Shown here: one piece after another, positions 1 through 46,177 of the stretch
How the letters are laid out: every line of letters starts with the position of its first letter
How positions within the stretch are numbered: the first letter of the stretch is position 1
From: Lachnospiraceae bacterium
Lineage (GTDB): Bacteria > Bacillota > Clostridia > Lachnospirales > Lachnospiraceae
Direction: 5' to 3'
Length of the DNA: 46,177 nucleotides
Assembly: GCA_017405805.1 (NCBI GenBank)
Contig: JAFQZU010000040.1
Coordinates: 1-46,177 of the forward strand
The notes under the pieces: generated by a model
What the model saw: only the letters and a program-made list of their open reading frames with translations
What the model was told of the DNA's origin: nothing
Database searches by the model: none
Made by a program: the position numbers and the translations under genes

Positions 1-94
1 AAGAATAACTCCTGCATGTAGTACTCTGTTTAGACCAGTATACTATATTTAGGAGTTTAGGAAAAGTAGGAAATTAAAATTTGACCAAAAAAAT

Positions 95-143
95 AAGGCG
101 GAAAGCGCCTTTCAAGAATTCGGGGTGTCAAAGACCCGATTCT
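95..143. other. two hairpins upstream of lexA
   Basis: A perfect 6-bp stem AAGGCG/CGCCTT (95-100 with 106-111, loop GAAAG) is followed on the minus-strand reading by a run of Ts (plus-strand A run 85-93), as in an intrinsic terminator facing left. A second imperfect stem pairs AGAAT(T)CGGG at 115-124 with CCCGATTCT at 135-143. No minus-strand gene lies between lexA and these hairpins, so their role is unclear. They may end a gene or short RNA I cannot see, or protect the left neighbour from antisense reading. The rest of 1-160 shows no supported gene. Confidence 0.4.
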
Positions 144-160
144 CTTGTCAACAAGAATTT

Positions 161-174
161 CGAACGAATATTCG
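161..174. promoter_or_regulatory. LexA (SOS) box
   Basis: CGAACGAATATTCG matches the Gram-positive SOS box CGAAC-N4-GTTCG at every fixed base but one (A for G). It lies just upstream of the lexA promoter -35, where bound LexA would block RNA polymerase. This is the usual negative autoregulation of lexA. Binding is inferred. Confidence 0.75.
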
Positions 175-184
175 GAATATATGT

Positions 185-212
185 TTGCTTTTCCCGCGAG
201 GTCTGATATAAT
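185..212 (+). promoter_or_regulatory. lexA promoter (extended -10)
   Basis: TTGCTT (185-190), a 16-bp spacer and a perfect TATAAT (207-212) preceded by TGA make an extended -10 SigA-type promoter. The start point would be near 219, leaving a leader of about 33 nt with an AACGGAGG ribosome site before the ATG at 252. Confidence 0.7.
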
Positions 213-251
213 ACTTATATATTAATCATCCAAAACGGAGGTCTATTCTTT

Positions 252-863
252 ATGGCAGGCAGAATATCGAAAAAACAGCAGGAAATTCTGGATTATATAA
301 AGACTGAAATACTGGAAAAAGGGTATCCGCCCACGGTGCGCGAGATCTGTGAGACGGTCGGGCTCCGCTCCACTTCTTCCGTCCACTCCCATCTTTCCAC
401 ATTGGAGAAGAACGGCTACATCCGCCGCGACCCCACCAAACCCAGAGCGATCGAGATCTGTGACGACAGCTTCCAGATGGTCCGGACGGAGATGGCCTCT
501 CTTCCGGTCGTGGGAAATGTCGCCGCCGGCCAGCCCATACTGGCACAGGAGAATATTGAGAACTACTTCCCGGTTCCTGCGGAGATCCTCCCTCCCGGAG
601 ATTCCTACGCACTCAAAGTGCGGGGCGAATCCATGATCAACGCCGGCATCCTGGATGGCGACCTGCTCTTCATCAATTCCTGTGATACAGCCCGCAACGG
701 CGAGATCGTCGTCGCCCTTGTCGGAGAGGAAGCGACCGTCAAGACATTCTACAAGGAAGACGGTCACATCCGCCTGCAGCCGGAAAATGATACCATGGAT
801 CCCATCATCGTCCCCGACTGTGTGATCCTGGGCAAAGTATTCGGTGTATTCCGCAGGATGTAA
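252..863 (+). CDS. lexA: LexA repressor, SOS response master regulator
   Basis: The 203-residue product has the normal LexA length and both domains. Residues 1-70 are the winged-helix DNA-binding domain, with the GYPPTVREI and STSSVHSHL recognition segments. Residues 80-203 are the S24 self-cleavage domain. The scissile pair is Ala92-Gly93 (VAAGQP), the nucleophile is Ser127 in GESM, and the general base is Lys164 in ATVKTF. LexA represses DNA-repair genes and cleaves itself when stimulated by RecA filaments. The start is set by GGAGG 8 bases upstream. A LexA box and an extended -10 promoter precede it, so autoregulation is likely. It is one of only three plus-strand genes in the window and is monocistronic, with a terminator at 944-968. 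Confidence 0.97.
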   Translation: MAGRISKKQQEILDYIKTEILEKGYPPTVREICETVGLRSTSSVHSHLSTLEKNGYIRRDPTKPRAIEICDDSFQMVRTEMASLPVVGNVAAGQPILAQENIENYFPVPAEILPPGDSYALKVRGESMINAGILDGDLLFINSCDTARNGEIVVALVGEEATVKTFYKEDGHIRLQPENDTMDPIIVPDCVILGKVFGVFRRM

Positions 864-943
864 TCAATCTTTTTTCTATTCATGGACATCATAAAAAGGG
901 GGCTGTCGCGTCTGACAACTGCTCCTTCTTGATCTGAAATTTG

Positions 944-968
944 AAAATCCGGCTTTTGGCCGGATTTT
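944..968. terminator. lexA terminator
   Basis: A perfect 10-bp stem (AAAATCCGGC with GCCGGATTTT, loop TTTTG) with A's on one flank and T's on the other, about 80 bases after the lexA stop. The shape would work in both directions. Confidence 0.75.
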
Positions 969-1045
969 CGTCATTTATAGAAGGGCTTCAGGCTCATCTT
1001 TTCTAAAAAATACTCCTTCCAGTGAATTGAACAGAGGTGCGGGCG

Positions 1046-1445
1046 GTGGTCACAGTTTGTTCCTTCGTGGGCACTGTGACCACTTTTTAGACTTCTGTGA
1101 CCGCGACTTGCTTGATGGGCTTGCGGTGGTCACAGGTCGATCCTCCGTGGGCACTATGACCACTTTTAGGACTTCTGTGACCGCGACTTACCACATATGC
1201 TTCACGTGGTCACAGGTCGATCCTTCGCGGGCACTGTGACCACAATTGAACCTTCTATGACCGCGACTTGCCCTACATACTTGTTGTGGTCACACACCTC
1301 TCCTTCGTGGGCACCATGACCACAATTGATCCTTCTATGACCACGGCCTGCTTCATATGCTTCACGTGGTCACAGTTCACTCCTCCGCGGTCACTATGAC
1401 CACTTTCAGGACCTCTGTGACCACACCCCCACCTCCTCTGACCAC
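1046..1445. repeat. five 80-bp tandem repeats with internal dyads
   Basis: Units start at exactly 1046, 1126, 1206, 1286 and 1366. Each opens with GTGGTCAC and carries TGACCAC at unit bases 32-38 and TGACC again at 53-57. The opening arm and the first TGACCAC form a 10-bp inverted repeat with an 18-base gap, perfect in units 1 and 3. The last unit has a third TGACCAC at base 74. The period is not a multiple of three and the reading frame changes from unit to unit, so it is not coding. The array lies between two convergent terminators (944-968 and 1462-1497). Apart from it, the 864-1534 gap shows no gene. Its function is not known to me. Confidence 0.9.
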
Positions 1446-1461
1446 AGCCCAATAAAAAGCC

Positions 1462-1497
1462 AAAAAATAGGATGACGTGCAATACCTCACGCCATCC
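1462..1497 (-). terminator. terminator of the rplU-rsfS operon
   Basis: A stem GGATG(A)CGTG at 1470-1479 pairs with CACG(C)CATCC at 1488-1497, with one A/C mismatch. On the minus strand it is followed by TATTTTTT. It lies 38 bases past the rsfS stop and closes the leftward ribosome-assembly operon. Confidence 0.75.
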
Positions 1498-1534
1498 CAT
1501 ATATTTGGGCTTTATTATTGATAACATCTGCAGA

Positions 1535-1897
1535 TCAGATCGTCTCCGGATCCACCTGTTTTCCGTCTCTCCAGATCCTCTCCAGATCATACATCAGGCG
1601 GTTCTCCGAATCGAAGATGTGGATGATGACATCGCCGAAATCCAGAAGCACCCATCCCGCATTCTGATAGCCCTCAATCTGTTTCGCCTCGGCGCCGGCC
1701 ATCTCAAGCTTCCTCGAGACCTCGTCGGCGAGGGCCTGTATCTGCGTCCGGCTGCTGCCGCCGGCGATGACAAAATAGTCCGCCAGCACGGAGACTTCGC
1801 TGATATCGATCATGCGAATGTCCACCGCCTTCTTCTCTTCCAGCGCCGCAATGGCGATCTTGGCAAGCCGCAGGGAATTGTCCTTGGAATTTTCCAT
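1535..1897 (-). CDS. rsfS: ribosomal silencing factor RsfS (Iojap family)
   Basis: The 120-residue protein carries the RsfS signature blocks DYFVIAGGSSRTQ and GYQNAGWVLLDFGDVIIHIF, covering the whole family domain. RsfS binds L14 on the 50S subunit and blocks subunit joining when nutrients are scarce. I chose the ATG at 1897 because it has GGAGG at 6-base spacing; an ATG two codons upstream (1903) abuts the ribosome site directly. It is the last gene of the operon, 12 bases after yqeK, and is followed by a terminator. Confidence 0.93.
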   Translation of the reverse strand: MENSKDNSLRLAKIAIAALEEKKAVDIRMIDISEVSVLADYFVIAGGSSRTQIQALADEVSRKLEMAGAEAKQIEGYQNAGWVLLDFGDVIIHIFDSENRLMYDLERIWRDGKQVDPETI

Positions 1898-1909
1898 AAT
1901 CATCCTCCG

Positions 1910-2518
1910 TTATGCGGGGCGTCCGCTATGGTCCGCACCCTCAATATAATACTCATAGGTTTTCTGTGTCTGGGGATCGATTCTGGCGCCCGAAAACTCC
2001 AGATACGACAGTGTATCTTCCAGTATCTTCATGACCGCCCTGTCCAGATCCTCGAATGCGAGTTCCCGGATCAGCGGCAGGCCGGGTGCCGCAAAGCGCC
2101 CCGGTTCAATGTAATCCGCCGTAAAGACGATCTTCTCGAGCAGGCTCATAGCGGGTCTTCCCGTCGTGTGGAAGCGGATGGCCTGCAGGATCTCATCGTC
2201 GTCGCAGCCGAATCGTTTTCTGGCAAGAACGCTTCCGGCCTTGGAATGCAAAAGTGCTGTGCTCTTCTTTTCGTAATCGTTCAGCGCAAGGTGCTCTTCC
2301 TCGCACAGCTTCAGCATATCCCGCAGGCTAAGCGATTTTGCGCAGTCGTGAAGGAGTCCTGCCATTTCCGCCTTGTCCGTGTCAGCGCCGTAGCGCATGG
2401 CCAGGGCGGCCGATATATTCGCCACGCCGAGGGTATGGATAAAGCGCTTGTATTTCAGGTCCTTCTCGAGAAGCCGGATGATCCCGATTCTGTCTAGCTC
2501 TTTGTTCTTATCACGCAT
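1910..2518 (-). CDS. yqeK: YqeK, HD-domain Ap4A hydrolase
   Basis: The 202-residue HD-superfamily protein has metal ligands visible as His28 (RFIHTLGV), His57-Asp58 (GLLHDCAK), a later His in LLHSKAG, and the RFHTTGRPAMSLLEKIVFTADYIEP block typical of YqeK. Members of this family are symmetrical diadenosine-tetraphosphate hydrolases. It overlaps nadD by 8 bases, so the two are probably translationally coupled. The nadD-yqeK-rsfS order is standard in Firmicutes and supports the call. Confidence 0.92.
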   Translation of the reverse strand: MRDKNKELDRIGIIRLLEKDLKYKRFIHTLGVANISAALAMRYGADTDKAEMAGLLHDCAKSLSLRDMLKLCEEEHLALNDYEKKSTALLHSKAGSVLARKRFGCDDDEILQAIRFHTTGRPAMSLLEKIVFTADYIEPGRFAAPGLPLIRELAFEDLDRAVMKILEDTLSYLEFSGARIDPQTQKTYEYYIEGADHSGRPA

Positions 2519-3137
2519 CGTTTTTATTATAGATCCCAGTTTCTATTATATACCTTTTTACCGGTTCAGGCACCAGATATCGTATCGATCTGCCCTGTGC
2601 AGCACGCTCCCGTATATCCGTCGAGGAGATGCCGATGGCCGGCACCTGCAGAGGGCGGATATCCGCGCCAAAATCCCTTTTGAGCGCCTCTATCTCCTCA
2701 AGCATCGCCTGATCGCTGATCTGATCGGCCCTTCCCGCCGCGAGGATCGTGCACTGCCGGAAGATCTCCGCCGGTTCTCTCCAGGTGCGGATGCTGCAGA
2801 TGGTATCCGCGCCGACGATAAAAAAGATCTCCGCCTCCGGATCCTCTTCGTGCATCTGCCGGAGCGTCTCGTAAGTATAGGTATTGCCGCTTCTTTTGAT
2901 CTCAATGTCGGAGGCGGCAAAACACTCGTGGCAGGACGCCGCGAGCTGCGTCATTTTAAGGCGGACCTCCGGGGGCTGTACCTTCTGCGCCCTGCTGTCC
3001 TTCAGATAAGAGTGCCCCGAAGGGATGAGCAGCACCTGGTCCAGATCAAACTGATCATATGCCTGTTCCGCGATGATCAGATGTCCCATGTGGATCGGAT
3101 CGAATGTGCCGCCCAGAAAGCCGATCCGGCGGCTCAT
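2511..3137 (-). CDS. nadD: nicotinate-nucleotide adenylyltransferase
   Basis: The 208-residue protein has the nucleotidyltransferase motif GGTFDPIHMGH at residues 9-19 (HxGH is His16-His19) and the ISSTDIRER motif near residue 172. It makes deamido-NAD from nicotinate mononucleotide and ATP in NAD synthesis. The length is normal. It overlaps yhbY by 4 bases (ATGA) and yqeK by 8 bases, so it is tightly packed in the operon. Confidence 0.95.
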   Translation of the reverse strand: MSRRIGFLGGTFDPIHMGHLIIAEQAYDQFDLDQVLLIPSGHSYLKDSRAQKVQPPEVRLKMTQLAASCHECFAASDIEIKRSGNTYTYETLRQMHEEDPEAEIFFIVGADTICSIRTWREPAEIFRQCTILAAGRADQISDQAMLEEIEALKRDFGADIRPLQVPAIGISSTDIRERAAQGRSIRYLVPEPVKRYIIETGIYNKNDA

Positions 3138-3472
3138 CGTCCTGTCTCCTTCATGCTTCCTGCCCCTGCTGCCCTTGCGGGAGCCGGCAGCTCGATGACC
3201 GGCTTGTCCTTAAAGGGACGATAGAGGATAAACTTGCGCCCGATCACCTTGACCAGCTGGGCGCGGGTGCGCTCCGCGAGGGTCCTGGCCGCCTCCTCCG
3301 GCAGCTCCGGCGCGGTCTTCTGCACTGTGCCTTTGATCAGTTCCTGGGTGTTGAAAGCCTCTTCCGTCGAGATCACGGTCTCGGGGCTCACGCCGTTTTT
3401 GCCGATGCTGACGACGGGCGTGAGGTGATTGGAAAGACCGATCAGATATGCTCTCTGTTTGCTGGTTAGCAT
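3134..3472 (-). CDS. yhbY: YhbY-type RNA-binding protein (CRM domain)
   Basis: The 112-residue protein has the KQRAYLIGLSNHLTPVVSIGKNG opening and the GxxG loop (GKNG, residues 24-27) of the CRM/YhbY fold. Family members associate with pre-50S ribosomal particles. The last 15 residues are an Ala/Gly tail not needed for the fold. An AGGAGG site sits 13 bases before the ATG, a rather long spacing. It lies between obgE and nadD as in many Firmicutes. Confidence 0.93.
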   Translation of the reverse strand: MLTSKQRAYLIGLSNHLTPVVSIGKNGVSPETVISTEEAFNTQELIKGTVQKTAPELPEEAARTLAERTRAQLVKVIGRKFILYRPFKDKPVIELPAPARAAGAGSMKETGR

Positions 3473-3514
3473 ATGGTGTTTTTTACCTCCTGCAAGTCAT
3501 GATCCTGTGCGGGA

Positions 3515-4798
3515 TCAGTCATAAAACTCAAAATGATGGCCGTACAGACGCACCGTATCTCCCTCTCGGCAGCCAAGTTCCTTGAGCCTCGAGACGATCC
3601 CGTTGTCCACGAGGAACTTCTGGAAGAAGACAAAGCCCTTTTCCGTCTCCAGGTTCGTGTAGCCGAGCATCTTCTCCACGCGGGGGCCCTCCACCACATA
3701 CTCCCTCGCCTTGGAATCGTAGGTCACAGTCACGGGATCCTCCTCGCTGACAAGCATCTCCTCGGGATCGTACTGCTGCTCGAAGACGATGGTGTCCCTG
3801 GGGAGCTCTGAGAGGATCGCGCTGACGCGGAACAAAAGCTCTTTGATGCCCTGCCCGGTCACAGCGCTGATTGGAAACATCTCGCAGCCTGTTTCGTCGC
3901 AGAACGCTTTGATCCTCTCCAGGTTGTCCCCTTCCTGGATCAGGTCGCATTTGTTGGCTGCGACGACCTGTCTTTTGCCGGAGACGTCGATATTGTAGGC
4001 CTGCAGCTCCTTGCGGATGGTCTTCATGTCCTCCACCGGATCGCGGCCTTCGCTCCCGGACGCGTCCACCACATGGATGAGGACCTTGGTGCGCTCGATA
4101 TGGGAGAGGAAATCGTGGCCGAGCCCGGCGCCGTCCGCCGCGCCCTCGATCAGTCCGGGGATGTCCGCCATCACAAAGCCCTGCCCGTCCGGCAGGTCCA
4201 CTACGCCGAGAATGGGGGACAGGGTCGTGAAATGATAGTTGGCGATCCTGGGCTTGGCGTTGCTGACGTGGGACAGCAGCGTGGATTTGCCCACGTTGGG
4301 AAAGCCGACCAGACCGACGTCCGCGATGACTTTCAGCTCCAGAAGCAGCTCCAGCGTCTTCGCGGGCTGTCCGGGCTGCGCATAGCGGGGCGCCTGCATG
4401 GTGGAAGTCGCGTAATGCATATTCCCGTTTCCGCCTTTTCCGCCTCTGAGCAGCACGAATTCACGGTTATCGCCGGACATGTCGGTGATGACCTTTCCGG
4501 AGACAGCCTCGCGCACCACCGTGCCCTGCGGGACCTTCAATATCAGGTCTTCGCCCTTCTTTCCGGCCATTCTCTTTTTCTTGCCGTCCTCGCCGCTCTG
4601 GGCTGCGTACTTGCGCACATGCCTGTAGTCCGTGAGGGTATTGAGGCCCTCGTCCACTTTCAGGATAACGCTTCCGCCGTCCCCGCCGTCCCCGCCGTCG
4701 GGACCGCCGGCCGGGACATACTTCTCCCTGCGAAAGGAGACGTGCCCGTCGCCGCCCTTGCCGCTGCTGACGACAATCCTTGCTTTATCTGTAAACAT
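3515..4798 (-). CDS. obgE: Obg GTPase
   Basis: The 427-residue protein has three domains in order: the glycine-rich Obg fold (about 1-158, with GGDGGDGG runs), the G domain (P-loop GFPNVGKS at 165-172, switch DIPGLIEGAADGAGLGHDFL, NKCD base motif), and the C-terminal OCT domain (about 350-427) found in Gram-positive Obg. Obg is an essential GTPase in late 50S assembly that also responds to ppGpp. A 111-base spacer with a hairpin separates it from rpmA; yhbY follows. Confidence 0.97.
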   Translation of the reverse strand: MFTDKARIVVSSGKGGDGHVSFRREKYVPAGGPDGGDGGDGGSVILKVDEGLNTLTDYRHVRKYAAQSGEDGKKKRMAGKKGEDLILKVPQGTVVREAVSGKVITDMSGDNREFVLLRGGKGGNGNMHYATSTMQAPRYAQPGQPAKTLELLLELKVIADVGLVGFPNVGKSTLLSHVSNAKPRIANYHFTTLSPILGVVDLPDGQGFVMADIPGLIEGAADGAGLGHDFLSHIERTKVLIHVVDASGSEGRDPVEDMKTIRKELQAYNIDVSGKRQVVAANKCDLIQEGDNLERIKAFCDETGCEMFPISAVTGQGIKELLFRVSAILSELPRDTIVFEQQYDPEEMLVSEEDPVTVTYDSKAREYVVEGPRVEKMLGYTNLETEKGFVFFQKFLVDNGIVSRLKELGCREGDTVRLYGHHFEFYD

Positions 4799-4831
4799 AG
4801 TAATCCTTTAAACACAAATAAATACGACAAA

Positions 4832-4864
4832 GACTTCAGACAGTACACATGCCTGCCTGAAGTC
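4832..4864 (-). other. hairpin between rpmA and obgE
   Basis: GACTTCAG(A)CAG pairs with CTG(C)CTGAAGTC, an 11-bp stem with one mismatch and a 9-base loop. There is no strong T run after it on the minus strand. It could be a weak attenuator or an RNA-processing site setting obgE expression below that of the ribosomal proteins. This role is inferred. Confidence 0.45.
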
Positions 4865-4909
4865 CTCACTGCCTTCGTGTGTTCCGCTCCGGACAACCGC
4901 TTCGACCAA

Positions 4910-5200
4910 TTAAGCCTCGGTCTGTGCAGGGTATACGGAAGCTCTCTTCTTGGACTTGCCGACGCGCTCGAACTTGAGAACGCCGTCAACCAGGGCGTAC
5001 AGCGTGTCGTCACCGCCGAGACCTACGTTGTGGCCGGGGTGAATGCTGGTGCCGCGCTGTCTGTAAAGGATATTGCCGGCTTTGACCATCTGGCCGTCCG
5101 CTTTCTTGGCGCCGAGTCTCTTGGCGTTGGAATCACGGCCGTTCTTGGTGGAGCCCATTCCTTTTTTATGTGCAAAGAACTGAAGGTTTAACTGCAACAT
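4910..5200 (-). CDS. rpmA: 50S ribosomal protein L27 precursor
   Basis: This 96-residue L27 opens [14 protein letters not shown]. It carries the Firmicute N-terminal extension LNLQFF, which is removed before Ala by the Prp protease so that the N-terminal tail can reach the peptidyl-transferase centre. The ATG at 5200 has AAGGAGG at 7-base spacing; the ATG at 5206 is only one base from the ribosome site and overlaps the prp stop. The prp gene lies immediately upstream, as expected for the substrate-protease pair. Confidence 0.97.
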
Positions 5201-5202
5201 GA

Positions 5203-5532
5203 TCATACCTCCTTGATTTCGTAACTGAGATATTCCTCACCGTACGTGAGCCGGATCCACTCCAGGCCGTGTATCATGGTATCGATGAGAAATGATGCCT
5301 TTTGTGACGGGACCTTTTTAAACACACACGAGATATCGCCGGATTCTTCATCGTACTCGTATCCGATGGGTTCATGCAGAAGATCCTCGAGACAGTTGAT
5401 CGTATTGATCACGATCGCGCTGATCCCCGCGCAGACGATATCCTCGCCCTCCTCAGCGTACCCTGCGTGGCCGCTGACGAAAAAGCTGCGGTAGTGTCCG
5501 TCCCCGGTTCTCTCAATGACCGCTCTGGTCAT
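5203..5532 (-). CDS. prp: Prp, cysteine protease processing L27
   Basis: The 109-residue YsxB/Prp family protein has the catalytic pair visible as His22 in SGHAGYAE and Cys34 in [11 protein letters not shown]. It cleaves the N-terminal extension of L27, an essential step in Firmicutes and Fusobacteria. It sits between rplU and rpmA, its conserved place. Its stop overlaps the rplU-side neighbours closely, and rpmA follows within a few bases. Confidence 0.94.
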
Positions 5533-5837
5533 TATGCGTTGATCTTGTCGATCTTAACGCGGGTAAAGAGCTGTCTGTGACCGTTCTTCTTGTGGTAGCC
5601 GGTCTTTCTCTTATACCTGTAGACAACGACCTTCTTCTGCTTGCCCTGCTCCATGACAGTGCCGGTAACAGAAGCGGAAGCAACGGCATCGCCGCACTTC
5701 ATCTCGTCGCCGCCGATCACGAGAACCTTGTCAAAAGTAACGGCGTCGCCGCTCTCAGCTTCGATCTTCTCGATGTCGATGATGTCTCCTTCGGAAACTT
5801 TGTACTGTTTGCCACCTGTTGCGATAATTGCGTACAT
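5532..5837 (-). CDS. rplU: 50S ribosomal protein L21
   Basis: The 101-residue protein opens MYAIIATGGKQYKVSEGD and ends with the KRKTGYHKKNGHRQ block diagnostic of L21. It has the normal length. It is first in the ribosomal part of the operon, with AAGGAGG upstream. The 163-base stretch between hisIE and this gene probably holds its promoter and leader. Confidence 0.97.
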   Translation of the reverse strand: MYAIIATGGKQYKVSEGDIIDIEKIEAESGDAVTFDKVLVIGGDEMKCGDAVASASVTGTVMEQGKQKKVVVYRYKRKTGYHKKNGHRQLFTRVKIDKINA

Positions 5838-6000
5838 TTCGGTACCTCCTTCTTAAAAAAACTCGCTGATTGCGGCGCTCCGTCCGGGCCCGGCCCGTCG
5901 GAAACTTTCTGTCTGCGGTCCTGCGTACCATACAGCGCAGCACATAAAAAGCCTCATCATGCGGCATACTCCGTAACCATACCAAAAGAAGAAGTAAAAG
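5838..6000 (-). promoter_or_regulatory. possible L21 leader region
   Basis: This is the non-coding stretch between the hisIE stop and rplU. It contains a G+C-rich self-complementary core, CCGGGCCCGG (5884-5893), and other short inverted segments. L21 operons of Firmicutes often carry a structured autoregulatory leader here. I could not fold it or match the motif, and no strong promoter hexamers stand out, so this is a positional suggestion only. Confidence 0.3.
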
Positions 6001-7287
6001 TCAATCTTTTTTCTGACGGCGCACGAGCTCTGCCGTGACGTCGTCCCAGGTGAGCCCTTTTTCCGCCATGACCACCATGAGGTGATAGAGGTAATCCGCG
6101 ATCTCGTAGACGATCTCGTTGGGGTTGGGGTTTTTGGCGGCGATCACGATCTCCGTTGCCTCCTCGCCCAGCTTTTTGAGCATCTTGTCGATTCCCTTGT
6201 CGAACAGATAATTGGTGTAGGAGCCGGGAGCCGGATGCTCTTTTCTGTCAAGAATCGTCTCGTAGTCCTGGCGGAGCACCTCCTCTGCCTTCTGCATGCG
6301 GCTGTTTTTCTCATCCTGCACCACGCTCTGGAAGAAGCAGGAGTGGCTTCCCGTATGGCACGCCGCACCGAACTGTTCCACCCTGGCAAGGAGCGTGTCC
6401 ATGTCGCAGTCCCCGTGCAGGGAGCGGACATACTGGAAGTGGCCGCTGGTCTCGCCCTTGATCCAGAGGCTCCTGCGGCTCCTGGAGTAGTAGGTCATGC
6501 GGCCGGTCCGCACCGTCATCTTATAGGCCTGCTCGTTCATGTAGGCCACCATGAGCACTTGGTCCGTGGCGTCCTCCTGCACCACGACGGGAAGAAGGCC
6601 GTCCGGCCCCTTCTTGAAATCCTCCCACTTAAAGGCCGCATGTCTCTCCTTTAAGGAGATCCCGGCTGCGGCCAGGTCGGCGCGCAGTTCCCGGAGCACG
6701 TCCGGCGTCATGTGGGCGGCGTTTGATGCAAAGCCGCACGTGCCGTTTTTTGCCAGAATATCCTTTCCGTCGCGCACGGAGGGACTGTTTTCAACGACAT
6801 AATAAGGCACTCCGGTCTCCGCAGCCTCATCCTGCGCGGCGCGCGTCACGAAAAGAAGGGAACAGTACTGCAGGCAGTCCGCGACTGCCGGGTCGGCAAG
6901 CGCTGTTCCTTCGGGGACAGATCCGCCGATGTGATCCTTTCCGAAGCGCTCGCAGGCCTCCTTTGCCATCTCCCGGTTGCTTTCCAGGGAGAGATCCAGT
7001 ACGGCCATGGCGCAGCCTGCGTAGATGATCTTCTTGACGTCCTCGAGCCTCCCTATGCCGCCGCAGCCCGCCGCGGGCACAGAGGATGCCCGGCAGAAAT
7101 CCCGCAGCGCGTCCAGGGACCGTTCCCTTTTCCCGTCCTCTTCGTCCGTGATCCCGGCGAGGAAGCCGTCCGCGGCCCCGTAGTAGGCAGTGCACAGTTC
7201 CCTTGCGTCGGTCCCGAACTCGGCGCCGGCTTCCACAGGCGCCCCGTCCCGCAGACTGAAGGAGATGATCATTTTCTTATTATCCAT
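6001..7287 (-). CDS. hisIE: HisIE with N-terminal HisA/HisF-like domain
   Basis: This 428-residue protein is about twice the usual HisIE length. The cyclohydrolase part (HisI, from about residue 218) shows LHGDCDMD and the [10 protein letters not shown] metal-binding block. The pyrophosphatase part (HisE) ends the protein with [20 protein letters not shown]. Together they convert phosphoribosyl-ATP to ProFAR, steps 2 and 3 of histidine synthesis. Residues 1 to about 215 resemble a degenerate HisA/HisF barrel ([19 protein letters not shown], then KEACERFG) without an evident active site. The ATG at 7287 lies just after the hisB stop and has AAAGGAAG upstream; an in-frame ATG at 7371 would run deep into hisB. 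Confidence 0.93.
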
Positions 7288-7289
7288 AA

Positions 7290-7883
7290 TTAAAGACTTC
7301 CTTTCGTGCTCAGTACGCCGCTGATCCTGGGATCGATCATGGTCGCCTGATCGAGCGCCTTGGAAAAGCACTTGAACATTCCCTCGATGATGTGGTGCGC
7401 GTTGGTCCCGGACAGGATCCTGAAGTGCAGGTTCATGCCCGCCGCATAGGAGACCGAGTAGAAGAACTCCCGCACGAGCTCCGTGTCAAAATCGCCGACC
7501 ATGGGTGCCCTGAAGGGCTCTCCCTCCATGACGAAATACGGCCTGCCGCTCAGATCCAGCGCGCACATGACGAGCGCTTCGTCCATGGGCAGGATGAAAT
7601 ATCCGTAGCGGCGGATCCCCTTTTTGTCGCCCGCGGCTTCCTTTATGGCTTCTCCGAGCACGATCCCCGTATCCTCCACGCTGTGGTGCCCGTCCACGTG
7701 CAGATCGCCTTCCACCTTCAGCTTGAGGTCGAACATGCCGTGCCGCGTGAAGGCGTCCATCATGTGGTCAAAAAATCCGATCCCCGTGCTGATCTGCGCC
7801 TTTCCGGCGCCGTCCAGGTTCAGCTCCATGGAGATATCGGTCTCCTTGGTCGCCCTGTGAATCTCTGCCTTTCTCGACTTCAT
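7290..7883 (-). CDS. hisB: imidazoleglycerol-phosphate dehydratase
   Basis: The 197-residue monofunctional HisB has the manganese-binding motifs [24 protein letters not shown] and GTNAHHIIE. It dehydrates imidazoleglycerol phosphate to imidazole-acetol phosphate. The start is the ATG of [10 protein letters not shown] at 7883, with a GGGAGAAGAG ribosome site; the open frame extends upstream into hisD but without family similarity. It lies 22 bases after hisD in the his operon. Confidence 0.96.
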
Positions 7884-7905
7884 TTTCCGCTCTTCTCCCT
7901 TACTG

Positions 7906-9195
7906 TCATTCAAAGCGCACCCGGATGGAGTTGGCGTGCGCCGTAAGTCCTTCTTCCTCTGCAAAGAGTTCGATATCCGCGCTGACCGCTTCCAGCGCCT
8001 GCCTGGAATAGGAAATGATGCTCGTTCTCTTGACGAAGTCATTCACGCCGAGCGGCGAGAAGAACCGCGCCGTCCCGTTGGTGGGCAGGATGTGGTTGGG
8101 GCCTGCGTAATAGTCCCCCAGCGGCTCGGAGGAATAGGGTCCGAGGAAGATGGCGCCCGCGTTCCGGATGCCCGTCATGACCGCGTAGGGGTCCTTCGTC
8201 ATGATCTCCAGGTGCTCCGACGCGATCGTGTTGGCGGCGTCCACCAGATCCTCCATGCTCTCTCCCACGAAAATATATCCGTAATTATCCAGAGACTGCC
8301 CGATGATCTCCCGGCGGGACAGGACCTTCAAAAAGCCGTCGACCTCATCGGAGACCGCCTGCGCTAGGGCCGCGTCCGTGGTGAGCAGGATGGCGCTGGC
8401 CAGTGGATCGTGCTCCGCCTGCGAGAGCAGGTCCGCCGCCACGAAGCGGGGATCGGCCGTCTCGTCCGCGATCACGAGGATCTCGCTGGGCCCCGCGACG
8501 GAATCGATGCCCGTCACGCCAAAACACGCCTTCTTCGCCAGCGCGACAAAAATGTTGCCCGGCCCCGTGATCTTATCCGCCTTGGGAATGGTCTGCGTGC
8601 CGTACGCCATAGCCGCGATGGCCTGGGCGCCGCCCACCTTATAGATGACGTCCGCGCCGGCGATGTCCGCCGCCACGATGGTCCCGGCGGGTGCGCATCC
8701 GTCCGGACCGGGGGGCGTCATGACCATGATCTTCGAGACGCCGGCCGCCTTGGCCGGAATGACGTTCATCAATACGCTGGAGGGATATACCGCGCGGCCG
8801 CCCGGCACATAGCAGCCGGACACCTCGATCGGGGTGATCTTCTGTCCCAGGATGATCCCGCTGTTCTCTGTGGTGATCCAGCTGTTCAGCTTCTGTTTTT
8901 CATGGAACTCCCGGATATTGGCCGCCGCCCTGCGGATGACCTCCACGAACTGCGGAGACAGCGCCCTGTAGGCCGCTTCCTTCTCCTCTTTCGTGACCAT
9001 GAACTGCTCCGGCGTCATCTCGCACCGGTCGAACTGCCGCGCGTATGCAACGAGCGCGCTGTCGCCCTTCTTCCGGACATTTTCGATGATCTCCCGCACG
9101 GTCTTTTCATACTCGTCGTATCCCGCGGGACTTCTGCCGATCAGCGCCCGCAGCGCCTCTTCCTTCGTGTCTTTTGTAAGGGGAACGATCCTCAT
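7906..9195 (-). CDS. hisD: histidinol dehydrogenase
   Basis: The 429-residue HisD has the family blocks CYVPGGRAVYPSSVLMNVIPAKAAG, KITGPGN, GPSEILVIAD and LLSQAEHDP, the last with zinc-site Gln and His residues. It performs the final two oxidations from histidinol to histidine. It starts at an ATG overlapping the hisG stop by 4 bases (ATGA), which implies translational coupling. The length is normal. Confidence 0.97.
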   Translation of the reverse strand: MRIVPLTKDTKEEALRALIGRSPAGYDEYEKTVREIIENVRKKGDSALVAYARQFDRCEMTPEQFMVTKEEKEAAYRALSPQFVEVIRRAAANIREFHEKQKLNSWITTENSGIILGQKITPIEVSGCYVPGGRAVYPSSVLMNVIPAKAAGVSKIMVMTPPGPDGCAPAGTIVAADIAGADVIYKVGGAQAIAAMAYGTQTIPKADKITGPGNIFVALAKKACFGVTGIDSVAGPSEILVIADETADPRFVAADLLSQAEHDPLASAILLTTDAALAQAVSDEVDGFLKVLSRREIIGQSLDNYGYIFVGESMEDLVDAANTIASEHLEIMTKDPYAVMTGIRNAGAIFLGPYSSEPLGDYYAGPNHILPTNGTARFFSPLGVNDFVKRTSIISYSRQALEAVSADIELFAEEEGLTAHANSIRVRFE

Positions 9196-9833
9196 AAGCT
9201 GCGCACCTCCCTGAGTCTTGCAATGAGCTCTCTCACCTTCTGCGCCTTCATCTGCATGGAGACCTGGTTTACGATCATTCTGGCGGAGATCGGGCAGACC
9301 TCCTCCAGGACGGCGAGGCCGTTCTGATAGAGCGTGGAGCCCGTCTCCACGATATCCACGATGACGTCGCTCAGATCCACGATGGGGCCCAGCTCCACCG
9401 AGCCGTTGAGCTTGATGATGTCCACGGTCTGGTGCTTGCGGTTGTAGAAATAGTCCCTTGCGATATTGGGATATTTGGACGCCACCCGGATCATCTCGTG
9501 ATGCTGCAGAAGGCTCCTGGCCTCTTCGGGGCCGGCCACGCACATCCTGCACTTGCCAAAGCCCAGATCCAGCACTTCATAGGCGCGCCGGTTCTCCTCC
9601 ATGATGATGTCGGATCCCACGACGCCGATATCCGCTGCGCCGTACTCCACATAGGTCGGCACATCGGGTCCCTTCGCCAGGAAAAACCGCAGTCCCTGCT
9701 CCTCGTCGGTGAAGATGAGCTTGCGCGTCGTCTTGTCCCTGAGCACGTCGCAGGAGTAACCCGCCTTTTCCAGGAGCGAAACGGTATCCTTGGCCAGGCG
9801 CCCTTTGGTGAGCGCGATCGTCAAATACTGCAT
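9192..9833 (-). CDS. hisG: ATP phosphoribosyltransferase, short form
   Basis: The 213-residue HisG is the short form that lacks the C-terminal regulatory domain and needs HisZ as partner. Visible blocks are ALTKGRLAKDTVSLLEKAG, GAADIGVVGSD and DIVETGSTLYQNGL (phosphoribosyl-diphosphate binding). It catalyses the first committed step of histidine synthesis. hisZ lies directly upstream, consistent with an octameric HisGZ enzyme. Confidence 0.96.
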   Translation of the reverse strand: MQYLTIALTKGRLAKDTVSLLEKAGYSCDVLRDKTTRKLIFTDEEQGLRFFLAKGPDVPTYVEYGAADIGVVGSDIIMEENRRAYEVLDLGFGKCRMCVAGPEEARSLLQHHEMIRVASKYPNIARDYFYNRKHQTVDIIKLNGSVELGPIVDLSDVIVDIVETGSTLYQNGLAVLEEVCPISARMIVNQVSMQMKAQKVRELIARLREVRSL

Positions 9834-9847
9834 ATCTGCGTGCCTCC

Positions 9848-10984
9848 TTATGTACGCGCCGGCAGAAGGACTGCCGGGATGCCTTTTTCCCTGTAAGCGG
9901 ACGCCTCCTCCAGCGCCTGCCTGAAGTTATCTGTCCCGTAGCGGATCTGCACCGGTTCCCGCTCCTGCGTGAAGGGAAGGTGCTGCCTGCGCATGGCCTC
10001 CAGGAGCGCGTCCACCGGAATCATCCACCCGATGGCGGGTGCCTCTTTGCCAAAATAGGACAGCAGGTGATCATACCGGCCTCCCGTGGCCACGGGCTCG
10101 CCCGTGCCGAAGGTGTAAGCCTTGAAGATCACGCCGGTGTAGTAGTGATACTTGCTAAGGAGCGACAGATCGAAACTGACGTATTTCTCGACGCCGTAAA
10201 CGCACAACATATCCCAGAGCCTGATGAGGCGCCGCACAGCGTTGCGCGCCCGCTCGCCGGGAGCGGTCTCCTCCGCCCGCTTCAGGTCTTCCGCCGTGGC
10301 CATGTACTCCCGCACCTGCAGAAACAGGTCGCGGTCTTTCGCGGAATATCCCTCGCTGATCAGAAGATCCTCCGCGGCAAAATAGTTTTTGCCGGAGATG
10401 GCGTCCCTGAGCGCCTCCTCGGTCTCCTCCTCCATGGACAGGGACTCACACAGGCCGCGGAAATACTCTACGTTCCCGATGCTGATCTGGAATTCCGTAA
10501 GCCCCGCCGTCTTCAGACAGTCCGCCAGCATGGCGATCATCTCGGCGTCGGCCTGCACGCTGTCGTCATTGATCAGCTCCGCGCCGGTCTGCGTGGATTC
10601 ACGGAGCTTTCCCTGCAGGGACGAGAGATTGCTGAACACGCTCCCCGCATAGCGAAAACGCAGGGGCGCCGTCTCGTCCATATAATATTTGGCCGCGCAC
10701 CTTGCCACGGAGGGCGTGAAATCGGGGCGCAGCACCATGGTATTGCCTTCCCTGTCAAAGAACTTGTACAGCTCCCGGGAGGGCGTGGTGCCGATCTCGT
10801 TGGAGAACACGTCAAAAAACTCAAAAGAAGGCGTCTCCAGCGCCTGATATCCATACAGCGACGTTCTGCCCGCTATGCGGCGGAGCGTCTCCTGTCTCAT
10901 GCTGTTCTCCGGACCATAGCTGTCCCGGACGCCTTCCGGGGTGTGCAGAAGGTCCTTTTTTCCATGTCTTCTGTTGTCACTCAT
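9848..10984 (-). CDS. hisZ: HisZ, regulatory subunit of ATP phosphoribosyltransferase
   Basis: A paralogue of histidyl-tRNA synthetase catalytic core (about 378 residues) with class II motifs recognisable as TPEGVRDSYG, ETPSFEFFDVF, FFDREGNTMVLRPDFTPSVAR and FRYAGSVFSN, and no anticodon-binding domain. HisZ binds histidine and makes short HisG sensitive to feedback. I prefer the ATG at 10984, preceded by GGAGAGAG. Another ATG at 11020 would add 12 residues but lacks a ribosome site. It is first in the his operon, behind a strong promoter and palindromic operator. Confidence 0.93.
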   Translation of the reverse strand: MSDNRRHGKKDLLHTPEGVRDSYGPENSMRQETLRRIAGRTSLYGYQALETPSFEFFDVFSNEIGTTPSRELYKFFDREGNTMVLRPDFTPSVARCAAKYYMDETAPLRFRYAGSVFSNLSSLQGKLRESTQTGAELINDDSVQADAEMIAMLADCLKTAGLTEFQISIGNVEYFRGLCESLSMEEETEEALRDAISGKNYFAAEDLLISEGYSAKDRDLFLQVREYMATAEDLKRAEETAPGERARNAVRRLIRLWDMLCVYGVEKYVSFDLSLLSKYHYYTGVIFKAYTFGTGEPVATGGRYDHLLSYFGKEAPAIGWMIPVDALLEAMRRQHLPFTQEREPVQIRYGTDNFRQALEEASAYREKGIPAVLLPART

Positions 10985-11024
10985 GGCGTATTGCTCTCTC
11001 CGATCATTGCTTTTTCGCATTAAA

Positions 11025-11042
11025 GTGCTAATTCATTAGCAC
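11025..11042. promoter_or_regulatory. TrpR-operator-like palindrome of the his operon
   Basis: GTGCTAATTCATTAGCAC is a perfect inverted repeat (8-bp arms, 2-bp centre) just downstream of the expected start point. It matches the symmetric E. coli trp operator GTACTAGTTAACTAGTAC at 13 of 18 positions. This suggests control by a TrpR-family repressor, such as the YerC/HisR type predicted for histidine genes in Firmicutes. The regulator is not in this window. Confidence 0.65.
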
Positions 11043-11055
11043 ATGAAACTATTCC

Positions 11056-11084
11056 AGTATAAGCACGCGCCCGCAAAATGTCAA
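11056..11084 (-). promoter_or_regulatory. his operon promoter
   Basis: On the minus strand: perfect TTGACA (11084-11079), a 17-bp spacer and TATACT (11061-11056). It lies between recU and hisZ and drives hisZ-G-D-B-IE. The palindrome at 11025-11042 follows the start point directly. Confidence 0.85.
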
Positions 11085-11099
11085 GGACGGCCTGCGTCC

Positions 11100-11642
11100 C
11101 TACAGCGCCTCTTCCCGCTCCAGAAGATCCCTGTTCACCATCTCCAGATACGGCACGAGAACGCCCTGCCTGCCCGGCAGCGTCCAGGTCATATCCAGTT
11201 CATCCATCCGGAAGCTCTTGCGCCCGCCCTGCTCCGCTCTCTCCCAAAAGGGCATGAAGTGGCGCAGCGGCATGTAGTAGCACAGATCCTCACCCGTAAA
11301 GTAAATGAGGAAAAAGGCCAGGCCTTTCTGCTGCTCGAAGGCCTTCATGAATTCCACCTGGTGGGCGTGTACGTTCTGCAGGGCAAAAGTGGTCCCGGCA
11401 CACTCCTTCGCGTCAAAACAGACCGGAATCCCCTGGATCACCCCTATGTAGTCCACCGTGCTCTTCCGGTCGAAGTAGGCCAGCGTAATATGCCTGGTCT
11501 CATTGTCGATGCGGATCGGCGTGATGGGCGTGGGCACCTTCTGGATCAGCGCCAGCTTCTGTTCCTGGTATTTGTCGTTGGTGCGGTTGATGGTCTCCTC
11601 GAAAAGAGATCCTCTCAGACCGCGCGAATTCCATGTCGCCAA
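11100..11642 (-). CDS. recU: Holliday junction resolvase RecU
   Basis: The 180-residue protein starts MATWNSRGLRGS and carries the catalytic block KSTVDYIGVIQGIPVCFDAKE with the acidic and lysine residues of the RecU nuclease fold. RecU resolves recombination junctions and is the Firmicute counterpart of RuvC. The start codon is TTG at 11642, supported by AAGGAG at 8-base spacing and by family alignment of the first residues. It lies 4 bases after the rluA-type gene. Confidence 0.95.
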   Translation of the reverse strand: MATWNSRGLRGSLFEETINRTNDKYQEQKLALIQKVPTPITPIRIDNETRHITLAYFDRKSTVDYIGVIQGIPVCFDAKECAGTTFALQNVHAHQVEFMKAFEQQKGLAFFLIYFTGEDLCYYMPLRHFMPFWERAEQGGRKSFRMDELDMTWTLPGRQGVLVPYLEMVNRDLLEREEAL

Positions 11643-11646
11643 ACGG

Positions 11647-12672
11647 TTATCTCCTTACTATGCTCTCGTAAAAGTCAGGCGGCGCGCAGACAAAGCGCTT
11701 TCCGTAAAGGCCGTTCAGTTCCGGCGCCCCGCCGTCTTCCCCGGCCTGCGGGAACTCCACTCTCGTGCACCAGAGGAGCTGCCCCTGAAACCGGGCCAGC
11801 CGGTGCGCCGCCCTGTTCGCTTCCATGTCTCCGTACTTGGGGTCTCCTATGATGGGATGCCCGATCCCGGAAAGGTGGGCGCGCAGCTGATGGGTCCTGC
11901 CCGTCTCCAGCTTTAGTTCAACAAGGCTGCAGTGCGGGCCGCTTTGCAGGGTCCTGTACAGGGTCCGCGACCATTTGGCGCCCTCCGACGCCTTCGTCCC
12001 CATTCTGCTGCGGTTGTTTCCGTCCTTTGTCAGATAGCCCTCGATGACGCCCTCGGGGCCGGTCTTTCCCAGGACCACCGCGCGGTAGAATTTGCCCATG
12101 CGCCGGTCCCGGAGAAGGGCTGTCAGTTCCCTGCTCCCCTGGAGCGAAGCCGCGCACAGAAGGATCCCGCCCGTATTCCGGTCCAGCCGGCTGCAGACGG
12201 AGGGCGTATAGAAGGACAGCGAGTCCGCGCTGACAGGGTCCTTCTTTCTCTGCAGAAGATAGCCGACCAGCCACTCGTTGACGGAGACGTCTCCCGGCTG
12301 CGCTTTCTGCGAGAGGACGCCCGCGGGTTTTCGGACCAGGACCACGTGCCGGTCCTCGTACAGGACCGGATCTTTTCCCATAAGAGGACGCAGTTCCCGA
12401 TAGGCCTTCTCGTATTCCGCGGTATCGTTCCGGACTTCCGTTCCCTGACTCTCCCCGCTGAATTTCCCGATGGTCTCATCCGACAGAAAAAGCGCCACGC
12501 GATCCCCTGTGTTAACAGTTTCGCTGCCGGACGCTTTGTGACTGTTCATTGTGATATTTTTCTTGCGGAGCATGCGGTAGATAAAGGAGGACGGCGCCTG
12601 CGGCAGTCTCCTGCGCAGATATTTGTCCAGCCTCTGTCCCCGCTCGTCCTGTGAGACGATCCATTCCTGCAT
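11647..12672 (-). CDS. RluA-family pseudouridine synthase
   Basis: The 341-residue protein has an S4 RNA-binding domain (about 13-62), then the RluA catalytic core with Asp164 in SRLDRNTGG (usual form HRLDRxTSG), and the LETGRTHQLRAHLSGIGHPIIGDPKYG block. It should isomerise uridines in rRNA or tRNA; whether it is RluC-, RluD- or YtzG-like cannot be settled here. The Ser in place of His before the RLDR motif and a longer insert between S4 and core are slight departures. It is in an operon with recU. Confidence 0.9.
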   Translation of the reverse strand: MQEWIVSQDERGQRLDKYLRRRLPQAPSSFIYRMLRKKNITMNSHKASGSETVNTGDRVALFLSDETIGKFSGESQGTEVRNDTAEYEKAYRELRPLMGKDPVLYEDRHVVLVRKPAGVLSQKAQPGDVSVNEWLVGYLLQRKKDPVSADSLSFYTPSVCSRLDRNTGGILLCAASLQGSRELTALLRDRRMGKFYRAVVLGKTGPEGVIEGYLTKDGNNRSRMGTKASEGAKWSRTLYRTLQSGPHCSLVELKLETGRTHQLRAHLSGIGHPIIGDPKYGDMEANRAAHRLARFQGQLLWCTRVEFPQAGEDGGAPELNGLYGKRFVCAPPDFYESIVRR

Positions 12673-12703
12673 AATGATAATAATCCCTGTCTGTCCGGCG
12701 CGC

Positions 12704-13261
12704 TCAGAGCGCCACGGAGTAAAGCGAACGGAGCGCGGCTTTCCCGGTTTCCCTGTCCTGGGGCATATTTTCCAGCTCGTCCAGCCTCTTCAGGTAAGCC
12801 TCGAGATTTCGGTAAATCGTGACCTTGTAGCTGCCCCGTCTGTCCTCCTGCAGGATCTTTGTGATATAGTTTTCACCCGCCTCCAGGTCCGTGCCGCGGT
12901 CCTCCGTGAGGGCGCAGATGACCCCGTCTCCCACCGCTGCATGACTGATCTGGAAATTCTTATCGTAGCCGGTCAGGTAGAGGTCATAGGCGCCGGGCAC
13001 GGCCGCGTCGTGGATCTCGATCAGGGAGTGCGCGCCGGGCGTGCATCCCTTCGCCTTACAAAACATGATGAGATTGACGATCCACATGCCGACCGGCAGG
13101 CATAAAAGAACGGCGATGATGGTGAATACATTCCGGTTCGTGCCAAAATAGCTGCGCGCGGCAAAATAGATCCCCAGCACCGCGCAAAGGCCCAGTGCCG
13201 AGCGGACCGCGCCGAATATCCTTCTGCTGTGAATATAGCCGTATTCCCCTTTGCGACGCAC
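12704..13261 (-). CDS. small membrane protein of unknown function
   Basis: About 185 residues. Two hydrophobic segments sit near the N-terminus (around ALGLCAVLGIYFAARSYFG and VFTIIAVLLCLPVGMWIVNLIMFC), followed by a soluble part of about 120 residues, probably cytoplasmic. I do not recognise the family. A GTG start at 13261 has AGGGGAG at 6-base spacing; a TTG at 13303 would add 14 residues with no ribosome site. It is followed by the rluA-type gene and recU, so it is probably co-transcribed with them. Confidence 0.75.
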   Translation of the reverse strand: MRRKGEYGYIHSRRIFGAVRSALGLCAVLGIYFAARSYFGTNRNVFTIIAVLLCLPVGMWIVNLIMFCKAKGCTPGAHSLIEIHDAAVPGAYDLYLTGYDKNFQISHAAVGDGVICALTEDRGTDLEAGENYITKILQEDRRGSYKVTIYRNLEAYLKRLDELENMPQDRETGKAALRSLYSVAL

Positions 13262-13305
13262 TGTACACTCCCCTCTTATCCCTAAGCTGTCATCATACCG
13301 CAAAA

Positions 13306-13338
13306 GGACATCTTTCCGGTCTTTCCGGAAAGATGTCC
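13306..13338 (-). terminator. terminator of the rsmD-coaD operon
   Basis: A perfect 14-bp stem (GGACATCTTTCCGG with its complement, loop TCTTT) lies 10 bases after the coiled-coil gene. On the minus strand it is followed by TTTTG, a short T run. Confidence 0.75.
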
Positions 13339-13348
13339 CGTCAGCTGC

Positions 13349-14005
13349 TTACTCATCCAGCATGTCTGTGCTGACATACTGTTCGTCATCCTTTTCCTCC
13401 GGCACTTCCTCCTGCGCTTCCTGTGCCTGTGTCTGTCCGGCGTCCTCGCCGGGCTCATACTCCAGGTTTTCGGGGAGGAGTTCCGCGCGGTTGGCGCGGA
13501 TGGTGTCAATATAGCCTGACATGTCCGTGTGGAAATTCGAGAAGATCGAAGTGAGGCGGTTGAGGGAACTCACCGTGTTGTCCTCAAGCTGCGCCAGCAG
13601 ATCATCCATATACTGCGCCGCCGAGGAGCGGTACATATTGGCCTCGGTGACCGCCTTGTCCAGGATATCCTGCGCCTGCTGCTGTGCCTCGCGGACGATC
13701 ACGTTGGCGCGCGTATAAGCCTGCTGCATGATCTCATGCTCGTTCACAAGCTCATTGGTGTGCACCGTGGCCTCGTTGATCATCTCTTCCGCTTTGCGGC
13801 GGGCATCCTCGAGGATCGCGTCCTTGTTATTGATGATCCGCTGGTAGTGGCGGATCTCATCGGGTGTTCTGGCACGAAGCTCCTCCAACAGGCCGTCCAG
13901 CTCATCCTTGTCCACGATGATATTGGTCTTGGAGAAAGTCTGGTATTTACAGGAATCAATAAAATCCTCGATCTGGTCGATCTGCTGTTCAATCTTACTG
14001 CTCAT
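13349..14005 (-). CDS. DivIVA/ATPase subunit-like coiled-coil protein
   Basis: The 218-residue hydrophilic protein is almost all helix: residues about 30-130 form a long coiled coil rich in Ala, Glu, Gln and Arg (EDARRKAEEMINEA, VIVREAQQQAQDIL), and the tail is acidic (QEAQEEVPEEKDDEQ). Similar proteins are annotated as ATPase subunit-like or DivIVA-like and are common after coaD in Clostridia. There is no transmembrane segment. A scaffolding role in cell division or envelope is possible but not shown. Confidence 0.8.
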   Translation of the reverse strand: MSSKIEQQIDQIEDFIDSCKYQTFSKTNIIVDKDELDGLLEELRARTPDEIRHYQRIINNKDAILEDARRKAEEMINEATVHTNELVNEHEIMQQAYTRANVIVREAQQQAQDILDKAVTEANMYRSSAAQYMDDLLAQLEDNTVSSLNRLTSIFSNFHTDMSGYIDTIRANRAELLPENLEYEPGEDAGQTQAQEAQEEVPEEKDDEQYVSTDMLDE

Positions 14006-14025
14006 GATAATCTTTTATTCCTCCG

Positions 14026-14520
14026 TTAGATGGCAGAACTATACTTATATTTTTCCTTGATCATTTCCTCCACGAAAGGAGGTACGCAGGGCGAGAAATC
14101 ACCGCCGAAGGCCGCGACCTCTCTCACCACGGAAGAGCTCAGATAGGAATACTCGTTGCTCGTTGTAATAAACAGCGTATCCAGGTCCCCGTGGGACAGA
14201 AGACGGTTGGTCTGCGCGATCTGCAGCTCGTACTCAAAGTCCGTCACGGCGCGCAGGCCCCGGAGGGCGATGTGGCAGCCGATCTCCTTTGCGTAATCCA
14301 TCAGTAATCCGCTGTAAGAATCTATACGAACATTAGTAATATCTTCTGTCACTTTTCGTAACATTCTAACACGTTCCTCGACAGAAAACAATGGAGTTTT
14401 CGCCTTGTTGTCAAGAATGCAGACCGTGAGCTGATCGAACATTTCGGAGCCCCTGCGGATGACATCAATATGGCCATATGTCACGGGATCAAAGCTTCCC
14501 GGATATATTGCTGTCTTCAT
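14026..14520 (-). CDS. coaD: phosphopantetheine adenylyltransferase
   Basis: The 164-residue protein has the nucleotidyltransferase motif YPGSFDPVTYGH (TxGH at residues 14-17) and the SYLSSSVVRE motif near the C-terminus. It adenylates 4'-phosphopantetheine in coenzyme A synthesis. It overlaps rsmD by 4 bases; the rsmD-coaD pair is conserved across Firmicutes. Confidence 0.96.
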   Translation of the reverse strand: MKTAIYPGSFDPVTYGHIDVIRRGSEMFDQLTVCILDNKAKTPLFSVEERVRMLRKVTEDITNVRIDSYSGLLMDYAKEIGCHIALRGLRAVTDFEYELQIAQTNRLLSHGDLDTLFITTSNEYSYLSSSVVREVAAFGGDFSPCVPPFVEEMIKEKYKYSSAI

Positions 14521-15086
14521 AATTCGCCTATATTCCTCTCTTTCTTGCGTATGAACAGGTGGCGGTTCGTCCTGTACCGCTTTTCCCTTACAAGCTCCAA
14601 ACCGAGCTCCTCCAGCTCGGGAAATTCCGTCTCCAGGGATGTCTCCACGATCACGAGCGTATTGTCCGTAAAATACGGAAGCGTCGGGAGGGCGCGCAGT
14701 ATACTGTGCACCGCGGGCGCCTCGTAGGGAGGATCCATATAGATGATATCCGCTTCCTTCTCCCTGATGTGGCGCAGTGCGCTGAGCACGTCCTGTCTGA
14801 GCAGGACGCCGGTCTCCTCAAAGTGCGTCGTGTGAAGATTCTGCTGGATGCAGGCGGCGGCAGCTCTGCCGTTCTCGACAAAATACGCCCTTCTCGCCCC
14901 CCTGCTGAGGGCCTCGATCCCGATCTGCCCGCTTCCGGCGCAGAGATCGACGAAGACCGAACCCGGCACCTCCGTCTGGATCATGTTGAAAAGCGTCTCC
15001 TTGATGATATCCTGCGTCGGCCGGGTATCCATTCCGTCCGGTGCCTTCAGCTTGAGGCGCCTGGCGCTTCCCGCGATCACTCTCAT
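14517..15086 (-). CDS. rsmD: 16S rRNA guanine-N2 methyltransferase RsmD
   Basis: The 189-residue Rossmann methyltransferase has the SAM-binding motif FVDLCAGSGQIGIEALSRGA (45-64) and the catalytic DPPY at 118-121, with RPTQDIIKETLFN near the N-terminus as in RsmD. It should methylate G966 of 16S rRNA during 30S assembly. It is first in the rsmD-coaD-coiled-coil operon, downstream of a clear promoter. Confidence 0.94.
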   Translation of the reverse strand: MRVIAGSARRLKLKAPDGMDTRPTQDIIKETLFNMIQTEVPGSVFVDLCAGSGQIGIEALSRGARRAYFVENGRAAAACIQQNLHTTHFEETGVLLRQDVLSALRHIREKEADIIYMDPPYEAPAVHSILRALPTLPYFTDNTLVIVETSLETEFPELEELGLELVREKRYRTNRHLFIRKKERNIGEL

Positions 15087-15149
15087 CTGAATAAACCTCG
15101 TATTCCAATTCCTTATGTCAGGTCATTTGTGTACATAAACGCACACAAT

Positions 15150-15178
15150 ATTATACCCGAAAAAATGTATCATGTCAT
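15150..15178 (-). promoter_or_regulatory. rsmD operon promoter
   Basis: Minus-strand ATGACA (15178-15173), 17-bp spacer, perfect TATAAT (15155-15150). It leaves a leader of about 60 nt before rsmD. Confidence 0.75.
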
Positions 15179-15250
15179 CCTAATCCACCGCTTCCGCAGG
15201 CCTGCCGCTGTACAAATTCGCGTTCACAGTATTTTGCCGCATATGCCTGC

Positions 15251-18200
15251 TCAGTAGACCTCGCATCCGTTCCTCCCGGCTTCCTTCACGCGGTACAGGG
15301 CCGTGTCCGCGTCCTTGAAGATGTCTCCGCGCGGATTGTCGCGGTCCGAGAAGGCCACGCCGACGCTCAGGGAGACCGGCGGCAGGTCATCCTTGGGATG
15401 CTGCAGGATCTCGTTGGCCTGATTGATCTTGTTGACCACCAGCTGGCGCATGGAGCTGTTGACACGGGTCATGATCACGACGAATTCGTCTCCGCCGATC
15501 CTGCAGATGATATCCACGGACCGGAAGCTGTGGCGCAGGATCTCCGCCACGCGCTTGAGGACCCGGTCGCCGACCGCGTGTCCGTAGGTGTCGTTGACGC
15601 TCTTGAAATAGTCCACGTCCACGATGATCAGCGCGATGTGGCTGGTATCCACGCTCTGCATCAGCAGGTCGTAGGCGCCGCGGTTGAAGAGCCCGGTCAG
15701 CGCGTCGTGGGAAGCCTCGTGCCGGAGCTTCTCCCTCGCCGCCCTGTTCTCCTCCAGGATCGTGTTGTAGGTCCTTGTGACGAACTGGAGTTCCTCTGCT
15801 CCGGTGGGCGGGATCATTTCCTGCCTGCGCATCCTCTCGACCATCTGGCTGAGGGGCTTCCGGATCTGCTCGTTGATAAAGAGAACGATGATCAGCACGA
15901 TCAGAAGGAACACGACCGTCATGGCCGTCAGGACGGAGACCAGAAAGCCCAGTCTCGAAGAGGCCGTGTCCAGTTCGCTTCTGGAATAACGGATCAGCTC
16001 CTGCGTGCACTCGTTGACATTTTCCCGGATCCGGTCCTTGTACTGCATGTAGTGGCTGTCAAAGAGGATCGTCCGGGCCTTATCGTTCTTCTCCTGCGCG
16101 GAGAGCGCCATATCCTCCTCGGAGAGCGTAAGCGCTGCGAGCGCCTGCGGGATCTTTGCGGGATCATAATCTCCGGAATCCAGCTTGAGGAGCATGGCCT
16201 CGTACTCTGTCTCCAGCAGTTCGTTGGAAAGGCTGAGCGCGGTCCTGAGACTCTTCAGCGCTCCGCTGCCGTAATGATGGTCGTCCAGAAGCGCCTCCAG
16301 GTCTTCCACGGCCTTGTCCCTACGCCGCGTGACCTCCACCTCCTCAAAGAAGTCCTCCAGGTACTGCAGGTCTCCGTTCACGACAAAACACCTCACCCGG
16401 TCCGTGAGGTAATCCGACCCGGCCTCCATATCGTTCGCGGACATCTGCGCCGCGATATACCGGTCGCTCGCCTTCTCCATGCGCTCGTACCCTCTCGCGA
16501 CGGCGATATCCGCCGCAAAAAGCGCCGCGGCCGCGAGCAGGGCGATGATCAGGAAGAAGCGTGTGGCCGTGCGCAGGTGAAGACTGAAGGACCGCTTGCG
16601 GGCCGGTTTTGTCTCTTCCGCTTTGGGAGCCGGCACCGGCTCCTCCTGCAGTACCCCGTAGTCCTTCACGGACGAACCTGCGGCGGACAGTCCCGCGGCG
16701 GATGACCCTGCGTCGGATGATCCTGCGGCGGGCGTTTCTGCAGCGGGCGGCTGCGCGCTCTGCGCCTGATCACCGAAAGGCACTGCCTCTTCCAGCTCGG
16801 GCAGCGGCGCCGCGTTCGCTCCGGCCGCCATTCCCTTGTCCAGGATAAACGTCTCGAACTGGTTGGCGGGGACGGGCCTTGAGAAGTAATAGCCCTGCAC
16901 CATCTCACATCCCATGGCTTTGAGCGCGTGCATCTGTTCCATGGTCTCGACGCCTTCCGCGATGACCGGGACGGACAGATAGTCCGCGATATCGATGATG
17001 AGCTCGAGCATCCTCGTGTCGCCGCCTTCCCTGAAGGCGCCGCGGATGAACTGCATGTCCACCTTGAGCACGTCAAAAGGAAGCGCCGTCACCATATTGA
17101 GGGAGGAATACCCCGTACCGAAATCGTCGATCTCGATCTTAAAGCCGATCTTGCGCAGGCGCTCCACCACGTCCGTGATCTGCTCCGTATCGCTCGTATA
17201 GGCGGATTCCGTGACCTCCAGCGTAATGTCGCCGTAGGAGAGGCCGTACTCGCGGATCAGATCCTGCAGGACGCTGAGCAGGTCCGGATCGTACAGGTCG
17301 ATCCTGGATACGTTGACGGAGACCGGGACATACATCCCCAGCTTTTCCTTCCACTCATGGACCTGTCTGCAGGCTTCGCGCCAGACATAGCGGTCCAGTT
17401 CCCGCACGAGCCCGTTCTCCTCAAAGAGCGGGACGAATACTTCGGGACTGACCATGCCCAGTCTCGGGTGGATCCAGCGCACCAGCGCCTCCGTGCCGGA
17501 GAGGACCGGCTGCTCCGCCCGGATGTCGTATTTGGGCTGGTAATATAAAATGAACTGTTTTTCCCTTAAAGCGGTGTCAAAATCCTCCACGAGCTGCTCC
17601 GCGTACAGTTCTCTCTCGTGGAAATCGTTGTCATAGTATGCGATCGACCGGGCGAAATTCTCCCGGATCGAGGTGGCTGCCATTTTGGCGCGGTCAAATC
17701 TCCGCTCGATATCGATGGATCTGTCCGCGTCGGAATAGACGCCCATCCGCAGGCGGACACGGCTCCGGGAGTCCTTCCTGGCGGTGAGACTGTCCGTGAT
17801 CGTGTCCATGATCTTTTTATAGTCGTCGCGGTGGACGCAGTAGACCAGGAAGGTATCCGCCTCCAGGCGGCAGGCAAACCTGCCGTCCCCCCCGAAGAAT
17901 TCTTTGAGCTTTTCCCCGATGGTGCGGAGCATTCTGTCGCCGTAGTCTTTTCCGTAGCGCTCGTTGATCAGATGGAAGTGGTTGACGTCGAGCACCACCG
18001 CGTCCATGGCGGAATCCTCGTGGTGCCTGTCGTACTGCCTGGCGTAGCGGTAAAAATACTCCTTTGTAAAGAGGCCCGTCAGGGCGTCGCGCTCCGTGGA
18101 ACGGATGGTGTCCCGGTCCTCCGAGAGCTCGATGGTGCGCCGGATCCTGGCGTGGATCACGCCGACCGCCGGATAGTGCTTGGGAATAAAGTCCGCGGCC

Positions 18201-18526
18201 CCCAGCTGCAGGCACTTCACCTCGGATTCCTGATCTGCCGTGAGCACGATGACAGGGATCCGGTAAAGCTGCTTGTCTTCTTTCATGGCCCGGAGCACGT
18301 CAATTCCGGACATAACGGGCATAAGGATATCCAGGAGGACCAGAGACAGCGTCTCTTTGTTCTCCCGGATCATCTGCATGGCCTCTTTGCCGTCACAGGC
18401 ATAGAGGACTTCATAACAGCTCTGAAGATATGCGCCCAACATCTCGCGGTTGATAAATTCGTCGTCTACGACGAGGATCCTTCTCTTTCCTCTTATCGTA
18501 TAAAAGCGGTCCTGGGTGTTCTGCAT
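15251..18526 (-). CDS. c-di-GMP protein: REC-GGDEF(degenerate)-EAL-TM-sensor-TM-GGDEF
   Basis: This 1091-residue protein combines a receiver domain (15-130, phospho-acceptor Asp66), a diguanylate-cyclase fold that has lost its GGDEF (RLEADTF near 220-226), and an intact EAL phosphodiesterase (335-555: TEALVRW, SVNVSR, LEVTES, IDDFGTGYSS, LKVD, AEGVET). A Ser/Ala/Gly linker with a 5-residue repeat (602-621) follows. Then come a membrane helix (about 656-676), an external helical region, a second helix (about 860-884), and an intact GGDEF cyclase (940-1091, motif 1011-1015). It can therefore in principle both break and make c-di-GMP, the first under receiver control and the second under membrane-sensor control. 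It is the last gene after parE- and parC-like genes, with 17 bases between. Confidence 0.93.
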   Translation of the reverse strand: MQNTQDRFYTIRGKRRILVVDDEFINREMLGAYLQSCYEVLYACDGKEAMQMIRENKETLSLVLLDILMPVMSGIDVLRAMKEDKQLYRIPVIVLTADQESEVKCLQLGAADFIPKHYPAVGVIHARIRRTIELSEDRDTIRSTERDALTGLFTKEYFYRYARQYDRHHEDSAMDAVVLDVNHFHLINERYGKDYGDRMLRTIGEKLKEFFGGDGRFACRLEADTFLVYCVHRDDYKKIMDTITDSLTARKDSRSRVRLRMGVYSDADRSIDIERRFDRAKMAATSIRENFARSIAYYDNDFHERELYAEQLVEDFDTALREKQFILYYQPKYDIRAEQPVLSGTEALVRWIHPRLGMVSPEVFVPLFEENGLVRELDRYVWREACRQVHEWKEKLGMYVPVSVNVSRIDLYDPDLLSVLQDLIREYGLSYGDITLEVTESAYTSDTEQITDVVERLRKIGFKIEIDDFGTGYSSLNMVTALPFDVLKVDMQFIRGAFREGGDTRMLELIIDIADYLSVPVIAEGVETMEQMHALKAMGCEMVQGYYFSRPVPANQFETFILDKGMAAGANAAPLPELEEAVPFGDQAQSAQPPAAETPAAGSSDAGSSAAGLSAAGSSVKDYGVLQEEPVPAPKAEETKPARKRSFSLHLRTATRFFLIIALLAAAALFAADIAVARGYERMEKASDRYIAAQMSANDMEAGSDYLTDRVRCFVVNGDLQYLEDFFEEVEVTRRRDKAVEDLEALLDDHHYGSGALKSLRTALSLSNELLETEYEAMLLKLDSGDYDPAKIPQALAALTLSEEDMALSAQEKNDKARTILFDSHYMQYKDRIRENVNECTQELIRYSRSELDTASSRLGFLVSVLTAMTVVFLLIVLIIVLFINEQIRKPLSQMVERMRRQEMIPPTGAEELQFVTRTYNTILEENRAAREKLRHEASHDALTGLFNRGAYDLLMQSVDTSHIALIIVDVDYFKSVNDTYGHAVGDRVLKRVAEILRHSFRSVDIICRIGGDEFVVIMTRVNSSMRQLVVNKINQANEILQHPKDDLPPVSLSVGVAFSDRDNPRGDIFKDADTALYRVKEAGRNGCEVY

Positions 18527-18543
18527 ATTCTTCTCTCACCTTC

Positions 18544-20832
18544 TCAGAGACGTTTCGTTCCCTTTCCGTCTCTGGAACCTGTCTTCATCCGTCCAAGATC
18601 CACTTCCTTATCTCCGACATGCAGGATGTTAGGATCCGAATCGCGGATGATGAGGGCCGACTCGATCCGGTCCGCCGCGGAGAGCTTCATGCCCCGCGCG
18701 CCGACTGCGGCCTTTTTCTGTTCGGGGACCTGGTCAAGCGGGAACTTGAGCACAAATCCGTTTGCGCTGATCAGTACGATCTTGCTGTGGTCGCGGACCA
18801 CGTCCGCAAAGACCAGTCTGTCGTCCTCGGACAGCTTGGTGCCGGCCACGGTCCTCCTGGTCACGTCGAATTCGCCGCCGCTGACCATCTTCACGAAGCC
18901 CTTTTCCGTCACGAAAACGATCCGGTAGAGATTGAGGTCGGACTGGCTGGCCGCCAGGATGATCGTCTCCTTTGTGGAGTCGTAATTGCTCACATTGTCG
19001 ATGGGCGTCCCCTTGTCCCGGAGCTTTCCCGCGGGCAGGTCGGACGTCTTTACCATATGCATCTGCCCCGTATCCGTGAACAGGCAGATCTTTCCGCTGC
19101 TCCTGCAGCGCAGGCGCCACCGGTAGCTCTCCTCCACCGCCTCTTTGTTGCGCTCCGCCAGGGAGACCTCCATGGTCTTGGCGTATCCGAAGCGGTCCAT
19201 GACAAAGACCAGTTCCCGGTCCGCCTCTTCTTTGGGCAGCACGTACACCGCCTCCTGCGCCTGCAGGATGGCCGTGCGGCGGTCGCGCCCGTATTTCTTC
19301 TTAATCTCGGTCAGGTCCGCCTTGAGGACCTGCGTCATGGATTCGCGCTCATCCAGGATATCCTCGTAGCGGTATATATTGGCCACGGTCTGCTCGTGTT
19401 CTTTGAGCAGGGCCTCGAGCTCCAGGCCGATCAGCTTGTAGAGGCGCATCTCCAGGATGGCGTTGGCCTGGGCTTCCGTAAAGAGAAGCTGCGAAGCCAT
19501 GATCTCCGATTCCCTGGCCTTGAAGCGAATGCCGTCCGTCACGCCGTTCACGAGGCAGTTTTTGGCCATGGCCCTGTCCCTGGAGCCCCGCAGGATCTCG
19601 ATGATCAGGTCGATGACATTGCAGGCCTTGATCAGGCCCTCCTGGATCTCTCTCTTCTTCCGCTCCTTCTCCAGAAGGTTGGTATATTTGCGGCGGGCCG
19701 TCTCATAGAGGAAGGCCGTATTGGCACTGAGGATCTCCTTAAGGCCCATGGTCTCCGGCCGTCCGTCGTGAATGGCCAGCATATTGACGCCGAAGGTGTC
19801 CTCGAGCCTTGTCTTCTTATACAGGAGCGCGAGAAAATTGTCGACGTCCGTGTCCTTTTTGAGCTCGATGACGATGCGGATCCCCTCTTTGTTGGACTGA
19901 TTGGTGATGTCGATGATATCGGAAGTCACCTTGTTTTCGGAGAGGGCCGCCACGTCCGAGAGGAACTTGCCGATTCCGCTTCCGACCATGGTGTAGGGGA
20001 TCTCCGTGATCACAAGGTTGATATGCCCGGCGCGTCCCTTTTCGATCTTCGTCTTCCCGCGCAGCCGGATCCTGCCTGCGCCCGTCTCGTAGATCTCCGC
20101 CAGATCCTTCTTGTTGATGACAATGCCGCCGGTGGGAAAATCCGGTCCCTTGACAAAGCGCATCAGGTCCGCCGACGTGCTCTCCGGGTGGTCCATCAGC
20201 TCGATCTGCGCGTCGATGACCTCCGCCAGATTGTGGGGCGGCGTGTTGGTGGCCATACCGACCGCGATGCCCTCGGACCCGTTGATCAGAAAGTTGGGGA
20301 TCCTTACGGGAAGGACCGCGGGCTCTTTTTCCGTCTCGTCAAAATTCGGGACGAAATCCACCACATCCTTGTCCAGGTCCGCCAGAAAAGCGTCCTCCGT
20401 GACCGGTGACAGACGCGCCTCCGTGTATCGCATGGCCGCCGCGCCGTCCCCCTCTATATTGCCGAAGTTTCCGTGGCCGTCCACGAGGGGGAGCTCCTTC
20501 TTGAAATCCTGCGCCATGACCACCAGCGCGTCGTAGATGGAGCTGTCGCCGTGAGGGTGGTATTTACCCATCGTATCGCCCACGATACGGGCGCTCTTTC
20601 TGTAGGGTCTGTCCGAGCGGATCCCCAGCTCGTACATGTCGTACAGCGTCCTGCGCTGCACGGGTTTAAGCCCGTCCCGCACGTCCGGAAGGGCGCGGGA
20701 GACGATGACGCTCATGGCGTAGTCGATGTAGGACTTCTGCATGAGCTCTGAGTACTCCGTCCTGATGATCTGGTCCTCCGCGGGCTGCACGGGGATCATA
20801 TCGGTTCCTTTTCTGCTCTTTTTATCAGCCAT
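18544..20832 (-). CDS. parC: type IIA topoisomerase subunit A (topoisomerase IV-like)
   Basis: The 762-residue protein has the catalytic Tyr136 ([11 protein letters not shown]) and the quinolone-pocket residues Ser97 and Asp101 in [11 protein letters not shown]. Its C-terminal beta-pinwheel domain is short (about 270 residues), and I see no QRRGGKG-type GyrA box, which is needed for DNA wrapping by gyrase. This favours a ParC-like decatenase over GyrA, although the breakage-reunion domain is gyrase-like in places. The partner B subunit gene lies 15 bases upstream. The gyrA/parC distinction is only moderately certain. Confidence 0.85.
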
Positions 20833-20847
20833 TGTTACCTTCTGTTT

Positions 20848-22773
20848 TTATATGTCAAGCTGCGCGTCGGCGGCGTGGTCGTGGATAAAGTTCCTTCTGG
20901 GCGGCACCTCGGACCCCATCAGGAGCTCCGTTATGGAGGAGGCGTTGATGGCGTCCTCGATCTGCACCTGCTTCATTTTCCTGCGGGCCGGATCCAGCGT
21001 GGTCTCCCACAGCTGCTCGGCGTCCATTTCGCCCAGTCCCTTGTAGCGCTGCAGCGTGAAATCGCCCTTGTGGTTCTTTCTGTACCTGGCGAGCGCATAG
21101 TCGTCGTAAAGATATTCTTCCTCCCCTTTCTTAGGGAGGACTTTGTACAGCGGCGGCATGGCCACGTACACATGTCCCTCGTAGATCAGATCTGGCATAA
21201 AGCGGTAAAAGAGGGTCAGAAGGAGGGTCGAGATATGGGCGCCGTCCACGTCCGCATCCGCCATGATGATGATCTTGTCGTAGCGGAGCTTGGAGATGTC
21301 AAAATCGTTGCCGTACCCCTCCGAGAAGCCGCAGCCGAAGGCGTTGATCATGGTCTTGATCTCGGCGTTGGCCAGTATTTTGTCGATGCTCGCCTTCTCC
21401 ACGTTCAGGATCTTGCCGCGGATGGGAAGAATGGCCTGATACATCCTGTCGCGGGCCATCTTGGCGCTGCCGCCGGCCGAATCGCCCTCCACGATGAAGA
21501 TCTCGCACTTGGAAGCGTCCCGGCTGGTGCAGTTGGCAAGCTTTCCGTTGGAGTCAAAGGAGAATTTCTGGGGCTTGATCAGGTTGGTCTTGATCTGCTC
21601 TTCCTTCTTGCGGATCTTGGCCGCCTTCTCGGCGCAGTCGATCACCGCCTTGAGCGTCTCCAGATTCCGGTCAAAATAGCGCACGATCTCCTCGCCGGTC
21701 ACCTGGCTCACCGCCTTGGCGGCGTCCTGGTTGTCCAGCTTGGTCTTGGTCTGCCCCTCAAAGCGCGGGTCGGGATGCTTGATGGAAATGACGGCCGTCA
21801 TGCCGTTGCGGATGTCCGCGCCGTTGAAGTTGGCGTCCTTTTCCTTGAGCGTTCCGAGGCTCCTCGCATAGTTGTTGATCACCTGCGTGAAGACGCTCTT
21901 GAAGCCCGTCAGATGCGTACCGCCCTCCGCGTTGTAGATGTTGTTGCAGAAGCCAAGCACGTTCTCGTGAAATTCGTTGACATACTGCAGGGCCACGTCC
22001 ACCTCGATCCCGTCCGCGTTCCCGTGGAAGGTGATGACGTCCGTGACCGCCTCCTTGGTCTTATTGAGCGCACGAATAAAACCCGCGATCCCGTCCGGCT
22101 CCGAGAAGGTCTCCTCCTGGGCCGGTTCGATCCGCAGGTCTTTATAGTAAATCGTCAGCTCGGGATTCAGATACGCGGTCTCATGCAGGCGGCTCTTGAT
22201 GTCATCTTCCTTGAACCTGGTCTTCTCAAAGATCTCGGGATCGGGCAGGAAATTGATCGTCGTACCGGTCCCCTTAGCCCTGCCGACCACCGGCAGAAGG
22301 CCGTTTACCAGATCCATGACCGGCTCGCCCCGCTCATATCGGTCCTCGTAGATATTTCCGCCGCTGCAGATCCTGACCGTCATCCTCTCGGACAGCGCGT
22401 TGACGACGGAAGAACCGACGCCGTGCAGGCCGCCGCTCGTCTTGTAAGCCTCGTTGTCGAACTTGCCGCCCGCGTGAAGCGTCGTAAAGACGACCCGCTC
22501 CGCGCTGACGCCCTTTTCATGCATATCCACCGGAATGCCGCGGCCGTTGTCCGTGACAGTACAGGAGCCGTCCGTCTCCAGCGTCACCCGGATCTCCGTG
22601 CAGTACCCGGCGAGATGTTCGTCCACCGCGTTGTCCACGATCTCATAGATCAGATGGTTGAGTCCGCGCGTGGAGACGCTCCCGATGTACATGCCCGGCC
22701 TGGCCCGGACCGCCTCCAGTCCTTCCAGGATCCGAATGTTCTGTGCACTGTATTGTGTATCGCTGTTTGTCAT
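20848..22773 (-). CDS. parE: type IIA topoisomerase subunit B (topoisomerase IV-like)
   Basis: The 641-residue ATPase subunit has the GHKL motifs YEIVDNAVDEHLAG, TDNGRGIPVD and GGLHGVGSSVVNAL, and the TOPRIM domain (VEGDSAGGSAKMARDR, IIMADADVDGAHI). It drives strand passage with the A subunit encoded next. The size fits either GyrB or ParE; pairing with an A subunit lacking a GyrA box points to topoisomerase IV. degV lies 5 bases upstream, an unusual neighbour. Confidence 0.88.
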   Translation of the reverse strand: MTNSDTQYSAQNIRILEGLEAVRARPGMYIGSVSTRGLNHLIYEIVDNAVDEHLAGYCTEIRVTLETDGSCTVTDNGRGIPVDMHEKGVSAERVVFTTLHAGGKFDNEAYKTSGGLHGVGSSVVNALSERMTVRICSGGNIYEDRYERGEPVMDLVNGLLPVVGRAKGTGTTINFLPDPEIFEKTRFKEDDIKSRLHETAYLNPELTIYYKDLRIEPAQEETFSEPDGIAGFIRALNKTKEAVTDVITFHGNADGIEVDVALQYVNEFHENVLGFCNNIYNAEGGTHLTGFKSVFTQVINNYARSLGTLKEKDANFNGADIRNGMTAVISIKHPDPRFEGQTKTKLDNQDAAKAVSQVTGEEIVRYFDRNLETLKAVIDCAEKAAKIRKKEEQIKTNLIKPQKFSFDSNGKLANCTSRDASKCEIFIVEGDSAGGSAKMARDRMYQAILPIRGKILNVEKASIDKILANAEIKTMINAFGCGFSEGYGNDFDISKLRYDKIIIMADADVDGAHISTLLLTLFYRFMPDLIYEGHVYVAMPPLYKVLPKKGEEEYLYDDYALARYRKNHKGDFTLQRYKGLGEMDAEQLWETTLDPARRKMKQVQIEDAINASSITELLMGSEVPPRRNFIHDHAADAQLDI

Positions 22774-22777
22774 ATTC

Positions 22778-23650
22778 TCAGTATTCCCCGTCGATCTTCT
22801 TGGAACACGCGATCGCTAGCGCGCCCGGCCCTATGTGGCACGCGACGCTGAGCGAAAGATAATCCTCCTCCACCTGCAGGGCGGGAAATGCCTTGCGGAC
22901 CTCCTCCGCATAGGCGGGAAACTGTTCCGGAAGATAGGCATGCACGGCGTAGACCCAGACTGTCCCGTTTTCTGTCCCGCCGTAAAGTGTATCGATATCG
23001 TGCCTGAGCGCATTGATCATGACATGCTTGCCCTGCGTGAGCGTTCTGGCCTTGGAGAAAGAATCCAGTCTCTCCCCCTTGATCTGCAGGACGGGCTTGA
23101 TATGCAGAAGGGAGCCGATGGCTGCCGCCGCCGGCGTGATCCTGCCGCCCTGCTTGAGATATTTGAGCGTATCCAGCGTGATGTAGATGCTGGATTCCAT
23201 CTTGACGCGCTCCAGTACTTCCTTGATCTGCGCCGCGTTCAGCCCCTTCTTCTCCGCCATCTCCATGGCGTCCTGAACGGAGCGCTTCATGGTCACGGAA
23301 ATCCGCTGGTTGTTGACGACCTGCACCCTGCCGCCGTAATCCTGGGCCAGCATGATCGCCGTCTGGCAGCTCCCGGACAGGCCGCTGCTCATGGGGATGT
23401 GCACGACATCGTCATATTTTTCAAGGAGCGCGTCCCAGCGTCCCGTGATCTCCTCCGGAGAGGGCTGGCTGGTCAGGATCTTCGCCCCGTCCGCCTGACG
23501 CTGATAGAACTCCTCCCTTGTCAGGTTGATATCTTCAAAGAACAATTCCCCGTCGATCGTAAAAGGCATGGGAATCACGGAGACTCCCATATCCACGGCC
23601 ATCTTCTGCGTGATGCCGCTGTTGCTGTCTGTCACGATTGCTGTTCTCAT
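22778..23650 (-). CDS. DegV family fatty-acid-binding protein (FakB-like)
   Basis: The 290-residue DegV protein has the opening VTDSNSGITQKMAVDMGVSVIPM, the SGLSGSCQTA motif, and LDTLKYLKQGGRI. Family members bind one fatty acid and present it to the kinase FakA, which phosphorylates the carboxyl group for membrane lipid synthesis. A FakA-like gene lies at 25839-27491, separated only by recG, so the two plausibly work together. The start has GAGG 5 bases upstream. Confidence 0.92.
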   Translation of the reverse strand: MRTAIVTDSNSGITQKMAVDMGVSVIPMPFTIDGELFFEDINLTREEFYQRQADGAKILTSQPSPEEITGRWDALLEKYDDVVHIPMSSGLSGSCQTAIMLAQDYGGRVQVVNNQRISVTMKRSVQDAMEMAEKKGLNAAQIKEVLERVKMESSIYITLDTLKYLKQGGRITPAAAAIGSLLHIKPVLQIKGERLDSFSKARTLTQGKHVMINALRHDIDTLYGGTENGTVWVYAVHAYLPEQFPAYAEEVRKAFPALQVEEDYLSLSVACHIGPGALAIACSKKIDGEY

Positions 23651-23750
23651 CTCTACCTCATCATTCCGGTTCTTTCCCGGTCCATTGTCGGGTTTCCCAG
23701 ACTGCAGGAAACGTTGTCTTCAATGCTACGCACTCAAGCATACCATATTA

Positions 23751-25763
23751 TCAAATGCTCCGAAAGTCAATTTCTTTGAGATCGGAAGGCGCGCCGCCTT
23801 CGCCGCGCAGGACCTCGTCCGCATATTCGGACGCTTTTTTCATGATGGCCGCGTCCGCGTAAATGTCCGCCAGGCCAAAACCGAGTTCGCCGCTCTGCCT
23901 GTATCCGAACAGATCGCCCGGCCCCCGGAGCTTCAGATCCTCCTCCGCCACTTTGAAGCCGTCATTGGTGTGCTCCAGGACGTCGAGACGCTTCGGCTTT
24001 TCCCCTGCGCCGCTGTAGAGGAAGATACAGTAGGACTGCCACTTTCCTCTGCCGACCCTGCCCCGCAGCTGATGGAGCTGGGACATGCCGAACCGCTCTG
24101 CGTTTTCGATCAGGATCGCGGAGGCGTTGGGCACGTCGATCCCCACCTCGATCACGGTGGTGGACACGAGAAGATCGGTCTCGTGGCGGCCGAAAGCATC
24201 CATCACCGCCTGTTTCTGCGCCGGCTTCATCCTCCCGTGCAGCGAGTCGATCCGCACCTCTTCGGGAAAGATCTCCCGCAGCCTTTTGGTGTAGTCCGTC
24301 ACATTTTCCAGATCCTCCAGCATGCCTTCCTCTACCTCGGGGCAGATCACATAGACCTGACGCCCCTCCCTGATCTGCCTGTAGAGAAAACGGTAGATGC
24401 GGTTTCTCTCCGATACGGGCATGGCCAGATTTTTGATGGGGAGCCGGCCCGCCGGCATCTCGTCCAGCACGGAGATCTCGAGATCGCCGTACAGAATGAT
24501 GGCGAGGGTGCGGGGGATGGGCGTCGCGCTCATGACCAGCACCGGGACCTTCTCTCCCTTTCCGGCCAGATTCTCGCGCTGGCGCACGCCGAACCGGTGC
24601 TGCTCGTCCGTGATGACCAGCCCCAGATCCCTGTACTCCACCTTCTCCTGGATCAGCGCGTGGGTCCCGATGATCATATCGGCCTCCCCGGCCGCGATCA
24701 TCCGATACGCCTCTTTTCGCTCTTTTCCCTTCACGGAGCCCGTCAGAAGCACCGCGCGGACCGGAAGTCCCGCGCTCTCAAACAGCCGCGTGAGTGACTC
24801 CATATGCTGCCTGGCCAGGACCTCCGTGGGCGCCATCAGCGCGCTCTGCCTGCCGCTCCCCGCGCAGAGGAGCATGGCCAGGAAGGCGAGGATGGTTTTG
24901 CCGGATCCCACGTCCCCCTGCAGCAGCCGGTTCATGACAAAGGGCCCCGTAAGGTCCTTCCGTATCTCTTCAAAGGCCCGCATCTGCGCGCCGGTCAGAC
25001 TGTAGGGGAGCGACGCCAGGAGCCTGTCCGGCAGGTCGTTGTCCGTAAGCGGCCTGTCAGCCCTGAGCAGCGCGTTCTTATCCTTCTGCCGCCGTATGGC
25101 GAGAATAAATCGGAAGAATTCGTCAAAAACGAGCCTGTCCCTTGCACGCGCCAGATTCTGCGCGCTCTGCGGGAAATGGATCCGCTGCAGTGCCTCGTTT
25201 ATCTCCGACAGTCCGTAGCGCTCACGGACCGCCTCCGGAAGGATCTCACGCACCGGAATATCCAGGACCTGTCTGGTCCATCCGCAGAGCTGCCGGTTCG
25301 TCACGCCCTGAAACAGCGGGTAGACCGGCTGAAGCGTGCCGGAAACCGCGGCATAGGCATCCTCGGCGACGACCTGCGGCTGCTCCATATAGCGCTGTCC
25401 GCGGGGCCCTGTCTTGATCCTGCCCCGGAAGATCCTCCTTGTGCCGCCGGGGAGATTTCCCTTTATATAGGGCATGTTGAAGTAGGTAAGGCGCACTTCT
25501 CCCCCCGCGTCCCCCGCCCGCAGATGCGTGATGATTTTTCCTCCCGCGCGGATGACGGATCCGTTTCCCAGGATCGTAAGGCGCAGGGCACAGATCTCAC
25601 CCTCTGCCGCTTCAGAGGAGAGCGTGACGGGCGGATAGAAGTCATACCTGGCCGGAAAGCGGTAAAGAAGGTCCTTGGCCGTGCAGATCTCCTTCCCTTT
25701 CAGAAGCTTTTCCGTCTTGGGCCCGACGCCCTTAAGTTCCGCTATGTCGCTGTGCAGATTCAT
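23751..25763 (-). CDS. recG: ATP-dependent DNA helicase RecG
   Basis: The 670-residue protein has the N-terminal wedge/OB domain (about 55-140), then helicase motifs: Walker A GDVGSGKT at 283-290, the DEQH box with RFGVRQ, TATPIPRT-type motif III (MSATPIPRTLA), and the C-terminal RecG block QLRGRVGRGKWQSYC. It regresses stalled forks and processes recombination intermediates. It is downstream of yloV, as in many Firmicutes (yloV-recG). Confidence 0.96.
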   Translation of the reverse strand: MNLHSDIAELKGVGPKTEKLLKGKEICTAKDLLYRFPARYDFYPPVTLSSEAAEGEICALRLTILGNGSVIRAGGKIITHLRAGDAGGEVRLTYFNMPYIKGNLPGGTRRIFRGRIKTGPRGQRYMEQPQVVAEDAYAAVSGTLQPVYPLFQGVTNRQLCGWTRQVLDIPVREILPEAVRERYGLSEINEALQRIHFPQSAQNLARARDRLVFDEFFRFILAIRRQKDKNALLRADRPLTDNDLPDRLLASLPYSLTGAQMRAFEEIRKDLTGPFVMNRLLQGDVGSGKTILAFLAMLLCAGSGRQSALMAPTEVLARQHMESLTRLFESAGLPVRAVLLTGSVKGKERKEAYRMIAAGEADMIIGTHALIQEKVEYRDLGLVITDEQHRFGVRQRENLAGKGEKVPVLVMSATPIPRTLAIILYGDLEISVLDEMPAGRLPIKNLAMPVSERNRIYRFLYRQIREGRQVYVICPEVEEGMLEDLENVTDYTKRLREIFPEEVRIDSLHGRMKPAQKQAVMDAFGRHETDLLVSTTVIEVGIDVPNASAILIENAERFGMSQLHQLRGRVGRGKWQSYCIFLYSGAGEKPKRLDVLEHTNDGFKVAEEDLKLRGPGDLFGYRQSGELGFGLADIYADAAIMKKASEYADEVLRGEGGAPSDLKEIDFRSI

Positions 25764-25838
25764 GTTTTTCTCCGTGACTCAAAAGGAGGGAACGGTATTC
25801 CCGTTCCCTCCGCAGCATTCCTGCAATGTCCTGCCGGC

Positions 25839-27491
25839 TTATTCCGCCGACATGATGTAGTAATATACGGGCTGGCCGCCGAACTGCAGATCCACGTCCG
25901 TTCCGGGGAAGGCCTCCGCGACCTTGTCCCTGAGCTTCTGCGCATCTTCCTCTGGCGTATCTTTTCCGTAGTAGATGCTGATGATCTCAGTATCCTCCGT
26001 CACCACGCTGCTGATGGCCTCGAAGGAAGTGTCCTCGATCTTCGTTCCGACAGCGATGATCCCGCTGTCGCCGATTCCCATGATATCGCCTTCCTTGATG
26101 GTCTTGTCGTCGATCTCGGTGTCGCGCACCGCATAGGTGACCTCCACGGTGGAGACCGCCTCGCTCCCCTCCTTCATCGCCTCCAGATTGGAATCCGCGT
26201 CCATCTCCGGCATGAAGTTGATCATGGCGCTGATCCCCTGGGGGATCGTGGTCGTGGGAACTACGACGACCTTCTTATCTTCGCTCATCTCAGCCGCCTG
26301 TCTGGCTGCCATAATGATGTTCTTGTTGTTGGGCAGGATATAGACCGTATCCGCGTTAACCGCGTCGATGGCCGCGAGCATGTCCGCCGTGCTGGGATTC
26401 ATGGTCTGGCCGCCCTCGATCACATAGTCGACGCTGAGACTCCGGAAGATCTCCGCGAGGCCGTCGCCGACAGCCACCGCGATAAAGCCGTTTTCCTTTC
26501 TCTCCGCCGGCTCCGGTGCCGCTGCGGGCGCCTCCGCTGCAGGCTCCGCGCTCTTTTCTCCCGAAGCCTTCACGCCCTCGCGCAGATTGGTGATCCGTAC
26601 TTCCAGAAGCTCGCCCAGAAGAAGGAGCCTCTGAATGATCATGCCCGGATCATTGGTGTGCACGCGCACCTTCAGCACATTGTCCTCGCGGACGATCTTG
26701 ATGGAATCGCCCATAGACTGCAGGAACTTGTTCAGATCCTTCTCCGCCTTCGCGCCAAAAGAAAGCTCCGGCGTCATCTGCACGCGGGTCTTGTACAGGA
26801 ACCTGAGCTCCTCTTCCTCCGGTGCAGCCTCCTCTTCCGCGGCAGCTGCCAGGACGGAGAGGTCGATCTCCCTGCCCAGATAGGAATCCACGCAGCCTCT
26901 GAGGACCTCCACGAGCCCCTTTCCGCCGGAATCCACGACGCCCGCCTGCTTGAGGACGGGAAGCATGTCCGGGGTCTTTTCCAGTACTGCCTGTGCCTCT
27001 GTCAGCACGGCTTCCATATACTCCTTCAGATCCGTAACGCCCGCATCCACCATCTCTCTGGACTTGACGGCCGCTCCCTTGGCGACTGTCAGGATCGTTC
27101 CTTCCTTGGGCTTCATGACTGCCTTATAGGCCGTCTCCACCGCGCGGTCCATGGCGTCGGCCAGGATCGCCGCATCCAGTGTCTCCTTGTCTCTCGCCAC
27201 TTTTCCGAAGCCGCGGATCAGCTGGGAGAGAATGACTCCCGAGTTGCCCCTGGCGCCGCGAAGGGAGCCCGAGGACATGGCCTTACAGATGGATTTCATA
27301 TCCGCCCCGTCGCCGAGCGCCTCGATCTCCGCCACTGCCGATTTGATCGTCAGGGTCATGTTCGTCCCCGTATCGCCGTCCGGCACGGGGAACACGTTGA
27401 GCTCGTTGATCAGGTCTTTTTTGCTTTCCAGATATGCTGCTCCGGTACAGAACATTTTGAGCAGCCGTCCGGCATCAATCACGTCGTTCAT
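25839..27491 (-). CDS. fakA: FakA-like DAK-phosphatase family kinase (YloV)
   Basis: The 550-residue protein has a DhaL-type nucleotide domain (about 1-200, metal-binding PVPDGDTGTN at 35-44, SGSLRGARGNSGVILSQ), a middle domain with an Ala/Pro/Glu-rich linker (EPAAEAPAAAPEPAE), and a C-terminal domain (NKNIIMAARQ, VVPTTTIPQG). This architecture and length match FakA, the fatty-acid kinase that acts on acyl chains bound to DegV/FakB proteins. It follows asp23 (yloU), the classic yloU-yloV pair. Confidence 0.93.
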   Translation of the reverse strand: MNDVIDAGRLLKMFCTGAAYLESKKDLINELNVFPVPDGDTGTNMTLTIKSAVAEIEALGDGADMKSICKAMSSGSLRGARGNSGVILSQLIRGFGKVARDKETLDAAILADAMDRAVETAYKAVMKPKEGTILTVAKGAAVKSREMVDAGVTDLKEYMEAVLTEAQAVLEKTPDMLPVLKQAGVVDSGGKGLVEVLRGCVDSYLGREIDLSVLAAAAEEEAAPEEEELRFLYKTRVQMTPELSFGAKAEKDLNKFLQSMGDSIKIVREDNVLKVRVHTNDPGMIIQRLLLLGELLEVRITNLREGVKASGEKSAEPAAEAPAAAPEPAERKENGFIAVAVGDGLAEIFRSLSVDYVIEGGQTMNPSTADMLAAIDAVNADTVYILPNNKNIIMAARQAAEMSEDKKVVVVPTTTIPQGISAMINFMPEMDADSNLEAMKEGSEAVSTVEVTYAVRDTEIDDKTIKEGDIMGIGDSGIIAVGTKIEDTSFEAISSVVTEDTEIISIYYGKDTPEEDAQKLRDKVAEAFPGTDVDLQFGGQPVYYYIMSAE

Positions 27492-27561
27492 GAACGCTGT
27501 TTCCTCCTAATGATTGGATCAGCCGGCGCTGGACCGGCTTACTGACAGTTCACGCGCACAG

Positions 27562-27924
27562 TCAGTCGATCAGTCTTACGCCTTCTACATAAATATTGAT
27601 CTTCTCGACTTCCAGTCCCGTAAACTCCTCAACCTGGTAGCGGACGCTCTCCACCAGGTTGTCCGTAACAGCCACAATATTGACGCCGTACGAGACGATC
27701 ACGTGAAAATCGATGACCAGCTTGCCCGCCTTGTTGAGCACGACGCTGATTCCCCTCGTCATGCTTTCCTTCTTGAGGAGGTTGACAATGCCGTCCTTGA
27801 CATTGACGCCGGCCATACCGATGATGCCGAAACACTCATTGGCAGCGCTTCCGGCCACCTGGGCGATCACGTCTGTGTCCACTGTGACCTTTCCCATATG
27901 CATATTCAGGTTTGGTGACTTCAT
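27562..27924 (-). CDS. yloU: Asp23/Gls24 family protein (YloU)
   Basis: The 120-residue single-domain Asp23/Gls24 protein has blocks MGKVTVDTDVIAQVAG, GIVNLLKKESMTRGISV and DFHVIVSYGVNI. The family is linked to envelope stress or membrane organisation and sits next to yloV in many Firmicutes. Here it leads the yloU-yloV-recG operon and has a strong promoter upstream. Confidence 0.93.
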   Translation of the reverse strand: MKSPNLNMHMGKVTVDTDVIAQVAGSAANECFGIIGMAGVNVKDGIVNLLKKESMTRGISVVLNKAGKLVIDFHVIVSYGVNIVAVTDNLVESVRYQVEEFTGLEVEKINIYVEGVRLID

Positions 27925-28023
27925 TCAATCTCTCTCTTTCCGCGCACTCTGCCCTGCGGGCAGGGGGCGCTGTTCCAGTCCAAAACTCAAGCGGGGCTCT
28001 CACCCCATAAAAAATCATATTAA

Positions 28024-28052
28024 ATTATACATACAAACGGAATGAGTGTCAA
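28024..28052 (-). promoter_or_regulatory. yloU operon promoter
   Basis: Minus strand: perfect TTGACA (28052-28047), 17-bp spacer, perfect TATAAT (28029-28024). The leader of about 90 nt holds two short G+C-rich stems (GGGG/CCCC, and CTGCCC/GGGCAG). Confidence 0.85.
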
Positions 28053-28093
28053 AGATGTTATTAAAGCCATGTACATGTCTTTAAAAATAAGTC

Positions 28094-28122
28094 TTGCAAT
28101 GCTGCAGGCAATTTGCTAATAT
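28094..28122 (+). promoter_or_regulatory. rpmB promoter
   Basis: TTGCAA (28094-28099), 17-bp spacer, TAATAT (28117-28122), about 45 bases before the rpmB start. It is divergent from the yloU promoter. Confidence 0.7.
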
Positions 28123-28165
28123 GTTAATGTTGTCGACCCAAAATAGAATGTTAGGAGGTGTTACC

Positions 28166-28351
28166 ATGGCGAAATGTGATATCTGCGGCAAGGGTGCCCA
28201 TTTCGGGAATAACGTCAGCCATTCTCATAGAAGATCCAACCGTATCTGGAATTCCAACGTTCAGAAAGTTGCCATCAATGTGAATGGTGCCAAGAAGAGA
28301 ATTCATGTCTGCACAAGCTGCCTTCGTTCCGGCAGAGTTGAGCGCGCATGA
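28166..28351 (+). CDS. rpmB: 50S ribosomal protein L28, zinc-binding form
   Basis: The 61-residue protein opens MAKCDICGKGAHFGNNVSHS and ends CTSCLRSGRVERA. The paired CxxC motifs (CDIC and CTSC) mark the zinc-carrying C+ type of L28, which is often paired in genomes with a zinc-independent copy made under zinc limitation. The ATG at 28166 follows AGGAGG at 7-base spacing. It is monocistronic, on the plus strand, with its own terminator. Confidence 0.97.
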   Translation: MAKCDICGKGAHFGNNVSHSHRRSNRIWNSNVQKVAINVNGAKKRIHVCTSCLRSGRVERA

Positions 28352-28381
28352 CAAAACCCGGTTCTATGAAGAGAAATGAAT

Positions 28382-28419
28382 AAGAAGGGATGACCGTCGC
28401 CGATCTTCCCTTCTTTTTT
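28382..28419 (+). terminator. rpmB terminator
   Basis: Stem AAGAAGGGA / TCCCTTCTT (28382-28390 with 28407-28415) followed by a T run. It may also stop the converging gerW transcript, though the T run on that side is weak. Confidence 0.8.
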
Positions 28420-28481
28420 CATGCCCCGCCGGACTTTAAACGGAGTGGTCCAAGGGGCATATACACGGCGCAATATAAGCT

Positions 28482-28883
28482 TCAATCATCATCCTCATCA
28501 TCCGGAAACGCTTTTCTGACAGCCTCTTCCTCCGAGATCACAGCATCCTTCTTCCTGATCCGTTCCATGATCTCCGGCACCATATCGATTGCCTTCGTCA
28601 GCGCCGTCTGATCCTTGATGTTCACGACCTTGGTCGTGCCGCCCCGCATGATCAGGACTGCGCTGGGAGACATCTTGGCCGCAAAGCCGCCCGCGCCCTT
28701 GTCCTTGTGGTCCGTTGCGTTGGCGCCCGCGCCGCAGCCGACCGACACTTCCGAGAGGGGGATCAGAACGGTATCTCCCACCCTGACAGGTGCCCCGATC
28801 ACAGTCTTGGATGTAAGGACGCCCTCGGCACCCTCCATGAGAGATTTTACAACTGCGCTAAAATTGTTGTTGTGTTCAGCCAT
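28482..28883 (-). CDS. gerW: GerW family sporulation protein (YtfJ)
   Basis: The 133-residue protein has the YtfJ/GerW pattern: VIGAPVRVGDTVLIPLSEVSVGCGAGA, a glycine-rich stretch (GAGGFAAKMSPSAVLIM) and an acidic tail (EDDD). In Bacillus it is a sporulation-expressed protein needed for normal spore germination. It overlaps the DUF2953 gene upstream by 8 bases, the conserved ytfI-ytfJ pair. It suggests a spore-former or a lineage derived from one. Confidence 0.92.
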   Translation of the reverse strand: MAEHNNNFSAVVKSLMEGAEGVLTSKTVIGAPVRVGDTVLIPLSEVSVGCGAGANATDHKDKGAGGFAAKMSPSAVLIMRGGTTKVVNIKDQTALTKAIDMVPEIMERIRKKDAVISEEEAVRKAFPDDEDDD

Positions 28884-29748
28884 TTTCTCCTCTTTCTTCC
28901 GCCGGTACGGACAATGCGTTTTCCTGCGCCGGTGCGGCCTTGGCCGCCTGGGTTCTTCTGTACCCTCTCCGCAGCTTTTTCAACAGTTTCTTGCAATTCT
29001 TATCAAAGAGCAGCGGCAGTGCGCTGCGAACTATGCTTCCCAGACGGAATCCGCCCTCTATGCTGCCGTTCAGGTCCAGCCGGTATGCCTCCCAGACGGT
29101 CTCGATCTGCAGGCGCTCCTCCGCGAAGGGATACAGCATGCTGCAGATGCCGCAGAGACGGCCGCCATTATAGGGATCGCCCAGGCCGACCGCGCCGCGC
29201 AGGAACCAGCTGCTCGGTGCTATGGTGCGGAGGATCTCCCCCAGCCGAAACAGTACGGCGTCGATGGCGCGCCGCCCGCAGGTCCCGGTCAGGACCCGGT
29301 GGTAATAGCCGACTGTATCCAGGAGGTTTTCCGCCTTCTCAAGGAGCTCTTCGATCCGCTCCGGAAGCTCTTTCTTCTCCTCCTGTTCCTCCGGCTCCTC
29401 TTTTTCCTCTTTCGGAGGGGCTTTTTTGCCGAGGAACTTTTCGATCGGGAACCGCCGCCCCAGGATCCGGATATCCAGCATATCCTTCAGTTCTTTTTCC
29501 GGATAATGGATCCGGGCCATCACGGCGCGCAGCAGCCATGTCACCTCGGCCGTGCAGTTCGCGCTGTCCTTCCAGCGGGCGAACTCCGCCTTTTCGTGCT
29601 CGTAGGGATCGTTGACCTTCCCCCGGAGGCGGTAGCGCACCGGGACGAGCAGGACCGTCAGCAGTATGACAAGCAGCAGCGCCAGTATGATCAGGAGTAG
29701 GATCGCGATCCACTTGAGGACCGCCAGAATGATTGTCATGGTCACCAC
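28876..29748 (-). CDS. ytfI: YtfI-type membrane protein (DUF2953)
   Basis: The 290-residue protein has one strong N-terminal membrane helix (residues about 5-35, nearly all Ile/Leu/Val) and a soluble region with RYRLRGKVND, a Glu/Lys-rich stretch (KEEKEEPEEQEEKKELPE) and a C-terminal GSIEGGFRLGSIVRSALPLL segment as in DUF2953. The biochemical role is unknown. Conserved pairing with gerW points to sporulation or germination. Confidence 0.85.
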   Translation of the reverse strand: MVTMTIILAVLKWIAILLLIILALLLVILLTVLLVPVRYRLRGKVNDPYEHEKAEFARWKDSANCTAEVTWLLRAVMARIHYPEKELKDMLDIRILGRRFPIEKFLGKKAPPKEEKEEPEEQEEKKELPERIEELLEKAENLLDTVGYYHRVLTGTCGRRAIDAVLFRLGEILRTIAPSSWFLRGAVGLGDPYNGGRLCGICSMLYPFAEERLQIETVWEAYRLDLNGSIEGGFRLGSIVRSALPLLFDKNCKKLLKKLRRGYRRTQAAKAAPAQENALSVPAEERGENG

Positions 29749-29754
29749 CAGCCT

Positions 29755-30096
29755 TCAGTTTACAAAATCAGCCAGGCCGTTCGGACAAAGGTAAGGCCTG
29801 ATATTCCAGTCCCCGGTGTGCCTGTATGTCTCGGCCAGGATCCTTTCCACCAGCCCGATGCACTCGCTCCTGCCGCGCGCCAGACCGATGATCAGCGGCG
29901 GATACTTCCGGTAATAGGGCTGCTGCAGGACCGCGCTGTGGAAGAACTCGATCTGGTTTCCGCCCTCCTTCGCGCTGTCAGGGGACAGCGCCAGGATATA
30001 AAGGGTCGGGTCGCCCGCCCCGCAGCGAAGCTTTTGTTTGGCCCTCTCCACATCTTCTATGGAGGGGCTGACGTATAGCGCTCTGTAAAAATGCAT
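29755..30096 (-). CDS. conserved hypothetical protein, 113 aa
   Basis: I do not recognise this family. The protein is soluble, without signal peptide or membrane helix, and opens MHFYRALYVSPSIEDVERAKQKLR. It contains a YILALSPDSAKEGGNQIEFFHSAVLQQPYY stretch that looks like an alpha/beta core. It lies between the glycosyltransferase (27 bases upstream) and ytfI (6 bases downstream), so it is surely co-transcribed. Codon use resembles its neighbours. Confidence 0.8.
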   Translation of the reverse strand: MHFYRALYVSPSIEDVERAKQKLRCGAGDPTLYILALSPDSAKEGGNQIEFFHSAVLQQPYYRKYPPLIIGLARGRSECIGLVERILAETYRHTGDWNIRPYLCPNGLADFVN

Positions 30097-30123
30097 CTTT
30101 CACCTCCGGCCGTCCGGCCGCGG

Positions 30124-31212
30124 TCAGTTTCCGATCCTCTCCAGCGCCTTGTTCACGGCGCGCATGGTATAGCGGCCGGCCCGAAGCCTGCGCGCCACTT
30201 TGCACGCACCTTCCCTGAGGGCCTCGTACTCCTGCGCCGACAGTTCGTCCATAACGGAAGGGATCTCTTCGAGACTCCCCACCGGGATGCCGCAGCCGTT
30301 TTTCTTCACGAACTCCGCCAGCGCGGCCTCCTTCCAGATCATCACCGGAAGGCCGGAAGCCAGATAGAGCGATACCTTGTGGGGATTGTTGATCCGCAGA
30401 TACGCGCCGTAGGTGCCGGAGCAGGTGGTAACGGAATCGCCGTCCCAGACAAGCCCGAAGCTCCCTTCCATGACGCCCGGCAGCTCGTCCGCGGGAAAAG
30501 AGCCGTGATAAGTCACGTTTTCTTTGGGCTCACCCTCGTAGTCCACGCCGTAGAGATTGTAGCGGGGGGCGTCGGGCAGCGCATAGGCGTAGGCCGCCTT
30601 GTGTCTTCTGAGCACGCCCGCCACGATGAGCGGACCGTCCGCGGAAGTCTTTGCATAGCGCCTGTCCTCTTCGGTCTCGGGGATCAGGTAGTCGAAGATC
30701 CCGAGGACCGCCATTTTGCCGCGGGCGTATCCCATTCCGGCCAGCTCCTCCCGCATCTTCGCGTTGTGAACGATCAGCGCGTCCGACTGCCTGAGAAGAC
30801 TCTCCTCCTCCAGGCGCAGGCGGATCTTCTCCCTCCTGCTGACGTCGGTCCGCATGGCGCTGCGCAGGATCTCCAGATCGTGGATCAAAAGAATGATCTT
30901 CACGCCTCTTTTGCGCACGCCGGCGATGACGCTCTCGAGAAGAACGGAATGCTGTACGATGGGAAACTGGATCAGCAAAGTGTCGCCCGCCTGCAGCACG
31001 GAGAGACTCTCCTTCCACTTATTGCGGAGATAGACGTGGTAGGCCGCCTTCTGCAGGAGATTCTGGCTGTGCCGGTCCTTGGGGGATACCGCCACGCTGA
31101 TCCCCTGAAACCCGTTCTCCTCCAGAATCTGCGATATGTCATTCCTTGCCTTGTTGCCGGCCGTCCTCTGAAACGCCTCTTCGTCCCAGAGCTCCTGGGT
31201 AAAATACTTCAT
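30124..31212 (-). CDS. sugar transferase, galactofuranosyltransferase-like (Gtf3 type)
   Basis: The 362-residue protein resembles the Firmicute beta-1,6-galactofuranosyltransferase/Gtf3 group: an N-terminal Rossmann half with LLIQFPIVQHS and KIILLIHDLEILR, and a C-terminal half with FGLVWDGDSVTTCSGTYGAYLRINNPHKVSLYLASGLPVMIW. There is no signal peptide, so it works at the cytoplasmic face. It follows licD by 9 bases; together they suggest a surface glycan decorated by LicD. The exact sugar is not known. Confidence 0.85.
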   Translation of the reverse strand: MKYFTQELWDEEAFQRTAGNKARNDISQILEENGFQGISVAVSPKDRHSQNLLQKAAYHVYLRNKWKESLSVLQAGDTLLIQFPIVQHSVLLESVIAGVRKRGVKIILLIHDLEILRSAMRTDVSRREKIRLRLEEESLLRQSDALIVHNAKMREELAGMGYARGKMAVLGIFDYLIPETEEDRRYAKTSADGPLIVAGVLRRHKAAYAYALPDAPRYNLYGVDYEGEPKENVTYHGSFPADELPGVMEGSFGLVWDGDSVTTCSGTYGAYLRINNPHKVSLYLASGLPVMIWKEAALAEFVKKNGCGIPVGSLEEIPSVMDELSAQEYEALREGACKVARRLRAGRYTMRAVNKALERIGN

Positions 31213-31221
31213 ACGATACCT

Positions 31222-32052
31222 TTATTCCTGTTCCTTGTGCGCCTCGTCCGTCTCGATCCAGATGTCCATGTCGTGGGTGACGCGCTTGTCCTCGGGGGGC
31301 AGCGTCATATAGTCGCCGTAAAGACGCCTCAGATAGTAGTCCCAGCAGCCCGGCACGCGCGCCTGCATGTCCTCGAACTGCATGTAAGTCTCCTTGAGGA
31401 AAGGAAGCTTGGGCATCCTCTCGCAGGGGCCGTAGCCGCAGTAATATCCGATATAATTGCACTCGTCCTCGCTGAGCCGTCTGCTGAGCTTGGCTATGTG
31501 CGCCAGGATCATGTCCTTGTTTATGGGGAGCAGCATCATTTTCAGAAGGGGCTTTATATTGCGCCGCAGCGCCGTCTTGCCCTCGCCGAGCCTCGCCTCC
31601 TTGAGCCTGAGCAGGCGCTTGTCCGCCAGGGTCTTTCTGTAGATCCGGGCCAGTTCCTTCTCGTCGTCCGGCATGCCGTCCATGGGAAAAATATCGATCC
31701 AGAGATTCTGCTCCGTGTCGTCGTCGTCATACTGCTTCCGGATCGTGGTGCGGAGGTCGTAGATCTTGGCGGAGGGGAAATTCAGGTTGCCCAGCTCGTA
31801 GGCGGAGAATTTATAGGGCCCGCTCGATTCGATCTCGTCCCTGCACTTGATGAGATAGTCGTAATCCTTTCTCGGCATCAGGACGTCGATATCGTCGTCC
31901 CAGGGGATAAAGCCATGGTGCCGCACGGCGCCCAGAAGCGTTCCGCCCGCGAGAAAATAGCGGAGTCCGTGTTTTTCACAGATCCGCACCAGTATTTTCA
32001 GCATGTCCAGTTCAAGGCGCTGGACCTGCTTAAGTTCCAATTTCTGTTTCAT
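31222..32052 (-). CDS. LicD family nucleotidyl/phosphotransferase
   Basis: The 276-residue protein has the LicD block FLAGGTLLGAVRHHGFIPWDDDIDV (residues 33-57, with catalytic aspartates at 52-54 and 56). LicD proteins add phosphocholine or similar groups to teichoic acids and other surface sugars. I chose the ATG at 32052, which has GAGGG at 8-base spacing; an ATG at 32076 lacks a site. It leads the licD-glycosyltransferase-113 aa-ytfI-gerW operon. Confidence 0.92.
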   Translation of the reverse strand: MKQKLELKQVQRLELDMLKILVRICEKHGLRYFLAGGTLLGAVRHHGFIPWDDDIDVLMPRKDYDYLIKCRDEIESSGPYKFSAYELGNLNFPSAKIYDLRTTIRKQYDDDDTEQNLWIDIFPMDGMPDDEKELARIYRKTLADKRLLRLKEARLGEGKTALRRNIKPLLKMMLLPINKDMILAHIAKLSRRLSEDECNYIGYYCGYGPCERMPKLPFLKETYMQFEDMQARVPGCWDYYLRRLYGDYMTLPPEDKRVTHDMDIWIETDEAHKEQE

Positions 32053-32093
32053 ACCGTGGTCCCTCGGATTTTGCATATAAAAAGTACATTAAA

Positions 32094-32122
32094 AGTATAA
32101 TCGAAACGGAAAGGGATGTCCA
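32094..32122 (-). promoter_or_regulatory. licD operon promoter
   Basis: Minus strand: TGGACA (32122-32117), 17-bp spacer, TATACT (32099-32094), in the gap between cbiO and licD. Confidence 0.65.
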
Positions 32123-32132
32123 CTAAAGACGC

Positions 32133-32855
32133 CTACCGGAACTGATAGCGGATGGGCAGCTCCAGATGACATCTCTCCAAAAGCGCTCTGTCCCGCAGGA
32201 TCTCGTCCGCCGGCCCGTCCGCCTCAACGCTTCCCCGGCTGAGCAGGATCACCCGCGGGCACGTATCGCAGATCATATCCAGGTCGTGCGACGTGATGAT
32301 CTTCGTCTGGGGCTGCGCGTTGATCGTGTCGATCACGATCCTGCGGTTAAAGGGATCGAGAGAAGCAGTCGGCTCGTCCATGAGCAGTCCTTCCGGCTCC
32401 ATGGCGAGCACGGTGGCGATGGCCGCCATCCTCTTCTCTCCTTCCGAGAGCCTGTGATTATGCCTGTTTTTCAGGTACATGAGCCCAAGCCGTTCGAGGG
32501 TCCGGTCTGCCGCCTCCTCCGCGGTCTTCCGGTCCGCCCCGTAGTTGAGGGGACCGAACATCATATCCTCGAGGACCGTCGGCATAAACATCTGGTCATC
32601 GGAATTCTGCAGCACAAAGCCCAGTTTTTTCCTGACGTAAGAGAGCGTGTCCGCCTGGACCTCCTTCCCGTCCACGACGATCCTGCCGGTTCCCTTCAAG
32701 AGACCCAGCAGCAGTTTCATGACCGTGGATTTTCCCGCCCCGTTGGCGCCGATCAGTCCCACCGATTCTCCTCTTCCGATGTAGAAGGAAATATTGGAGA
32801 GAACAGGCTTTTCGGCGCTGCCGTAAGAGAAGGAGACATTTTCAAAAGTTATCAT
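32133..32855 (-). CDS. cbiO: cobalt/nickel ABC transporter ATPase CbiO
   Basis: The 240-residue ECF-type ATPase has Walker A GANGAGKST at 36-44, the LSEGEKR signature and Walker B LLMDEPTA, with a switch His in ITSHD. It powers metal uptake by CbiM/CbiQ at the membrane. It starts 6 bases after cbiQ and ends the cbiM-cbiQ-cbiO operon. Confidence 0.94.
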   Translation of the reverse strand: MITFENVSFSYGSAEKPVLSNISFYIGRGESVGLIGANGAGKSTVMKLLLGLLKGTGRIVVDGKEVQADTLSYVRKKLGFVLQNSDDQMFMPTVLEDMMFGPLNYGADRKTAEEAADRTLERLGLMYLKNRHNHRLSEGEKRMAAIATVLAMEPEGLLMDEPTASLDPFNRRIVIDTINAQPQTKIITSHDLDMICDTCPRVILLSRGSVEADGPADEILRDRALLERCHLELPIRYQFR

Positions 32856-32861
32856 AAGCTG

Positions 32862-33662
32862 TTATATAAGGAGCCCTCCTGCGAGGGTCGACAGATCGAC
32901 GAATCGTAGAAACAGTAAAAAAGCGGTCCAGACCAGGGTATAGGCCATATCCGGAAAGCCGCCTGCCGCTCTCTGCGCATGAGGAAATTCTCCCCGGTAG
33001 CCCCGCAGGAGCATGGCGGAGTAGAGCTGCTGTGCCCGGTCCCTGCTGCGAATGAGGAGCTGGCCGAGAAAAGACCCCCAGGCACTGTAGTGGATCCCCT
33101 TCTGTCCCGGCGCGCGCAGACTGTATGCCTGCGTCATGACGAGCACCTCCTGCGCCATGAGCGTCACATAGCGATAGGTCAGAAGGAGGAGCGTCACTAA
33201 CATAGAGGGGACCCGGATCTTCCTGAGCGCGGCGCAGATCTCTTCGATCCGCGTGGTGGAGATCAGAAGAAACGAGGCCTGCAGGCAGAATATGCCCTTT
33301 AAGAGGAGGGTCAGAAAGGAGATCATCCCGCCCGTGACGGGGACGCCGCCCAGATAAAGGACCGGCGACCTGTCCAGAAAGGGATTGACGATCCCGACCG
33401 CGCACACGACCGGCAGCACGTACCGGAGCTTTTTAAAGCACAAAGAGACGGGAATTCCGCTCAGCTGGAACAGGATCACGGGATAAAAGACCATGGGGAC
33501 AAGCCCCGGAAGATCGTATTTGTGAAAGGACATGACCAGGATGATATAGAGCACCGTGACCGCGAGCTTTGCCAGGGCACTGCGCCTGTGGATCATGGAA
33601 TTTCCCGCCGCAAGGTCATCTATTTCATACAGTTCACTGATGGACTGCTCGATCTTATTCAT
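32862..33662 (-). CDS. cbiQ: cobalt/nickel ECF transporter transmembrane protein CbiQ
   Basis: The 266-residue protein has several hydrophobic segments (for example TVLYIILVMSF, MLVTLLLLTYRYVTLMAQEVLVM) and the two Ala-Arg-Gly-type coupling motifs seen as SLRAPGQKG and AMLLRGYRGEF, which dock on CbiO. It links the ATPase to the substrate-binding CbiM. Its stop lies 6 bases before cbiO. Confidence 0.92.
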   Translation of the reverse strand: MNKIEQSISELYEIDDLAAGNSMIHRRSALAKLAVTVLYIILVMSFHKYDLPGLVPMVFYPVILFQLSGIPVSLCFKKLRYVLPVVCAVGIVNPFLDRSPVLYLGGVPVTGGMISFLTLLLKGIFCLQASFLLISTTRIEEICAALRKIRVPSMLVTLLLLTYRYVTLMAQEVLVMTQAYSLRAPGQKGIHYSAWGSFLGQLLIRSRDRAQQLYSAMLLRGYRGEFPHAQRAAGGFPDMAYTLVWTAFLLFLRFVDLSTLAGGLLI

Positions 33663-33710
33663 CTGCCGTACCGGTCTCCTGTTCTCTCACCGGGACAGGC
33701 GGGCGCCCCG

Positions 33711-34784
33711 TCAGGCTGTCCCGTGCCCCTCACCCGTTTTCCTGCGGAAGAAGTGTCCTGCCACGCAGATCGCCGCTGCTGCCGCCGCCACCATCAGACT
33801 CCCGGCAAGGCCCGACACCGTCGTACCCGCCGCGCTGTCGCTGTCTTTGAAGGCGTAGTCCGGCAGGAAGGAGGTCTTTTCCTGGATGCCGGACGCGGTG
33901 TCCGCCGCACTGCTGCTCACGCCGTAATGCTCCTCGTTCAGTCCCATATTGGCGCTGTAACCGGCCTCTTCGTTGCCGAACAGGGCCCACTCCAGGCCGT
34001 CGGGGCTTTCGCTTGCAAAGTGCGAGAGCACGCCGCCCGTCAGGACTGCCAGAAGGGCGATGGTCACGATGACGCCTCCCAGGGACCGTCGGCTGCCCTT
34101 CTCAGCAGGCGTCAGCTCCACATCCATAAGCATCTTCGGTCTCGCTTCATATACATACAGGAGCACCGCGGAAGTGATCAGGCCTTCCACCAGCCCGATG
34201 GCCAGATGGATGGGCTGCATCAGCGCGCAAAAGGCCGTGAAAGGAAGCTCCGTGATGCCCGAGATCGTCGTCTCCAAAACCACGGAGAAGGCACCCATCT
34301 GCAGGGTCACGATACATCCCAGGATGGAGGCAAGGGCGATCGCAAAGCGGCGCGTGTTCCTGTCTCCGGACTTGTCCATGAGGCGGCTCCGCATGATCGG
34401 CCGCCAGAACAGATAGTACCCGACAAAACACCCGTAGAAGGCCATATTCCATATATTGGCCCCCAGCGCCATCAATCCGCCGTCGGCAAAAAACAGGCAT
34501 TGGATCGTCAGGACCACGATCATGGACAAAAAGCCCGCATGCGGTCCCAGGAGGGCGGAGAGCAGCATGCCGCCGCACATATGTCCCGAGGAGCCTGTCC
34601 CGGGAATGGTGTAGTTGATCATCTGTCCCGCAAAAACGAGGGCGGACGCCACTGCCATCGTGGGCAGCTTATCGGCGTTATCGTCTTTTTTGAGCTCCTT
34701 CACGGATATTACTGCAGCCGTTCCGGAAGCCACATACATCGTTGCTGCTACAGCGGGAGCTAAAAGCGCGTCTGCCATATGCAT
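33711..34784 (-). CDS. cbiM: cobalt/nickel substrate-binding CbiM fused to a PDGLE domain
   Basis: The 357-residue protein starts MHMADALLAP, where the N-terminal Met-His-Met segment binds the metal, so the ATG at 34784 (GGAGGG at 9-base spacing) is firm. The CbiM membrane domain follows (GTGSSGHMCGGMLLSALLGP, GANIWNMAFYG). The C-terminal third carries a PDGLE motif and a final membrane helix, corresponding to CbiN-type partners, so no separate cbiN gene is needed. Cobalt or nickel cannot be told apart. There is no room for a cobalamin riboswitch in the roughly 40-nt leader. Confidence 0.94.
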   Translation of the reverse strand: MHMADALLAPAVAATMYVASGTAAVISVKELKKDDNADKLPTMAVASALVFAGQMINYTIPGTGSSGHMCGGMLLSALLGPHAGFLSMIVVLTIQCLFFADGGLMALGANIWNMAFYGCFVGYYLFWRPIMRSRLMDKSGDRNTRRFAIALASILGCIVTLQMGAFSVVLETTISGITELPFTAFCALMQPIHLAIGLVEGLITSAVLLYVYEARPKMLMDVELTPAEKGSRRSLGGVIVTIALLAVLTGGVLSHFASESPDGLEWALFGNEEAGYSANMGLNEEHYGVSSSAADTASGIQEKTSFLPDYAFKDSDSAAGTTVSGLAGSLMVAAAAAAICVAGHFFRRKTGEGHGTA

Positions 34785-34829
34785 AATCCAAATCCCTCCA
34801 ATCAGTTTTATACATAAATTCAATTCAAA

Positions 34830-34858
34830 ATTATAACGCATCGAAAAAAACTTGACAA
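34830..34858 (-). promoter_or_regulatory. cbiM promoter
   Basis: Minus strand: TTGTCA (34858-34853), 17-bp spacer, perfect TATAAT (34835-34830). Its -35 box overlaps the rpsT -35 box on the other strand. Downstream, a small dyad TTTATACATAAA (34807-34818) lies in the leader and could be an operator. Confidence 0.8.
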
Positions 34859-34880
34859 TCAAATATGCTTCTTCTAATAT
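34852..34880 (+). promoter_or_regulatory. rpsT promoter
   Basis: Perfect TTGACA (34852-34857), 17-bp spacer, TAATAT (34875-34880). The leader of about 110 nt to rpsT has several short self-complementary segments and may be the site of S20 autoregulation, which I could not fold. Confidence 0.8.
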
Positions 34881-34998
34881 AACACTGTATGTGCATCGGA
34901 AGTTTCGTGTCTTCTTCCCTGCACAGGAAACCGGCAATGCTGCAAGCGGCTGCGCAGAGACCGGAAATGAATTATGAACACCCGGATGGAGGTATATA

Positions 34999-35262
34999 AT
35001 GGCTAATATTAAATCCGCAAAGAAGAGAATCCTTACAAGTGCCAAGAGACAGGCCCGCAACAAGGCCGTGAAGTCTTCTGTCAAGACGACCGTCAAGAAG
35101 GTCCGCGCAGCGGTGGAGAGCGGCGATCAGGCTGCAGCAGCGGCTGCCCTGAAGGAAGCTTCCTCAATCATAGGCAGCGCTGCCAACAAGGGCGTTTTGC
35201 ACAAGAACACTGCAGCCCGTAAGGTTTCCCGTCTCGCTGCTGCTGTCAACAAGCTCCAGTAA
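34999..35262 (+). CDS. rpsT: 30S ribosomal protein S20
   Basis: The 87-residue basic helical protein opens MANIKSAKKRILTSAKRQARNKA and has the C-terminal GVLHKNTAARKVSRLAAAVNKL block of S20. The ATG has GGAGG at 7 bases. It is monocistronic on the plus strand, with its own promoter and terminator, as usual for rpsT. Confidence 0.97.
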   Translation: MANIKSAKKRILTSAKRQARNKAVKSSVKTTVKKVRAAVESGDQAAAAAALKEASSIIGSAANKGVLHKNTAARKVSRLAAAVNKLQ

Positions 35263-35305
35263 GCAGGACATACGGACGCTTGTCCGCAGAGAATAGATGT
35301 ATAAT

Positions 35306-35340
35306 AAAGGACCGGCCAATACCCTCTGGCCGGTCCTTTT
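35306..35340. terminator. bidirectional terminator between rpsT and the G3E operon
   Basis: Perfect 13-bp stem AAAGGACCGGCCA / TGGCCGGTCCTTT with an 8-base loop, T run on the rpsT side and A's on the other. It stops rpsT and the converging G3E GTPase operon. Confidence 0.88.
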
Positions 35341-35362
35341 TCACGTCTTTTTAAGGATGCGC

Positions 35363-36304
35363 TTACGCGGAGAAATTGATGACGGGCTCCTCCGGCTGCC
35401 TGGACTTGCTCACCTCCAGGGCATCCAGAACGATCCCCTCTCCCCCTTCGTACTCGCTGAACTCTCTCACCGCCACTCTGGCCGTGACGTCCACCCAGGA
35501 TCTCTCGGGCATCCTGGACGCGTCCTTCCACGCGCAGGCATATCCCAAAAACGACATGTCGTTGGCGCAGCAGGTCATGGCCATACGGCCGGGCACAAAG
35601 TAGTCTCTGGGGAAGCCGTCCGGATGCATGACCATACCGGTGAAACGGACCTTTTTGCCAAGGTACCGGTCGGGATGCTCCATGCAGTCCAGATACCAGA
35701 TGCCGTAATTGATCCCCTCGAGCCGGATGGGATCCTGATGGACATCGAAGGGAAGGTCTTCTTCCGACGTCATATCGATCTCTCCGTTCTGGTCCTCGAA
35801 GACGAGCTCGGCTGACTGGTTGATGGCTTTGACGTTGCGCTTGTAGTTCATGAGCGTCTTCTCGTCGATTCCGTCGCACCGGTTGAACATGATCAGCTCG
35901 GAGTTGCGGAGCTGCTCCGCAAGGAGAGAGCGCATATTGGTGTAATACATGGCGAAGGTGGAGGCGTCGATGGTCGTGATCTGCTGCTCCAGCCTCCAGG
36001 CCTTGGGAAGACGGAAATTCTTGAAATTCCACATCCCGTTGTACTCGATGAGGATCCTCTCGGGGCGGTACTTGACCTCCAGGGCCATCATGGCCGAGGG
36101 AGTCAGGTCCTCCTCATCCTCAAACTTCTCCACCACGGTCTTCGTCTGCTTCAGGAGCTTGTCGGTATACTCCACTTCTCCCTCTTCGCAGAGGATCAGA
36201 AGCGTCGTGCCCGAAGTCTGAAAGTAGGGCTGACCGATGGTGTAAGAGAAAAATGATGACTTTCCGCTGTCCAGAAAACCATTGATGACATAAACCGGTT
36301 TCAT
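35363..36304 (-). CDS. G3E/CobW GTPase fused to a YcgQ-like (DUF1980) domain
   Basis: The 313-residue protein has a CobW-type P-loop NGFLDSGKSS (8-17), LILCEEGEVE in place of the usual metal-site region (no CxCC motif), ERILIEYNGMW, and an NRCD base motif at 141-144. Residues about 190-300 (LGKKVRFTGMVM, then FVPGRMAMTCCANDMSFLGYACAW, WVDVTARV) resemble the C-terminal domain of YcgQ/TIGR03943 proteins, including the conserved Cys-Cys at 245-246. In other bacteria YcgQ and G3E proteins are linked to zinc handling. The fusion and its role here are inferred. It follows a second G3E gene by 47 bases. Confidence 0.85.
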   Translation of the reverse strand: MKPVYVINGFLDSGKSSFFSYTIGQPYFQTSGTTLLILCEEGEVEYTDKLLKQTKTVVEKFEDEEDLTPSAMMALEVKYRPERILIEYNGMWNFKNFRLPKAWRLEQQITTIDASTFAMYYTNMRSLLAEQLRNSELIMFNRCDGIDEKTLMNYKRNVKAINQSAELVFEDQNGEIDMTSEEDLPFDVHQDPIRLEGINYGIWYLDCMEHPDRYLGKKVRFTGMVMHPDGFPRDYFVPGRMAMTCCANDMSFLGYACAWKDASRMPERSWVDVTARVAVREFSEYEGGEGIVLDALEVSKSRQPEEPVINFSA

Positions 36305-36351
36305 ATAGGGGAACCCTCCTGATAAATCGCTTCACACGCTGTCGGGACGGC

Positions 36352-37554
36352 TCAGGCCTGTCTCTTGAACAGCTTTGCCAGCGCCTCTTCGTCCAGTTTT
36401 GCCCCGATCACGCAGATCTTGCCCGTGACATCGGGCGCGCCGGTGCGCACCTCGGTCTCCTCGGGAACATAGTCGAAATGGATCCACGTGCCCTCGGGCG
36501 TGGGCAGCATGCCCTTGGAGCGAAGCACCATGCCGTACTTTTCGGAATCGTCGAGTGCCGCCAGGATGCCGCGGATCTCTTCCTCCGTATACTTGCCGGG
36601 CGTCTCCATGCCCCAGCTCCCGAAGACCTCGTCCGCGTCATGGCCGTGATGGTGATGATGGTGGTGCTGGTGGTCATGGGAATGATAGACCGTGTTGCCC
36701 TCTTCGTCCACCTCAGGCTCCGCGTGCTCGTCGTGGTCGTGATGATGATGGTGCTCGTGCTCCTCCTCATCTTCGTCATGATCATGGTGATGATGGTGAT
36801 GCTCGTGCTCCTCCTCATCCTCGTCATGATCATGGTGATGATGGTGATGCTCGTGCTCCTCCTCATCCTCGTCATGATCATGGTGATGATGGTGATGCTC
36901 GTGCTCCTCCTCGTCTGGCTCGTTCATGGCCTCCTCGAGCATCTGCTTCTGCAGGTCGGACGTACCCTCGATGGTATCCAGGATCTGCTTTCCGTCGAGC
37001 TCCGCGATGGGCGTTGTGATGATGGTCGCCTTCTCGTTGTAGCCGCGCAGGATCTCCACGCACTCCTCGATCCTGGCGTCGCTGATCTTATCGGTCCTGC
37101 TCAGCACGATGGTGCCGGCATAGGAGATCTGGTTGACAAAGAACTCGCCAAAATTCTTGATATACATCTTGCACTTGGAAGCATCCACGACCGCCACGGC
37201 GCTGTACAGCTCCATCTGGGAGCCTTCCGCCGCGTCGTTGATGGCCTTCATGACGTCGGAGAGCTTGCCGACGCCGGAGGGCTCGATCAGGATGCGCTCG
37301 GGCTGATAGGTGTTCATGACTTCCCGCAGGGAAGTGCCGAAATCGCCCACCAGGGAGCAGCAGATGCAGCCGGAATTCATCTCACGGATCTCGATCCCGG
37401 ATTCCTTGAGGAAACCGCCGTCGATGCCGATCTCGCCGAATTCATTCTCGATCAGGACAACCTTTGTCCCGGCCAGAGCGTCCTTCAGGAGCTTTTTGAT
37501 CAATGTTGTCTTGCCCGCTCCGAGAAATCCGGAGACAATATCTATTTTCGTCAT
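36352..37554 (-). CDS. G3E/CobW metal-chaperone GTPase with histidine-rich repeats
   Basis: The 400-residue protein has P-loop GFLGAGKTT (9-17), the metal-binding CxCC motif CICC (61-64), ERILIEPSG, and a C-terminal CobW domain (about 310-400). Between them lies a low-complexity region (213-303) with about 40 histidines, including four copies of the unit EEEHEHHHHHHDHDED. G3E GTPases deliver Zn, Co or Ni to client proteins; the histidines likely store or buffer metal. The ATG at 37554 has AGAGG at 6-base spacing. Closest in type to ZNG1/YeiR/YjiA; the client is unknown. Confidence 0.92.
   Translation of the reverse strand: MTKIDIVSGFLGAGKTTLIKKLLKDALAGTKVVLIENEFGEIGIDGGFLKESGIEIREMNSGCICCSLVGDFGTSLREVMNTYQPERILIEPSGVGKLSDVMKAINDAAEGSQMELYSAVAVVDASKCKMYIKNFGEFFVNQISYAGTIVLSRTDKISDARIEECVEILRGYNEKATIITTPIAELDGKQILDTIEGTSDLQKQMLEEAMNEPDEEEHEHHHHHHDHDEDEEEHEHHHHHHDHDEDEEEHEHHHHHHDHDEDEEEHEHHHHHDHDEHAEPEVDEEGNTVYHSHDHQHHHHHHHGHDADEVFGSWGMETPGKYTEEEIRGILAALDDSEKYGMVLRSKGMLPTPEGTWIHFDYVPEETEVRTGAPDVTGKICVIGAKLDEEALAKLFKRQA
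36730..36918 (-). repeat. 48-bp in-frame tandem repeats (His-rich)
   Basis: Three full 48-bp units and one 45-bp unit, each coding for EEEHEHHHHHHDHDED or a version one residue shorter. The units are almost identical at DNA level, which implies recent expansion by slippage or unequal exchange. Confidence 0.9.
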
Positions 37555-37617
37555 GACTAACCTCTTTCCGGAATACGCAGGCGGCGCATTCCCTATCAAT
37601 ACGTATGTTTTAAAACG

Positions 37618-37967
37618 GTAAGTCTGGCTGTAAGCCGGGTTATGTCTTGGATGATCATCTATCTAGGACTGCCGTCGCCGACAGCCTCGAGCGACCCACC
37701 CGGGAACGGACCGGGCCGGCCCATAGTCCCCGTTTCGGTCTTGCTTCGGATGGGGTTTACATGGCTCGCCGTGTTACCACGACGACGGTAGTCTCTTACA
37801 CTGCCTTTTCACCCTTACGCCGGCCGGGCCGACGCGGTATATTTCTGTTGCACTTTCCTGGGAGTCACCTCCACCGGACGTTATCCGGCATCCTGCCCTG
37901 CGAAGCCCGGACTTTCCTCACCTGCGCCCTTTCGGGACCTGCAGCTGCGATCACCCGCCAGACTTAC
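37618..37967 (-). ncRNA. rnpB: RNase P RNA, bacterial type
   Basis: The catalytic RNA of RNase P, which matures tRNA 5' ends. On the minus strand it contains the universal P4 segment GAGGAAAGTCC followed by GGGCTTCGCAGG (near 37900-37920), and near the 3' end ACATAACCCGGCTTAC, the P4 partner region. The ends pair as helix P1: GTAAGTCTGG at the 5' side (37967-37958) with CCAGACTTAC at the 3' side (37627-37618). Length is about 350 nt. A good promoter lies just upstream. Exact ends are approximate. Confidence 0.95.
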
Positions 37968-37977
37968 CTAAACTGTT

Positions 37978-38006
37978 ATTTTATATCCGCTTTTCCCTAA
38001 AGTCAA
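37978..38006 (-). promoter_or_regulatory. rnpB promoter
   Basis: Minus strand: TTGACT (38006-38001), 17-bp spacer, TAAAAT (37983-37978), placing the start point close to the 5' end of RNase P RNA. Confidence 0.75.
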
Positions 38007-38014
38007 ATTTAGTT

Positions 38015-39673
38015 TTACAGTCCGAAGCAGCCGCCTCCCACGAACTCTCTGCAGAGGGAATTGTTGGGCACGGAGGCCGTATCCACGCCGACGAAATACT
38101 CCAGGAACTTGAGAAGCCTCTTGGCCTCGTAGAATTCCGGCTCGTTCTGGCTGACATTGAAAAGGAGCGGCTCCGCGAACTGCTTGATCACGGCGAGCTC
38201 ATAGATCAGGAGCGAATTGAAGACCGCGTCCGCGCTGTCCTGATAGGGCAGAATGAACTCGTCCTCCGCGTCCACTACCTTTCTCCACCCGTTGAGGGTG
38301 ATCTGCGCGGTATTGCCCCTCGTGCGCGCGTCCCGCACGAGCCTGCGAAGGAGCCGGACGTCCCTCGAAGGGATCCAGTTGTGCTCGTCTATATTGAGGC
38401 TCGTCATGGCGCTGATATAGATCTTGAACTTGTTCTCGTCGGGAAGCTCTGCGGTGGCCTTGGGATTGAGTCCGTGGATGCCCTCGATGATCAGCACGTC
38501 CTTGGATTCCAGCTTGAGGAAGCGGCCTTTGTATACTTTTTTGCCGGCCTTGAAATCGAAGGTGGGCATCTCGATGGTCTCGCCCTCGAGAAGGTCGCTC
38601 ATATCCGCGTTGAACAGATCGAGGTCCAGCGCCTCCAGCACGTCAAAATTATAGTTCCCGTCGATATCGATGGGCGTGTTCTCCCGGTTCAGGAAATAGT
38701 CGTCCATGCTGATGATGTGCGGCCGGATCCCGAAGGACCGGAGCTGGACCGACAGCCTGTGGGAGAAGGTCGTCTTTCCGGAAGAGCTGGGTCCCGCGAC
38801 CAGGATGAACTTCACGTTCTTGCGGTTGTAGATCATCTCCGCGATATCGCCGATCCGGCGCTCCTGCAGTGCCTCCTGCACAAGGATCATGTCGTTGAGG
38901 CCGCCCGAGCAGATCGACTTGTTCAGGTCTCCCACCGTGCTGATTCCCATGAGAGCCCCCCACTCCGTGGAGAGCATCAGCTGCTCGAACAGGCTCTTCT
39001 GCTCGACGAAGGGCTCGAGCTCCGTGGGATTGTCCTGCGGGGGAAGATTGAGGATCAGACCGCCGTGGTACTCCTGCACCGCGAATTTGGTGACATAACC
39101 CGTGGTGGGCAGCATGTACCCGTAAAAATAGTCGTAGAACCCCTCCAGGTTATAGACATTGATGGTGGAGCCCCTGCGGAAGTGGAAGAGCTTTTCCTTG
39201 TCGTTCATCCCCTGCCTGCGGAAGAGCTCCCGCGCGTCGTCGCTGGGATAGGTCTTCTTGATGATCGGGATGGACTTCTCGCTCATCGAGCGCATCTCCT
39301 GTTCCACTTTACCCGCGAAATCGGGCGTGACCCGGATCCCGCCGTGAACTGTGCAGAAGAAAGCGTTTCCCATCGCGAATTCAATGCGAAGATGCACTTC
39401 CTTGCCCGACGAGTGCAGGATGTTGTTGACCGCCTTGACCATCATCATGAGCGCCGTCCGCGTGTAGGCGTTGTGTCCGGAGCTCTCTGCCGTCGTGATG
39501 AAGCGGAGCGCGCCGTCCTTTTCAAGCTTTTTGCTCAGCTCCTTCATCTTTCCGTTGAGATTCACCAGTGCGATCGTGCCGTTGTACTTTGCCTGATATT
39601 CTTTTGCGATGGCTTCAAATGTTGTTCCCTTGGCGTACTGTTTCATCACGCCGCCGATCATAACTGTAGGCAT
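38015..39673 (-). CDS. uridine kinase-like nucleoside kinase with N-terminal TGS/ThrRS-like region
   Basis: The 552-residue protein joins an N-terminal TGS-like domain (1-60) and a ThrRS-editing-like region (about 60-200, with ESSGHNAYTRTALMMMV and FHFRRGSTINVY) to a phosphoribulokinase/uridine kinase domain with P-loop AGPSSSGKTT (293-302), ISMDDYFLNRENTP and DVLIIEGIHGLNP. Proteins with this layout are common in Clostridia; the substrate is not proven. The ATG at 39673 has GGAGG at 5 bases; an upstream in-frame start at 39712 would overlap nif3 and lacks a site. Confidence 0.9.
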   Translation of the reverse strand: MPTVMIGGVMKQYAKGTTFEAIAKEYQAKYNGTIALVNLNGKMKELSKKLEKDGALRFITTAESSGHNAYTRTALMMMVKAVNNILHSSGKEVHLRIEFAMGNAFFCTVHGGIRVTPDFAGKVEQEMRSMSEKSIPIIKKTYPSDDARELFRRQGMNDKEKLFHFRRGSTINVYNLEGFYDYFYGYMLPTTGYVTKFAVQEYHGGLILNLPPQDNPTELEPFVEQKSLFEQLMLSTEWGALMGISTVGDLNKSICSGGLNDMILVQEALQERRIGDIAEMIYNRKNVKFILVAGPSSSGKTTFSHRLSVQLRSFGIRPHIISMDDYFLNRENTPIDIDGNYNFDVLEALDLDLFNADMSDLLEGETIEMPTFDFKAGKKVYKGRFLKLESKDVLIIEGIHGLNPKATAELPDENKFKIYISAMTSLNIDEHNWIPSRDVRLLRRLVRDARTRGNTAQITLNGWRKVVDAEDEFILPYQDSADAVFNSLLIYELAVIKQFAEPLLFNVSQNEPEFYEAKRLLKFLEYFVGVDTASVPNNSLCREFVGGGCFGL

Positions 39674-39689
39674 GCTGACCTCCGTTTCA

Positions 39690-40472
39690 TTAAATGCTGT
39701 GGAACGGCGCACCGCAGTCCGCCGATATGATCTCCACCTGCGGGATCTCTCTCTCCAGATATTCCTTCATGTAGGGGATGAAGATCTTCTCCACGCCGTA
39801 GTGTCCGGCGTCGATCAGGCTGATCCCCTTTTCACAGGCGTCGATCCCCACGTGGTGTGTGATGTCGCCCGTGATCATCACGTCCGCCCCGGCCCGCAGA
39901 GCGTGTCCGATCTCGTCCTTGCCCGACCCGGGAAGGATCGCGCAGGTGATGACCGTCTGGTCCGGATCCCCGTAATACTGCACGTGCTCCAGGGAAAAGA
40001 CCTCCGCCGTCTTCTGGGCCAACTCCCGCAGCGTCATGTTGTCCGGAAGGATCCCGACTCTGCCAAAGCCCTCCACGGACACATCGTCCTCGAAGGTGAC
40101 TTCCAGGACCTCCCTGTCCGAGAGCTGCAGAAGGTCTGCCGCGGCGTCCGCCATCCCAAGCACGTCAAAATTCGTATGCATCGCATAGCAGGCCACGTCC
40201 GCCTGCAGAAGGCGCAGGATCCGCTTTCCGGTATAATCCTCGTCCGTCACATGCTTGATCCCGCCAAAAAGCAGCGGATGGTGGGTCAGAATGAGGTCCG
40301 CCCCCTCCGCGATGGCCTTCTCGATCACTTCCGACGTCGCATCCAGCGCCAGGGCGATCTTCTTTACTTCCTTGCCCGTCCTTCCGCACTGCAGTCCCAC
40401 GTTGTCCCAGGACATGGCAAAGGTGTCCGGGCACAGTTCCCGCAGCGCTGCTATGATCTCCGATAAAAGCAT
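39690..40472 (-). CDS. Nif3-like dinuclear metal-centre protein (YqfO family)
   Basis: The 260-residue protein has the Nif3 blocks WDNVGLQCG, ADLILTHHPLLFGG (metal-binding histidines), YAMHTNFDV and the C-terminal GHYGVEKIFIPYMKEYLE. It is the short form without the YqfO insert domain. The enzymatic role is unsettled, with GTP cyclohydrolase type 2-like annotation in some databases. It sits 8 bases after trmK, the conserved trmK-nif3 pair. Confidence 0.93.
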   Translation of the reverse strand: MLLSEIIAALRELCPDTFAMSWDNVGLQCGRTGKEVKKIALALDATSEVIEKAIAEGADLILTHHPLLFGGIKHVTDEDYTGKRILRLLQADVACYAMHTNFDVLGMADAAADLLQLSDREVLEVTFEDDVSVEGFGRVGILPDNMTLRELAQKTAEVFSLEHVQYYGDPDQTVITCAILPGSGKDEIGHALRAGADVMITGDITHHVGIDACEKGISLIDAGHYGVEKIFIPYMKEYLEREIPQVEIISADCGAPFHSI

Positions 40473-40480
40473 TTTTTTCG

Positions 40481-41326
40481 TTACCCCTCGTATACGCGGA
40501 GCGCTTCCAGAATCAGCGCCTTCCCCGCCTCCGCTTTCCGTGCGGCCTCTTCCAGCGCGCTGAGCGCCGCCTCATTCTGCGCAGACTCGCTCTGCGCCGC
40601 CCCGTTCTTCGCGGCATCTGCGCCGCCGGCTGCCACGGAAGCCAGGATTCTGTCCTGCACGCTCAGCCTCCACTGCAAAAAGCTCTTCAGCACCGGATCC
40701 CTTCTGCGCAGAAGGACCGGCCCGAAACGAAGCTCGGCCTCCGTCATCCCGCACGCAGGATCTCCTTCCGCCGCCGGCACCGCCGGTACGGCGTGCATGA
40801 CCACGTAATACTTGTTTCTCTCCCGCAGCATACGCTCGCCGTCGATGACAAATCCCAGCTCCTGCAGTGCCATGCGCACCTGCTCCGGATCTGCCTGGGG
40901 CTGCAGGATCAGTTCGCGGAAGGATTTTGTTTTGCCGGGTTCGCGAAGGAGGATCTTTCTCATGATCCGGCCTCCCATGCCGGCGATCACAAGGCTCTCC
41001 GCCTCTCCCGGCACATAGGCGTCGAGACCGTCCGACATGCGCAGCGCCGTCAGCGATCCATAGCCGTACCGCTCCAGGTTCTCCCGCGCCTTCTGCAAAG
41101 GGCCCGGAATGACATCCATGCCGAGCGCGCCCCGGATCCTGCCTTCCTGCAGGAGATAGATCGGAATGTGGGCGTGGTCGCACCCCACGTCGCAGATCGT
41201 CGTGCCCCGGCTGACCATGTCGGCGATGGCCGTCAGCCTGGGGGACAGCCGCACTGCCTCCCTGCCGGTGTCGCCTGAGCCTCTGCCGGTGTCACCTGTG
41301 CCCATTCCGGTGTCGCCTGTGCCCAT
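40481..41326 (-). CDS. trmK: tRNA (adenine-N1)-methyltransferase TrmK with a repeated N-terminal tail
   Basis: The 281-residue protein has the TrmK core: LSPRLTAIADMV, SAM site ICDVGCDHAHIPIYLLQEGR, and VIAGMGGRIMRKIL. It methylates A22 of tRNA. The first 21 residues are a tail of three units (GTGDTGM, GTGDTGR, GSGDTGR) not found in typical family members, coded by 21-bp repeats at 41264-41326; two of the units contain a possible ATG start. Its ATG overlaps the sigA stop in TGATG, implying coupling. A C-terminal Ala-rich stretch is also low complexity. Confidence 0.93.
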   Translation of the reverse strand: MGTGDTGMGTGDTGRGSGDTGREAVRLSPRLTAIADMVSRGTTICDVGCDHAHIPIYLLQEGRIRGALGMDVIPGPLQKARENLERYGYGSLTALRMSDGLDAYVPGEAESLVIAGMGGRIMRKILLREPGKTKSFRELILQPQADPEQVRMALQELGFVIDGERMLRERNKYYVVMHAVPAVPAAEGDPACGMTEAELRFGPVLLRRRDPVLKSFLQWRLSVQDRILASVAAGGADAAKNGAAQSESAQNEAALSALEEAARKAEAGKALILEALRVYEG

Positions 41327-42477
41327 CAGTCCAGATAGTCCTTCAGCTTGCGGCTGCGGGAGGGATGGCGGAGCTTGCGCAGGGCTTTCGCCTCGATCTG
41401 TCTGATACGCTCACGGGTGACGTTGAACTCCTTGCCCACTTCCTCCAGCGTGCGGGAGCGGCCGTCGTCCAGGCCAATGCGCAGGCGCAGCACTTTCTGC
41501 TCTCTCTCCGTCAGCGTGCTGAGCACCTCCACCAGCTGTTCCTTCAGCAGTGTGAAGGCCGCAGCTTCCGCGGGCACGGGCACGTTGTCGTCCTGAATGA
41601 AGTCGCCCAGATGGCTGTCTTCCTCCTCGCCGATGGGCGTCTCCAGAGAGACGGGTTCCTGGGAGATCTTGAGGATCTCGCGCACTCTCTCAACGGGGAT
41701 CTCCATTCTCTCGGCGATCTCCTCGGGAGTAGGTTCGCGCCCCAGCTCCTGCAGGAGCTGTCTGCTGACACGTACCAGCTTGTTGATGGTCTCCACCATA
41801 TGCACGGGAATGCGGATGGTCCTGGCCTGGTCCGCTATGGCGCGGGTGATGGCCTGGCGGATCCACCATGTCGCATAAGTGGAGAACTTAAAGCCCTTGC
41901 GGAAGTCGAACTTCTCGACCGCCTTGATCAGGCCAAGGTTCCCCTCCTGGATCAGGTCAAGGAAAAGCATGCCGCGGCCGACGTAGCGCTTCGCGATGCT
42001 GACGACGAGACGGAGGTTTGCTTCGGCAAGACGCTTTTTGGCCTCCTCGTCCCCCTCTTCCATGCGCATGGCCAGTTCTTTTTCCTCCTCAGCCGTAAGG
42101 AGCGGCACTTTGCCGATCTCCTTGAGGTACATGCGGACCGGATCCTCGATATTGACACTGTCCGGCACGGACAGGTCCATCATGCTGACGTCCGTGTCCT
42201 CGGGATTGTCCTCGATGATGAGGAGCTCCTCGTCGGGCACATCGTCCTCCTCCTCGCGGACCTGCATCACGTCGATCCCATGGCCCTCAAGCGTCTGGAC
42301 GACCAGATCGTAGCGCTCGTCGTCAAGATCGATGTCGTGCATTTCCTCGCGGATCTCGTGCTCCTCGATCATGTTCTTCTTGGTCTTGCCCTTTTCCACA
42401 AGGTGATCGATCCGCCTGAGGAACTCCTCGGGAGTGATGTTGTCGGTCTCTTTGTTTTTTTGATTATCCTTAGCCAT
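41326..42477 (-). CDS. sigA: primary sigma factor SigA (RpoD)
   Basis: About 383 residues with a short acidic region 1.1, then region 1.2/2 ([67 protein letters not shown]), region 3 and region 4 ([33 protein letters not shown]). It recognises the TTGACA/TATAAT promoters seen throughout this window. I prefer the ATG at 42477 (AAAGGAAAG just before); one at 42492 is also possible. It follows dnaG directly, the classic dnaG-sigA arrangement. Confidence 0.97.
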
Positions 42478-42493
42478 TTGCTTTCCTTTCATC

Positions 42494-44371
42494 TCAAAGG
42501 GCGAATTTGGCCTGCCCTGCTTTTTCCAGCTCTCTCTTGGCCCGCAGCATCTCCTCCATGGAGGGCGGCTCCGGCGACTGCATCAGCCTTCGGAAGGCAT
42601 CATTTTTGACGGTATACACAAGGTCCCGCAGCGCCCGCTCGCGGTCGCGCTTTTCGGTGATCCCCTTCAGGTGCTCCTGAAAGATCCCCGCCGCGGCTTC
42701 CTGCTCCTTTTCGTCGGCAAACTGCCCGATCACGGCCGCGACGCACCCCTGCCCCGCGCCGCTCTCCAGCGCGCCGAACAGGTACTCCGCGGTCTTCCTC
42801 AGGATCCCCTCGTCAAAATCCTCCGCCCCCACATACGGCCTCACCGCCGTCAGAACAGAGGGCTCATCGGCGATCCACGTGAGCAGGCACCGCTGGGCCC
42901 GCCCCGCCGCCGTATCTTTGCGTTCGTTCCGGCGTCTCTGCTCGCCGCCGGGGATATCGCCGGGGATGTTCCCGTCCCCTTGTCCGTCCAATACGCTCTG
43001 CTGCCTGCGCGGATTGCCTCCCCCGCTTTTACCGTAGGAAGAATCCGTCACACCGGCTCTTCCGTAGGAAGGATTCCCTCCGCCGACCCTTCTGTAGGAG
43101 GCCACCGACTTTCTGAGCGCTTCCTCCGAAATCCGGTAGCGTGCGCAGACTTCGCGTATATAATTGTCCCGTTCGATCTCGTCCTCGAAGGCGCACAGTT
43201 TGCCCGCGATAGCACGGTGAAAGGCCGTTCTCTGGGCCGGATCGTCCATCCGGTACTGGCCCTCCATCATGCGCACCTCGAAGAAAAAGCTGTTCTCCGC
43301 GTCGCGGATCCGCTCCCGGAAGGCCTCTTTTCCGAACCGCTTCATGAATTCGTCCGGATCCTTGGCGGGACGCATGTTGATGACCTTCGCATTGATGCCG
43401 GCCGAGTCCAGAATGCCGATCCCTCGCCGCGACGCCCGTACGCCTGCCTCGTCGCTGTCGTAGGCGAGACACACCGTTGTGACGTATCGCTTGAGCAGGG
43501 CCGCCTGCCCCTCCGTAAAGGAGGTTCCGAGCGAAGCCACCGCCTGCGTAAAGCCGGCCTGATGCATGGCGATCACGTCCATATACCCCTCGCACAGGAT
43601 CCATTCGTTCGCCTTCGACCGCTTGGCCAGGTGGAGCCTGTACAGGTTGCGGCTCTTGTCAAAGACCGCCGTCTCCGGCGAGTTCAGGTACTTGGGCTTC
43701 GCGTCTCCCATGACGCGCCCGCCAAAACCGATCACCTGTCCCCGCAGATCCTGGATCGGAAACATGACTCGGTTCCAGAACTTGTCGTGGATGCCCCTTT
43801 TCTCGTCAAAAACAGCCACCCCCGCCTCCAGGATCACATCGTCGGAAAACCCTTTGCTGCGAAGATGGGCGACCAGGTCATTCCCGGCGCCGTCCGCAAA
43901 TCCAAGCCCGAAGGCGTGGATGGTCTCCGGCGTCAGCTGCCTCTCCACAAGGTAGGCGAGGCCTTTCCGCCCTTTGGGCGAGCGCAGGAGCTTGTAGTAA
44001 TAGATCGCCGTCTCCTTGTTGACGGCCATCAAGAGCTTTCTGTGCTCCTCCCGCTTTCTGGCCTCCTCGCTGTAATTGACCTCGGGGAGCTTGATCCCGG
44101 CCCGGTCCGCCAGGGTCTGCAGGGCCTCCTGAAAGCTGTAGTTCTCATATTTCATCAGGAAGGTGGCCGCGTTTCCGCCCGCGCCGCAGCCAAAACAATA
44201 AAACATCTGCTTAGGCTCCGACACCGAAAAGGACCCGGTCTTCTCATTATGAAACGGGCACAGCCCGAAATAATTGCTGCCCTGTTTTTTCAGGTGCACG
44301 TAGGAAGACACCACGTCGACAATATTGTTGCTGCGCAGCACCTCCTCGACTACTTCGTCAGGATAGTACAT
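42494..44371 (-). CDS. dnaG: DNA primase
   Basis: The 625-residue primase has an N-terminal zinc-binding domain (Cys38, His41, Cys59, Cys62 in LCPFHNEKT and [10 protein letters not shown]), a TOPRIM catalytic core (CEGYMDV, YDSDEAG) and a C-terminal helicase-binding domain. The linker between core and C-terminal domain (residues 425-454) is made of three 10-residue repeats ([30 protein letters not shown]), followed by a Gly/Arg-rich stretch. It makes RNA primers at the fork. It lies between dgt and sigA. Confidence 0.97.
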
Positions 44372-44391
44372 ATTCTAAGAATCGACCCCTT

Positions 44392-45399
44392 TTATAGCAC
44401 GGACCACTTTCTGGGCACGAACAGCTCCTCATACCGCTGTATGGCATAGCGGTCCGACATGGCGCTGATCCAGTCGCAGGCCGCCCGGCTCCGGCTCGTA
44501 CCCTCTTCCATCATCCTTCTCTGCAGCGCCGGCATCTCGTCCGGATGCTCCATATAGTACTCGTAGAGCGCCTCCACCAGATGCTCCGCGCGGCTCTCCT
44601 GGGACTTGGCCGCCGGATTGGTGTAAACCCGCTCGAACATGAACCTTCGCAGATCCTTCATGGCCTGCGCCACATCTTCCGACATGGTGATCACAGGCTT
44701 TCCCCTGCTGGACGTGATGATGTCGTGAATAAAATGATCCAGCCGCTCGCCCAGCGTGTGCCCCAGCACCTCCGTGATGGCGTCCGGCATATCCTCCTCC
44801 GTCAGAATCCCGGCGCGGATGGCGTCGTCCATGTCGTGGTGGAAGTATGCGATTTTGTCGGAGAGGCGGACGATCTGCCCCTCCAGCGTAAACGGCATGC
44901 CCGCGGTCTGGTGATTGAGGATCCCGTCCCGCACTTCCATCGTCAGGTTCAGGCCCTTGCCGTCCTTCTCCAGAATGTCCACGATCCGCAGACTCTGCTC
45001 ATTGTGCCGAAACCCCTCGTCGCAGACACGGTTGAGCGCGCGCTCCCCCGCATGCCCGAAAGGCGTGTGCCCGATATCATGTCCCAGCGAGATCGCCTCC
45101 ACCAGATCCTCGTTCAGGCGCAGCGCCTTGGCGATGGTCCTGGCATTCTGGGACACCTCCAGCGTATGCGTCATCCTAGTCCGGTAATGATCCCCGTTGG
45201 GCGACAAAAACACCTGCGTCTTATCCTTGAGCCGCCGGAACGACTTACTGTGCAGGATCCGATCCCTGTCGCGCTGAAAAACAGGCCGGATGTCACACTG
45301 TTCCTCCGGCTTATTCCTTCCCCTCGAGCGCACGGAAAGCGACGCCCACGGTGCAAGGATCTCTTCTTCCCTTATTTCAAGCTCTTCTCTGATCGTCAA
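44392..45399 (-). CDS. dgt: dGTPase-like deoxynucleotide triphosphohydrolase
   Basis: The 335-residue HD protein has metal ligands His78 (MTHTLEVSQ) and His107-Asp108 (SLGHDIGHTPFGHAGE), plus FRRLKDKTQVF near the N-terminus as in type 2 dGTPases. It splits dNTPs into nucleoside and triphosphate. The start is TTG at 45399 with GAGG at 7-base spacing. It leads the dgt-dnaG-sigA run. I see no clear promoter in the 180 bases upstream, which are A+T rich. Confidence 0.92.
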   Translation of the reverse strand: MTIREELEIREEEILAPWASLSVRSRGRNKPEEQCDIRPVFQRDRDRILHSKSFRRLKDKTQVFLSPNGDHYRTRMTHTLEVSQNARTIAKALRLNEDLVEAISLGHDIGHTPFGHAGERALNRVCDEGFRHNEQSLRIVDILEKDGKGLNLTMEVRDGILNHQTAGMPFTLEGQIVRLSDKIAYFHHDMDDAIRAGILTEEDMPDAITEVLGHTLGERLDHFIHDIITSSRGKPVITMSEDVAQAMKDLRRFMFERVYTNPAAKSQESRAEHLVEALYEYYMEHPDEMPALQRRMMEEGTSRSRAACDWISAMSDRYAIQRYEELFVPRKWSVL

Positions 45400-45534
45400 T
45401 GATATGCCTCATATGCGAAAAAACGCGGCTTTTCATGTCCTGAAGTACTAACAGATAATATTGCAGATTGGTTACATGACATTATCCTACTTATTCTATT
45501 CCGCACAGTTCTTGAATTTCCTTTTAAAAAATAT

Positions 45535-45576
45535 AAAAAAAATATTAAAAAAGGACCTGCGTCTTTCGCAAGTCCT
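45535..45576 (-). terminator. tRNA-Val operon terminator
   Basis: Stem AGGAC(T)TGCG / CGCA(G)GTCCT with a 5-base loop, followed on the minus strand by TTTTTTAATATTTTTTT. It lies directly after the tRNA-Val(GAC) gene. Confidence 0.85.
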
Positions 45577-45581
45577 ATTCG

Positions 45582-45655
45582 TGGAACCGACGGGGCTCGA
45601 ACCCATGACCTCCCGCACGTCAAGCGGACGCTCATCCCAGCTGAGCTACGGTTCC
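45582..45655 (-). tRNA. tRNA-Val (anticodon GAC)
   Basis: A 74-nt tRNA on the minus strand. The acceptor stem GGAACCG pairs with CGGTTCC, the D arm is GCTC/GAGC, the anticodon loop is TTGACGT (anticodon GAC, reading GUC and GUU), and the T loop is TTCGAGC. CCA is not encoded. It is second in the two-tRNA unit. Confidence 0.95.
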
Positions 45656-45705
45656 ATCTCATATTAAATTGTGCCGCTTTGATACTCTGAGATCGACAGC
45701 GACAG

Positions 45706-45779
45706 TGGAACCGACGAGGCTCGAACTCGTGACCTCTCGCGTGTGAGGCGAACGCTCATCCCAGCTGAGCTACGGTTCC
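45706..45779 (-). tRNA. tRNA-Val (anticodon CAC)
   Basis: A 74-nt tRNA nearly identical to its neighbour in acceptor and D arms, with anticodon loop CTCACAC (anticodon CAC, reading GUG) and stems changed in compensatory fashion. CCA is not encoded. It is first in the unit, 50 bases before tRNA-Val(GAC). Confidence 0.95.
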
Positions 45780-45821
45780 GTTTCTACCTTGCTAAAGGGG
45801 TCTTCCGCAAGGCACTTCTGT

Positions 45822-45850
45822 AGTGTATTACATCCTTTCTGAAATGTCAA
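45822..45850 (-). promoter_or_regulatory. tRNA-Val promoter
   Basis: Minus strand: perfect TTGACA (45850-45845), 17-bp spacer, TACACT (45827-45822). The hairpin repeat array begins 3 bases upstream of the -35 box. Confidence 0.8.
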
Positions 45851-45852
45851 GC

Positions 45853-46051
45853 GATTAGTTGAAGGCATTTTCTGCTATTTTTTTGGCTTTTTTGGGGCTT
45901 AGCTGAGGTGGGGCTCTGCTATCATTCTTGATTCCTTGGGATTAGCTGAGGGGCTTTGCTATTTCTTTAGTTCCCTTGAGGCTTAGCTGAGGATGGACTC
46001 TGCTACTATTCTAGATTCCTTAGGGATTAGCTGAGAGCTTCTGCTAAAAAT
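45853..46051. repeat. degenerate ~43-bp hairpin repeats
   Basis: Five units start at 45853, 45897, 45940, 45981 and 46025 (spacing 44, 43, 41, 44). Each has the core TTAGCTGAG...CTCTGCTA, which folds as TAGC-T-GAG paired with CTC-T-GCTA around a T/T mismatch. Units begin alternately GATT and GCTT, which suggests an 85-bp double unit. A weaker copy (TAGCAAG...CTGCTAAA) lies near 46129, and another begins at 46167 at the window end. The remainder to 46177 is A+T rich, with no gene seen. The period is not a multiple of three. Confidence 0.8.
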
Positions 46052-46177
46052 CAAAAAATATCGGGACACTTCAAGTCACCAGAAGCGAAATCTACTAATA
46101 AGAAACATGAAATCAAGATATATAGCAAGTTAAGATTCTGCTAAACCTCCACTAAGATAATCTATCTAGCTGAGTCC

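Follow-up and report, generated by a model that had tools for sequence, protein, structure and literature searches.

The hairpin array at the end of the window (by which we mean the whole 46,177-nucleotide stretch of DNA analysed, equal to contig C18 of a 2.05 Mb draft genome, G000, in 40 contigs, 84% complete and 1% contaminated) is well supported as the expanded 5' end of a composite, non-coding repeat of about 300 bp that is dispersed in one genome. Eight places in the draft carry the repeat: those of the full-length copies, of which there are four (C33, C16b, C17 and C19), two half copies (C16a, which ends after hairpin II, and C4, a 3' half without the front), one fragment, and the truncated copy of the window, C18, which continues into the contig end at 46177. 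Besides C18, the colinear copies occupy intergenic places on five contigs. What appears locally to be an odd array of hairpins is thus the visible end of a larger element, which is seen only with the rest of the genome.

The array consists of five units of the form TAGY-T-GAR..YTY-T-GCTA, spanning 45856-46046 on the + strand (Table 1). The original prediction had described such a hairpin array from the letters of this stretch, and it is real, in that each of the five units fits the pattern; the GAA/TTC and TAGT/GCTA pairings ascribed to unit 1 are present, and unit 3 retains its pairing through G-T as proposed. The array is detected independently by TRF (45892-46035, period 44, score 143), and when both strands of the window are searched for 19-23 nt hairpins of the TAGY..GCTA form in which all seven pairs are made, the five units of the array are returned and nothing elsewhere. 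The T/T mismatch that had been singled out as conserved occurs in 5/5 window units and in 8/8 units of alignment A3, but it is confined to the TAGCTGAG modules; hairpin II carries TAGCA and is paired at the corresponding position. Likewise, the alternation of GATT and GCTT starts holds in all five units, while the double unit suggested on that basis is only partly borne out: the likeness is 84% between units 2 and 4, but 68% between units 1 and 3, also two apart, and 60%, 76% and 70% between neighbouring units. The unit 5 hairpin is 69% like unit 3 and 71% like unit 4, so it is no closer to unit 3. One terminator-like site falls within the array (45932-45953, + strand), with 0.8 expected in the region from shuffled sequence.

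Table 1. Positions in the window of the truncated element copy, its parts and the adjoining tRNA gene.
Feature	Position	Strand
tRNA-Val (cac), neighbour	45705..45779	-
Promoter-like site of tRNA-Val(cac), TTGACA-17-TACACT; abuts unit 1, not part of the element	45822..45850	-
Full extent of C18, the truncated copy of the ~300-bp dispersed element; front module expanded to five units	45853..46177	+
Hairpin unit 1, 22 nt, TAGT-T-GAA..TTC-T-GCTA, followed by T7	45856..45877	+
Hairpin unit 2, 22 nt, first half of dimer 1	45900..45921	+
Hairpin unit 3, 19 nt, second half of dimer 1	45943..45961	+
Hairpin unit 4, 22 nt, first half of dimer 2	45984..46005	+
Hairpin unit 5, 19 nt, second half of dimer 2; aligned with the innermost 5' unit of other copies	46028..46046	+
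AT-rich linker of the element; CTACTAATA (46092-46100) where other copies have the CTACGGATA box	46047..46122	+
Hairpin II of the element (TAGCA..TCTGCTA), sixth hairpin of the window	46123..46143	+
Start of a further left word (TAGCTGAGTCC); copy cut by the contig end	46167..46177	+

A covariance model built from genomic copies had been named as a check on the array, and a model of eight units (R1) searched against the genome yielded a second and a third place (C33 and C16). Pairwise local comparison of the surroundings indicates that similarity between the loci extends far past the hairpins. Among C18, C33, C16a and C16b, four of the six same-strand pairs score above all 200 dinucleotide shuffles: C33/C16b with 100 (shuffle maximum 43), C18/C33 with 64 (41), C33/C16a with 52 (35) and C16a/C16b with 45 (33). 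The score of 50 for C18/C16b is reached by one of the 200 shuffles, and C18/C16a taken alone is not significant (28/200). The C18/C16b pair also beats all shuffles in reverse orientation (score 51), because the element is partly self-complementary.

The 3' half copy on C4 was revealed by a profile run over 402 kb of the genome. Two sequence-only profiles, R2 for the 5' half (from C18, C33, C16a and C16b) and R3 for the 3' half (from C33, C16b and C4), overlap by about 26 nt around hairpin II, were both built without C17 and C19, and were used to search 40 genomes. Both matched C17 and C19, adjoining and in order (R2 E 6.2e-10 and 2.4e-8, R3 E 1.6e-14 and 2.6e-9, respectively), and R3 also found the fragment at C19:18933-19019 (E 4.5e-6). 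Leave-one-out profiles recover C33 at E 1.6e-29, C16b at 3.4e-8, C17 at 2.6e-27 and C19 at 1.6e-21; at E 0.05 they match nothing in 400 kb of DNA taken from four same-genus genomes. The full-length profile built without the window copy detects that copy at E 3.5e-4, and with one full copy omitted as well the values range from 2.9e-5 to 0.019; C18 is a member of the family, yet the most diverged of the copies that have a 5' end. A weak candidate at about 30182-30256 of C16 (- strand; R2 E 0.217, and 0.0022 and 0.04 in two of the four leave-one-out runs) was not counted; a third leave-one-out run matched the + strand there at E 0.0077.

Near the end of contig C4 (L082 15738-15796), 160 bases past the half copy, a frame with the start MGRKASVITLSDEDRSYLE opens and extends beyond the contig end. 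Its start may resemble those of IS630-type transposases; if so, the frame would be relevant to the truncation of C4 or to the movement of the family.

The copies are held together by short words at nearly constant distances. Counted from the inner TCTGCTA (0), the words are TCTGCTA at -41, TAGC at -12, TAGCA at +82, TCTGCTA at +96, TGGCA at +125, TRGCA at +179, ACTGCTA at +204 and CTGCTA at +233 and +244. This spacing agrees within 1 nt in C33, C16b and C17, and C19 has the same layout with one 1-nt deletion and some altered words; wherever hairpins adjoin, the window units included, a right word and the left word that follows it start 28-30 nt apart. The four full copies are 40-56% identical when aligned without gaps, compared with an average of 26-27% and a maximum of 0.34 in shifted registers, and across 300 columns the spacing of the words TCTGCTA/TAGCA/TGGCA is preserved. 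Invariant columns in runs of five or more add up to 18 bases, a value reached by none of 1000 column-order shuffles. Helical phasing of the words is weak (p ~0.04, unadjusted and dependent on the assumed pitch). Word pairs stand in the same orientation at both ends of the element, and the ends are not sharp.

The front module is the part that varies in number, with five units in the window and one or two in C33, C16b, C17, C19 and C16a. In C33 the front units are a 23-nt and a 19-nt hairpin, and the window hairpins of 22, 22, 19, 22 and 19 nt can be read as two such dimers (units 2+3 and units 4+5, about 85 bp) and an additional unit. Tandem duplication of the dimer would be the simplest account of the growth of the front. 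The copies C17, C19 and C16a have different left arms before the inner TCTGCTA. The C17 and C19 arm (TATCYGTA; TATCTGTAG, TTATCCGTA) is complementary to CTGCAGATA and TACGGATAA about 60 nt downstream (L162 2942-3013, L163 2695-2767), with one G-T included in C17, and an alternative pairing of arm and box is possible.

The element is AT-rich, with 37-46% G+C in the copies and 56-60% around them. A coding origin was rejected: words on the minus strand look conserved in six-frame reading, but stops interrupt each of the six frames in each of three full copies (C33, C16b and C17). Conservation by codon position is 0.43-0.53 in every frame, with a mean BLOSUM score of 0.36-0.85.

The original prediction took compensatory changes between the arms as evidence of selection on structure. 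This part did not hold up: the covariation is not significant, each measure being attained in 190 of 500 shuffles. Over the five window units and the two of the second locus, all seven pairs are kept (49/49 cells), but four of them are invariant, two vary on one side, and the remaining one has a single two-sided change, in one of the seven units; the eighth unit (C16b), once added, breaks one pair. Single units fold modestly, and the fold energy of the 197-nt array is ordinary relative to shuffles (z 0.48 on the + strand and -0.10 on the - strand). Constraint beyond chance and inverted pairing are nonetheless supported, though not through covariation.

We weighed whether the element is a multi-copy structured non-coding RNA or UTR element whose hairpins are selected as RNA structure, as had been held before; we consider this unlikely, and an RNA role in general is possible but less well supported. 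The consensus fold of the four full copies lies far below that of column shuffles on both strands (z -9.5 and -8.7, reached by 0/200 in each case), with the reservation that these values are inflated because the column shuffle disrupts conserved, inverted words; the two strands, moreover, fold about equally, which counts against this reading. In hairpin II, two-sided changes affect 5 of the 11 pairs (16/500 shuffles reach that), and the stems of C17 and C19, by reading, are perfect over 10-11 bp and differ in sequence, but the covariation score of hairpin II is exceeded in three of six slid registers. In hairpin III one pair has a two-sided change (234/500 shuffles), so that covariation is significant neither there nor in hairpin I. 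The one-sided changes of the array all retain G-T on the + strand (4/4 cells), a point in favour of RNA; on the other hand, the left arm of hairpin I is altered in C17, C19 and C16a, and C33 lies behind a terminator-like stem with T7 (read by eye). Rfam gave no match to the array over the gathering threshold, and at E up to 1-3, over the array together with C33, C16a, C16b, C17, C19 and C4, all matches were outside the element apart from a sub-threshold one to the snoRNA family snoU85 on C33 (E 0.41, 12.7 bits against a cut-off of 41). Structure on either strand is plausible, not proved.

What is conserved is the words and their spacing: 33 of 50 word positions are invariant in all four full copies, compared with 38 of 250 others, a contrast that is descriptive because the words were chosen after the alignment was seen. 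This points to recognition of sequence rather than to pairing alone, and invariant words with free spacers fit sequence-specific recognition better than structure. The reading we favour, and consider fairly probable, is that of a BOX- or MITE-like repeat, dispersed and species-specific, with inverted pairs of words that are recognised through their sequence, the mechanism being deduced indirectly.

The same figures bear on whether the copies are a selfish repeat in decay that no longer has a function, having begun as an old tandem array that was copied around and is now mutating. The positions at unrelated genes, the truncated C4 and C16a, the fragment on C19 and the varying number of units speak for this. 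Free decay, however, would affect words and spacers alike, and the words (chosen, again, after alignment) are far more conserved than the spacers and nearly constant in spacing even though full copies are only about half identical, which makes this account distinctly improbable.

The genomic setting of the copies is varied. Among nine neighbouring proteins scanned, no Pfam family is common between copies (for C16a, the frame scanned is the one it shares with C16b): C17 lies by RecD2 and DUF3048, C19 by an alpha-amylase, C4 by VanZ, and C33 by LUD and a choline-binding protein with a metallo-beta-lactamase domain, while the two frames next to C16b have no Pfam match. Converging frames flank C33, C16b and C17. 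A replication-strand bias was rejected; with all copies read on the + strand of their own contigs, C18, C16a, C16b and C4 are on negative GC skew and C33, C17 and C19 on positive.

In the window the array adjoins two tRNA genes, with HD/dgt behind them, and the -35 hexamer of tRNA-Val(cac) lies only 5 bases from the start of unit 1, an arrangement that might suggest the array regulates tRNA-Val, for instance as an upstream promoter element. The other copies sit by the RecD2/DUF3048, amylase, VanZ, LUD and other genes, and ARAGORN finds no tRNA in stretches of 2.8-10 kb around C33, C16a, C16b, C17, C19 and C4. Furthermore, a tRNA-Val gene is present in the stretch examined at 22 of 29 same-genus dgt loci, yet R1, with candidates scored in part, gives no convincing copy in 36 same-genus genomes. 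We see no tie between the element and tRNA-Val, and the regulatory role is very improbable.

Type III antitoxin RNAs have repeats of about 35-45 nt, and the repeat length and tandem arrangement of the array are reminiscent of these, in a copy that stops at a contig end. No small toxin-like gene was seen behind C33, C16b, C17 or C19 by open frames and a Pfam scan, and there is no Rfam match. We give this identification practically no credence.

As far as searched, the element appears to be confined to one species. R1 gives weak matches in 9 of 24 genomes of other families (best E 0.005), and R2 and R3 give no convincing copy in 24 same-genus genomes; over the other 39 genomes their best E-values are 0.0027 and 0.0074 in other families and 0.037 and 0.066 within the genus. 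The absence from relatives is incomplete, since first-look candidates were partly scored in many of these genomes (e.g., 82/348) and weak copies may be missed. By blastn, the C33 copy has no match among 72,556 records of plasmids and 50,697 of phages, collections that may leave out the records of this genome, and an earlier exact pattern gave 0 matches in the genome-contig collection. Stretches found with a two-unit pattern (8 from genome contigs, 3 from viral contigs) were read as coding or unrelated repeat DNA, none of it element-like. A fixed-spacing pattern returned 20 viral stretches, about the number due to chance by rough estimate, and the one R3 match among them (E 0.014 over 57 positions) was taken as chance.

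The best R1 match in another family is in a genome of the same order (G031), which contains nine palindromes TAGCTGAA..TTCAGCTA (on L045, L055 and L059) compared with 0 in a reversed-pattern control. We treat these as look-alikes whose relationship is not shown, as they are without the T/T mismatch and are matched by R2 and R3 at 0.175 and 0.0966 at best. Those that were read have GGTGGAA/TTCCACC and GGCTGAA/TTCAGCC companions nearby. Two matches to the Y1 transposase family PF01797 occur in the same genome, and within 1.5 kb on each side of them are single words and no such palindrome.

Small mobile sequences of the MITE type measure about 100-300 bp, a size that the element shares. In common with MITEs and the ERIC, RUP and Correia repeats (PMC2229807), the element is AT-rich, non-coding, dispersed and base-paired. 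The BOX repeat of Streptococcus pneumoniae is arranged as boxA-boxB(n)-boxC with a variable number of internal boxB modules, and a link to insertion sequences has been proposed for it (PMC3049150). Our element is like BOX in having a variable-number tandem module (five units versus one or two) within a composite repeat of fixed sequence, in its hairpins, in its spread within one lineage and in the presence of several repeat families per genome (PMC3049150). It is unlike BOX, which is compared here by description, in that the variable module is at the 5' end and the copies are few (8 places) and strongly diverged. REPs are described as short imperfect palindromes, regularly spaced, intergenic and often species-specific, with protein-binding sites reported, and the first four of these traits are shared by our element and by REPs and BIMEs (PMC2817692, PMC3733652). 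The units of the array, however, are all in one orientation and do not alternate, and there are eight places rather than over 100. The REP tag is an unpaired GTAG or CGTC; here GTAG overlaps the first stem base in 2/2 C33 units, and the window units have GTAG in 0/5 and TTAG in 5/5. In contrast to REP/BIME systems with RAYT, no Y1 (RAYT-type) transposase gene (PF01797, the only transposase family searched) is found in the G000 draft, which is 84% complete. An intergenic location and a common predicted fold are also features of bacterial stem-loop repeat families, surveyed over 40 genomes, the likeness being one of description (PMC2267715). By analogy, the element would stand closest to composite small repeats such as pneumococcal BOX and to MITEs and REPs, and we do not assign it to any of them. 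A literature search found no publication on the element, which does not in itself establish that it is absent from print.

The family may have been dispersed as a BOX- or MITE-like mobile element that was non-autonomous and depended on some enzyme acting in trans, after which the front module would have grown by tandem duplication, probably of the dimer of a 22-nt and a 19-nt hairpin. The words would then persist because a transposase or a host DNA-binding protein recognises the inverted pairs, either in the duplex or as extruded hairpins. We infer past mobility of the element and protein binding of its words from the pattern of copies and conserved positions.

A more far-reaching proposal, which we advance tentatively and regard as doubtful, is that the element is a lineage-specific platform for multi-site recognition. 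Each of its dispersed intergenic copies would present ten short words, arranged as inverted pairs and exactly spaced along ~290 bp, to which a dedicated protein would bind cooperatively. Such binding would serve to organise the chromosome or to control mobility, and amplification of the front dimer would have raised the occupancy of one site. Diverged copies that keep words and spacing amount to a natural mutagenesis experiment on the bases that a recognition system needs. If a binding protein is found, the family would represent a new dispersed multi-site recognition system; otherwise it would be one more small mobile repeat family.

Several other repeats were seen in the course of this work. 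A second, unrelated hairpin array with an 80-bp period and a 160-bp higher order, GTGGTCACAG..CTGTGACCAC, lies at 1046-1422 of the window between lexA-like and rsfS-like genes (named by reading); contigs C10, C26 and C33 begin with further copies, and it recurs in the interior of C26, while among the 61 genomes searched the pattern occurs only in G000. The window also contains a 48-bp repeat at 36739-36912, within a long open frame, with 3.6 copies at 97%. Tandem arrays of 47-48 bp are present elsewhere in G000 at L083 302-440 and L097 17861-17980, both with GCCGTATATA..GTAYCCTTGGGC, and only that of L083 is outside long frames as masked here. A 21-bp tandem repeat, TAGGTCTGGCTGCTAGCTGAG, is present at no fewer than two chromosomal places in Saprospira grandis DSM 2844 (L072, L074), where the pattern match is apparently due to chance. 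A same-genus genome (G061, L116 12910-13095) has an intergenic array of three hairpins, GTGCACAAAT, GTGGACAAAT and GTGCACAAAT, with 3' arms GTGCAC, GTCCAC and GTGCAC, so that the middle hairpin is changed on both sides.
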